From: Actinomycetales bacterium
Lineage (GTDB): Bacteria > Actinomycetota > Actinomycetes > Actinomycetales > Microbacteriaceae
Direction: 5' to 3'
Length of the DNA stretch: 38,764 nt
Assembly (NCBI GenBank): GCA_015655445.1
Contig: JAATFA010000120.1
Location: 1 to 38,764, forward strand
Shown here piece by piece: positions 1-38,764 of the stretch. The notes under the pieces are model-generated. The model made no database searches. It was not told the DNA's origin and saw only the letters and a list, made by a program, of their open reading frames with translations. A program made the position numbers and the translations under genes. Positions within the stretch are counted from its first letter, which is position 1. Each line of letters opens with the position of its first letter.

Positions 1-340
1 CCTCGACGAGCGGGCCCGGCACGAAGTTGTCGGCGCTGTAGTCCTCCCGCAGCACCCGCGCGGGGTTGTGGTGCCCCACGAGGCGCGCGGGCGTGAGGTC
101 GGCGTTGCCCTCGACGAAGACGAGCGGGATCCCCCACTCGGCCGTGATCGCCTTGAGCATGGTCGTCTTGCTCGTGCCGGGCGGACCCTCGAGCACGAGG
201 TCGCGGCCGGCGGCGACGGCCGCGAGCGCGAGCTCGAGCTCCCGCTCGCGGCCGACGAGTCGGGAGGCGATCCGTCTCCGCGTGTCAGCGAGGCTCGCGC
301 GCTCGGCCGCCGTGGAGTCCGCATCCCTCCTGCGCGTCAC
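1..340 (-). CDS. MoxR-type AAA+ ATPase, N-terminal part (runs off window)
   Basis: Reading leftward from a GTG at 338-340, the frame stays open to the window edge (about 113 residues). It shows the N-terminal half of a MoxR/RavA-like AAA+ ATPase: a short helix, the VGRERELELAL segment, then a Walker A motif GPPGTSKT and the conserved LVGHHNP stretch typical of this family. MoxR proteins are ATP-driven chaperones that usually act with a von Willebrand A partner to insert cofactors or metals, or to activate enzymes. The GTG overlaps the stop of the preceding SDR by 4 bp (GTGA at 337-340), so it is translationally coupled to the mycofactocin SDR unit. The remainder, including Walker B, lies outside the window. 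The family call is firm; the client protein is unknown. Confidence 0.85.
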   Translation of the reverse strand, partial: MTRRRDADSTAAERASLADTRRRIASRLVGRERELELALAAVAAGRDLVLEGPPGTSKTTMLKAITAEWGIPLVFVEGNADLTPARLVGHHNPARVLREDYSADNFVPGPLVE

Positions 341-1173
341 TTGGTCGTCGCCCCCGCGTCGACGGGCAGCTGGATGCCCGTGATGTACCGCGCCTCGTCG
401 GAGGCGAGGAACACGACGGCGTTCGAGATGTCGACCGGCTCGACCCACGGGATCGGCAGGATGTTCATGCCCTGGAAGCGCGGGGCGAGCGCGTCCTTCG
501 TGCGCTCCTCCTTCGGCAGGTCCGGCGCAAACAGCCCATACGTCATGTCGTTCTGGATCATGTCCGTGTTGACGCTCGTCGGGTGCACGGTGTTCACGCG
601 GATGAACTCCGGCCCGAGCTCGAGCGCGAGCGTGCGCATGAGCCCGACGACGCCGTGCTTGGCGGCGACGTAGTGCGCGAAGTTCTCGAACCCCATGAGG
701 CCCGCGGTCGAGCTCGTGAGAATGATCGAGCCTCCGCGACCGCCCGCGCGGATGTGCGGGATCGCGGCCTTCACGGTGTGCCAGACGCCCGTGAGGTTGA
801 CGTCGATCATGTCCTGCCACGTCTGCTCGGGCAGCTCGTCGGCACGTCCCTCCGTGAAGATGCCCGCGTTCGCGCTCACGATGTCGAGCCGTCCGAGCTC
901 CGCGACGCCCGCGTCGACCGCCTGCTTGACGGCGTCGAAGTCGCGCACGTCCGCCTGCTGCGCGACGATGCGGCGGTCGAGCGCTTCGATCTGGCGCACG
1001 GTCTCCTGCATGTCGTCGGGCCTCGACATCGCGTAGGGCACCGAGTCGATCTGCCCCTCGATGTCGATCGCGATGATGTCGGCGCCCTCCTGCGCCATGC
1101 GCAGCGCGTGGCTGCGGCCCTGGCCGCGCGCCGCCCCCGTGACGAAGGCGACCTTGCCCTCGAGTCGTCCCAT
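337..1173 (-). CDS. Mycofactocin-type SDR oxidoreductase, copy 1
   Basis: A 278-aa short-chain dehydrogenase/reductase with a Rossmann TGAARGQG motif at residues 12-19, the NAG motif at 102-104, and catalytic Ser155, Tyr168 and Lys172. The segment [20 protein letters not shown] and the insertion after the second beta-strand (about residues 38-60) are the signature of the mycofactocin-associated SDR subfamily. These enzymes hold NAD tightly and are thought to pass electrons to mycofactocin instead of free NAD. The start is set by the GAAGGAAGGAG box just upstream. It is the last of four tandem paralogues downstream of mftABC. Its stop overlaps the ATPase start. Substrate is unknown; alcohols such as carveol or other secondary alcohols are typical for the subfamily. 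Confidence 0.93.
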   Translation of the reverse strand: MGRLEGKVAFVTGAARGQGRSHALRMAQEGADIIAIDIEGQIDSVPYAMSRPDDMQETVRQIEALDRRIVAQQADVRDFDAVKQAVDAGVAELGRLDIVSANAGIFTEGRADELPEQTWQDMIDVNLTGVWHTVKAAIPHIRAGGRGGSIILTSSTAGLMGFENFAHYVAAKHGVVGLMRTLALELGPEFIRVNTVHPTSVNTDMIQNDMTYGLFAPDLPKEERTKDALAPRFQGMNILPIPWVEPVDISNAVVFLASDEARYITGIQLPVDAGATTK

Positions 1174-1199
1174 GATGGTGCTCCTTCCTTCGAGCGATG

Positions 1200-2042
1200 T
1201 CACTTGATCGTGTAGCCCGCGTCGACCTTGAGCTCGAGCCCCGTCACGTACCTCGACTCGTCGGAGGCGAGGAAGAGCACGGCGTTCGAGATGTCGATCG
1301 GCTCGACCCACGGGATGGGCAGCGCGTTCGTCGTCGCGAAGACCTCGGCCGCCTCCTCCTGCGTCGGGTGCTCCCGGTCGGGCATGAAGAGACGGAACGT
1401 CGCCTCGTTGAGGATCATGTCCGTCGCGACCCCGGTGGGGTGCACCGAGTTGACCCGGATCGAGTACGGCGCGAGCTCGAGCGCGAGCGTGCGCATGATC
1501 CCGACGACAGCATGCTTGCTCGCGGTGTACGCGGCGACGTTGGGCGTGCCCTTGAGCCCCGCCGTCGAGCTCGTGAGGATGATCGATCCTCCCGTGCCCT
1601 GCTCGATGAGGTGCGGGATCGCGGCCTTCGCCGTGTGCCACACGCCCTTCGAGTTGATGTCGTTCACGAGGTCCCACTCCTCGTCGCTCACGTCCTGCGT
1701 CTTGTCGCCGAACGCGAACACGCCCGCGTTCGCGCTCACGATGTCGACGTGCCCGAGCTGGGCGACGCCCTCGTCGAGCGCGGCCTTGAGCTCGTCGAAG
1801 TCGCGCACGTCCGCCTTCGACGCGACGATCCGCCGATCGAGGGCCTCCACCTGCCGCACGGTCTCGGCGAGGTCCTCCTCGGTCGCGCCGTGGTAGTAGC
1901 GGTCCATCCCCGGCAGCGACTCGGCGATGTCGACGGCGATGATGTCCGCCCCCTCCTGCGCGAGCCGTACCGCGTGGCTGCGCCCTTGGCCGCGAGCCGC
2001 CCCCGTGATGAAGGCGACCTTGCCCTCGACGCGTCCTGCCAT
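1200..2042 (-). CDS. Mycofactocin-type SDR oxidoreductase, copy 2
   Basis: A 280-aa SDR with the same [34 protein letters not shown]-terminal block split over the cofactor site, the SANAG motif near residue 105, and a Ser-Tyr-Lys triad in ILTSSTAG and AYTASKH. It carries the longest insertion of the four copies after the second strand (ESLPGMDRYYHGATEEDL), a feature of the subfamily that buries the nicotinamide cofactor. It starts at an ATG preceded by an AGAGGAGGAAG box. Gaps to its neighbours are short (26 and 73 bp), so it is almost certainly co-transcribed with the other copies. It resembles copy 1 most closely in the ALPIPWVEP region near the C terminus. Specific alcohol substrate cannot be read from sequence. 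Confidence 0.93.
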   Translation of the reverse strand: MAGRVEGKVAFITGAARGQGRSHAVRLAQEGADIIAVDIAESLPGMDRYYHGATEEDLAETVRQVEALDRRIVASKADVRDFDELKAALDEGVAQLGHVDIVSANAGVFAFGDKTQDVSDEEWDLVNDINSKGVWHTAKAAIPHLIEQGTGGSIILTSSTAGLKGTPNVAAYTASKHAVVGIMRTLALELAPYSIRVNSVHPTGVATDMILNEATFRLFMPDREHPTQEEAAEVFATTNALPIPWVEPIDISNAVLFLASDESRYVTGLELKVDAGYTIK

Positions 2043-2115
2043 GCTGCTTCCTCCTCTCGTGTGCCCTGTTCTCCCGGCGTCGCCTCCCGGCCCCGGGACC
2101 GCTCCGCCGCGCCGG

Positions 2116-2934
2116 TCAGCGCTTGTTGACGAACCCGGCGTCGACGGGCAGCGTCACGCCCGTGACATAGCGACCCGCGTCCGAGACGAGGAAGAGGATC
2201 GCGTTGGAGATGTCGACGGGCTCCACGAGCGGCACCGGGAGGGCGTTCGCCATCGCCTGCCCCATCGCCGGGTCCGCCTGGATGAACTCCTGCATCGCGT
2301 CGTTGACGACCATGGGCGTGTTGACGCCCGTCGGGTGCACGGTGTTGACACGGATGCTGTACTGCGCGAGGTAGTTCGCATAGGAGCGCATGAGGCCGAC
2401 GACGCCGTGCTTGGCGGCCGTGTAGCCGAGTCCGCCCGGGGTGTTCCCGCCGATGCCGGTGAGGCCCGCGGTCGAGCTCGTGAGCACGATCGCGCCGCCC
2501 TGGCCGCGGTCGATCATGGACTGCTTGGCGACCTCGACCGTGTTGTAGACGCCCGTGAGGTTGACGTCGATGACGTCCTGCCACTCTCGCGGGTCCGGGT
2601 GCATCGACATGGGCGCGATGCCCGCGTTCGCGAGCACGATGTCGACCGGTCCGATCTCGGCGACGCCCGCGTCGAACGCCGCCTGCAGGGCGTCGCGATC
2701 GCGCACGTCCGCCTGCCGCGTGAAGATGCGGCGGTCGAGGGCCTCCACCTGCCGCGCCGTCTCGGCGAGGTCCTCCGGCGTCGACATCGGATACGGCACC
2801 GTGTCGATCTGCGCCGCGATGTCGACCGCGATGATGTCCGCGCCCTCCTGCGCGAGCCGTATGGCGTGGCTGCGGCCCTGGCCGCGTGCCGCTCCCGTGA
2901 CGAAGGCGACCTTGCCTTCGAGTGCTCCGGGCAT
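2116..2934 (-). CDS. Mycofactocin-type SDR oxidoreductase, copy 3
   Basis: A 272-aa SDR of the mycofactocin-associated group: TGAARGQG near residues 13-20, LANAG near 105, and a catalytic Ser (VLTSSTAG) with Tyr and Lys (GYTAAKH). Substrate-loop residues differ from the other copies: an extra GIGGNTPGG insertion sits just before the catalytic Tyr, and the region after HPTGVNTPM is distinct. This suggests a different alcohol or ketone specificity. The ATG at 2934 is preceded by a purine-rich AAAGAAGGAAG box; the frame remains open far upstream, but that part only mirrors the neighbouring SDR. It lies between copies 2 and 4 in one transcription unit. Confidence 0.93.
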
Positions 2935-2963
2935 GTGCTTCCTTCTTTCTCTTTTTCCTTCGA

Positions 2964-3770
2964 TCAGAACTGGGTGTTTCCGGCGTCGACCGTGAGCTCG
3001 GTCGAGGTGATGTACCGCGCCTCGTCGGAGGCGAGGAAGAGCACGGCGTTCGACTGGTCGATCGGCTGGGTGATCTCGATCGGCAGCATGTTCTGCAGCA
3101 TCGCGCCGAGCTTGGGGTGCGCCTCGAGGAGGGGCGGGTAGGAGCTCGCCATGCCGCCCATGGGCGTGTCGACGCCCGTCGGGTGGATCGTGTTGACGCG
3201 GATGTTGTACTCGGCGAGCTCCGTCGCGAACGCGCGCATGAGGCCCACGACGCCGTGCTTCGACGCGACGTAGGGCACGAGGAACGGCAGCCCCTTGATG
3301 CCCGCCGCGGAGCTCGTGAGCACGATCGATCCGCCTCCCGCCTCGATGAGGTGGCGCGCCGAGAGCTGCACGGTGTTGAACACGCCGTAGAGGTTCGTGC
3401 TGATCGTGAGGTCCCAGATCTCGGGCGTGACGTGCTCCCAGTCCTGGATGGTGCAGACGCCGGCGTTGCCGACGACGATGTCGAGGTGGCCGAACTCGGC
3501 GACGCCCTCGTCGATGACCGCTGCGAGCGCCTCCCGGTCGCGCACGTCCGCCTTGCGGGCGAGGATGCGACGGTCGAGCGCCTCGACCTGCCGCACGGTC
3601 TCGTCGAGGTCCTCCTGCGTCGGGGAGGGGTACTCCACGAGCGGAATGTGGTCGGCGATGTCCACGGCGATGATGTCCGCGCCCTCCTGCGCGAGCCGTA
3701 TGGCGTGGCTGCGGCCCTGCCCGCGCGCCGCCCCCGTGACCAGAGCGACCTTGCCCTCTACTCGGCCCAT
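2964..3770 (-). CDS. Mycofactocin-type SDR oxidoreductase, copy 4
   Basis: A 268-aa SDR, the first of the tandem set after mftC. It has the TGAARGQG cofactor loop, the VGNAG motif, and Ser-Tyr-Lys in VLTSSAAG and PYVASKH. It is the most divergent of the four in its C-terminal substrate loop ([21 protein letters not shown]) and C-terminal tail (DAGNTQF). The ATG is preceded by a strong AGGAGAAAGG box. It lies 76 bp downstream of the mftC stop, with no terminator-like hairpin evident between them, so cofactor maker and cofactor users appear to share one transcript. Confidence 0.93.
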
Positions 3771-3846
3771 CGGATGTCCTTTCTCCTGATCCCCCGGGCC
3801 GTCGGGTGGCGGCCCGACGCTGTCTGCTCGCGCCGGCCGGCACCGG

Positions 3847-5124
3847 TCATTCCGGCCGGAAGCCCGCGAGCGGGTCCTCCTCGCATGCGTTCACGGGCGG
3901 CCGCACGATGTCCTCCCGACGGGAGAGCGTGAGGCGTACCGGGCCGGGCCCGGAGCGCGGGGCGCGCGTCGTGCGGTGCGAGTGGTCGACGGCGGCGCGC
4001 GGCACGGCGACGTCCCGCGCGCGCCGCTCCTCGAGCGCGGCCTCGCCCAGGCCGCGCACGCACTCCGGGTCCGGTCCCTCGAGCGGGAGGCCGGTGAAGA
4101 ACTTGGCGGCCATGCAGCCGCCCTTGCAGCTGTCGAAGAAGCCGCACGACGCGCACGCGCCGCCCGACTGGGGCCGGCGCAGCCGCTGGAAGAGCTCCGA
4201 CTCGCGCCACACGCTTGAGAAGCCGCCCGGCATGCGGACGTTGCCGGCGAGGAACTCCTCGTGGATGGCGAACGGGCACGCGTAGACGTCGCCGACGGGG
4301 TCGATGAGGCACACGACACGGCCCGCGCCGCACAGGTTGAGGCCCGCGAGCTGCTGCCCGTAGGCGGAGAGGTGGAAGAACGAGTCGCCCGTGAGCACCT
4401 CGCCGTCGTGCGCGACGAGCCAGTCGAACAGCTCGCGCTGCTGCTCGGGGAGCGGATGCAGGTCGTCCCAGCTGTCGGCGCCGCGACCGGAGGGCCGCAG
4501 ACGCGTGAGCCGCAGCTGCGCGCCGTACCGGTCGGCGAGGGACTTGAACTCGTCGAGCTGCGGGATGTTGTAGCGCGTGCACACGACCGAGAGCTTGAAG
4601 TTCTTCATGCCCGCGTCGCGCAGGTTCTGCATCGCGCGGATGGCCGTGTCGTACGAGCCGGGCCCGCGCACGTGGTCGTTGACCTCGGCCGTCGCGCCGT
4701 CGAGCGAGATCTGGATGTCGAGGTAGTCGTTCCGGGCGAGCTCGCGAGCGCGCTCGGGCGTGATCTTGACCCCGTTCGTCGAGAACTTGACGCCGACGTG
4801 ATGACTCGTCGCGTAGTCGACGATCTCCCAGAAGTCGCTGCGCACCGTCGGCTCGCCGCCGCCGATGTTGACGTAGAAGACCTGCATGCGCTCGAGCTCG
4901 TCGACGACGGCCTTCGCCTCCTCCGTCGTGAGCTCGCGCGGATCGCGACGGCCCGAGCTCGACAGGCAGTGCACGCACGAGAGGTTGCACGCGTACGTGA
5001 GCTCCCACGTGAGGCAGATAGGCGCGTCGAGACCGTACTCGAACAGGTCCACGAGGCGGCCGGTCGCAGGGCGCGCAGGCGCCTCGGGCGCGGGCGGGGC
5101 GGCAGGCTGGGCGACAAGGGTCAT
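3847..5124 (-). CDS. mftC: Mycofactocin radical SAM maturase
   Basis: A 425-aa radical S-adenosylmethionine enzyme with the CxxxCxxC cluster motif at Cys46, Cys50 and Cys53 (TYACNLSCVHC) and a SAM-binding GGGEPT motif. A C-terminal SPASM-type cysteine region (GACASCGFFDSCKGGC and a later DPECVRG) holds auxiliary iron-sulfur clusters. MftC is known to act on the C-terminal Val-Tyr of MftA bound to MftB, first oxidatively decarboxylating the Tyr and then forming a Val-Tyr lactam. The start chosen is the ATG at 5124 that overlaps the mftB stop (ATGA); an in-frame upstream extension would run back into mftB and is not needed for the fold. The C-terminal tail after the SPASM domain is about 60 residues and Arg/Pro-rich. 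Confidence 0.97.
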   Translation of the reverse strand: MTLVAQPAAPPAPEAPARPATGRLVDLFEYGLDAPICLTWELTYACNLSCVHCLSSSGRRDPRELTTEEAKAVVDELERMQVFYVNIGGGEPTVRSDFWEIVDYATSHHVGVKFSTNGVKITPERARELARNDYLDIQISLDGATAEVNDHVRGPGSYDTAIRAMQNLRDAGMKNFKLSVVCTRYNIPQLDEFKSLADRYGAQLRLTRLRPSGRGADSWDDLHPLPEQQRELFDWLVAHDGEVLTGDSFFHLSAYGQQLAGLNLCGAGRVVCLIDPVGDVYACPFAIHEEFLAGNVRMPGGFSSVWRESELFQRLRRPQSGGACASCGFFDSCKGGCMAAKFFTGLPLEGPDPECVRGLGEAALEERRARDVAVPRAAVDHSHRTTRAPRSGPGPVRLTLSRREDIVRPPVNACEEDPLAGFRPE

Positions 5125-5423
5125 GAGCGCTCCACGAGCATCGACGAGCGGGCGAGGGTGGCGAGCGCCTGCGCATAGCGCGGCAGCTCGGGCTCGGTCA
5201 CGCCGGCCGCCGCGCACGCGGCGCGCGCGGACGGATGGTCGGCGAGCGAGTCGACGACGGCGAGCAGCGTGCGGTCCTTGAGGAAGGAGAGCGTGCGCGT
5301 GCCGAAGTGGTAGACGAGTGCTCCGAAAGGCTCGGGGCGCACCGAGACCTGCGGGTGCAGCTTCCAGGCCCGGTCGAGATCGATGGCGGGCACGGGAGGG
5401 CGAGCGCTCAGTAGACGCCGCAC
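5121..5423 (-). CDS. mftB: Mycofactocin peptide chaperone MftB
   Basis: A 100-aa protein with the hallmark core LDRAWKLHPQVSVRPEPFGALVYHFGTRTLSFLKDRTLLAVV, which is the MftB/PqqD-like peptide-recognition fold. MftB binds the leader of MftA and presents it to MftC. The chosen GTG at 5421-5423 lies inside the last codons of mftA, giving a 16-bp overlap; a later in-frame GTG just before PAIDLDRAW would also leave the domain intact, so the exact start is open. The stop overlaps the mftC ATG by 4 bp. The three-gene order A-B-C with overlaps is the canonical mycofactocin arrangement. Confidence 0.95.
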   Translation of the reverse strand: MRRLLSARPPVPAIDLDRAWKLHPQVSVRPEPFGALVYHFGTRTLSFLKDRTLLAVVDSLADHPSARAACAAAGVTEPELPRYAQALATLARSSMLVERS

Positions 5424-5512
5424 ATCCCGTCGATGGACACCTCTTCGACGAGCGAGTCGCTCTCGATCACGGTGTCCAGCTGGGCATCCTCCTGCGGGGT
5501 GGTAGGTTCCAT
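5408..5512 (-). CDS. mftA: Mycofactocin precursor peptide
   Basis: A 34-aa precursor. It begins MEPTTPQEDAQ, has an acidic leader (DTVIESDSLVEEVSIDG) and ends GMCGVY. The C-terminal IDGMCGVY is diagnostic of MftA: the last two residues, Val33 and Tyr34, form the redox cofactor core after modification by MftC and release by the peptidase MftE. The ATG at 5510-5512 is preceded by AGAGGACG. It is the first gene of the minus-strand unit and overlaps mftB. All residues expected for function are present, so it looks intact. Confidence 0.97.
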   Translation of the reverse strand: MEPTTPQEDAQLDTVIESDSLVEEVSIDGMCGVY

Positions 5513-5580
5513 CAGGCGTCCTCTCGGTAGAGGGTTCCGGCTGTCATAGGCGAGTCGTCCTTGACGAGAGCGATACTAAT

Positions 5581-5593
5581 GGCACTCGGTGCC
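5581..5593. promoter_or_regulatory. Candidate MftR operator (inverted repeat)
   Basis: A perfect inverted repeat, GGCAC-TCG-GTGCC, lies in the 101-bp gap between the divergent starts of mftA and mftR, 20 bp before the mftR ATG. MftR is known to repress the mycofactocin genes, so the position fits an operator controlling both directions. The sequence shows only the palindrome; binding is inferred. I could not define a convincing -35/-10 pair for either gene. Confidence 0.4.
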
Positions 5594-5613
5594 GATGGGA
5601 AGGGGGTGGATGG

Positions 5614-6228
5614 ATGCCGCTCACGCTCGACCGCCGATCCGCGCCCGGAGCGCGCACCGGGCGCCTGCCCGCGACCTCCCGCGCCGAGCTCAGCCATATC
5701 GCCCTGCAGCTCTTCGTCGAGCACGGGTTCGACGAGACGACCGTGGACGACATCGCCGCCGCCGCCGGCATCGGGCGCCGCACCTTCTTCCGCTACTTCG
5801 CCTCGAAGAACGACCTGCCGTGGGGCGACTTCGACGACATGATCGAGGGGATGCGCGCCCATCTCCAGGCGACGCCCGAGGACGTGCCGCTCATGGCGGC
5901 GCTGCGCGCGGCCGTCCTCGAGTTCAACCGATTCCCGGCCGCCGAGATCCCCTACCACCGCCGGCGCATGGAGCTCCTGCTCAACGTGCCGACGCTCGTG
6001 GCCCACTCGACCTTGCGCTACGCCGCGTGGCGGGGCGCGGTCGCCGAGTTCGCCGCGCGCCGGCTCGGCATGGCCGAGGGCGAGCTCGAGCCGCAGGCGA
6101 TCGGCTGGGCGCTCCTCGCGGCGTCGATGTCGGCCTACGAGCAGTGGCTGCGACGCGACGACGCCGACCTGCTCGCGCTGCTCGACTCCTCCTTCGAGGT
6201 GCTCGAGAGGGCGTTCGCGTCGCCGTGA
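5614..6228 (+). CDS. mftR: Mycofactocin TetR-family regulator
   Basis: A 204-aa TetR-family repressor. The N-terminal helix-turn-helix (about residues 22-68, with FDETTVDDIAAAAGIGRRTFFRYFASKNDLPWGDFDDMI) matches the MftR subfamily closely, including the FRYFxSKNDxxWGDFD stretch. The C-terminal ligand domain is helical. MftR homologues respond to long-chain acyl-CoA and control the mycofactocin operon. It is divergent from mftA and overlaps the mftG start by 4 bp (GTGA). The ATG is preceded by AAGGGGGTGG, a good ribosome site. Confidence 0.93.
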   Translation: MPLTLDRRSAPGARTGRLPATSRAELSHIALQLFVEHGFDETTVDDIAAAAGIGRRTFFRYFASKNDLPWGDFDDMIEGMRAHLQATPEDVPLMAALRAAVLEFNRFPAAEIPYHRRRMELLLNVPTLVAHSTLRYAAWRGAVAEFAARRLGMAEGELEPQAIGWALLAASMSAYEQWLRRDDADLLALLDSSFEVLERAFASP

Positions 6229-7766
6229 CCTCGGCCGACGTCGTCGTCGTCGGCGGCGGGGGAGCGGGCGCTCCGCTCGCCGCGCGCCTGAGCGAGGACG
6301 AGGCGCGCACGGTCCTGCTCGTCGAGGCCGGGACCGTGCCGCGCACGCGCGCCGGGTTCCCGCGCGCGCTGCTCGACTCCGGCACCGTGCGCGGCGCCGA
6401 CCCCACCCAACCGGAGCACTGGGCATACCCCTCGACCCTCACGGCCGGCCGTCCCTACACCGTGCTGCGCGGGCGCATCCTCGGCGGGTCGACGACCGTC
6501 AACGGCGCGTACTTCATCCGCGCGAGACGTGCCGACTTCGACCGTTGGGCCGGGGCCTGCGGGGCCATGTGGGCGTACGACCGCGCGCTGCCGCTCCTGC
6601 GGCGCCTCGAGCGCGACCTCGACTACGGCGAGACCGAGGTGCACGGCGGATCGGGACCCGTGCCCGTCGCGCGTGCCCGTGTCGCGCATCCCGCGGCCGC
6701 CGCCTTCCGCGCCGCCGCGCTCGAGCTCGGATACCCCGTCGAGGACGACAAGAACGCGCAGGGGCCGCCCGGCGTCGGCCCCGTGCCCGCCAACGCCGTC
6801 GACGGAGTGCGGTGGAACACGGGGCTCGCCTACGTGCTGCCCGCGCTCGCGCGGCCCAATCTGCGCGTGCGCGGGCGCACGACCGCCGTGCGCGTCGTCG
6901 TCGAGCACGGCCGTGCGGTCGGCGTCGAGCTCGAGCGCGACGGCGTGCGCGAGATCGTGCACGCGGACGAGGTCGTGCTCGCGGCAGGGGCCATCGAGTC
7001 CGCGCACCTGCTGCTGCTCTCCGGTATCGGGCCGCGGGGGGACCTCGAGCGCGCGGGCGTCCACGTCGTGCGCGACGCGCCCGTTGGGCGCGGCTTCTCC
7101 GACCATCCGCAGGTCGTCGTCGAGTGGATCCCGCGCGAGCCCGCCGCCGCGCCCGCGGGCACGTGGCTCGCGCAGGCGCTGCACGTCGCCTCCGCCGGCG
7201 GGAGTCCCGAGGGCGACCTCGAGTTGCTCCAGTCCGCGCGCCCCATGGCCGCGCTCGTCACGGGCCGGCGGGCCGCCCCCGGCGATCCGCTGCCGATGCT
7301 CGTGTCGGTGCACGCGACGCGGCCGAGCGGGTCGGTGCGGCTCGCCTCCGCCGACCCACGCGTGCCGCCCTCGATCGACTACGGCTACCTTGGCACGGCG
7401 GACGACCGCCGGCGGATGCGCGAGGCCGTCCGCGTGACGAGCGCGCTGCTCGCCACGCGCGCCTTCGCGCGGGCGAGCGTCGCGAGCACGGCGCCGGACT
7501 CCGCGACCCTCCGCGACGACCGTGCCCTCGACGCGTGGGTGCGCGATCGTCTCGGGACCTCCCTGCACACGTGCGGGACGGCGCCGTTCGGCGGCGAGGA
7601 CGATCCGGCGAGCGTCGTCGACGGCGAGGGGCGCGTGCGAGGGATCGCGGGCCTGCGCGTCGCCGACACGTCCATCCTGCCGTCCGCGCCGACACGCGGT
7701 CCGGCGGCGACCGCCGTGCTCATCGGTGAGGTCATCGCACAGGCCATGCGCGCGGACTCGTCGTGA
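6225..7766 (+). CDS. mftG: Mycofactocin-associated GMC oxidoreductase
   Basis: A 513-aa glucose-methanol-choline family flavoprotein. FAD is bound by the N-terminal VVVVGGGGAGAPLAARL motif (residues 6-22) and the Glu of LLVEAG. The GMC signature RGRILGGSTTVNGAYFIR follows near residue 90, and the C-terminal GMC domain holds the LHTCGTAPFG histidine and the PTRGPAATAVLIGE closing motif. MftG is known to link mycofactocin reoxidation to the respiratory chain. The GTG start at 6225 overlaps the mftR stop and is chosen because the flavin motif begins immediately after it; the same frame is open further upstream through mftR without homology. Family and neighbourhood both support the name. Confidence 0.93.
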   Translation: MTSADVVVVGGGGAGAPLAARLSEDEARTVLLVEAGTVPRTRAGFPRALLDSGTVRGADPTQPEHWAYPSTLTAGRPYTVLRGRILGGSTTVNGAYFIRARRADFDRWAGACGAMWAYDRALPLLRRLERDLDYGETEVHGGSGPVPVARARVAHPAAAAFRAAALELGYPVEDDKNAQGPPGVGPVPANAVDGVRWNTGLAYVLPALARPNLRVRGRTTAVRVVVEHGRAVGVELERDGVREIVHADEVVLAAGAIESAHLLLLSGIGPRGDLERAGVHVVRDAPVGRGFSDHPQVVVEWIPREPAAAPAGTWLAQALHVASAGGSPEGDLELLQSARPMAALVTGRRAAPGDPLPMLVSVHATRPSGSVRLASADPRVPPSIDYGYLGTADDRRRMREAVRVTSALLATRAFARASVASTAPDSATLRDDRALDAWVRDRLGTSLHTCGTAPFGGEDDPASVVDGEGRVRGIAGLRVADTSILPSAPTRGPAATAVLIGEVIAQAMRADSS

Positions 7767-7812
7767 CCGCGCGCCGCGCGTCAGCGTGAGCGCGTGACCG
7801 GGCGTCGGTGCG

Positions 7813-8223
7813 TCAGGATCCCGAGATGTTCACGAGCCAGCTCACGCCGAACCGGTCCGTGCACATGCCGAAGCTGTCGCCCCACGGCGCCTTCTCGAGC
7901 GGAACCGTGACGGTGCCGCCCTCGACGAGCCCGTCCCAATAGCCGCGCAGCTCCGCCTCGTCGTCGCCCGAGAGCGAGACCGAGTAGTTGGTGCCCGGGC
8001 GGTACTCCATCGACGCGGGCGTGTCGGCCGCCATGAGCACGAGGCCACCGGGCGTCACGAGCACCGAGTGCATGAGCTTGTCGGCCTCCGCGGGGTCCTC
8101 GCTCGCGGAGAACTCGGCGAAGGTGCTCACGCTGAGATCGCCGCCGAAGACCGACCGGTAGAACTCCATGGCCTCGCGAGCGTTGTCGCGAAAGCCGAGA
8201 TAGGGATTGAGTCGCGTGGGCAT
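7813..8223 (-). CDS. VOC-family protein (PhnB/glyoxalase-like)
   Basis: A 136-aa protein with the PhnB-like vicinal-oxygen-chelate fold: it starts MPTRLNPYLGFRDNAREAMEFYRSVFGGDLSVSTFAEF and ends ...PWGDSFGMCTDRFGVSWLVNISG. Such proteins are widespread in actinobacteria and mostly of unknown activity; they were once called 3-demethylubiquinone methyltransferase-like. The ATG at 8223 has a GAGGAGG box. The gene is divergent from the MaoC-like gene and converges on mftG, so it is not part of the mycofactocin unit. Confidence 0.88.
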   Translation of the reverse strand: MPTRLNPYLGFRDNAREAMEFYRSVFGGDLSVSTFAEFSASEDPAEADKLMHSVLVTPGGLVLMAADTPASMEYRPGTNYSVSLSGDDEAELRGYWDGLVEGGTVTVPLEKAPWGDSFGMCTDRFGVSWLVNISGS

Positions 8224-8332
8224 GCTGCCTCCTCGTCGACGGCGCTCGTCTGCAGCCAGACTGCCACCATATGTGGACACCGTCAACGGAGAGTCGAGCG
8301 GCGTGCATGCTTCGGATGGAATACTGGCTCTC

Positions 8333-8788
8333 GTGCCGCTCTATCTCGAAGACCTCTCGGCCGGCCAGACCTTCGTCTCCCCCGGGCGCACCATCACGGA
8401 AGCCGACGTCGTGTCGTTCGCGGCGTGGACGGGCGACAACAACCAGGTGCACACCGACGTCGAGTTCGCCAAGCGCACCCGGTACGGCCAGCGCATCGTG
8501 CACGGCATGCTCGGCGCCTCGCTGTGCCTCGGGCTCATCGCGCGCACGGGCGTCTTCGAGGGGAGCGCGGTCGCCCTGCTCTGGATCGACGGCTGGCGCT
8601 TCACGCAGCCCGTCTTCATCGGCGACACCCTCACGTGCACGGTCGAGATCCTCTCCACGCGGCAGACGAGCAGCGGACGCACGGGCGTCGTCGAGCGACT
8701 CGTGACCCTCGCCAACCAGCGCGGCGAGATCGTGCAGCAGGGCCGCATGGACATCCTCGTGCTCACGCGCGCCGCCGCGATCGCCTGA
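8333..8788 (+). CDS. MaoC-like hydratase/dehydratase
   Basis: A 151-aa single hot-dog-fold MaoC-like protein. The hydratase-2 motif region is visible as SFAAWTGDNNQVHTDVEFAKRTRYGQRIVHGML, with Asp and His of the D-x-N-x-x-H motif, followed by the helix MLGASLCLGL. Family members hydrate enoyl-CoA thioesters or serve as dehydratases. The start is uncertain: GTG 8333 gives the usual family length, while an in-frame GTG at 8303 has a better-spaced GGAGAG box and would add ten residues. It stands alone, divergent from the VOC gene and convergent with the MFS gene. Substrate unknown. Confidence 0.88.
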   Translation: MPLYLEDLSAGQTFVSPGRTITEADVVSFAAWTGDNNQVHTDVEFAKRTRYGQRIVHGMLGASLCLGLIARTGVFEGSAVALLWIDGWRFTQPVFIGDTLTCTVEILSTRQTSSGRTGVVERLVTLANQRGEIVQQGRMDILVLTRAAAIA

Positions 8789-8864
8789 GCGCCCCCCTCC
8801 CGCGCCCCGGGGTGTCTCGCGCGATCCCGCGCGCCGGACCCCCGGCGCGCCCGACCGGAGCGGC

Positions 8865-8953
8865 GCGCCGTGCCGCGGCGCGCCGCGGCGCGCGAAGTGT
8901 GAGTTTGTGCGGGTTCGGGGGCGCCCGAACCCGCACAAACTCACACTTCGGCT
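8865..8953. repeat. 89-bp palindromic repeat element, copy A
   Basis: A 28-bp GC block is followed by an inverted repeat with perfect 27-bp arms (8893-8919 and 8924-8950) around a 4-base loop GGCG, then GCT. The same 89-bp unit recurs at 19201-19289 with two differences by eye (one in the GC block, one in the loop). Copy A lies between convergent genes; its right arm forms the last codons and the TGA stop of the MFS gene. It could act as a bidirectional transcription terminator or be a REP-type element. There is no U-tract. Confidence 0.9.
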
Positions 8954-10173
8954 GCCCGGGAGGGGGAGGGGGCGCGGGCGAGGCGCAGGGAGAGGAGCGC
9001 GAGGCCGGCGCACGCGACCGCGGAGACGGCCGCGGGGATGAGAAACACGTGCGGGAGCCCGAGCGGCGCCCCGAGGGCGCCGACGAGGCCGCCGAGGGTC
9101 GACGCGAAGACGGTCGTGCTGAGGAAGGTCGACGTCGCAAGCCCGACACCCTGCGGATGAAGGCGCTGGGCGATCGTCACCCCGAGCCCCGCGATGCACG
9201 CCCACAGGAGCGACATGAGCACCTGGCCCGCGAAGAGCCCCGCGACGCTTGTGCTGAGCGCGTAGCAGAGGTGCGCGCCCACTCCGAACGCGCTCCCCAC
9301 GACGAGCACGCGCATCGCGCCGAAGCGCGCGGCGCACACGCTCGCGACCGGGATGAGCATGAGCTCGAACACCGGTTGCGTCGCGATGACCGCGCCGCGC
9401 AGCACGGCCGACACGTGCAGCTGCTCGTCCATATAGACGGGAAGGAACGCGAACTTGAGCGTGTCGCCGCTGAGCGCGAGCATGCACAACACCGAGAACA
9501 GCACGAGCGACGCACGACCGCGGGGACGGGGGATCGCGCGCCCCTCGCCCGGTGCCGCGACGGGCGCCGCCGCACGCGACCGCTCACGCCGCACCGACAC
9601 TCCGACGAGCGGCGCCGCCTGCGCGAGCGTGAGGCCCGCGACGACGACGAACAGGAGGCGGATGCCGAGCACGTGCGCGACCGCGCTGCCGACGACCGGG
9701 CCGACCACCCATCCCGCCGTGAAGGCCATGCGGATGGTCGAGAGCACGCCCGTGTCGGCCGCGCCAGGCTCGCGGGAGAGCTCGTCCCGCACGGCCGCGT
9801 AGACCTGGCCGCTGCACGCGCTCGCGACGCTCAGCGCGAGGACGCTCACGACGAAGGGCGTCCACACGCCCGGCGAGAGCGCCATCGCGAGCCAGCCCGC
9901 CGCCCCCACGACGGCGCCGAGACGATAGATGCGCAAGCGGTCGGGCACCCGATCCGAGTACCTGCCGACGAGGAATCCCGCGACGGGCGCGGCCACGTTC
10001 GTGAGGTAGTAGACGCCCGCGACCGCGAGGGAGGAATGGAGGTCCTGCACGAAGAAGAGTGCGATCTGCGGACTCGACGACGACACCGCGATGCCGGAGA
10101 TGACGAGCGCGAGCATGCACGACCGATAGAAGCGCGAGCGCCAGACGACGCGCAGCGCGCGCTCGCGCATCAC
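8941..10173 (-). CDS. MFS sugar-efflux-type transporter
   Basis: A 410-aa major facilitator with about 12 hydrophobic segments. The N-terminal half contains SSSSPQIALFFVQDLHSSLAVAGVYYLTNVAAPVAGFLVGRYSDR, resembling SetA/SetB sugar efflux transporters, and the second half starts after a cytoplasmic Arg/Ala/Pro-rich loop (about residues 198-222). It is the last gene of the long sugar operon; its ATG overlaps the kinase stop by 4 bp. Its C-terminal AAEV and stop are encoded by the arm of a palindromic repeat, so the 3' end may have been remodelled when the repeat arrived. A role in exporting excess sugar or sugar acid is inferred from family and position. Confidence 0.88.
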   Translation of the reverse strand: MMRERALRVVWRSRFYRSCMLALVISGIAVSSSSPQIALFFVQDLHSSLAVAGVYYLTNVAAPVAGFLVGRYSDRVPDRLRIYRLGAVVGAAGWLAMALSPGVWTPFVVSVLALSVASACSGQVYAAVRDELSREPGAADTGVLSTIRMAFTAGWVVGPVVGSAVAHVLGIRLLFVVVAGLTLAQAAPLVGVSVRRERSRAAAPVAAPGEGRAIPRPRGRASLVLFSVLCMLALSGDTLKFAFLPVYMDEQLHVSAVLRGAVIATQPVFELMLIPVASVCAARFGAMRVLVVGSAFGVGAHLCYALSTSVAGLFAGQVLMSLLWACIAGLGVTIAQRLHPQGVGLATSTFLSTTVFASTLGGLVGALGAPLGLPHVFLIPAAVSAVACAGLALLSLRLARAPSPSRAAEV

Positions 10174-11651
10174 CGTGCTCGTGCCATTGCCGCGGACGCG
10201 GACGCGATCGCCTCCCGAAGACCCCGGGCGAGGAGCGCCTTACGCGCGAGGACCGCGTGCGCGGCCCCGTCGGGCGCGCGCTGCGCACGTGCACGTGCGG
10301 GCGCCTCGGCGTGCGCGAGCGGGCGGCCGAGCGCCGTCCACGCGAGCGTCGCGGCCCCGGCCGCCGTGGCCGCGTCCGGATCCGGGACGGTCGTCGCGAC
10401 GCCGAGAGCGTCGGTCGCAAGCTGTGTCCACGCGGGATCGCGCAGGAAGCCGCCCGTGAGACGCACCTCCTCGGCGGGGCCGACGACCTCCGTGACGGCC
10501 TCCGCGAGCTCGAGCGCCGCGCACGCGACGCCGTCGAGCCCCGCGCGCACGAGGTCGAGCGCTCCGTGGTGCGCGCCGAGCCCGACGACGGCCCCGCGGA
10601 GGTCGTCCCGCCACAGCGGCGCCCTCTCCCCGTGGAAGTAGGGGAGGAAGACGAGAGCCTCGTCCGACGGGAGCGCGAGAGCCGGCGCGACGAGGTCGCC
10701 GACCTCCATGCCGAGCACCTCCGCGAGCCACGTGAGCACGTTGCCCCCGTTGCTGCCGGCGCCGCCGACGACCCAGAAGCAAGGCTCGACGGGATAGCAC
10801 CACACGCGTGCGGACGGATCCACGACGCGAGAGGGCGTTCCCGCGCGATAGGCGATGCTCGTGCCGACCGTGCACGTGTGCGCCCCCAGCCGGCGTCCGG
10901 CCGCGCCGAGCTGCGCGAGGGGACCGTCCATGCCGCCGAGCACGACGGGCGTGCCCGCCGCCAGGCCGAGCCGGCGCGCGAGCGCGGGCAGCAGGGGAGC
11001 CGCGTCCGTCGCCGCGCGCACCTCCGGCAGCCGGTCGCGCCGGATCGACGCGCGGTCGAGGGACTCGTCGTCCCATCGCCACGCGGCGCTGTCGAACACG
11101 CCCGTCGCGGCCGCCGTCATCGGGTCCACCCACAGCCGTCCGGTGAGCGTCTCGAAGACGAGGTCCTTCGCGCCCGCGAACCGCACCCCCGCCGCGAGCC
11201 CGCGCTCCTGGAGCCAGCGCAGCTTGGCGGGCCAATAGCTCGTGTGCGGAGGGCACAGGGTGTGCGGGAAGCGCGCTGCCGCCGTCGCGCGGACGCCGGC
11301 GTCGGCGAACGCGGCGGCGCGCGTGTCCGACCAGAGCACGACCTCGCCGACCTCGACCTCGCCGTGCGCGCCCGGCCGCGAGAGCGCGAGGCTGCTCGCC
11401 GTGCCGGAGAGCACGACCGCCTCGATGGACCGCGCGCGTCCGGCCACGACCTCCGCGACGACGGAGAGAACCGCCGAGATCACCTCCTCCCACGCCTGCG
11501 CGGATCTGCCGCTCGCGTCCACGCTCGTCGAGACGGCGCGCGCAGCCTGCGCGAGGACGCGGTAGCGCTCGTCGAACGCGAGCGCGCGCACTCCGCTCGA
11601 CGCGATGTCCACCGCGACGACGGCGGGCGCGCCCTCGGCCGTCTCGCTCAT
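10170..11651 (-). CDS. FGGY-family carbohydrate kinase
   Basis: A 493-aa sugar kinase of the FGGY family (gluconokinase/xylulokinase type). The N-terminal VAVDIASSGVRALAFD phosphate loop, the VLWSDTRAAAFA segment, the catalytic Asp in VVLGGMDGPLAQLG and the second-domain motifs TCTVGTSIAYRAG and EEVRLTGGFLRDPAWTQ are all present, so it should be active. Family members phosphorylate a free sugar or sugar acid with ATP. The lactonase directly upstream suggests that an aldonate such as gluconate may be the substrate; that is inference. The ATG at 11651 follows GGAAGG. The stop overlaps the MFS start. Confidence 0.92.
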   Translation of the reverse strand: MSETAEGAPAVVAVDIASSGVRALAFDERYRVLAQAARAVSTSVDASGRSAQAWEEVISAVLSVVAEVVAGRARSIEAVVLSGTASSLALSRPGAHGEVEVGEVVLWSDTRAAAFADAGVRATAAARFPHTLCPPHTSYWPAKLRWLQERGLAAGVRFAGAKDLVFETLTGRLWVDPMTAAATGVFDSAAWRWDDESLDRASIRRDRLPEVRAATDAAPLLPALARRLGLAAGTPVVLGGMDGPLAQLGAAGRRLGAHTCTVGTSIAYRAGTPSRVVDPSARVWCYPVEPCFWVVGGAGSNGGNVLTWLAEVLGMEVGDLVAPALALPSDEALVFLPYFHGERAPLWRDDLRGAVVGLGAHHGALDLVRAGLDGVACAALELAEAVTEVVGPAEEVRLTGGFLRDPAWTQLATDALGVATTVPDPDAATAAGAATLAWTALGRPLAHAEAPARARAQRAPDGAAHAVLARKALLARGLREAIASASAAMARAR

Positions 11652-11676
11652 GCGGGCCCTTCCACGTGCCGACCCC

Positions 11677-12750
11677 TCACGCGAAGAGGAGGCACACGGG
11701 CGTGGGGACTCCCACCGTCGACACGGGGGTGAGGGAGGCCGCCGCCTCGTCCCAGCGGAACGTGACGACCGTGCCGCTGTCCTGATCCGCGACGAGGAGG
11801 TGCTCGCCGTCCGGCGCGAGGACGAAGTCGCGCGGCTCTCTGCCGAGCGCGGGCTCGACCCGCACGAGGCGCGCCGAGCTCGCCGCGGCGTCGAAGGCGA
11901 GCACGGCGATGCTGTCGTGGCCGCGGTTCGACGTGAAGACGTACCGCCCGGACGGCGACACACGGATCGCGCTCGCCTGGCTGTGCCCCGTGTGTCCCTC
12001 CGGAAGGGTCGAGCACGAGCTCGCGCGCACGAAGCGGTCGCCCTCGCGCCGCAGGACGACGAGCGTGTTGTCGAGCTCGTTGAGGAGCAGGAGGTGCTCG
12101 CCGCCGTCGGCGAACGCGAGGTGGCGGGGGCCGGCTCCCGGCTCGCCCACGATGCGCGCGTCCCGCCGCTCGCGCAGCCGCCCGCCGTCGAAGTCGTAGA
12201 CGAGCACGGCGTCGAGCCCGAGGTCGGGCACGAGCACGCGACCGGTCACCGGGTCGACGACGATCTGGTGCGCGTGCGGGCCCGTCTGCCGCACGGGATG
12301 CACGCTCGACCCCTCGTGCTGCACGTGCTCGACCATGGCGCCGAGGCCCCCGTCGGAACGGCGCTCGAAGACGGACACGGAGCCCGTGCGGTAGTTGGCG
12401 ACGAGCACGAACGCGCCGTCGGGGTGCACCGCGACGTGCGCGGGCTCGACTCCGCCGGACGGCACGGCGTTGATGGGCGTGAGCGCGCCCGTGGCCTGGT
12501 CGCGCGCAAAGGCGGCGACGCCGCCGCCGGGACTGCCCTCGAACTCCACCGTCTCGACGACCGCGTAGAGGCAGAGCCCGTCCGGCGACAGGGCGATCCA
12601 CGAGGGGTTGCGGACGGGCGCGAGCACGGAGGGCGGCTCGACCGCGCCCGCCGCGTAGGCGGAGCCGAGGATCCCGGCCGCCTTCCCGTCGACGTGCGCG
12701 AGGCTCTCGGTGTAGGTGCCGATGATGAGGGGGACAGTGGGCTGGGTCAT
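11677..12750 (-). CDS. Seven-bladed beta-propeller lactonase (Pgl/YbhE family)
   Basis: A 357-aa lactonase-family beta-propeller: IIGTYTES at the N terminus, repeated blade motifs such as PSWIALSPDGLCLYAVVE, PAHVAVHPDGAFVLVANY, PHAHQIVVDPVTGRVLVPDLG and GPRHLAFADGGEHLLLLNE, and IRVSPSGRYVFTSNRGHDSIAVL. The family includes E. coli 6-phosphogluconolactonase Pgl and carboxy-cis,cis-muconate cyclase. Hydrolysis of a sugar lactone fits the neighbours (kinase downstream, isomerases upstream). No signal peptide, so it is cytoplasmic. The ATG has an AAGGA box. Whether the lactone is phosphorylated cannot be told. Confidence 0.92.
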   Translation of the reverse strand: MTQPTVPLIIGTYTESLAHVDGKAAGILGSAYAAGAVEPPSVLAPVRNPSWIALSPDGLCLYAVVETVEFEGSPGGGVAAFARDQATGALTPINAVPSGGVEPAHVAVHPDGAFVLVANYRTGSVSVFERRSDGGLGAMVEHVQHEGSSVHPVRQTGPHAHQIVVDPVTGRVLVPDLGLDAVLVYDFDGGRLRERRDARIVGEPGAGPRHLAFADGGEHLLLLNELDNTLVVLRREGDRFVRASSCSTLPEGHTGHSQASAIRVSPSGRYVFTSNRGHDSIAVLAFDAAASSARLVRVEPALGREPRDFVLAPDGEHLLVADQDSGTVVTFRWDEAAASLTPVSTVGVPTPVCLLFA

Positions 12751-12844
12751 GCGGGGTCCTTACTTCCGTGGCGCTTCTTGCGCGGCCGACGGGCGGCGGC
12801 CCCGGAGGATGACCTCCCGGCCCGCGCGCGTCCGCCGTGACGGT

Positions 12845-13786
12845 CTACTCGAGCGGGAGGCCGACGGCGTCGGCGAGCTCGGTGAGGTAGGCGAGGCCGA
12901 GCCGGTACTCCTGCTCGAACTCGTCGGTGGCCTCGGCGTGGCCGTGATACACGCCGGGCACGTCGCGGACGCCGCGCGAGACGCCGGGCACGTCCTCGAA
13001 CTCGAGGGAGACGACGCCGTCGAAGCCCGTGTCCCGAAGCGCGACGAGCACTTTCTGCCAGTCGATCTTGCCCTTGCCGGGCCGCCAGTGGACGTTCGTC
13101 TCGCCGTCGTTGTCGGAGAAGTGGCAGTGCACGATCCGCCCCTCGAGCCGGTGCACCGCGACGTGCGGGATGTCGCCCGAGGGGAAGAGATGGCTCGGGT
13201 CGAAGTTGACCCCGAGCGCCTCGGATCCGACGGCGTCGAGGATGCGCAGCAGTCCCTCGACGCTCGATCCGTAGCGGAACGGGTGAGGCTCGATGCTGTA
13301 CGTCACGCCGGCCCGCTCGGCGTACTCGGCGCACTCGCGGAGCCCCGCGACGTAGTCCTCCCAGTTGCTGCGCCAGTCGAGGCCCGATGGCACGTCCACG
13401 GTGAAGACCTGCACGTGGGGGCGGTCCGTGATGCGCGGCATCTCGAGCCCGAACGGGTAGTGGACGACCGTGTTCACGACGGGCGCTCCGAGCTCGACCC
13501 CCTTGTCGACGCCCCGCCGGAACATGTCGACCGCGCGAGCGCGCTCGCCCGCGTCGATGCTGCTCAGGCCGGGGGTCTTGACGACGAACTGCGAGAGCTC
13601 CATGCCCTTGTCGTCGAGGATGGACCGCAGCTCCCGCACGGTGGCCTCGGTGTAGTAGTCGAGCAGCGACGCGTCGTCCCACGCGATGAGCTCGGTCGCG
13701 CGGAAGCCCGCGTCCCCGATTCGCGCGATCGCGCGGTCGTACGGGCCGTCCCACTTCCACGGCCACACGGATGCTCCGAAACGCAT
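12845..13786 (-). CDS. Sugar phosphate isomerase/epimerase (TIM barrel), copy 1
   Basis: A 313-aa AP-endonuclease-2-type TIM barrel related to IolE and xylose isomerase-like proteins. Metal-binding candidates are the Glu in TYSIEPHPFRYG, the Asp/His in NFDPSHLFP, the His in IVHCHFSDND and the Glu in VVSLEFEDVPG. The start is the ATG of MRFGASVWPW with a GAGAGGA box; an in-frame ATG at 13825 would add 13 residues that the paralogue lacks. It is roughly 60 percent identical by eye to the protein at 14628-15572, from which it is separated by a TetR gene. The second member of the pair probably arose by duplication. Substrate unknown. Confidence 0.9.
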   Translation of the reverse strand: MRFGASVWPWKWDGPYDRAIARIGDAGFRATELIAWDDASLLDYYTEATVRELRSILDDKGMELSQFVVKTPGLSSIDAGERARAVDMFRRGVDKGVELGAPVVNTVVHYPFGLEMPRITDRPHVQVFTVDVPSGLDWRSNWEDYVAGLRECAEYAERAGVTYSIEPHPFRYGSSVEGLLRILDAVGSEALGVNFDPSHLFPSGDIPHVAVHRLEGRIVHCHFSDNDGETNVHWRPGKGKIDWQKVLVALRDTGFDGVVSLEFEDVPGVSRGVRDVPGVYHGHAEATDEFEQEYRLGLAYLTELADAVGLPLE

Positions 13787-13808
13787 GATGATCCTCTCAA
13801 AAGTCATC

Positions 13809-13823
13809 GAATGAATACATTTC
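13809..13823. promoter_or_regulatory. Candidate TetR box upstream of isomerase copy 1
   Basis: On the minus strand this AT-rich island in GC-rich DNA reads GAAATGTATTCATTC, an imperfect dyad, 23 bp upstream of the isomerase ATG. A related box (GAAATGTCGTACAT) lies upstream of the TetR gene at 14595-14608. Shared GAAATGT and position suggest the local TetR protein binds both. Only the similarity is visible. Confidence 0.3.
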
Positions 13824-13870
13824 ACGGGACACGCGAGTCCCCGCCCCGGGCCGTCGTGCGGATCCCCGGG

Positions 13871-14533
13871 TCAGCCCGCCGCGGTCGCCTCGGGCTCGAA
13901 CTCGTCCCACCTGGTCGGCACGCCCGTCCACTTGCTGATGATGTCGCCGAGGCAGCGCTTGAACGTGCCCTCGAGGTCCATCGTCGGGTCGAGGAGCCAC
14001 TGCAGCTGGATGCCGTCCATGAGCGAGTAGACGCCCCGCACCTCCATGAGGATCTCCTCGTCGCTCATCCAGCGCACCTCGCCCGCGTCCCGGGCTCGCG
14101 TGAGCTCGACGACGGCGTGCCGGACGACCCGCTCATAGCGGCGCTGGATGAAGGTGTGCAGCGGGTGATGCGGATTGGAGGCCTCGGCCGCGATGGTCAG
14201 GAACATCTCGATGAGGCCACGGTCCTGCATGTGCGAGCGGATGCTGCGGATCATGTTCTTGAACCGGTCCAGGCCGTGCAGCGACGGTGGCGAGAACTTG
14301 TCGTTCTCCTCGTCCCAGTGCTCGAGCACGGCGATGAGGAGGCCCTCCTTGCTCTCGAAGTGGCGCGCGAGCGCAGCGGGCGTGACGCCCACGTCCTGCG
14401 CGATCTGCCGCAGCGATCCGCCCGCGTAGCCGTACTGCCCGAACACCTTGGCGGCGGCCTCGATGATCTCCCGGCGCCGGCGGATGCCGTTGCGATAGGG
14501 GCCACGGGCCCTCGCGGCAGGCGAAGTCGTCAT
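13871..14533 (-). CDS. TetR-family regulator of sugar operon 1
   Basis: A 220-aa TetR-family regulator. The helix-turn-helix is at about residues 20-66 (REIIEAAAKVFGQYGYAGGSLRQIAQDVGVTPAALARHFESKEGLLIAVLEHW) and the C-terminal domain is helical, with EILMEVRGVYSLMDGIQLQWLLDP typical of TetR_C regulators. The ATG follows AAAGGAG. It sits between two paralogous isomerase genes on the same strand, with candidate operators before itself and before the downstream isomerase. This suggests it controls part or all of the operon in response to a pathway sugar; that is inference. Confidence 0.88.
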   Translation of the reverse strand: MTTSPAARARGPYRNGIRRRREIIEAAAKVFGQYGYAGGSLRQIAQDVGVTPAALARHFESKEGLLIAVLEHWDEENDKFSPPSLHGLDRFKNMIRSIRSHMQDRGLIEMFLTIAAEASNPHHPLHTFIQRRYERVVRHAVVELTRARDAGEVRWMSDEEILMEVRGVYSLMDGIQLQWLLDPTMDLEGTFKRCLGDIISKWTGVPTRWDEFEPEATAAG

Positions 14534-14594
14534 GACCGGCTCCTTTCCGATCCGCTCGCACCAGCCTAGGGAGTGCGAGCGCGAAAAGTTACGC

Positions 14595-14608
14595 ATGTAC
14601 GACATTTC
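14595..14608. promoter_or_regulatory. Candidate TetR box upstream of the TetR gene
   Basis: A short palindrome ATGT-ACG-ACAT extended to GAAATGT on the minus strand, 62 bp upstream of the TetR ATG and just downstream of isomerase copy 2. It shares GAAATGT with the box at 13809-13823. It may mark an internal promoter under autoregulation. Confidence 0.3.
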
Positions 14609-14627
14609 TCCTCCGGGGCGCGGGCCG

Positions 14628-15572
14628 TCACTCGACCGTGAATCCCACCTCCTTCGCGATGCGCGTGAGGAAGTCGAGGGCGGTCGCGTACTCGGCCTCG
14701 AAACCGTCCGTCGCATCCTCGTTGATGCCGTACGCCGTCGGCTGCCCGCTGCGGCTGCCGCGCGAGACGCCCGGCACGTCCTCGAACTCGAGCGAGACGA
14801 CCCCGTCGAAGCCCGTGTCGTGCAGCGACTGCAGGAGCGCCCGCCAGTCGATCTTCCCCATCCCCGGGCGCCAGTGCGCGTTCGTGAACGAGTCGTTGTC
14901 GGAGAAGTGGCAGTGCACCACGCGCTCTCGCAAGCGATGCACGACGACGTGCGGGATCTCCCCGACCGGGAACAGGTGGCTCGGATCGAGGTTGACCCCG
15001 AGCGCCGGCGAGCCGACGGCCTCGATGAGGCGCAGGAGCCCCTCGGCGTTCGCGCCGTACCGGAAGGGGTGGGGCTCGACGCTGTAGCGCACGCCCGCCT
15101 GCTCCGCGTAGTCCGCGCACTCGCGCACGGCCCCGACGTAGTCGTGCCAGTTGCGCTCCCAGTCGAGGTCCTTCGGCAGGTCGACGGTCACCATCTGCAT
15201 GAGCGGATAGTTCTGCAGGCGCGGGAAGTCGATCTCGAACGGCAGGTGTGTGACGGTGTTGATGATGCCCGCCCCGAGCGCCACCCCCGTGTCGACCCCG
15301 GCCTTGAACAGGTCGACGCGGTCGCGCCGCACCGCCGGATCCGCGCTCGCCATGCCGCTGTTGTTCACGACGAACTGCGAGAGCGTCATGTCCGAGTCCG
15401 CGAGCACCGCGCGGAGCGTCGCGATCGTCGCGGGCGTGTAGTAGTCCGTGAGCGCGTCCCGGTCCCATGCGATGAGCTCCGTGGCACGGAAGCCCGCACC
15501 GCCGATGCGCGCGACCGCTCGGTCGTAGGGGACGTCCCATCGCCATGGCCAAACCGAGGCGCCGAATCTCAT
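14628..15572 (-). CDS. Sugar phosphate isomerase/epimerase (TIM barrel), copy 2
   Basis: A 314-aa paralogue of the isomerase at 12845-13786, collinear over its full length (MRFGASVWPWRWDVPYDRAVARIG at the start, SLEFEDVPGVSRG near the end). The metal ligands are conserved in SVEPHPFRYG, NLDPSHLFP, VVHCHFSDND and SLEFED. Differences concentrate in the region after SQFVV (residues 75-130), which lines the barrel mouth, so the two may act on different epimers or successive intermediates. It follows the permease genes of operon 1, with AAAGGA before the ATG. Confidence 0.9.
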   Translation of the reverse strand: MRFGASVWPWRWDVPYDRAVARIGGAGFRATELIAWDRDALTDYYTPATIATLRAVLADSDMTLSQFVVNNSGMASADPAVRRDRVDLFKAGVDTGVALGAGIINTVTHLPFEIDFPRLQNYPLMQMVTVDLPKDLDWERNWHDYVGAVRECADYAEQAGVRYSVEPHPFRYGANAEGLLRLIEAVGSPALGVNLDPSHLFPVGEIPHVVVHRLRERVVHCHFSDNDSFTNAHWRPGMGKIDWRALLQSLHDTGFDGVVSLEFEDVPGVSRGSRSGQPTAYGINEDATDGFEAEYATALDFLTRIAKEVGFTVE

Positions 15573-15624
15573 GACGTGTCCTTTCTCTGCAGGTCTGTGG
15601 AGCGATGAAGACGGGAGTCGCCGG

Positions 15625-16512
15625 TCAGCGTCCCGCGAGCGAGCCGCCGATCCCGCCGACGCTGAAGTAGCGGTTGAGGAAGGCGAAGATGACGATGGGC
15701 GGGAGCATCATGACGACCGACTCCGCCATGACGTAGCCCCACTGGCTGTTGTTCTCGGCGAAGAAGGACTGCAGGCCCACGGGGAGCGTGTAGTTCGCGT
15801 CCGAGCGCAGGAAGACGATCGCGACGAGGTAGTCGTTCCACGCGAGCAGGAACGAGAAGATTGCCGTCGAGAGCACCCCCGGGAGCGAGTTGCGCAGCAC
15901 GATGCGCACGAAGCCGCCGAAGAGCGAGCTGCCGTCGATCCACGCCGCCTCCTCGAGCGCGATCGGGATCGAGTCGAAGTAGGCAGCCATCATCCACGTC
16001 GCGACCGACATCGTGCTGCTGATGTAGACGATCGCGAGCCCGAAGAGGTTGTCGACGAGGTCGAACCTCGCGAAGAGGATGAACAGCGGCACGACCGACA
16101 CGATGATCGGCAGCGACTGCGCGACGAAGAGCAGGAGCGAGTAGCCCGACACGGCCTTCCCCCGTCCGCGGGAGAGCACGTAGCCCGCGGGCGCGGCGAC
16201 CGCGACCGAGACGACGACGGTCGCGAGCGTGACGACGAGGCTGTTGCGCACCCACTCGAGCACGCGCGTCTGCGTGAACACGTGCACGAAGTTCTCGAGC
16301 GTCACGGCCGCGTGCGTCGTGCTCTGCGACTGGGGCACGATCGAGAGCACGATCGTCACGACGATCGGCACGAGCACGACGGCGGCGATCGCGATCACGG
16401 GCAGCGTCCACCGCCACTGGCCCGACGCCTCCTCCCGTCCGCGGCGACGACGGAGAGCAGCGGGCGCCGGTCGACCCGGATGCGCCGCCCCGCGGACCCC
16501 GAGGGCGGTCAC
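15625..16512 (-). CDS. ABC sugar importer permease (MalG type)
   Basis: A 295-aa inner-membrane permease with an N-terminal Arg-rich cytoplasmic tail and six predicted membrane segments. The EAA loop that docks the ATPase reads EEAAWIDGSSLFGGFVRIVLRNSLPG. It belongs to the CUT1 carbohydrate-uptake group (MalG side). The GTG start overlaps the stop of the partner permease by 4 bp. No ATP-binding subunit is encoded in the operon, so a shared MsiK-like ATPase is presumably used, as is common in actinobacteria. Confidence 0.93.
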   Translation of the reverse strand: MTALGVRGAAHPGRPAPAALRRRRGREEASGQWRWTLPVIAIAAVVLVPIVVTIVLSIVPQSQSTTHAAVTLENFVHVFTQTRVLEWVRNSLVVTLATVVVSVAVAAPAGYVLSRGRGKAVSGYSLLLFVAQSLPIIVSVVPLFILFARFDLVDNLFGLAIVYISSTMSVATWMMAAYFDSIPIALEEAAWIDGSSLFGGFVRIVLRNSLPGVLSTAIFSFLLAWNDYLVAIVFLRSDANYTLPVGLQSFFAENNSQWGYVMAESVVMMLPPIVIFAFLNRYFSVGGIGGSLAGR

Positions 16513-17462
16513 GAGACGTCCGCCCTACGGATCTGCCGGAACAGCGCGACGGAGATGAGCACCGCGACGAGCGTCATCATGAACGCGATCGCGACGCCTG
16601 GTCCGGTCTGGAAGTTCGCGAACACGGTCTGGTAGGCGAGCACGACGAGCGTGTTCGTCGCGTTGACCGGTCCGCCTCCGGTGAGCAGGAAGATCGTCGG
16701 GAAGTCGTTGATGCAGAAGATCGTCATGAGGATCCAGCTGATGTACGTCGACCTCGCGATGAGCGGGAGCGTCACCTGGAAGAAGATCTGCCTGCCGTTG
16801 GCGCCGTCGACGCGCGCGGCCTCGTACACGTTCGTGTCGATGCTCGCGAGCGCGGCTCCCGCCATGAGCATCATGAACGGGAAGCTCACCCACACCTTGA
16901 ACACGCACACGGTGACCTGCGCGAGCGTGGGGTCGGCGAGGAACAGCACGCTCCCGAGCCCGAGGTCCCGGGCGAGGAGCGGGACGGGGCTCGCGGGCGT
17001 CGCGACGAGCCAGTTCCATGCTGTGGAGGAGACGACGATCGGCACGATCCACGGCAGCAGCAGGAGCGTGCGGAAGACGCTGCGCACGTGCACGCGCTTG
17101 CGCAGCAGGAGTGCGAGGCCGAGGCCGATCGCCCAGCTTCCGAAGACGCCCGTGACCGTGAAGACGAGCGTGAAGAGCGCCGCATGCCAGAACACCGGGT
17201 TCTCGAGCGCGGTCACGAAGTTCTGCAGGCCGACGAAGTCTCCGAGAGCGACGAGCGACCCGTCGTGCAGTGCCTGCACGACGGCATACACGAGCGGGTA
17301 GCCGTGGATGACGACGACGAGGAACACGGACGGGGCCACGAGGAGCGCGAGGGTGAGCGCGCGGCCGCCGAACCGGCGCGGGCGCGGCGATCGCTCGCTG
17401 CGCCCGCCCACCCCCACGCCGTGCACGGCGCGCCCGATGGCGCGGGCCCCCGTGGCGGTCAT
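16509..17462 (-). CDS. ABC sugar importer permease (MalF type)
   Basis: A 317-aa permease with about six membrane helices after a basic N terminus. The EAA loop (YEAARVDGANGRQIFFQVTLPLIAR) and the closing LTGGGPVNATNTLVVLAYQTVF stretch mark the MalF-type CUT1 subunit. It lies 34 bp after the binding-protein gene and overlaps the MalG-type gene. It forms the heterodimeric channel with that protein. Confidence 0.93.
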   Translation of the reverse strand: MTATGARAIGRAVHGVGVGGRSERSPRPRRFGGRALTLALLVAPSVFLVVVIHGYPLVYAVVQALHDGSLVALGDFVGLQNFVTALENPVFWHAALFTLVFTVTGVFGSWAIGLGLALLLRKRVHVRSVFRTLLLLPWIVPIVVSSTAWNWLVATPASPVPLLARDLGLGSVLFLADPTLAQVTVCVFKVWVSFPFMMLMAGAALASIDTNVYEAARVDGANGRQIFFQVTLPLIARSTYISWILMTIFCINDFPTIFLLTGGGPVNATNTLVVLAYQTVFANFQTGPGVAIAFMMTLVAVLISVALFRQIRRADVS

Positions 17463-17496
17463 GCGCGCACTCGCTTCCGGGCCCGGTGTGCGGCCG

Positions 17497-18834
17497 TCAC
17501 GAGAGCACCGACTCGATGCCGGACTGCAAGGTCTTGAGGGCCGACTTCGAGTCGGTCTTGCCCTGCAGCATCGTCTGCGTGAACTGGTTGATGGCCGTCC
17601 CCGCGTCGACGGAGGCGAGGCCCGCGAAGAGCGTCGTGCCGCGGGCCGCGTAGCCCTTGCCCACCGGTCCCCACTCCTTGAGCACCTTGGCGACGTTCTT
17701 GTCGGCCTGCACCTGCGGCAGCGCGATGACCGACTTGTTGACGGGCAGCGAGCCGGTCACGCCCTTCGCGAAGAAGCCGTCCGTGCCCTGGAACTGCTTG
17801 AGCCACCAGATCATGAAGTCCTCGGACCCTTGCTGGCTGGGCGTGTCCGTGTACATCATGAAGTTCTTGAGGTACTCGAGCGTGCCCTTGTCGCCGTGGG
17901 GCCCGGCAAGCGGGCTCATGACGGCGAGGTCGTCCTCCGTGTCGCCCGCCTCGGAGGTGAGGGTCGCGTTGACGATCCCCATGGCGGCCTGTCCGTTCTT
18001 CCACTGGTCGTACAGGTTGTCCGTCGAGTAGCTCACCGAGGCCGGGTCGACCATTCCCGCGCCCACCATCTCGCGGACGAAGTCCATCGCCTCGACGTTG
18101 CGTGCGTAGAGGCAGTCCGGCTTGCCGTGCTCGTCGAAGAGCCCCCCGCCGTTGTTGATCATGAGCGAGACGAGCGCGTGGCCGCCGTACGAGGCGCCCG
18201 TGCCGGCCGCGGTCGCCCAACCGTACGCGCCGATCTTCGCGAGCGCCTTGCCCGCGGCGAGGAAGGAGTCCCAGTCGGTCGGCACGTCGACGCCGGCCTT
18301 GTCGAGGAGCGACTTCCGGTACCACATGGGGCGGATGTCCATGCCCCACGGCACGGCGACGTAGCCCTTGCTCGTCTTGAACGGCTCCGTGACGCCGGCG
18401 ACGTAGTCGTCGTACATGCCGTTCTTCTTCATCGTCTCGATGAGGTGGTCGGCGTAGGCGATCGCGCCCTCGTTCGCGAACTGGAAGGCCTGGAACGCGT
18501 ATCCGCCGCTCACCGCGGGTCCCTTCCCGGCAGCGATGGAGGCCTGGAACGTCTGGAAGAGGTTGGCCGCGGGGATGATCTGGTACTCCGCGGTGAGGCC
18601 GCCGTCCTTCCACCCCTCGATAAGGGTCTTCGAGAGCGTGTTGTACTCACCGGTGCCGAGGATGGAGTCCCAGTACTTGAGGACGCCCGTCGGCAGCTTG
18701 CCGGACGAGGCCTGCGGCCCCTCCCCGTCCGAGGCGCACGCCGCGAGGATCGGCACGAGGGTCGAGGCGCCGGCGAACGCCAGGAAGCTGCGGCGCGGGA
18801 GGGTGATGCGAGAGCTGGTGTCTGCGGTGTTCAT
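17497..18834 (-). CDS. ABC sugar-binding lipoprotein
   Basis: A 445-aa extracellular solute-binding protein (family 1). The signal peptide has a twin-arginine pair (Arg14-Arg15, LPRRSFLAFAG) and a lipobox ILAAC with Cys33, so it is probably a Tat-exported lipoprotein anchored outside the membrane. The mature part shows typical features (LKYWDSILGTGEYN, then AYGWATAAGTGASYGG). It is first in sugar operon 1, with a strong AGAGGAGA box. The ligand is unknown; the downstream isomerases and lactonase suggest a mono- or disaccharide. Confidence 0.93.
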   Translation of the reverse strand: MNTADTSSRITLPRRSFLAFAGASTLVPILAACASDGEGPQASSGKLPTGVLKYWDSILGTGEYNTLSKTLIEGWKDGGLTAEYQIIPAANLFQTFQASIAAGKGPAVSGGYAFQAFQFANEGAIAYADHLIETMKKNGMYDDYVAGVTEPFKTSKGYVAVPWGMDIRPMWYRKSLLDKAGVDVPTDWDSFLAAGKALAKIGAYGWATAAGTGASYGGHALVSLMINNGGGLFDEHGKPDCLYARNVEAMDFVREMVGAGMVDPASVSYSTDNLYDQWKNGQAAMGIVNATLTSEAGDTEDDLAVMSPLAGPHGDKGTLEYLKNFMMYTDTPSQQGSEDFMIWWLKQFQGTDGFFAKGVTGSLPVNKSVIALPQVQADKNVAKVLKEWGPVGKGYAARGTTLFAGLASVDAGTAINQFTQTMLQGKTDSKSALKTLQSGIESVLS

Positions 18835-19065
18835 GGCGGTATCTCCTCTGTCTCTTCATTGAGATGGGTCGCGGGCACGCGGAGAGAAGCTGATCTGTAC
18901 TCGTGTTCTCGGAGACGGACGTGTCCGACGCGGGGCAATCAACAGGACGACGCAGAGAGCAACGCGCGCTCGTCGGCGGCGAAGAGGGCAGGCGTCCGGC
19001 GACCGTCGCGCGGCCGCCGGAACGCCCTCGGACTACGCCGTGTCCGGGGAGCGTGAAATGTTGCT

Positions 19066-19101
19066 ACGCGTTAACATACTTGAACTGTAAACGCGTGACA
19101 A
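19066..19101 (-). promoter_or_regulatory. Promoter and candidate operator of sugar operon 1
   Basis: On the minus strand a -35 box TTGTCA (19096-19101) is separated by exactly 17 bp from a -10 box TATGTT (19073-19078). Inverted half-sites ACGCGTT (19066-19072) and AACGCGT (19090-19096) bracket the -10 box and spacer, one touching the -35. This arrangement suits repression by a dimeric regulator. The transcript would have a leader of roughly 230 nt before the binding-protein ATG. Confidence 0.6.
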
Positions 19102-19200
19102 CAAATTGTGCAAGAGGCAATCTCCCCCCGCACGCTCCCGCCCCGCCGTGCGCCCGGCGCGTCGAGCGTCCCCCGCGCGCCGACCCCGGGCGCTCGGCGC

Positions 19201-19289
19201 GCGCCGTGCCGCGGCGCGGCGCGGCGCGCGAAGTGTGAGTTTGTGCGGGTTCGGGGGAGCCCGAACCCGCACAAACTCACACTTCGGCT
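19201..19289. repeat. 89-bp palindromic repeat element, copy B
   Basis: The second copy of the element at 8865-8953: the same 28-bp GC block, perfect 27-bp arms at 19229-19255 and 19260-19286, loop GGAG, then GCT. It lies 18 bp beyond the stop of the minus-strand VOC gene and upstream of operon 1, in the same orientation relative to the preceding minus-strand gene as copy A. Confidence 0.9.
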
Positions 19290-19307
19290 ACCGGACGACG
19301 GCGGGGG

Positions 19308-19667
19308 TCAGCCCCAGCAGAGGCAGAAGGGGTGGCCGGAGGGATCCGCGTAGACCTGGAACCCCTCCTCGCGCGAGCGGTCGGCCTCCGTGAGCGGGCG
19401 CGCCCCGAGCGCGACGGCCTCGTCGTGAGCGGACGCGATGTCCTCGACGTACAGGTCGAGGTGGAGCTGCTGGGGGGCGCCGTCCGGCCACTCCGGCGGC
19501 ACGTGGTCGGGCGCGAGCTGGAAGGCGAGGCGCGGCTCGCCGTCGACGGACACCGTGTGCCAGTCGTCCTCCGCCTCGACCGTGCCGCCGAGCAGACGCG
19601 CCCAGAACGAGCTCTCCGCTGCGAGGTCCGCCGTGTCGAAGACGACGATCTGCCGTGTGATCTTCAT
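19308..19667 (-). CDS. VOC-family glyoxalase/dioxygenase-like protein
   Basis: A 119-aa vicinal-oxygen-chelate protein: MKITRQIVVFDTADLAAESSFWARLLGG at the start, QLHLDLYVEDIASAHDEAVALGARPL in the middle and VYADPSGHPFCLCWG at the end. This is the common small glyoxalase-like group in actinobacteria, of unknown activity. Possible metal ligands are the His of LHLDLYV and residues of the DPSGHPF motif. It is a monocistronic gene. Confidence 0.88.
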   Translation of the reverse strand: MKITRQIVVFDTADLAAESSFWARLLGGTVEAEDDWHTVSVDGEPRLAFQLAPDHVPPEWPDGAPQQLHLDLYVEDIASAHDEAVALGARPLTEADRSREEGFQVYADPSGHPFCLCWG

Positions 19668-19674
19668 GCGAGCA

Positions 19675-19706
19675 TCGTCGCGCCGCGCGCCGCGCGCCGC
19701 GCGCCG
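19675..19706. repeat. Short 7-bp tandem repeat upstream of VOC gene
   Basis: Three exact copies and one imperfect copy of CGCCGCG run in tandem just upstream of the VOC gene start. This is pure GC in a small gap, perhaps generated by replication slippage. No function can be assigned. Confidence 0.5.
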
Positions 19707-19882
19707 ACGCTAGCCAGACCCCGCATCCCGTTCGCAGCCCATTCGGATCGACCGCAGGGCCCCCGCTGCGCACGCCGACGCACGAGACGGTCGCCGACGG
19801 GCTCGCCCGCGCCCGCGCACGCCCCCCTCGGCGCGTCCCGACAGCGCCGCTCACCGACCTGGACGCGCCGGTGCGCGGGCGC

Positions 19883-20362
19883 CTATCGCGCGTGCTCGCC
19901 GCGGAGGCGTGCGACGTGCTGCTGCTGCAGGGCGGTCGCGCGCGTGACGAAGCGGTGGACGACGTCGAGCTCGTCGACGTCGAAGTGTTCCGCGACGTCC
20001 GCGGTGCTCGCCTCGAGCAGAGGCTCGAGCAGCGACCATGCGCGCTCGCGTCCTGCGGCCGTGATGCGGACGAGCGTCTTGCGCCGGTCGTCCGCATGCG
20101 GTGCGCGCGCGAGGTACCCGGCTCGCTCGAGACGGTCGATCATCGTCGTGACGCTTCCCGTGGTGAGGCCGAGGCGCTCGGCGATCGTGCGAGGGGTGAT
20201 CTCGGCGTCCGGGTCGCTCATGAGGATCTCGAGGCAGCGCAGGTCCGTGCTGTTGACCCGCAGGATCCGCGCCATCTCGCGGTCGAAGTCGTCCACGGCA
20301 GCCTGGTACTCCTGCATAGCGAGGCCGACCTCAAGTATCTTGAGCATCAAGTCACTTGACAT
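19883..20362 (-). CDS. MarR-family regulator
   Basis: A 159-aa winged-helix regulator. The DNA-binding region is STDLRCLEILMSDPDAEITPRTIAERLGLTTGSVTTMIDRLERAGYLARAPHADDRRKTLVRITAAG (about residues 38-105) with the MarR wing motif DDRRKxxVxIT. The start is the ATG at 20362 because GGAG lies 9 bp before it; the ATG at 20347 has no ribosome site. It is divergent from an FAD monooxygenase, the classic layout for a MarR repressor of a detoxification or aromatic-degradation gene. An unusual array of half-sites covers its start. Confidence 0.92.
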   Translation of the reverse strand: MSSDLMLKILEVGLAMQEYQAAVDDFDREMARILRVNSTDLRCLEILMSDPDAEITPRTIAERLGLTTGSVTTMIDRLERAGYLARAPHADDRRKTLVRITAAGRERAWSLLEPLLEASTADVAEHFDVDELDVVHRFVTRATALQQQHVARLRGEHAR

Positions 20363-20400
20363 TCAAGTCATCTCCGCCCATGATCGTTTGATCATCAAGT
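20330..20400. promoter_or_regulatory. Phased CTTGA/TCAAG operator array
   Basis: Alternating half-sites TCAAG (20331), CTTGA (20339), TCAAG (20347), CTTGA (20355) and TCAAG (20363) begin exactly 8 bp apart. The phase resumes at 20387 (TTTGA, one mismatch) and 20395 (TCAAG). This builds overlapping perfect palindromes such as CTCAAGTATCTTGAG, TCAAGTCACTTGA and ACTTGACATTCAAGT. It spans the marR start codon and the gap to the monooxygenase. MarR binding and autoregulation are inferred. Confidence 0.75.
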
Positions 20401-20423
20401 TATCAGGGGGAGGAGCGGTCGCC

Positions 20424-21635
20424 ATGACCAGGGCGCTCATCATCGGCGGCGGCATCGCGGGGCCCACGGCGGCCGTCGCGCTGCGCCGGATCGGCATGGA
20501 GGCGGAGGTGTTCGAGCAGCTGCCGCCCGACGCCGACCACCGCGGATCGTGGATCACCTTTCAGGCGAACGGTCTCGACGCCCTGCGCTCGATCGGCATG
20601 GGGCGATGGGTGGAGGGATTCGGGTACCCAGTCGACACGATCAGCTTCGTCAACGGCAGGGGCCGCCTGCTCGGGCGCATGCCCATGGCCTTCCGCCGCC
20701 CCGACGGCCTCACCTCCCTCATGATGCCCCGCGCGCGGCTGTTCGTCTCGCTCGCCGAGATGGCCCGTTCCGAGGGCGTGACGATCCATCACGGCAAGCG
20801 CATGGTCGATGCGCGTGCGAACCGCGACGGGGTCGTCGCATGGTTCGAGGACGGCACGGAGGCGACCGGCGACATCCTCATCGGCGCCGACGGCATCCAC
20901 TCGAGGATCCGCACGATCATCGACCCGAACGCGCCCGCCCCCCGCTACGTGCCCGTGCTCAACACCGGCGGGCACATTCCGAACTTCACGGTCGACGTGC
21001 CCCCACGCGACTTTCGGATGCAGTTCGGCACGAGATGCTTCTTCGCCTGGATGAACACGCCCGACGGCGGCACGGTGTGGTTCGCGAATCCGCCGATGCG
21101 GCGCGAGCCGACGCGCGGCGAGCTCGCACGCATGACCGACGAGCAGTGGCGGCTCTGGCTGCACGAGCTCATGGACGGCGACATCGGGCCGGCGTCGGCG
21201 ATCATCGACGCCGCCCCGGCGCCCATCCAGGGGTGGGCGACCTACGACATGCCCGTCGTGACGCGCTGGCACGACGGATCGCGCATGGTCGTCATCGGCG
21301 ACGCCGCCCACGCGACCTCGCCCGCCTCCGGGCAGGGCGCGTCCATGGCGCTCGAGGACGCCGTCATCCTCGCCCAGTGCCTGCGTGACTGCCCGACGGC
21401 GCGCTCCGCGTTCGCGACCTTCCAGTCGCTGCGCCGCGATCGCGTCGAGCGGATCGTCGAGATGGGACGCGCGTCGTCCGCCGACAAGGCCGCCGGGCCG
21501 GTCATGCGGGTCGTGCGCGACCTCATCCTTCCCCGCAAGTTCCGCGCGGCCGCCGCGGACGGGGGCGCCTCGATGATGTGGCTCCAGGGCCACCACATCG
21601 ACTTCGATCGGAGGGTCGCTCCCATCACCGCGTGA
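20424..21635 (+). CDS. FAD-dependent aromatic-type monooxygenase
   Basis: A 403-aa class A flavoprotein hydroxylase. FAD is bound by ALIIGGGIAGPTAAVALRRIGMEAEVFEQ (residues 4-32), the DG motif is ILIGADGIHSRIR, and the GD motif is MVVIGDAAHATSPASGQGASMALEDAVILA. These three motifs define the PHBH-like NAD(P)H-dependent monooxygenases that hydroxylate aromatic or related substrates or inactivate antibiotics. The ATG follows GGGGGAGGAG; the open frame further upstream is antisense to marR. Regulation by the divergent MarR protein is likely. Confidence 0.92.
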   Translation: MTRALIIGGGIAGPTAAVALRRIGMEAEVFEQLPPDADHRGSWITFQANGLDALRSIGMGRWVEGFGYPVDTISFVNGRGRLLGRMPMAFRRPDGLTSLMMPRARLFVSLAEMARSEGVTIHHGKRMVDARANRDGVVAWFEDGTEATGDILIGADGIHSRIRTIIDPNAPAPRYVPVLNTGGHIPNFTVDVPPRDFRMQFGTRCFFAWMNTPDGGTVWFANPPMRREPTRGELARMTDEQWRLWLHELMDGDIGPASAIIDAAPAPIQGWATYDMPVVTRWHDGSRMVVIGDAAHATSPASGQGASMALEDAVILAQCLRDCPTARSAFATFQSLRRDRVERIVEMGRASSADKAAGPVMRVVRDLILPRKFRAAAADGGASMMWLQGHHIDFDRRVAPITA

Positions 21636-22632
21636 AACCCGCCTGCTCGGCGGCAGCGTCCCCGCGCAGCACGGCCCCGCGCACGGCCGCGTCCACGGAC
21701 ACGCCGCCCTCGGCGAGCGCATCGAGCACGGCGCCGACGATGGGGACCGCGCCCTCGGTGACGACGCGGCATCGCGGCAGCGTACGGGCGAGCTCGCGGA
21801 CCGCCGCCGCGCGCACGAGCGGGTCGCGGACCACGGATCCGCCGAGCGTCACGGCGAACGGCTCGTCGGGCGCCAGCCCGACACGATGCGCGCACGCCCT
21901 CGCGTAGCACGCGACGCGACGGGCGTGCTCGTCGACGATCCCGACCGCGACGACGTCGCCGGCGGCGGCCTCCGCGAGCACGACGGGCGCTGCTCGCGCC
22001 CGCTCCCGGTGCGTGGCCCCCGAGCCGCCTCGTCGCGTGAAGGCGTGCAGCATCGCCTCGACCGACTCGGCGCCGTAGAACGCAGGGAGCGCGTGGGCGA
22101 GCGCCGTCGGCGGCGCCAGCCCGATCTCGGCCCGGTACACGGTTGAGAGCGCGTCGGCGACGAGACCGGCGGCACCCAGCGGATGCTGGAGCCACCACGA
22201 CAGGGCGAACTCGTCGCCACCGCGCCCACGTGCGGAGACCGCCGCGCCCGTGCCGAGCGCGATCGCGACCCCGACGCCGTCCGCGTCGCCGCAGCGCAGC
22301 AGTGCGAAACCGTCGTTCTTGACCGAGAGGGACCGCTCCGGCTCGAGCTGGCCCCGGACGGCGTCGATCCAGAGCCGCTCGTCCTCGGGCCAGTCGACCC
22401 CCGCGAGGCGGAAGGCCACGGCACGCAACGAGGAGCCTCCACGCTCTCGAGCGCAGGCGAGCGCCGCGTGCGAGAGGCGCAGCACCTCCGCGACGGCCTC
22501 GTCCGGATGCTCGACGCCGTAGATGTCGCCGAGGCCGCCGAGCGCGGAGCCGAGCACGACTCCGCGCGCGTCGGCGACGACGGCTATCGTCTTGGTGTTG
22601 CCGGCGTCGACGCCGAGGAAGAGCTCCGTCAC
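21625..22632 (-). CDS. BadF/BcrA-type kinase, N-acetylglucosamine-kinase-like
   Basis: A 335-aa ASKHA-fold kinase. The N-terminal phosphate-1 loop FLGVDAGNTKTIAVVAD, the VKNDGFALLRCG catalytic region, the adenosine region IALGTGAAVSARG and VTLGGSVVRDP fit the BadF/BadG family, which includes eukaryotic-type GlcNAc kinases. Phosphorylation of an amino sugar is plausible next to a NagB-like protein and a GH4 glycosidase. The GTG start overlaps the GH4 stop by 4 bp. It is the last gene of sugar operon 2; its 3' end overlaps the convergent monooxygenase by 11 bp. Confidence 0.85.
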   Translation of the reverse strand: MTELFLGVDAGNTKTIAVVADARGVVLGSALGGLGDIYGVEHPDEAVAEVLRLSHAALACARERGGSSLRAVAFRLAGVDWPEDERLWIDAVRGQLEPERSLSVKNDGFALLRCGDADGVGVAIALGTGAAVSARGRGGDEFALSWWLQHPLGAAGLVADALSTVYRAEIGLAPPTALAHALPAFYGAESVEAMLHAFTRRGGSGATHRERARAAPVVLAEAAAGDVVAVGIVDEHARRVACYARACAHRVGLAPDEPFAVTLGGSVVRDPLVRAAAVRELARTLPRCRVVTEGAVPIVGAVLDALAEGGVSVDAAVRGAVLRGDAAAEQAGFTR

Positions 22633-23930
22633 CGCAGCAGCCGCTCCGGGAGGTAGGCCGCATGGGCCGCCGCCATCTCGTCGTACAGCTCCTCGGCGAC
22701 CTTCAGGTTCTCCACGAGTGGGTTCGCCAGCAGCGCGCGGATTCCGTCCTTACGCGTGCCCTCCCAGCCGGCCCTCGCGGCGAGGACCTGATACTCGGCG
22801 AGCTGTTGCGTGATGCCGAGCACGGCATGCGGAAGCGGCTTCTGGGGACGGATGTGGAAGCCGCTCCTGTCGACGTCGCACCACACCTCGACGACCGTGT
22901 GCTCGTCGAAGCCCGGCAGCGCACCCCCCGCGTTCGGCAGGTTCACCGGCAGCGTAGCCCCCGTGTCGTTGTAGTGGGCGCTCATCACGTCGATCGCGAG
23001 CTCGAGCTCGTGGATGCCGCCGCGCGAGCGCTCCGGGTCGAGCTCCGGCGCCTCCGAGAGCGCCTGCTCGCGGTAATGCTCCCAGTAGCCCGGGATCGCG
23101 TCCATGATGACCTCCGCCCGCGTCTTCGCAGCACCCTGCTGCTCGCGAAGCAGCTCCTCGCGAAAGTAGTAGTAGTTGAAGTAGTCCGACGGGATCGAGC
23201 CCATCGTCACCGCGAGATGCAGCGCACGCCGTGCGTTCGCGTCGAGCGTGGGGTCGTGCTTCCGCTCCTCCCACGCCCGCTCGAGGAGCGGCATCACATC
23301 CTCCCCGTCATAGAGGTGCTCGGTGCTCCAGCAGTTGTGGTTGACGCCCGCCATCGTCACGCGGGCGCGTTCGGGGTCGAGACCCGCAGCCTTCAGCACG
23401 ACCGGCGGGAAGACGATCGGCCCCTCGCACATCGAGACGAGCGTGACGTCGCTGTACTGGGTCACGGCCTGGGCGACGATGTTGACCGGGTTCGTGTAGT
23501 TGAAGATCGTGGCGCCCGGCGCGACGGCATGCAGGTCGTCGACGACGCCCTTGAGGACGTTCACCGACCGCAGAGACATGAAGAACCCGCCCGCGCCCTG
23601 CGTCTCCTGGCCGATCACCCCGTGCTTGATCGGGATGCGCTCGTCGAGCGCGCGCGCCGGGAACCCGCCCGGACGGAAGCTCGAGAGCACAGCGTCGACG
23701 TCGCGGAGACCGGCACGGCGATCGGTCGTCGCGGTGACCGTGAGGTCGAGCCCCTGCGCGCGGATCATGCGCTCGGTGATCGTGCGCACGATCTCGAGGT
23801 GGTCGGGGTCGAGGTCGATGAGGACGATCTCGGACCCGGCGAACTCGGGCCCATGCCACAGCAGGGATGCCATGGTCCCGGCCGCCCGGGAGGATCCTCC
23901 GCCGAGGTATGCGAGCTTGATGCGTGCCAT
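22629..23930 (-). CDS. Family 4 glycosidase (NAD- and metal-dependent)
   Basis: A 433-aa GH4 enzyme. The N terminus KLAYLGGGSSRAAGTMASLL is the GH4 NAD-binding loop, followed by VLIDLDPDHLEIV. The metal-ligand Cys is in VSMCEGPIVFP and the His in MAGVNHNCWS; NYTNPVNIV and the Tyr-rich IPSDYFNYYYF catalytic region are also present. GH4 enzymes cleave glycosides by transient oxidation at C3, most often 6-phosphoglycosides such as those made by PTS import. Here the importer is ABC-type, so an unphosphorylated substrate, or one phosphorylated by the neighbouring kinase, must be considered. The ATG at 23930 is chosen because the NAD loop starts there. Confidence 0.9.
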   Translation of the reverse strand: MARIKLAYLGGGSSRAAGTMASLLWHGPEFAGSEIVLIDLDPDHLEIVRTITERMIRAQGLDLTVTATTDRRAGLRDVDAVLSSFRPGGFPARALDERIPIKHGVIGQETQGAGGFFMSLRSVNVLKGVVDDLHAVAPGATIFNYTNPVNIVAQAVTQYSDVTLVSMCEGPIVFPPVVLKAAGLDPERARVTMAGVNHNCWSTEHLYDGEDVMPLLERAWEERKHDPTLDANARRALHLAVTMGSIPSDYFNYYYFREELLREQQGAAKTRAEVIMDAIPGYWEHYREQALSEAPELDPERSRGGIHELELAIDVMSAHYNDTGATLPVNLPNAGGALPGFDEHTVVEVWCDVDRSGFHIRPQKPLPHAVLGITQQLAEYQVLAARAGWEGTRKDGIRALLANPLVENLKVAEELYDEMAAAHAAYLPERLLR

Positions 23931-23980
23931 GAGGGTGTGTATGACCTTTCGTGTCGGTTGTGCTCTGGGGCGAGGAGGGA

Positions 23981-24787
23981 TCAGGAGGCGGCCGCCAGCA
24001 GCGCCGCCGCCTCGCGGTCCGCGAGGAAGCGCGGCGAGGCGCACTCGCTCAGCACCGTGGCCGGCCAGTCCGGCTCGTACGCGCTCGCGGCCGCGAGACG
24101 CCGCACGGTCACGCGCTTGTGCGCGCCCGTCGCGATCATGACGACCGAGCGGGAGAGGTCGCGGATCGTCGCGATGCCGACGGTCACGCCGAACTCGGGC
24201 ACCTCCTCGAGGGAGCGGAGGCTCGGGAAGGTGCCGAGGTTGTCGCGCCGCGTCGGCTCGCCGATCGCGACGACGCGCGTGACACTGTCCGCGCTCGAGC
24301 CGGCGGGGTTGAGCGCGACATGACCGTCGGAGGCGCCGGAGGCGAGCAGGAAGACGTCGACACCTCCCGCCTCCGCGAGCGCACGGTCATACTCCCCGGG
24401 CTCCGAGGCCGGATCCGGCCACCACAGGTTCGACTCCGGCAGCTCGTTCCCCGGAGCCGCGGCCGCGTTGAGCGGCGCGAGGATCCGCTCGCGCGCGAAG
24501 CCTACGCAGCTGTGCGCGGCGCCGGGGTCGACGGCCCGGAGGCCCCTCGGCGTCTGCTCGAGGTACTCGTCCATGAGCGCGATGACGACGCGGCCCAGGT
24601 CGAGCCGACGCTCGGAGACGAGCCGCGCGAGGTGCCGGTACGTGCTGAGCGGGCTCCGACCGCTGGGGCAGCCGAGAACGAACGCGCGGCCCGCCTCCGT
24701 CGCCTGCTGCAGGCGCCCGGCGATCTGCAGCGCCGCCACGCGACCGACCTCGTCGGCGGACTCGAGGACTTCGGGCTGAACGTGCAT
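23981..24787 (-). CDS. NagB-like sugar phosphate deaminase/isomerase family protein
   Basis: A 268-aa protein of the glucosamine-6-phosphate isomerase/6-phosphogluconolactonase superfamily. The phosphate loop FVLGCPSGRSPLSTYRHL and the ALMDEYLEQ motif (Asp corresponding to the catalytic Asp72 of E. coli NagB) are conserved, as are Asp and His in SDGHVALNPAGSS. The Glu that follows in true deaminases (NEPGSS) is replaced by Pro here. The second half (VTVGIATIRDLSRSVVMIATGAHKR) aligns with NagB. Deamination of GlcN-6-P is therefore possible but not assured. The ATG follows AAGGAG. Confidence 0.82.
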   Translation of the reverse strand: MHVQPEVLESADEVGRVAALQIAGRLQQATEAGRAFVLGCPSGRSPLSTYRHLARLVSERRLDLGRVVIALMDEYLEQTPRGLRAVDPGAAHSCVGFARERILAPLNAAAAPGNELPESNLWWPDPASEPGEYDRALAEAGGVDVFLLASGASDGHVALNPAGSSADSVTRVVAIGEPTRRDNLGTFPSLRSLEEVPEFGVTVGIATIRDLSRSVVMIATGAHKRVTVRRLAAASAYEPDWPATVLSECASPRFLADREAAALLAAAS

Positions 24788-24825
24788 GAGGCAGGACTCC
24801 TTCGGTGGTGCGGCGACGGTCGCGG

Positions 24826-25638
24826 TCACTCCTTGAGCGCGCCGCTCAGGACCCCGCGGATGAAATGACGCTGGAAGAGCGCGTAGAGCACCAGCACGGG
24901 CAGCGCGACGATGAGCGCGCCGGCGGCCAGCAGGTTGACGTCGAGCGTGTGCTGGCCCTGGAACACGCCGAGGGCGAGGGTGGCGGGCTGGATCGACGGG
25001 TCGGCGATGAAGACGAGCGACAGGAAGAAGTCGTTCCAGGTCCACATGAACGACAGCAGGACGAGCGTCAGCACGGCCGGGCGCGAGATCGGCAGCAGGA
25101 CCTGCCATAGAATGCGCCAGCTGCGCGCGCCGTCGATCTCGGCCGCCTCGATCATGGCAGGGGGCACGGCTCGGAAGGTCGCGCGCATCCAGAAGGCGCC
25201 GAACGGCACCCCCATCCCGATCTGGATGACGATGAGCCCGAGCCACGAGTTGGTGAGGCCGATCGCCTGGAACTCGTAGTAGAGCGGGATGACGAACACC
25301 TCAGCCGAGATCATGAGCCCGAACAGGATGAGGGGGAACAGCACCTTCTGCCCGACGACGCCGAGCACGCCGAAGGCGAAACCGGAGAGGACCGCCAGAA
25401 CGGTCTGCCCTGCGACGGCGCCGATCGTGATGACCGCGGAGGCGATCATCGCCGACCCGAAACCTCCGGCGGTCCAGGCCACGGCGAAGTTGCCCCAGGC
25501 CAGATGCCGGAAGTCGAGCTGGCCGCTGCGGCTGGGGCTGAGCGCCGTGAAGAGGAACCAGACGACCGGGAACAGCACGACGATCGAGACGAACGCGAGG
25601 ACGGCGTGGTTGAGCGTGCGCTCGATGCGAGAGATCAT
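24826..25638 (-). CDS. ABC sugar importer permease (MalG type), operon 2
   Basis: A 270-aa permease with six membrane segments; the EAA loop is IEAAEIDGARSWRILWQVLLPISRPAVLT. It is the MalG-side CUT1 subunit. The ATG overlaps the stop of the MalF-type gene by 4 bp. Its C terminus is RHFIRGVLSGALKE, typical of these permeases. No ATPase gene accompanies it. Confidence 0.93.
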   Translation of the reverse strand: MISRIERTLNHAVLAFVSIVVLFPVVWFLFTALSPSRSGQLDFRHLAWGNFAVAWTAGGFGSAMIASAVITIGAVAGQTVLAVLSGFAFGVLGVVGQKVLFPLILFGLMISAEVFVIPLYYEFQAIGLTNSWLGLIVIQIGMGVPFGAFWMRATFRAVPPAMIEAAEIDGARSWRILWQVLLPISRPAVLTLVLLSFMWTWNDFFLSLVFIADPSIQPATLALGVFQGQHTLDVNLLAAGALIVALPVLVLYALFQRHFIRGVLSGALKE

Positions 25639-26627
25639 GCGTCCTTCTCGTCGGAGAGACGGTTGATGAACAGAGCGACGAGAAGGCACACGGCCGCGAT
25701 GACGATGCCGATCGCGGCGGCCATCCCGACGTCCGGGTTGAGGAACGCCTTGCGGTAGAGAAGCAGTGCGGGCGTCGTCGTGGATGTGCCCGGGCCTCCC
25801 TGGGTCGTGATCCAGACGAGATCGAACGCCCGCAGCGCGCCGGTGACGGTGAGCGTGAGCGCGACAGCGACCTGCCCGCGGAGGCCAGGGAGCGTGATCG
25901 CGAAGAACTCCCGCACGGGTCCGGCTCCGTCGATCCTCGCCTGCTCGTAGAGCTCGACGGGGATCGCGGCGACGCCCGCGACGAAGAGGACCATGCAGAA
26001 GCCGAGGGCCGTCCATGTGCCGATGACGCCGAGCGCCGGGAGCGCCCACGTGAAGTCGCCGAGCCAGTTCTTCGCCAGATCGCCGAGCCCGATCGCGCGG
26101 AGGGTCGAGTTGAGGGGGCCGTCGGGGCCGTAGATGCGCTTCCAGATGACGGCGACCACGACGCTCGTGAGCACTTGCGGCAGGAAGAGCACCCAGCGGT
26201 AGACACCCGCGCCGCGCTGACGCGCGCGTCCAAGCATCGCCGCCGAGATGAGGCCGAGCGCGATCGGAAGGAGGGCGAAGAAGACGATGAGCACGCACAC
26301 GTGCCAGAGCGACTCCAGCAGCGCGGGGTCGGTGAAGAACGAGACGTAGTTGCCGAGCCCGACCCAGGTCGCCGTCGTGACCCCGTTCCAGCTGTAGAGC
26401 GAGTAGTCCACGCTCTGCAGGATCGGGGCGAGCACGACGAAGCCGTAGGCGACGAGAGCGGGTGCGGCATAGGCGAGGCCGAGCCAGCGGCGCCGGCGAA
26501 CCCGCGGCGAGAGCGTCGGCCGCGGCCGCCGGTCGGCCCGCGCGCCCTCCGCCCGCCCGAGTCGGCGTGTCGCCACCGGTGCAGCGGCCGCGACCTCCGG
26601 CCGCTGCACCAGTTCGGACGAGGCCAT
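25635..26627 (-). CDS. ABC sugar importer permease (MalF type), operon 2
   Basis: A 330-aa permease with a long basic N-terminal tail (about 50 residues rich in Arg/Ala/Pro) before the first membrane segment. The EAA loop is YEQARIDGAGPVREFFAITLPGLRG, followed by TQGGPGTSTTTPALLLYRKAF. It pairs with the MalG-type protein downstream. The gap to the binding-protein gene is only 5 bp. Confidence 0.93.
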   Translation of the reverse strand: MASSELVQRPEVAAAAPVATRRLGRAEGARADRRPRPTLSPRVRRRRWLGLAYAAPALVAYGFVVLAPILQSVDYSLYSWNGVTTATWVGLGNYVSFFTDPALLESLWHVCVLIVFFALLPIALGLISAAMLGRARQRGAGVYRWVLFLPQVLTSVVVAVIWKRIYGPDGPLNSTLRAIGLGDLAKNWLGDFTWALPALGVIGTWTALGFCMVLFVAGVAAIPVELYEQARIDGAGPVREFFAITLPGLRGQVAVALTLTVTGALRAFDLVWITTQGGPGTSTTTPALLLYRKAFLNPDVGMAAAIGIVIAAVCLLVALFINRLSDEKDA

Positions 26628-26632
26628 CCGCG

Positions 26633-27991
26633 TCAGCCCTTCGTCCGCTGCGCCTGGAAGGTGTCGTAGTCCTTCTGGCCGGCGTCCGCGAGCTGCTGGG
26701 GCGTCACCTGCCCGGCATACAGCTGCTGCAGCTGGCCGCCGATCGTGTCGAGCATCGTGGGGGTCGACCAGTCGAAGTACGGCGTGTAGCCGTTGTCCTC
26801 GTCAAGCTGCCGCTGCGCCGTGATCTCGCTCGCCAGCTCGGGGTTGCCGCTCGGGATCGTCAGGTCCGAGTGCAGCAGTGGCAGGAAGCCGTGGTCAACC
26901 GCATGCTGCGCTGCCGCCTTGCTCGCCATGAAGTCCAGGAAGGCGGCGGCCGCATCGGGGTTCTTCGACTTCGACGAGATCGAGAGATTGGCGGCGGCCG
27001 CGCCGGTCCCGACGACCTGCTCGCCACCGACCTGCGCCAACTGGACGTAGCCGAAGGTCCGCTTCTGGTCCTCCGAGAACTGCAGGGACCCGGTGTACTC
27101 AAATCGGAACGCCGCCTTGCCGCTCACGAAGTCGTTCTGCGCGTCCGCATACTGGATGCCGGGGTAGTCGGGCGTGAACCAGCCAGCGTCCGCCCACTTC
27201 TTCACGTCCTCAGCCGCCTGCACGATTCCCGTGTCGGTGATCGGCACGTCGCCGCTCGAGTACACGAAGTCCCCGATCTTCTCGGCCGGGGCGTACAGGT
27301 TCTGCAGTGCGAACAGGATGGCCGTCGACGATCCCTTGTCCTGTGAGCCGTAGGCGAGGGGTACTCCGCCCGCCGCCTTGACCGCGGCCGCGTCCCGCTC
27401 GAAGTCGGCGAGCGTCGTGGGCACCGGGAGGTCGAGCCGATCGAGCATCGCCTTGTTGTAGTAGAGGCCGATCAACGACGAGCGAGCAGCCGGTGTCGCG
27501 TACAGGGAGCCGGTGCCCATCTGCTTGCCATCAGAGCTGAACTCCACTTGGCGCGAGATCGTGTCCGGGAACTCCTTCTTCCAGCCATACAGGTCGGAGT
27601 AGGCGTCGAGGTTCAGGATCCGGCCGGCCTTGGCGAGGGTGCCCATCGACTGCCAGCCGTTGTTGACGAGCGCGATGTCCGGCCCGTTCGGATCCGCGAG
27701 CCGGAGGTTGAGGGTGTTCATCACCTGGCCCCAGTCCTGGGTCGTGCGCTTGATCGTGATGTTCGGGTGCTGCTTCTCGAAGTCTCGGATGACGGCGTCC
27801 ATCCACTTGCCCTCCTCGCCTTGCCAGAAGTCGAGGATCTTGAGCGTGACGTCCTTGCCCGAGACGTCCTTCGAGACGGCCCGGGACGTGCTCGCGTCGG
27901 TGGTGGACCCTCCCGGCGCACACGCCGCCAGGCCCAGGACCACGCCGACGCACAGCACTGCCGCTCCCATGAGGTGGCGCTTCTTGAGCAT
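26633..27991 (-). CDS. ABC sugar-binding lipoprotein, operon 2
   Basis: A 452-aa family-1 solute-binding protein. The signal peptide MLKKRHLMGAAVLCVGVVLG is followed by lipobox LAAC at Cys24. The mature protein shows LKILDFWQGEEGKWMDAVIRDFEKQHPNITIK and GPDIALVNNGWQSM, as in sugar-binding lipoproteins. The ATG at 27991 with GGAG upstream is preferred over an in-frame ATG at 28015. It begins sugar operon 2 and is divergent from a GntR-type regulator. The GH4, NagB-like and GlcNAc-kinase-like proteins downstream suggest an amino-sugar-containing oligosaccharide as ligand; that is inference. Confidence 0.93.
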   Translation of the reverse strand: MLKKRHLMGAAVLCVGVVLGLAACAPGGSTTDASTSRAVSKDVSGKDVTLKILDFWQGEEGKWMDAVIRDFEKQHPNITIKRTTQDWGQVMNTLNLRLADPNGPDIALVNNGWQSMGTLAKAGRILNLDAYSDLYGWKKEFPDTISRQVEFSSDGKQMGTGSLYATPAARSSLIGLYYNKAMLDRLDLPVPTTLADFERDAAAVKAAGGVPLAYGSQDKGSSTAILFALQNLYAPAEKIGDFVYSSGDVPITDTGIVQAAEDVKKWADAGWFTPDYPGIQYADAQNDFVSGKAAFRFEYTGSLQFSEDQKRTFGYVQLAQVGGEQVVGTGAAAANLSISSKSKNPDAAAAFLDFMASKAAAQHAVDHGFLPLLHSDLTIPSGNPELASEITAQRQLDEDNGYTPYFDWSTPTMLDTIGGQLQQLYAGQVTPQQLADAGQKDYDTFQAQRTKG

Positions 27992-28039
27992 GCGAGTCTC
28001 CTTTAACTCGAACATCGGGTGTCGCCCACGCTAGCCCAT

Positions 28040-28103
28040 GCACGGCCCAGTTAGTCCAGTGAATTCCTGTTGGATCCGATTTTGAGCCAGCAGGGGAACT
28101 GGT
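28040..28103. promoter_or_regulatory. Divergent control region of operon 2 / GntR gene
   Basis: The 112-bp gap between the binding-protein and gntR starts is less GC-rich than its surroundings. On the minus strand it reads ACTGG-ACTA-ACTGG, and it has a central GAATTC flanked by imperfect TCCA/TGGA arms. These resemble operator material for a GntR/HutC regulator, but no clear consensus or -35/-10 pair could be fixed. Confidence 0.3.
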
Positions 28104-28835
28104 ATGGTCTCGGGTGTGACGCTCCCGACCATCGCCGCGACCGTGCGCCGCCGGCTCGATGAGGCACTCAACCACGGCGTCTACCCTCCAGGCACCCGTC
28201 TGCCGGGGGAGCGTACGCTCGCGGAGCAGTACCTCGTGAGCCGGAGCACCATCCGGGCCGCACTCGAACACCTCGAGCGGGAGGGGCGGCTCGCGCGCTC
28301 CGCGCAACGCGGTTGGTTCGTGCCGAGCCCGACAGTCGGCGAACCGCCGAGCACCTTGCAGAGCTTCACGGAGATGGCGCGTCTGCGGGGGCTCCGCGCC
28401 ACGGCGGCCGTGCTCGAGCAGCGGCGCCGCTCGGCGACGATCGACGAAGCCGAGCGCCTCGGCATCCCGCCAGCGGCGGACGTCCTCGCCCTCGCGCGGC
28501 TCCGCGGAATGGACTCGACACCGATCTGCGTCGATGCCAACGTCATCCCGCTCACCATCGCCGAGCCACTGCTGACCGCGGACCTTACCGACCGCTCGCT
28601 CTACGACGCGCTCGAGAGCCTCTGCGGGGTGTCGATCCACCGCAGCGCATACTCCGTGCAAGCGGACGCGGCGCCGGCCGACATCGCGAGCCTCCTCCGG
28701 ATACCGGCGGGCAGCCCCGTCCTCATCGGCCGCGAGATCGCATACGACCGCTCCGGCTCGCCCGTCCTCCTCGGCTTCAACACGTACCGGGGCGACGCCT
28801 ATCGTTTCGAAGCCGACCTGTACCGCGCCTCGTAG
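28104..28835 (+). CDS. GntR/HutC-family regulator of operon 2
   Basis: A 243-aa regulator with an N-terminal GntR winged helix (TIAATVRRRLDEALNHGVYPPGTRLPGERTLAEQYLVSRSTIRAALEHLEREGRLARSAQRGWFV, residues 8-72) and a C-terminal UTRA ligand domain. The UTRA domain shows paired strands such as VLALARLRGMDSTPICVDANVIP and VLIGREIAYDRSGSPVLLGFNTYRGDAYRFEADLYR. HutC/UTRA regulators often sense phosphorylated sugars, so a pathway sugar phosphate may release it from DNA. The ATG is preceded by AGGGGA. It is divergent from operon 2. Confidence 0.92.
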   Translation: MVSGVTLPTIAATVRRRLDEALNHGVYPPGTRLPGERTLAEQYLVSRSTIRAALEHLEREGRLARSAQRGWFVPSPTVGEPPSTLQSFTEMARLRGLRATAAVLEQRRRSATIDEAERLGIPPAADVLALARLRGMDSTPICVDANVIPLTIAEPLLTADLTDRSLYDALESLCGVSIHRSAYSVQADAAPADIASLLRIPAGSPVLIGREIAYDRSGSPVLLGFNTYRGDAYRFEADLYRAS

Positions 28836-28919
28836 CACGCGGGGGCGGCTGCAGCGGTCGTCTCGCCGCGCCGCGGCGCCGGTACGGCGGCCTGGTCGCC
28901 GCCTGCTCGGCGGCGGTGC

Positions 28920-29291
28920 GAGCTGCTCACCGTGCCGGGAGGCGCGATCGGCTACCTGCTCAAAGATCGAGTGAGTCGCATCCGCGACTTCGCCGGCGCG
29001 CTCGAGACCGTCGCGTGTGGCGGCACCATCATCGACACCGACGTGGTGCAGCACCTCCTGCGCAGCTCGCGACCCGGGCCGCTCGACGGGCTCACCCCGC
29101 GGGAGCAAGAGGTGCTCGGCCTCATGGCGGACGGCCAGTCGAACGGCGACATCGCCGCCACGCTCGTCCTCAGCGATGCCGCGGTGAGCAAGCACGTCGG
29201 CCGCATCTTCCTCAAGCTCGGCCTCGGTCCGGTCGACGAGAACCGCCGGGTTCGGGCTGTGCTGACCTACCTCGACAGCGTCCGTCGCTGA
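28920..29291 (+). pseudogene. 5'-truncated LuxR/NarL response regulator
   Basis: About 120 residues match the C-terminal half of a two-component response regulator: the end of the receiver (GGAIGYLLKDRVSRIRDFAGALETVACGGTIID) and a complete LuxR helix-turn-helix (LTPREQEVLGLMADGQSNGDIAATLVLSDAAVSKHVGRIFLKLG). The phosphoacceptor Asp and the first roughly 95 receiver residues are missing, and no homology is seen upstream, where the frame merely stays open back to the gntR stop. Translation from GTG 28932 could still give a small HTH protein. I judge it a remnant. No sensor kinase is nearby. Confidence 0.7.
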
Positions 29292-29360
29292 CCCGGCCGT
29301 CGCTCGATCGCCCTCCGCCTCCAAGCCTGTCGTGAGACGTCGCGACTGACGAGCGGGGGC

Positions 29361-29948
29361 CTAGGCACCCGGCCGGACGACTGTGGCAAGCCGGAGGAAC
29401 TCGTCGGCCAGTGCATGGGAGTCCAGCGCCTCCGTTGTCCGGCCGCTCAGGATCCAGAAGAAGACCGGGCCGACCAGATACGCCGTCGCCTGCGGCATCG
29501 GGAGCGCAAGCGCGTGCCCGGGAAGCGCCCGTTCGATGGCCGCCGCGGCGCTCTCGCCGAGGGGATCGTTGGTGCGGAGCAGTTCGGCGACGCCCGCATC
29601 GTGTTGGGCCTCGCCGAGCAGCGCACGGTAGGCCGCCCCTGCGGCGGAGCCGGTGAGGAAGACGATCAATGCGTCCAGGTAGGCAGCGATGTGCGCGGCG
29701 GGATCGTCGTGCGGCGGCACATCGAGCTCGTGGCGGGCGTCGATCGCGCTGGCCTCGAGCAGGATCTCCGCTTTGGTGGACCACCAGCGGTAAAGAGTCT
29801 GGCGCGAGACGCCGGCACGCTCGGCGATGCCCTTGAGCGTGACCGCACTGTAACCGAGTTCGACCACGAGGTCGTCGACGGCGTGCAGCACGGCAGCGCG
29901 AGCCTGCTCGCTGCGGGGGCGTCCACCCTTGCCATGCGGCTCGACCAT
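29361..29948 (-). CDS. TetR-family regulator
   Basis: A 195-aa TetR regulator: KGGRPRSEQARAAVLHAVDDLVVELGYSAVTLKGIAERAGVSRQTLYRWWSTKAEILLEA forms the N-terminal HTH (about residues 7-66). A helical C-terminal domain has AAYLDALIVFLTGSAAGAAYRALLGEAQHD, typical of the TetR_C-33-like group. It is divergent from the epimerase/SIP/MFS operon and probably represses it and itself. Predicted cytoplasmic. Confidence 0.9.
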   Translation of the reverse strand: MVEPHGKGGRPRSEQARAAVLHAVDDLVVELGYSAVTLKGIAERAGVSRQTLYRWWSTKAEILLEASAIDARHELDVPPHDDPAAHIAAYLDALIVFLTGSAAGAAYRALLGEAQHDAGVAELLRTNDPLGESAAAAIERALPGHALALPMPQATAYLVGPVFFWILSGRTTEALDSHALADEFLRLATVVRPGA

Positions 29949-29984
29949 CTTGTCCTTCCCCTCGGTCCCTCCTCCGTCGATCCT

Positions 29985-30043
29985 AAGTTACGAGACACGA
30001 TGTACAGTTACCTGCTACAGTTTCTGGACACGCTGACTCGTAA
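29985..30043. promoter_or_regulatory. Repeats between TetR gene and epimerase operon
   Basis: The 146-bp divergent gap contains an inverted pair TTACGAG (29988-29994) and CTCGTAA (30037-30043), plus direct repeats TACAGTT (30003-30009 and 30016-30022) spaced 13 bp. These are plausible binding sites for the TetR protein. It is the only AT-rich patch nearby. Confidence 0.4.
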
Positions 30044-30094
30044 TCGTCGGCTGCATCCGCGAAAGGCCCGGGAGGGCGGAAAGGAGAGCGCACC

Positions 30095-30991
30095 ATGCGC
30101 GTCTTCGTGACAGGTTCCACCGGCTGGATCGGCTCCGCCACGGTCGATGAGCTGCTCCAGAACGGCCACGAGGTCCTCGGCCTCGCGCGCTCGGACACCG
30201 GGGCGGCGAAGCTGGAGGCCAAGGGGGCCGCCGTGCTGCGCGGCGATCTCGACGATCCGACGGGGTTCGGTGCCGGTGCGCGCGACGCCGACGCTGTCGT
30301 GCACCTTGCCAACAAGCACGATTGGGCCGACCCCGAGGGCAACGACCGAGTGCAGCTCACCGCGGTCGAGGCGATCCTCGAGGCTCTCTATGGCTCCTCC
30401 AAGCCCTTCGTGATCTCCAACGGCCTCTCCAGGATCGTCGAGGGCCGGCCCGTGCTCGAGACCGACGCCTCCCCGGCCGTCGGCCCCGACTCGGACCGGG
30501 CGGGCACCGAGAACCTCGCCCTTGACGCCGTCTCGCGCGGCATCCGCTCGATCGCGGTGCGCTTCGCGCCCACCGTGCATGGGCGCGGCGACTGGGGCTT
30601 CGTGAGCAGGCTCGCCGCCGCCGCGCGCAAGCGGGGCGTGTCCGGCTACATCGGAGACGGCAGCACCGCGTGGTCGGCCGTGCATGTCACGGACGCCGCG
30701 CGGCTCATCCGCCTCGGACTCGAGAAGGCGTCCGCCGGCACCCGCATGCACGCGGTCGCCGAAGAATCGATCTCGACGAAGGCGATCGCCAAGGCGCTCG
30801 GCGCAGCGCTCGGCCTGCCGGTCACCCCGATCGACCCCGACGATGCCGACGAGCACTTCGGCGTCGTCGGCCACTTCTTCGGCCAGACCATGACCGGCTC
30901 GAGCGCGCTCACCCGCGACCTGCTCGGCTGGCAGCCGGCCGGCCCCGGCCTCATCGAGGACATCCTCGCCGGCGCATACAGCGGCGACTGA
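30095..30991 (+). CDS. NAD-dependent epimerase/dehydratase-family SDR
   Basis: A 298-aa extended/atypical SDR: TGSTGWIGSATVDELLQNGHEVLGLARS gives the N-terminal TGxxGxxG nucleotide loop. A substrate-side segment VVHLANKHDW follows, with RFAPTVHGRGDWGFV and WSAVHVTDAARLIRLGLEKA in the C-terminal half. The family acts on sugar nucleotides or small carbonyl substrates, and the YxxxK motif is not obvious, so the reaction is uncertain. The ATG follows AAAGGAG. It is the first gene of a three-gene operon with a siderophore-interacting protein and an exporter. Confidence 0.88.
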   Translation: MRVFVTGSTGWIGSATVDELLQNGHEVLGLARSDTGAAKLEAKGAAVLRGDLDDPTGFGAGARDADAVVHLANKHDWADPEGNDRVQLTAVEAILEALYGSSKPFVISNGLSRIVEGRPVLETDASPAVGPDSDRAGTENLALDAVSRGIRSIAVRFAPTVHGRGDWGFVSRLAAAARKRGVSGYIGDGSTAWSAVHVTDAARLIRLGLEKASAGTRMHAVAEESISTKAIAKALGAALGLPVTPIDPDDADEHFGVVGHFFGQTMTGSSALTRDLLGWQPAGPGLIEDILAGAYSGD

Positions 30992-31059
30992 ACCACACTG
31001 ACACTCGCGGTGTCGCCGGCACCCCGTTGCAGGCGCCGGCGGCATCGCGCAGGAGGACC

Positions 31060-31872
31060 ATGAACACCACCCCCACTCGCGAGGCAAGCCGCCACCCCTA
31101 CCCGCCCAAGGTGCGCACCCTCAGCGTCATCGGCAGCGAGATGCTGTCGGCGACGATGCGGCGCTTCGTGCTCGCCGGCGACGAGCTCGAACCCGAGTTC
31201 CCCTTCGTGCCGCTGACCACGGGCATGCATGTCAAGGTCGTCGTTCCCCACGAGCCGACCGGCCGGCTCGAGATGCCGACGCTCGGCGAGCACGGCCTGA
31301 TCGCACCCGAGGGCGTCGAGTTGGCGATCCGCGACTACAGCGTGCGCGCCTTCGACCCCGAGGCGCGCCTGCTGACGATCGACTTCGTGCTGCACGATCA
31401 CGGCCCCGCGGGACGCTGGGCGATCAAGGCGCGGAACGGATCGCGACTCGGCGTCCTCGGCCCGCGCGGCTACACCGTCTACCCCGACGGTTTCGATCGC
31501 TACATCCTCGGCGCCGACGAGACGGCTCTGCCCGCGCTCGAGCGCTGGATCGAGGAGGCCCCCACGGGAGCCCGCCTCGATGCCTTCGTGGTCGGGCCCG
31601 CCGAGGGCCGTCGGGCGCTGCCCAAGCATTCGGGCCTCAGCCTGTCCTGGATCGAGGGCGCAGGAGCGGCGCCCCTCGTCGACGCGCTCACCGCGGCCGC
31701 GCGGGCGGGCGATGGCCGCACCTACGTGTGGGCGGCCGGCGAGGCCAGCATCGTCGCATCGCTGCGCCGCCACCTGCACGGCGTCGGCTTCGCCCGCACC
31801 GAGTTCGACGTCTCCGGCTACTGGAGGCACGGTCACCCGGGCAGCGGCGAGCACGAGGAGGAGCGGGCATGA
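31060..31872 (+). CDS. Siderophore-interacting protein (flavin ferric reductase)
   Basis: A 270-aa SIP-family protein. The FAD-binding barrel has the VRTLSVIGSEMLSATMRRFVLAGDE start and the RDYSVRAFDPEARLLTIDFVLHDHGPAGRWAIKA motif that holds flavin. The NAD(P)H half contains LGADETALPALERWIEEAP and YVWAAGEASIVASLRRHL. These cytoplasmic reductases release iron from ferric siderophores. The start has AGGAGGACC upstream. The stop overlaps the MFS start (ATGA), so it is coupled to an exporter. Confidence 0.93.
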   Translation: MNTTPTREASRHPYPPKVRTLSVIGSEMLSATMRRFVLAGDELEPEFPFVPLTTGMHVKVVVPHEPTGRLEMPTLGEHGLIAPEGVELAIRDYSVRAFDPEARLLTIDFVLHDHGPAGRWAIKARNGSRLGVLGPRGYTVYPDGFDRYILGADETALPALERWIEEAPTGARLDAFVVGPAEGRRALPKHSGLSLSWIEGAGAAPLVDALTAAARAGDGRTYVWAAGEASIVASLRRHLHGVGFARTEFDVSGYWRHGHPGSGEHEEERA

Positions 31873-33371
31873 TCGCCGCCGCCGATCTGACCGTGCCCGC
31901 CGCCACCGACGAGCGCGGCGTGCGCCGCCGCGAGCTGCTCGTGCTCGCCGTGGTCTGCGTCAGCACGATCCTCGTCATGGGCCTCGTCGCGGCGATCAAC
32001 CTCGCCGTGCCGATGCTCGCCGCGAGCCCGCTGCACCCGAGCGCGGCCCAGCTGCTGTGGATCGTGGACGCCTACGTGTTGATCTTCGCCTGCCTCGTGA
32101 TCCCCGGCGGGGCGGCCGGCGACCGCTTCGGCCGCAAGGGGGCGCTGGCAACCGGTCTCGTCGTCTTCGCGGCCGGTGCGGCACTCGCGGCGCTGGCGCC
32201 CAGCATCGGCATCCTGCTCGCCGGCCGCGTCGTCACCGGAGTCGGTGCCGCGCTCGTGCTGCCGAACTGCGTCGGCGTGCTCGTGCACGCCACGGCGCCC
32301 GCGCGCCGGGGCGGGGCGCTGGCCGTGTGGGGGGCGATCTCGGGCCTCGGTGGGCTGTTCGGGAACCTCGGAGGCGGCGCGCTGCTGTCGAGCGGGCACT
32401 GGCAGCTCCTGTTCCGGGTGATCGCTCCGCTCGCACTGGCCTGCGCGGTCTGGGTTCTGGTCGGCGTCCCCCGCAGTGACCGCAGCCCGCGCTCGCTCGA
32501 CCCGGCCGGGACCGCGCTGCTCGTGCTCGCCACCGTCGCGCTGCTGATCGGCATCATCGAAGGGCCCGAACAGGGGTGGGGCAGCCCGCTGGTCATCGGA
32601 GCCTTCCTGCTGAGCGCCGTCGTGTGGACGGTCTGGGTGCTGGTCGAGCTGCGGGTGCGGCATCCGCTGCTCGACCCCCGCCTGTTCCGCATCCCGCTGC
32701 TCACGGCGGCGAGCCTCGGCATGTTCGTAACGTTCTTCGGCAGCTTCGGCCTGTTCTACGTCAACGCGTCGCTGCTCGAATACGGCCGCGGGTTCTCGGC
32801 GCTCGGCACGGGCTTCGCGATCCTGCCGATGGTGCTGCCGCTCGCGATCGGAGCCCGCTTCGGTCCCGCGCTCGCGAAGCGGATCGGGTTCACGCTCACG
32901 CTCCTGTTCGCGTTCCTCCTCATCGTCATCGGCCTCTTCGGGCTGCCGTCGGCGACGCACGCTCCCTACGCGGTCTACGCGATCTGGCTCGTGCTCGTCG
33001 GCTGCGGCTTCGCGCTCGCGATGCCTGTCCTCACCATGGAGCTCACCTCGGCGCTGCCCGCTCACCAGGCAGGAGTCGGCGGCGGTCTGCAGTCCGCCAC
33101 GCGCGAGCTCGGCAGCGCCCTCGGCGTCGCCGTCGTCGGCACCGTGCTCACCGCCGTGTTCTCCGCAGCGCTGCCCCGCACAGCGCAGGGGCAGCAGACG
33201 GTAGCCGCCGCGCTCGCGGTCGCACCCGACAGCCACGCCGCGATCGCCGACGCATTCGTCGCCGGAGCGGATGCCGCACTGCGCGTTGCGGGTGGGGTGA
33301 CCCTCGTCGCGGGCACCGTCGTTCTTCTCGCCGCATGGCGCGCGGCACGCACGGCGGCAGGAACCCGCTGA
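31869..33371 (+). CDS. MFS drug/siderophore exporter (DHA2, 14 TM)
   Basis: A 500-aa major facilitator with about 14 hydrophobic segments. The DHA2 motifs are LLWIVDAYVLIFACLVIPGGAAGDRFGRKGALATGLVVF (motif A) and RVVTGVGAALVLPNCVGVLV. DHA2 proteins export drugs, dyes or siderophores by proton antiport. It is last in the operon after the siderophore-interacting protein; together with the divergent TetR regulator, this suggests either siderophore handling or efflux of a toxic compound. Confidence 0.92.
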   Translation: MIAAADLTVPAATDERGVRRRELLVLAVVCVSTILVMGLVAAINLAVPMLAASPLHPSAAQLLWIVDAYVLIFACLVIPGGAAGDRFGRKGALATGLVVFAAGAALAALAPSIGILLAGRVVTGVGAALVLPNCVGVLVHATAPARRGGALAVWGAISGLGGLFGNLGGGALLSSGHWQLLFRVIAPLALACAVWVLVGVPRSDRSPRSLDPAGTALLVLATVALLIGIIEGPEQGWGSPLVIGAFLLSAVVWTVWVLVELRVRHPLLDPRLFRIPLLTAASLGMFVTFFGSFGLFYVNASLLEYGRGFSALGTGFAILPMVLPLAIGARFGPALAKRIGFTLTLLFAFLLIVIGLFGLPSATHAPYAVYAIWLVLVGCGFALAMPVLTMELTSALPAHQAGVGGGLQSATRELGSALGVAVVGTVLTAVFSAALPRTAQGQQTVAAALAVAPDSHAAIADAFVAGADAALRVAGGVTLVAGTVVLLAAWRAARTAAGTR

Positions 33372-33533
33372 TGCAGTCGAGCCTCCGTCACCGAGATCAC
33401 CCCCGGCCGCAACGAAGCACCCCGGCCGGGACCGCGTCCGTGCACGACCGCGGCCTTCCCCGGGGCGTTCTGGCGCGGTGCGCGGAACGAAGCTCGGGTT
33501 GAGCGGCACCCGTAACCCACACCCCTGGGGGAC

Positions 33534-33552
33534 TCGCGTCGTTGCGACGCGA
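33534..33552. terminator. Hairpin between convergent genes
   Basis: A perfect 8-bp stem (TCGCGTCG/CGACGCGA) with a TTG loop lies between the 3' ends of the convergent MFS exporter and VOC genes. There is no U-tract on either side. A bidirectional terminator is a reasonable but unproven reading. The surrounding 236-bp gap shows no gene. Confidence 0.35.
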
Positions 33553-33607
33553 AGAAGAGGCCGCCACGAGGCGCTTGGTCACTGCGCCCCCGGTGGGATC
33601 GAGCGTC

Positions 33608-33985
33608 TCACACCTCGCGCGGTCGGGCGCGAGCCGGATCGTGAGCGTAATCGGTGAAGCCGACGGTGTTTCCCCACGGGTCGGTCACTTCGAACACACG
33701 GCCCGTGCGGATCTCGCGGATGTCCGCGATGCCGAGGTGCGCGGCCAGCGCTGCGGCGTCGGCGACCTCGATCCACAGATGCGGCCCGATCGCGACATCG
33801 GACTCGGCGAGTCCCTGCACTTCGCGGACGACCAATCCGGGACGTTCGTCGCCGATGGCGAAGCCGACGAGTCCGGAGAAGGCGAACTTCTCGACGAAGC
33901 CCAACGCACGGTAGTGGTCTCGTGCTCGCTCGACATCGCCCACCTCGATCAGGACGTTGTCGACGCCCCGTAGTTCTGCCGTCAT
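33608..33985 (-). CDS. VOC-family glyoxalase-like protein
   Basis: A 125-aa vicinal-oxygen-chelate protein: LRGVDNVLIEVGDVERARDHYRALGFVEKFAFSGLVGFAIGDE at the N terminus and FEVTDPWGNTVGFTDY near the C terminus. It resembles glyoxalase/bleomycin-resistance family proteins. The ATG has a GGAGGAG box. Its tail ends in DPARARPREV. It is a single gene, antiparallel to the exporter operon. Activity unknown. Confidence 0.88.
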   Translation of the reverse strand: MTAELRGVDNVLIEVGDVERARDHYRALGFVEKFAFSGLVGFAIGDERPGLVVREVQGLAESDVAIGPHLWIEVADAAALAAHLGIADIREIRTGRVFEVTDPWGNTVGFTDYAHDPARARPREV

Positions 33986-34445
33986 GGCTCCTCCTTCTCG
34001 TTCACCTGATGTGCTCCGAGCCCCGCGTGCGGATCCGCGTCCCGGTGCGGGCACGGGCACGGACCGCCTGGATCGTGGCGCGATGGTCGGCCCATGCGGC
34101 CTCGCGCCTGCGCCGTGCGCCCTCCCGGCAGCCGGTGCGGCTCCTCGATGTGCAGTTGTCGTGCACGATCCTCGGCGCACGGTGCGCCCAGCCACCTCTT
34201 CCCACAATCGCCAATGGCGATGTCCCTGTCGGCGGTGCGGACGGCTGGATCGAGTGGCGCTAACCGATCCGCATACCGCCCGAACGTGTATACACCACGC
34301 GGCCATGTCGCGAAAAGCTCTCGACGAACTGGCCACCGAGCGCGAGGAGACTCGGCCCGGAGTTCAGCCCTCACCGCGATGATTCGCCTGGCGCATGCCT
34401 GCTCTGAGCTGTCACGCGTCTTGCGGATCGAGGTCGAAGGCGACG
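33986..34445. other. 460-bp stretch with no supported gene
   Basis: Several open frames cross this gap, but none shows recognisable domains or a ribosome site, and their composition (runs of Arg, Pro, Ala, Cys, His) is typical of non-coding GC-rich DNA. It may be decayed sequence between the VOC gene and the Imm5-like gene. Confidence 0.6.
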
Positions 34446-34991
34446 TCAATCCGGCCTGTGCCCTGAGATCTTGGCCTGGATCTCACGGACCGTCACAGCC
34501 AGGATGCCGGTGGCAAGCAGTCCGCGCCCCAGCGGTCCGGAGGCATCCTCGCCCAGTGACGGCAGACGCAGCAACGCCTCTCTGGCGCCCGCTGACAGAT
34601 GGTCCAACTGCCATCGGACCTCCGCATGTCGGGCCGCTTCCGGATCGGATCCGGCCAGCGCCGCAGCCTTGGCCGCATACGCGGCCGCGCCCAATGCATG
34701 CGCACCCATATGCGCGACACCCGATGCCTGACCGGCGGCCCGCGCCGCCGCCACCGCGGTCGGCGCCTTTGCCGACTGCGCTGCCCGACCCGCCTCGAAG
34801 CGGCGGCGAATCTGCCCAGCAGCATCGAGCTCACCGCGGCCGAACGCCCGAGCACGCGCGATCCCGTCCCGCGCCCGGCCATCGTCCGGCGCTTCCGCCT
34901 CGAACAGCGGCAGCACCCGCTCCGCACAGTCTGCCGCCCACAGCGCGACGAGACGACGATCCGTCTCGTCGAGTGTCTGCGGAGAGGGCAT
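34446..34991 (-). CDS. Imm5-like putative immunity protein
   Basis: A 181-aa all-helical protein. The segments LDETDRRLVALWAADCAERVLPLFEAEAPDDGRARDGIARARAFGRGE and AARAAGQASGVAHMGAHALGAAAYAAKAAALAGSDPEAARHAEVRWQLDHL match the Imm-5-like family found in polymorphic-toxin loci and as stand-alone genes. Such proteins are predicted to neutralise toxins. No toxin gene is next to it. The start at 34991 gives a protein of the usual size. It lies at the left edge of a region of gene fragments. Confidence 0.75.
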   Translation of the reverse strand: MPSPQTLDETDRRLVALWAADCAERVLPLFEAEAPDDGRARDGIARARAFGRGELDAAGQIRRRFEAGRAAQSAKAPTAVAAARAAGQASGVAHMGAHALGAAAYAAKAAALAGSDPEAARHAEVRWQLDHLSAGAREALLRLPSLGEDASGPLGRGLLATGILAVTVREIQAKISGHRPD

Positions 34992-35059
34992 GCCCCCACT
35001 CCTCCACGGCGGCCGACCGGCGCAGGAGCCGACGTCGAGTCCGGGACGGCCGGCCCGAG

Positions 35060-35209
35060 TCAGAGCGGCCCGAACACCTCGCGCGGATCAGCGTCCAGCG
35101 CGAGCGCGTCGAGGATAGTGAGCAGTTGCCGTTCCTCGTACCGGAAGTGGGACTCCATGATGGCCGCGATCCCCTCCAGATGCGACCCGAGCCGATCCGG
35201 TGAGTCGGC
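35060..35209 (-). pseudogene. C-terminal fragment of a hemerythrin-like protein
   Basis: The last 49 codons (ADSPDRLGSHLEGIAAIMESHFRYEERQLLTILDALALDADPREVFGPL) read as the C-terminal helices of a hemerythrin HHE-domain protein, with the His of ESHFRYEE as an iron-ligand candidate. The frame stays open further upstream, but homology stops near 35210, where it meets recombinase DNA on the other strand. The N-terminal two thirds of the domain are gone. Confidence 0.55.
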
Positions 35210-35230
35210 CCCCGCGGAGCATAGGCATCC

Positions 35231-35520
35231 GTGGGAGCGGCGTCGGTCGATCAGAAGCCGCGATCGGTCCCCTCGGGACGGGCTCCGGGCACTCGGCAGG
35301 CACAGAAGCGGCTCGATGTGGCCGCGATCGACACGCTGGCGGACGGCTACCTCACCGGTCAGACGGTGTACGAGCTGACTACGGAGTTTGGCATCGAACG
35401 GCGCACCGTGAGCGCTCACCTGCACCGGCGAGGCGTCCCGATGCGACGACGCGGCCTGTCGCTCGCACAATAAGAGGAAGCGCTCGCACTGCGGGATCGT
35501 GGCTGGTCGCTGGCTCGGGG
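35231..35520 (+). pseudogene. Recombinase C-terminal fragment with in-frame stop
   Basis: The frame from 35231 encodes [53 protein letters not shown], the helix-turn-helix tail seen after the catalytic part of large serine recombinases and related proteins. It is stopped by TAA at 35471-35473, but the same frame continues beyond with EEALALRDRGWSLAR, which is the usual next part of such tails. No catalytic Ser domain precedes it. It is a decayed remnant of a mobile element. Confidence 0.65.
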
Positions 35521-35576
35521 GGACGTCCCGCTTCGTTGTGGAGTTTTTCAACGCCGTGCGGGTCAGCTGCTTCTGA

Positions 35577-35897
35577 TTATGCCGCGGTCAGTTCCGGGAT
35601 GCTCACCTCCTCGGTCTCGGCGAGCAGGAGTGCCATGGAGTGTTCGCTGAAGTAGCGGCGGTCGGCGCCGTCCCATTCCTCGTGCTGCTCGATGAGGACG
35701 TTCACCCGTTCCAGCGGGTTCGTGGACCAGATCTGACGCAAGTGCTGGAACGGGAAGAGCAGGTCGTCCTTCGTGTCCTCGAGCATGTCCGCGACCTTCA
35801 GGTGCGAGCGGCTCAGCATGCGGACAACCTCGTGGAACTGGGTGAACACGTGCTCGGTGTCGGGCTGGGCGAGGATCGTGCGGATGATCGACGCGAC
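35577..35897 (-). pseudogene. IS256-family transposase C-terminal fragment, internally deleted
   Basis: The frame reads VASIIRTILAQPDTEHVFTQFHEVVRMLSRSHLKVADMLEDTKDDLLFPFQHLRQIWSTNPLERVN and then jumps to VLIEQHEEWDGADRRYFSEHSMALL. In intact IS256 transposases, NPLERxN is followed by KEIKRRTxVVGIFPN and about 25 residues before VLxEQxxEW; that block is missing in frame. Upstream it meets a TAA at 35898-35900, so most of the protein is lost. It is non-functional. Confidence 0.85.
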
Positions 35898-35948
35898 TTA
35901 CCACGACCTCGACCGTCTCGCTCATCCCGTGGCACGGACGGGGACCTC

Positions 35949-37220
35949 TCACAGCAGCCGGGCGCAGGCCTCCCGGTAGCGCGCGTAAGCCTCGAGGACC
36001 GCCTCCACCTCGGCACCGCTGCCGGGGAGGACCGGCGTCGCGTCTGTGCCCACCGCACCATCCTCGAAGGAGGACCAGATCCCCGCGCCGACCGCCGCCA
36101 GGACCGCCGCGCCGCGCGCGGAACCTCCCCCCGCGCGCACGACCGCGACGTCCTTCCCCACGGCCGCGGCGAACGTCTCACGCCACACACGGGAGCGGGT
36201 GACGCCGCCGACCACGCGGATCTCGCGGGGCCGGCCGACCACCGCGGAGACGGCGCCGACCGCATCCGCGCAGCCGAAGGCGACTCCCTCGACGACGGCG
36301 CGGGCGAGCAGGTCGCTGTCGTGACCCTCGCCCTGGCCGACGAACGCGGCACGCGCCGCGTCGTTCTTCACGGGTACCGTTGAGCCGAACATGAAGGGCA
36401 GGTAGACGAGGCCCGCGCAGCCGGCCGGCGCGCGATCCGCCGCAGGGCCGACCGGGGCGCCGCCAAGCAGCGTCCGTTCGGCCCAGCGGACACTCACGCC
36501 GGCCGCGTAGAGCGAGGACATGATGACGTAGCCCTCCCCGCCCGCCGCGCCGAGGACGAAGCCGCCGCCCGGCTCGGGGCGCGGGGAGAGGCCCATGATC
36601 TGCGCGGCGGTGCCGACGTTGACGCCGACCTGGTCCGCGGCCACCGCTCCCAAGCCCAGGACGGCCGCGGGCACGTCGCCGGCGCCTGCGATCACCGGGA
36701 TGCCCACTGGAAGTCCGGTCTCGGCCGCCGCCTCCTCCCTCACCGCGCCCGCGACGGCACACGAGGGCAGCACGGGAGGCGCGAGCCGTCGATCCGCGCC
36801 GGTCGCCGCCCAGAGCTCCTCGCTCCACCGCCGCGCGCGGAGATCGTAGAGCAGCGTGCCCGCCGCATCCGTTTCGTCGGTGGCCCACTCGCCCGTGAGT
36901 CGGAACCGCAGAAAGTCCTTGGCCAGCACCAGCCGCCGCGCCGCCGCGATCCACTCCGGATGCCGCTCCACGGCCCACGCAAGCTTCGGCGCGGTGAACG
37001 CGTCGACCACGTCGTTGGCCGCGAGGCGCGCGAACGTCGGCTCCTTCGCGAGCCGCGCGGTCTGCTCGCCCACACGCCGGTAAGCCCACGTCACGGCCGG
37101 GGCGACCGGCTCATCGTCCGCTCCGACGAGCAGGAGCGAGTGCATGTGACCGGAGAGAGCGACCGCGAGCACCGACGACGCGCGCACCCGCGCGAGCCGC
37201 CACGGCTCAGGCGGACCGCT
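35949..37220 (-). pseudogene. 5'-truncated FGGY (xylulokinase-like) kinase
   Basis: About 420 codons of an FGGY kinase begin inside the first domain (WRLARVRASSVLAVALSGHMHSLLLVGADDEPVAPAVTWAYRR) and run to a normal end. The catalytic Asp (GIPVIAGAGDVPAAVLGLG), VGVNVGTAAQIMG and IRVVGGVTRSRVWRETFA are present. The first 55-60 residues, including the N-terminal phosphate loop, are missing: the kinase sequence begins only a few bases past the stop of an isomerase fragment. Without the loop it is probably inactive. Confidence 0.8.
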
Positions 37221-37224
37221 CGCG

Positions 37225-37470
37225 CTACGTCGTGAAGCCGTACTCGCGCAGGAAGTCCAGCGACTCCTCGGCAACCCGGTCGAAGTCGGACAGGCCGATG
37301 CCGGCCGGCTCGCCCACGCCGATCGGGCCGCCGACCTGCCAGCCCTCCCACTCCACGCTCACGTAGCCTTCGAAGCCGATCTCCGCGAGCGACTCGAACG
37401 TCTCCCGGAAGTAGACCAGGCCGCCGCCGAACCAGATGTGGTTGCAGTTGACGATCGTCGGGAGGCCGAC
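37225..37470 (-). pseudogene. C-terminal fragment of a sugar isomerase/epimerase
   Basis: About 80 residues (LPTIVNCNHIWFGGGLVYFRETFESLAEIGFEGYVSVEWEGWQVGGP through DFDRVAEESLDFLREYGFTT and stop) match the C-terminal part of a TIM-barrel sugar phosphate isomerase/epimerase, including the metal-ligand Glu in VSVEWEGW. The N-terminal barrel is absent. It abuts recombinase-like sequence on one side and the truncated kinase on the other. It is distinct from the two intact isomerases in sugar operon 1. Confidence 0.7.
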
Positions 37471-37480
37471 CTCTCGTCTG

Positions 37481-37600
37481 ACGGCCAACCAAACAGAAGC
37501 GATTCACACGGCCCGCGACAGCGGCGATAGTGTCATGTCGATCGCCCGGCGATTCGACGTCAGCCGGATGACGGGGTGGGAGAAAACGCGGACCAGATGA
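37481..37600 (+). pseudogene. Resolvase-type HTH tail fragment
   Basis: The plus strand reads LTANQTEAIHTARDSGDSVMSIARRFDVSRMTGWEKTRTR then TGA. This resembles the helix-turn-helix tail of small serine resolvases/invertases (IARRFxVSRxTxW). There is no start codon or catalytic domain. It begins exactly where the isomerase fragment ends, so it likely marks the recombination junction. Confidence 0.5.
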
Positions 37601-37618
37601 ATCGCGGCATGGAGGTCG

Positions 37619-37858
37619 CTACGGCAGGAGATCGAGCATCTGTGGGCGAGCCTTCATGGCGTGGATCACGAGTTCGTTTCCACTATCGAAGACCAGCACG
37701 ACCGTCTCCAGCAGCCGACCGTGGGTGTCGAACCCGAGCCGGAGCTGCCTGGCTGGGCTGTCATCATCGAGGTCCTCGATCCAGGTCGCCCATGTTGCAG
37801 CCTGGATCGCATCCTCGGCATCGACGCCATGTGTGAGAGCCGAGGGGTGGACTCTCAC
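37619..37858 (-). CDS. Putative toxin of a toxin-antitoxin pair
   Basis: A 79-aa protein: MRVHPSALTHGVDAEDAIQAATWATWIEDLDDDSPARQLRLGFDTHGRLLETVVLVFDSGNELVIHAMKARPQMLDLLP. The order of elements (N-terminal HG-x-x-xEDA helix, then RQLRLGFDTxGRLLExVVLVFDSG strands, then HAMKAR) resembles BrnT/RelE-like small toxins, but I cannot assign the family with certainty. Its start overlaps the upstream antitoxin by 4 bp. A ribonuclease function is only a guess from fold similarity. Confidence 0.7.
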   Translation of the reverse strand: MRVHPSALTHGVDAEDAIQAATWATWIEDLDDDSPARQLRLGFDTHGRLLETVVLVFDSGNELVIHAMKARPQMLDLLP

Positions 37859-38112
37859 GCCGAGGCCAGCGCCTCGCGGATCACCTCGGAGCGCGACTTG
37901 CCTTCACGCTCCGCCCTCGCATCAAGGGCGCTGATCTCGTCCGCCGTGAGGCGCAGCGCGATGACCTGTGACGGTTCCGCGCCACGACCAGGCCGACCAC
38001 GACCCCGCTTCTTCAACGCCGCCACGTCATAGCCAGCGTCGGCCTCGGCCGCCCAGGCCGCAATCTGCTCCTCGGTGACGGGCGTGCCGTTGATCGTCTC
38101 GCGCTCGCTCAT
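37855..38112 (-). CDS. Ribbon-helix-helix antitoxin
   Basis: An 85-aa protein ending in a CopG/Arc-type ribbon-helix-helix (PSQVIALRLTADEISALDARAEREGKSRSEVIREALASA). The N-terminal part carries TPVTEEQIAAWAAEADAGYDVAALKKRGRGRPGRG. Such antitoxins bind their own promoter and neutralise the adjacent toxin. The ATG at 38112 is preferred over an upstream one at 38136 because the conserved part begins there. The stop overlaps the toxin start (ATGA), the usual coupling for this kind of module. Confidence 0.85.
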   Translation of the reverse strand: MSERETINGTPVTEEQIAAWAAEADAGYDVAALKKRGRGRPGRGAEPSQVIALRLTADEISALDARAEREGKSRSEVIREALASA

Positions 38113-38151
38113 GCCATTAATGTTATACGAAAACACGAGCGGCGGCGAGGA

Positions 38152-38523
38152 TCATCCCGAGATCATCTGCCAGATCCACTCGAAGAGGCTCTTCCCGTCA
38201 ACCTGCGACACAAGAACTGTCGCTACCGCAACGATGAGAGACACGACCGCAACCCAAAGCGCAAGACGCCCGGTGCGGAAAGCGTCAGCAGAGGAATCGA
38301 GTGAGGACACGGTCGGAAGAATGTCGCGATAGTCGTTGTCCGCCTGCCGCAGCTGTTCGAACCATTCCTCATGCCGCTCTTTGAGGCTGTCGTTGAAGCC
38401 GATGGGCGCTTCCGGTGATTTCTTCGCCTTGCGTGCGCGTGACCGCTCGTCAGGAGTCGGGACATAGCTGACTTCGGGCCCCCTCCCGATACCAAGAGCG
38501 CTTCCAGAACGCAGCAACATCAC
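38152..38523 (-). CDS. Small membrane protein of unknown function
   Basis: A 123-aa frame with a hydrophilic N-terminal part (SYVPTPDERSRARKAKKSPEAPIGFNDSLKERHEEWFEQLRQADNDYRDILPTV) and one membrane helix (LALWVAVVSLIVAVATVLV) near the C terminus. I do not recognise the family. The start is unclear: the ATG at 38523 has no good ribosome site and overlaps an alternative frame that resembles continued coding (LDLAGMQRDVAAFWKRSW), so the gene may be truncated or frameshifted at its 5' end by the neighbouring insertion sequence. Confidence 0.5.
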   Translation of the reverse strand: MMLLRSGSALGIGRGPEVSYVPTPDERSRARKAKKSPEAPIGFNDSLKERHEEWFEQLRQADNDYRDILPTVSSLDSSADAFRTGRLALWVAVVSLIVAVATVLVSQVDGKSLFEWIWQMISG

Positions 38524-38683
38524 GCTGCATGCCTGCCAAGTCGAGACTCAGCGTAAGGAAGCTCTGACGCAGTCCGCGGATCGCCCGCGGACGGAACTTG
38601 CCGTGCCGCGCCCGTCGAACAACGGTGACGTCCCCTGAGGTGGTGGACTTTCCGGCGGTGTCCGTGCCGTTGTCGACGTGAGT

Positions 38684-38751
38684 GAGCCATCGTGCGAGGG
38701 TCAGTGAAGACCGCCAAGTCATTCACGAAAGGACGCCTCACACGATGGCTC
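38684..38751 (+). promoter_or_regulatory. Inverted repeat enclosing transposase start
   Basis: GAGCCATCGTG at 38684-38694 and CACGATGGCTC at 38741-38751 form a perfect 11-bp inverted repeat 46 bp apart. The right arm contains the transposase ATG (38745-38747), and the loop includes its ribosome site (AAAGGA). A transcript entering from outside the element could fold and mask the start codon. Confidence 0.6.
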
Positions 38752-38764
38752 TTGACCAGTCTGC
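38745..38764 (+). CDS. IS256-family transposase, first codons (runs off window)
   Basis: The final 20 bases begin ATG with codons for MALDQS, the characteristic N terminus of actinobacterial IS256-family transposases (MALDQSALLE in many). AAAGGA lies 13 bp before it. The rest is outside the window, so the call rests on a very short match plus the upstream inverted repeat and nearby IS256 remains. The exact left end of the element could not be fixed. Confidence 0.55.

Follow-up and report, generated by a model that had tools for sequence, protein, structure and literature searches.

The gap between a marR-type gene and a divergently oriented monooxygenase gene is crowded with short inverted half-sites, and the question is whether these form a continuous lattice, on which a MarR protein could bind in many ways, or a small set of discrete operators. 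The analyzed stretch of DNA (38,764 nucleotides, contig JAATFA010000120.1 of an Actinomycetales bacterium) is referred to below as the window. The two genes are as follows:

19883..20362, minus strand: marR (P0001), 159 aa, a MarR-family winged-helix regulator (PF12802, PF01047, structure matches)
20424..21635, plus strand: FAD_binding_3 monooxygenase (P0002), 403 aa, the likely target gene (PF01494, 87.7 bits, cut-off 22)

The MarR winged-helix domain was found with 51.3 bits for PF12802 (cut-off 27) and 49.3 bits for PF01047 (cut-off 24.6). Modeling of the protein using AlphaFold2 with a 14-row alignment led to a model with a pLDDT of 94.0, and its Foldseek matches include ST1710 (3gfj, E 3.5e-08) and MepR (5fb2, E 1.1e-07). 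The protein scored below the curated NCBIfam equivalog cut-off in 12 of the 12 models listed, the best being FabT (36.9 bits vs 200). The monooxygenase was below every curated NCBIfam cut-off among the matches listed (25 of 60), and its best PDB matches were the flavoprotein monooxygenase 3rp8 (E 1.8e-31) and 6-hydroxynicotinate 3-monooxygenase 8uiq (E 1.8e-29). A Glyoxalase_6 protein is also encoded near the pair (19308-19667), and three further neighbours lie on the minus strand: 17497-18834 encodes an extracellular solute-binding protein, 21625-22632 a BadF-type ATPase and 22629-23927 a family 4 glycosyl hydrolase.

An earlier sequence-only reading had described five half-sites at 8-bp steps with a later return of the phase. 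Direct reading of the DNA confirmed each coordinate: TCAAG starts at 20331, CTTGA at 20339, TCAAG at 20347, CTTGA at 20355 and TCAAG at 20363, and the phase returns with TTTGA at 20387 and TCAAG at 20395, the spacing between any two starts being a multiple of 8 bp. The alternating CTTGA/TCAAG run at 8-bp steps has a length of five, and in 300 second-order Markov windows it did not exceed two (296 windows with one, 4 with two). A generic control in which the 5-mer was free and the step could range from 5 to 14 bp gave maximum runs of four in 30 Markov windows and of three in 3000 random 105-bp gaps. The half-site array is real and far beyond chance.

The unit of the array had to be corrected from an alternating 8-bp half-site to a 13-bp palindrome, CTTGA-N3-TCAAG, which is present in three copies designated O2, O1 and O3. 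The elements of the array are as follows:

20339..20351, no strand: O2, CTTGAGCATCAAG, the second perfect copy (10/10), in marR codons 4-8, 16 bp from O1
20355..20367, no strand: O1, CTTGACATTCAAG, centred on the probable start codon of marR (minus strand) and containing the predicted -35 of the divergent gene
20387..20399, no strand: O3, TTTGATCATCAAG, with one mismatch, covering the expected monooxygenase transcription start, 32 bp from O1
20331..20335, no strand: the fifth half-site, TCAAG, in the 8-bp phase and unpaired
20347..20359, no strand: the inverse palindrome TCAAGTCACTTGA between O2 and O1, judged to be a by-product

The run of five half-sites thus consists of two complete palindromes (O2 and O1, at a 16 bp step) and one orphan at 20331. 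The 8-bp alternation results from the 5+3 bp within each palindrome and the 3 bp that separate O2 from O1, and this same separation gives rise to the inverse palindrome between the two sites. Note that the orphan half-site forms a second inverse palindrome with O2, which is not explained by the arithmetic of O1 and O2. No CTTGA was found at 20323, i.e., 8 bp ahead of the orphan, which is possibly a chance occurrence. Relative to the likely start, the first bases along marR are at -37 for O3, -5 for O1 and +11 for O2. With three palindromes, the proposal of a multi-site operator region at this MarR promoter, more densely occupied than by one or two palindromes, was borne out.

A divergent marR gene together with a monooxygenase homologue (61-69% identity) was found in seven fetched relatives (loci L021, L022, L023, L024, L031, L093 and L096). 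L021 and L022 belong to the window genome's own family and L023 and L024 to Tsukamurella; L031, L093 and L096 are, judging by identical coordinates, in the same genus as the latter two and are hence probably also Tsukamurella. O1 is kept in all seven (in L096 with two mismatches), and its central triplet is the likely marR start codon in the window and in each of these relatives (ATG; TTG in L021). A counterpart of O3 was found in six of the seven. O3 and its counterparts, which are non-coding for marR, deviate from the palindrome by no more than one base in 7 of 7 loci (the window, L021, L022, L023, L024, L031 and L093), and they lie 32 bp from O1 in the window, L023, L024, L031 and L093, 38 bp from it in L021 and 47 bp in L022. 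L096 has two sites 16 bp apart with two mismatches in each. O2 was found at the window's position in none of the seven relatives and in none of the 13 other loci with a start-centred site described below. In a DNA alignment of the gap with six rows (the window, L021, L022, L023, L024 and L031; L093 and L096 were left out), the conserved blocks are O1, identical in all rows save one central base, and O3, while O2 is absent from the other five rows. A pseudopalindromic site in the gene's own divergent gap, conserved among relatives, is what is expected of a MarR autorepressor with a divergent target, and such a site is present here. The sequence-only reading had named the absence of the array from relatives with the same gene pair as a result that would speak against it, and this absence is partial: O1 and O3 persist as stated, and the five-half-site run cannot occur in any of the seven relatives because the inverse palindrome is absent from them (≤2 mismatches). 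The 16-bp pair is missing in six of the seven and weak in L096.

To place these loci in the wider family, 55 MarR loci were scanned, of which 53 are distinct (L094 and L095 duplicate L023 and L024 and were not counted). The weaker MarR matches L011-L020 and the repeats L006, L028-L030, L079, L081, L082 and L092 were excluded from the scan. The genome searches are samples of 398, 394 and 297 genomes; the 394-genome search contributed 30 loci and listed more matches than these 30. A site centred on the start codon (≤2 mismatches) was found in 14 of the 53 loci, including the window, and the other 39 were without it; the script that chose the start codons favoured centred ones, so that the trait is somewhat favoured in this count. 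In a tree of 52 MarR proteins (L094, L095 and L027 were left out), one group of 18 rows (support 84/84, not starred) contains all 14 start-centred loci, and its remaining rows are L034, L035, L083 and L084, which have no such site. The start-centred label needs 4 changes on the tree vs a mean of 12.6 in shuffles, none of 500 being as low. The start-centred subfamily was found in three actinobacterial family groups (f1, f11 and f26). In four Streptomyces-family loci (L032, L033, L036 and L080), three sites lie ahead of marR and the last of them is centred on the ATG; a monooxygenase homologue was not found in the fetched stretches of these loci, and the divergent reading frame in L032, L036 and L080 encodes a similar protein of 162-179 aa. 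No account of the window operator or of a start-codon-centred MarR operator was found among the matches listed in searches of open-access literature.

The claim that the array reaches into the marR coding start holds if the start is ATG 20362, which is the likely one and is favoured by the comparison with relatives. An alternative start, the ATG of codon 16 (20317, MQEYQ...), would make the array wholly non-coding; the conservation of ATGTCAAG (TTGTCAAG in L021) in all 14 start-centred loci speaks against it, and it was rejected. The following expression signals were assigned:

20372..20379, minus strand: purine-rich GGGCGGAG, a possible ribosome-binding site upstream of the marR start, a weak match in the window
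20356..20361, plus strand: TTGACA, the -35 of the predicted monooxygenase promoter, within O1, by consensus match only
20379..20384, plus strand: CATGAT, the -10 of the predicted monooxygenase promoter, 17 bp past the -35, with 4/6 consensus bases

In L024, L031 and L093, AGGAGG stands 8 nt ahead of the marR start. TTGACA is kept in all 14 start-centred loci, and 11 of them have a hexamer with at least 3/6 of the -10 bases 17 bp after it, 3/6 being weak evidence. Five loci (the window, L023, L024, L031 and L093) have 4/6 at this distance; the values for L096, which has the same gene pair and keeps TTGACA, L036 and L085 are 2/6, 2/6 and 1/6, respectively. With this promoter, O3 would cover the expected start of the monooxygenase transcript. 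A convincing marR promoter was not found: the scan of 20200-20550 gave one sigma-70-like site on the plus strand and none on the minus strand.

The spacing of the sites was compared among the 14 start-centred loci (≤2 mismatches per site). Pairs at 16 bp occur in seven of them (the window, L096, L086, L032, L033, L080 and L036), as do pairs at 32 bp (the window, L023, L024, L031, L093, L032 and L033). Outside the window, every 16-bp pair has at least one site with 1-2 mismatches, and mostly both sites have them. According to our own grouping, the 16-bp step is found in four of eight lineages, including that of the window; random placement matches this with a probability of 0.0007 for 16 bp and of 0.0054 for any distance, and a 16-bp pair in at least three loci was seen in none of 2000 shuffle sets. 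From O1, the next distal partner is found at differing distances (32, 38, 47, 42, 54, 31 and 27 bp), which argues against a strict lattice. The 16-bp step is a tendency and no rule, since neighbour distances of 27, 31, 38, 42, 47 and 54 bp occur as well. At 10.5 bp per turn, 16 bp corresponds to 1.52 turns (189 degrees) and 32 bp to 3.05 turns (17 degrees). O1 and O2 are thus two adjacent palindromes about 1.5 turns apart, as in arrangements of the AesR/Rv2887 type. In Qipengyuania, a MarR gene with 36% identity is preceded by two sites of the CTTGA-N3-TCAAG type exactly 16 bp apart (L025:2402-2430), with 0 and 1 mismatch; its start codon is not centred, and a monooxygenase homologue was not found in the fetched stretch of L025.

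A continuous half-site lattice, on which several MarR dimers would bind in more than one register or form a short filament, has in its favour the five exact half-sites at 8-bp steps with the phase held as far as O3, and the orphan at 20331, which is in phase too. However, the inverse register, TCAAG-N3-CTTGA (≤2 mismatches), is missing in eight of the 14 start-centred loci (L096, L021, L022, L023, L024, L031, L093 and L033), and the earlier suggestion of several binding registers was not upheld. In five of the six loci that have it (the window, L032, L080, L036, L086 and L085), one inverse match sits between two sites 16 bp apart. Three matches have another origin, namely the second one of the window, the second one of L036 and the only one of L085, the L036 and L085 matches outside 16-bp pairs having 2 mismatches; these three make the by-product reading of the inverse palindrome incomplete and, in the case of L085 and L036, speak for a lattice. 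In L033 and L096, a 16-bp pair is present but no inverse match. A cooperative lattice or filament would call for consecutive equally spaced sites kept in relatives; two 16-bp steps in succession were seen in none of the 14 start-centred loci, and the idea of filament-like binding was not supported. In addition, the distance of the distal site is no multiple of 8 in L021, L022, L085, L086, L080 and L036. We consider the lattice to be very improbable.

A more serious alternative, possible although clearly the less probable reading, is that only O1 and O3 are functional and that O2 and the fifth half-site came about by chance or through drift at the 5' end of marR. The absence of O2 at that position from all seven relatives with the same gene pair agrees with this, as does the fact that six of the seven have just two sites, O1 and a counterpart of O3. 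Against it, O2 is perfect and lies at exactly 16 bp from O1, a pair that shuffles of the window keeping O1 reproduced in 0.0005 of 2000 trials (≤2 mismatches), and the 16-bp step is also seen in other lineages. It could also be argued that the sequence is conserved for the Met-Ser N-terminus of marR and for the -35 hexamer and that the likeness to an operator is only apparent: TTGACA and the start codon both lie within O1, all 14 proteins share S2, and in 7 of the 14 loci the non-coding O1 arm ahead of the start codon is degenerate (1-2 mismatches). This outer arm is perfect in the other seven, however, the serine codon 2 is TCA in 14 of 14, and the low mismatch count of O3 and its counterparts concerns non-coding DNA. 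We regard this explanation as hardly credible.

The genome of the window (2.96-Mb, 86% complete) contains two perfect sites, and both of them, O1 and O2, are located here. At ≤1 mismatch, 47 places were found vs 64 for the reversed control pattern; a regulon in this genome was therefore not supported, and the MarR regulator looks to act locally, judging by site counts. In two Tsukamurella genomes, two of three perfect copies lie within the marR/monooxygenase gap, and the reversed control gave 4 in each. A class-wide near-exact search for the pair gave matches in 9 of 394 genomes and 0 for the reversed control among the matches listed. This search misses the degenerate Streptomyces-family pairs and is no measure of the 16-bp step. 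Matches of the array kind came from the window's genome and from G698 (L072, the same gap as L031). Five f27 genomes (loci L065, L066, L067, L068, L069, L074, L075, L077 and L078) contain long hairpin-like repeats that start with CTTGATCATCAA and end with TTGATGATCAAG, the highest number per genome being at least four among the matches listed. Two f11 genomes (loci L070, L071 and L076) contain a perfect 30-bp double palindrome, CTTGACCTTCAAG and CTTGAAGGTCAAG separated by 4 bp, with a 17-bp step. The L070 copy, which may be a MerR-type site, precedes a likely oxidoreductase gene (read by eye).

The sites and their positions, the conservation of O1 and O3 and the overlap of O1 with both the likely start codon and a hexamer of the -35 type, all read from the DNA, allow us to assume with good confidence that the MarR-family repressor encoded divergently has its operator here in three copies and would control both genes. 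In the mechanism that we infer, with regard to binding, stoichiometry, opposite-face geometry and release by a ligand, a MarR dimer on O1 would block RNA polymerase at the monooxygenase promoter. A dimer on O3 would cover both the monooxygenase start site and the DNA in which the marR transcript has to start, and the two dimers, 32 bp apart, would share one face of the DNA. A dimer on O2, placed on the opposite face beside that of O1, could tighten both the occupancy of O1 and the autorepression of marR. A ligand would release the dimers; an aromatic compound on which the monooxygenase acts is the probable candidate. The favoured view of O2 is that of a window-specific addition to O1 and O3, and its use lacks the backing of conservation because it was found in one genome only. 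In the MarR model, helix 1 spans residues 3 to 33 (pLDDT of the first ten residues 88), so the residues encoded by O2 (codons 4-8) belong to its beginning, and O2 may have arisen within a tolerant coding stretch of marR.

Discrete dimers at O1, O3 and O2 are favoured because published MarR arrangements, those of Rv2887 and AesR, are similar. According to the available text on Rv2887 of Mycobacterium tuberculosis, the structure shows a 30-bp DNA to which two MarR dimers are bound from nearly opposite faces, with ~15 bp under each, which is the geometry proposed for O1 and O2; unlike the window, the recognition is GC-rich with a proposed indirect readout, and the site and target are different (PMC5526998). 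AesR of Corynebacterium glutamicum, as far as the available text describes it, is likewise a MarR-family protein with a divergent target operon and side-by-side palindromes, one of them with a 3-bp centre; the palindromes give one 44-bp footprint, to which its authors think one or two homodimers bind, and their centres are 17 bp apart by our count from the quoted sequence, whereas the half-site is ACTATG (PMC13413800). In the portion of the report available, SCO3205 of Streptomyces coelicolor is an actinobacterial MarR protein with two related operators of TTGA...TCAA-type half-sites in a divergent gap and nanomolar binding to 24-bp footprints, fitted 1:1. It differs from the window in a 4-bp centre (our reading), in two separate, non-overlapping binding peaks and in a marR-side motif located 21 nt upstream of the gene (PMC3737563). 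YvmB/PchR of Bacillus subtilis, in the sections available, is also a MarR protein whose own promoter contains three boxes in its region, and two palindromes act cumulatively in repression; unlike the window, the boxes are of 14 bp within longer palindromes and the regulon has four transcription units (PMC4992311).

Such control by a repressor of itself and of a neighbouring oxygenase gene would be a neat but mostly familiar bacterial scheme. The most interesting element is not the 8-bp lattice but the placement of the start codon and the -35 hexamer in one conserved operator. A spacing rule for the whole subfamily can be offered as a speculation that we hold to be rather unlikely: operators would tend to follow each other at 16-bp steps, with dimers interlocked on opposite faces and anchored at the start-codon-centred site. 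The operator, -35, start and first codons would then evolve as one 13-bp unit, and further operators would be added upstream, as in the Streptomyces-family loci and L096, or into the coding sequence, as in the window. If the proposed operator is real, one 13-bp word would serve as operator, as -35 hexamer and as start codon with the next codons, and would be kept across a MarR subfamily. These loci, with neighbouring sites at 16, 27, 31, 32, 38, 42, 47 and 54 bp, would then provide a natural test of the cooperation of MarR dimers at 1.5-turn spacing.
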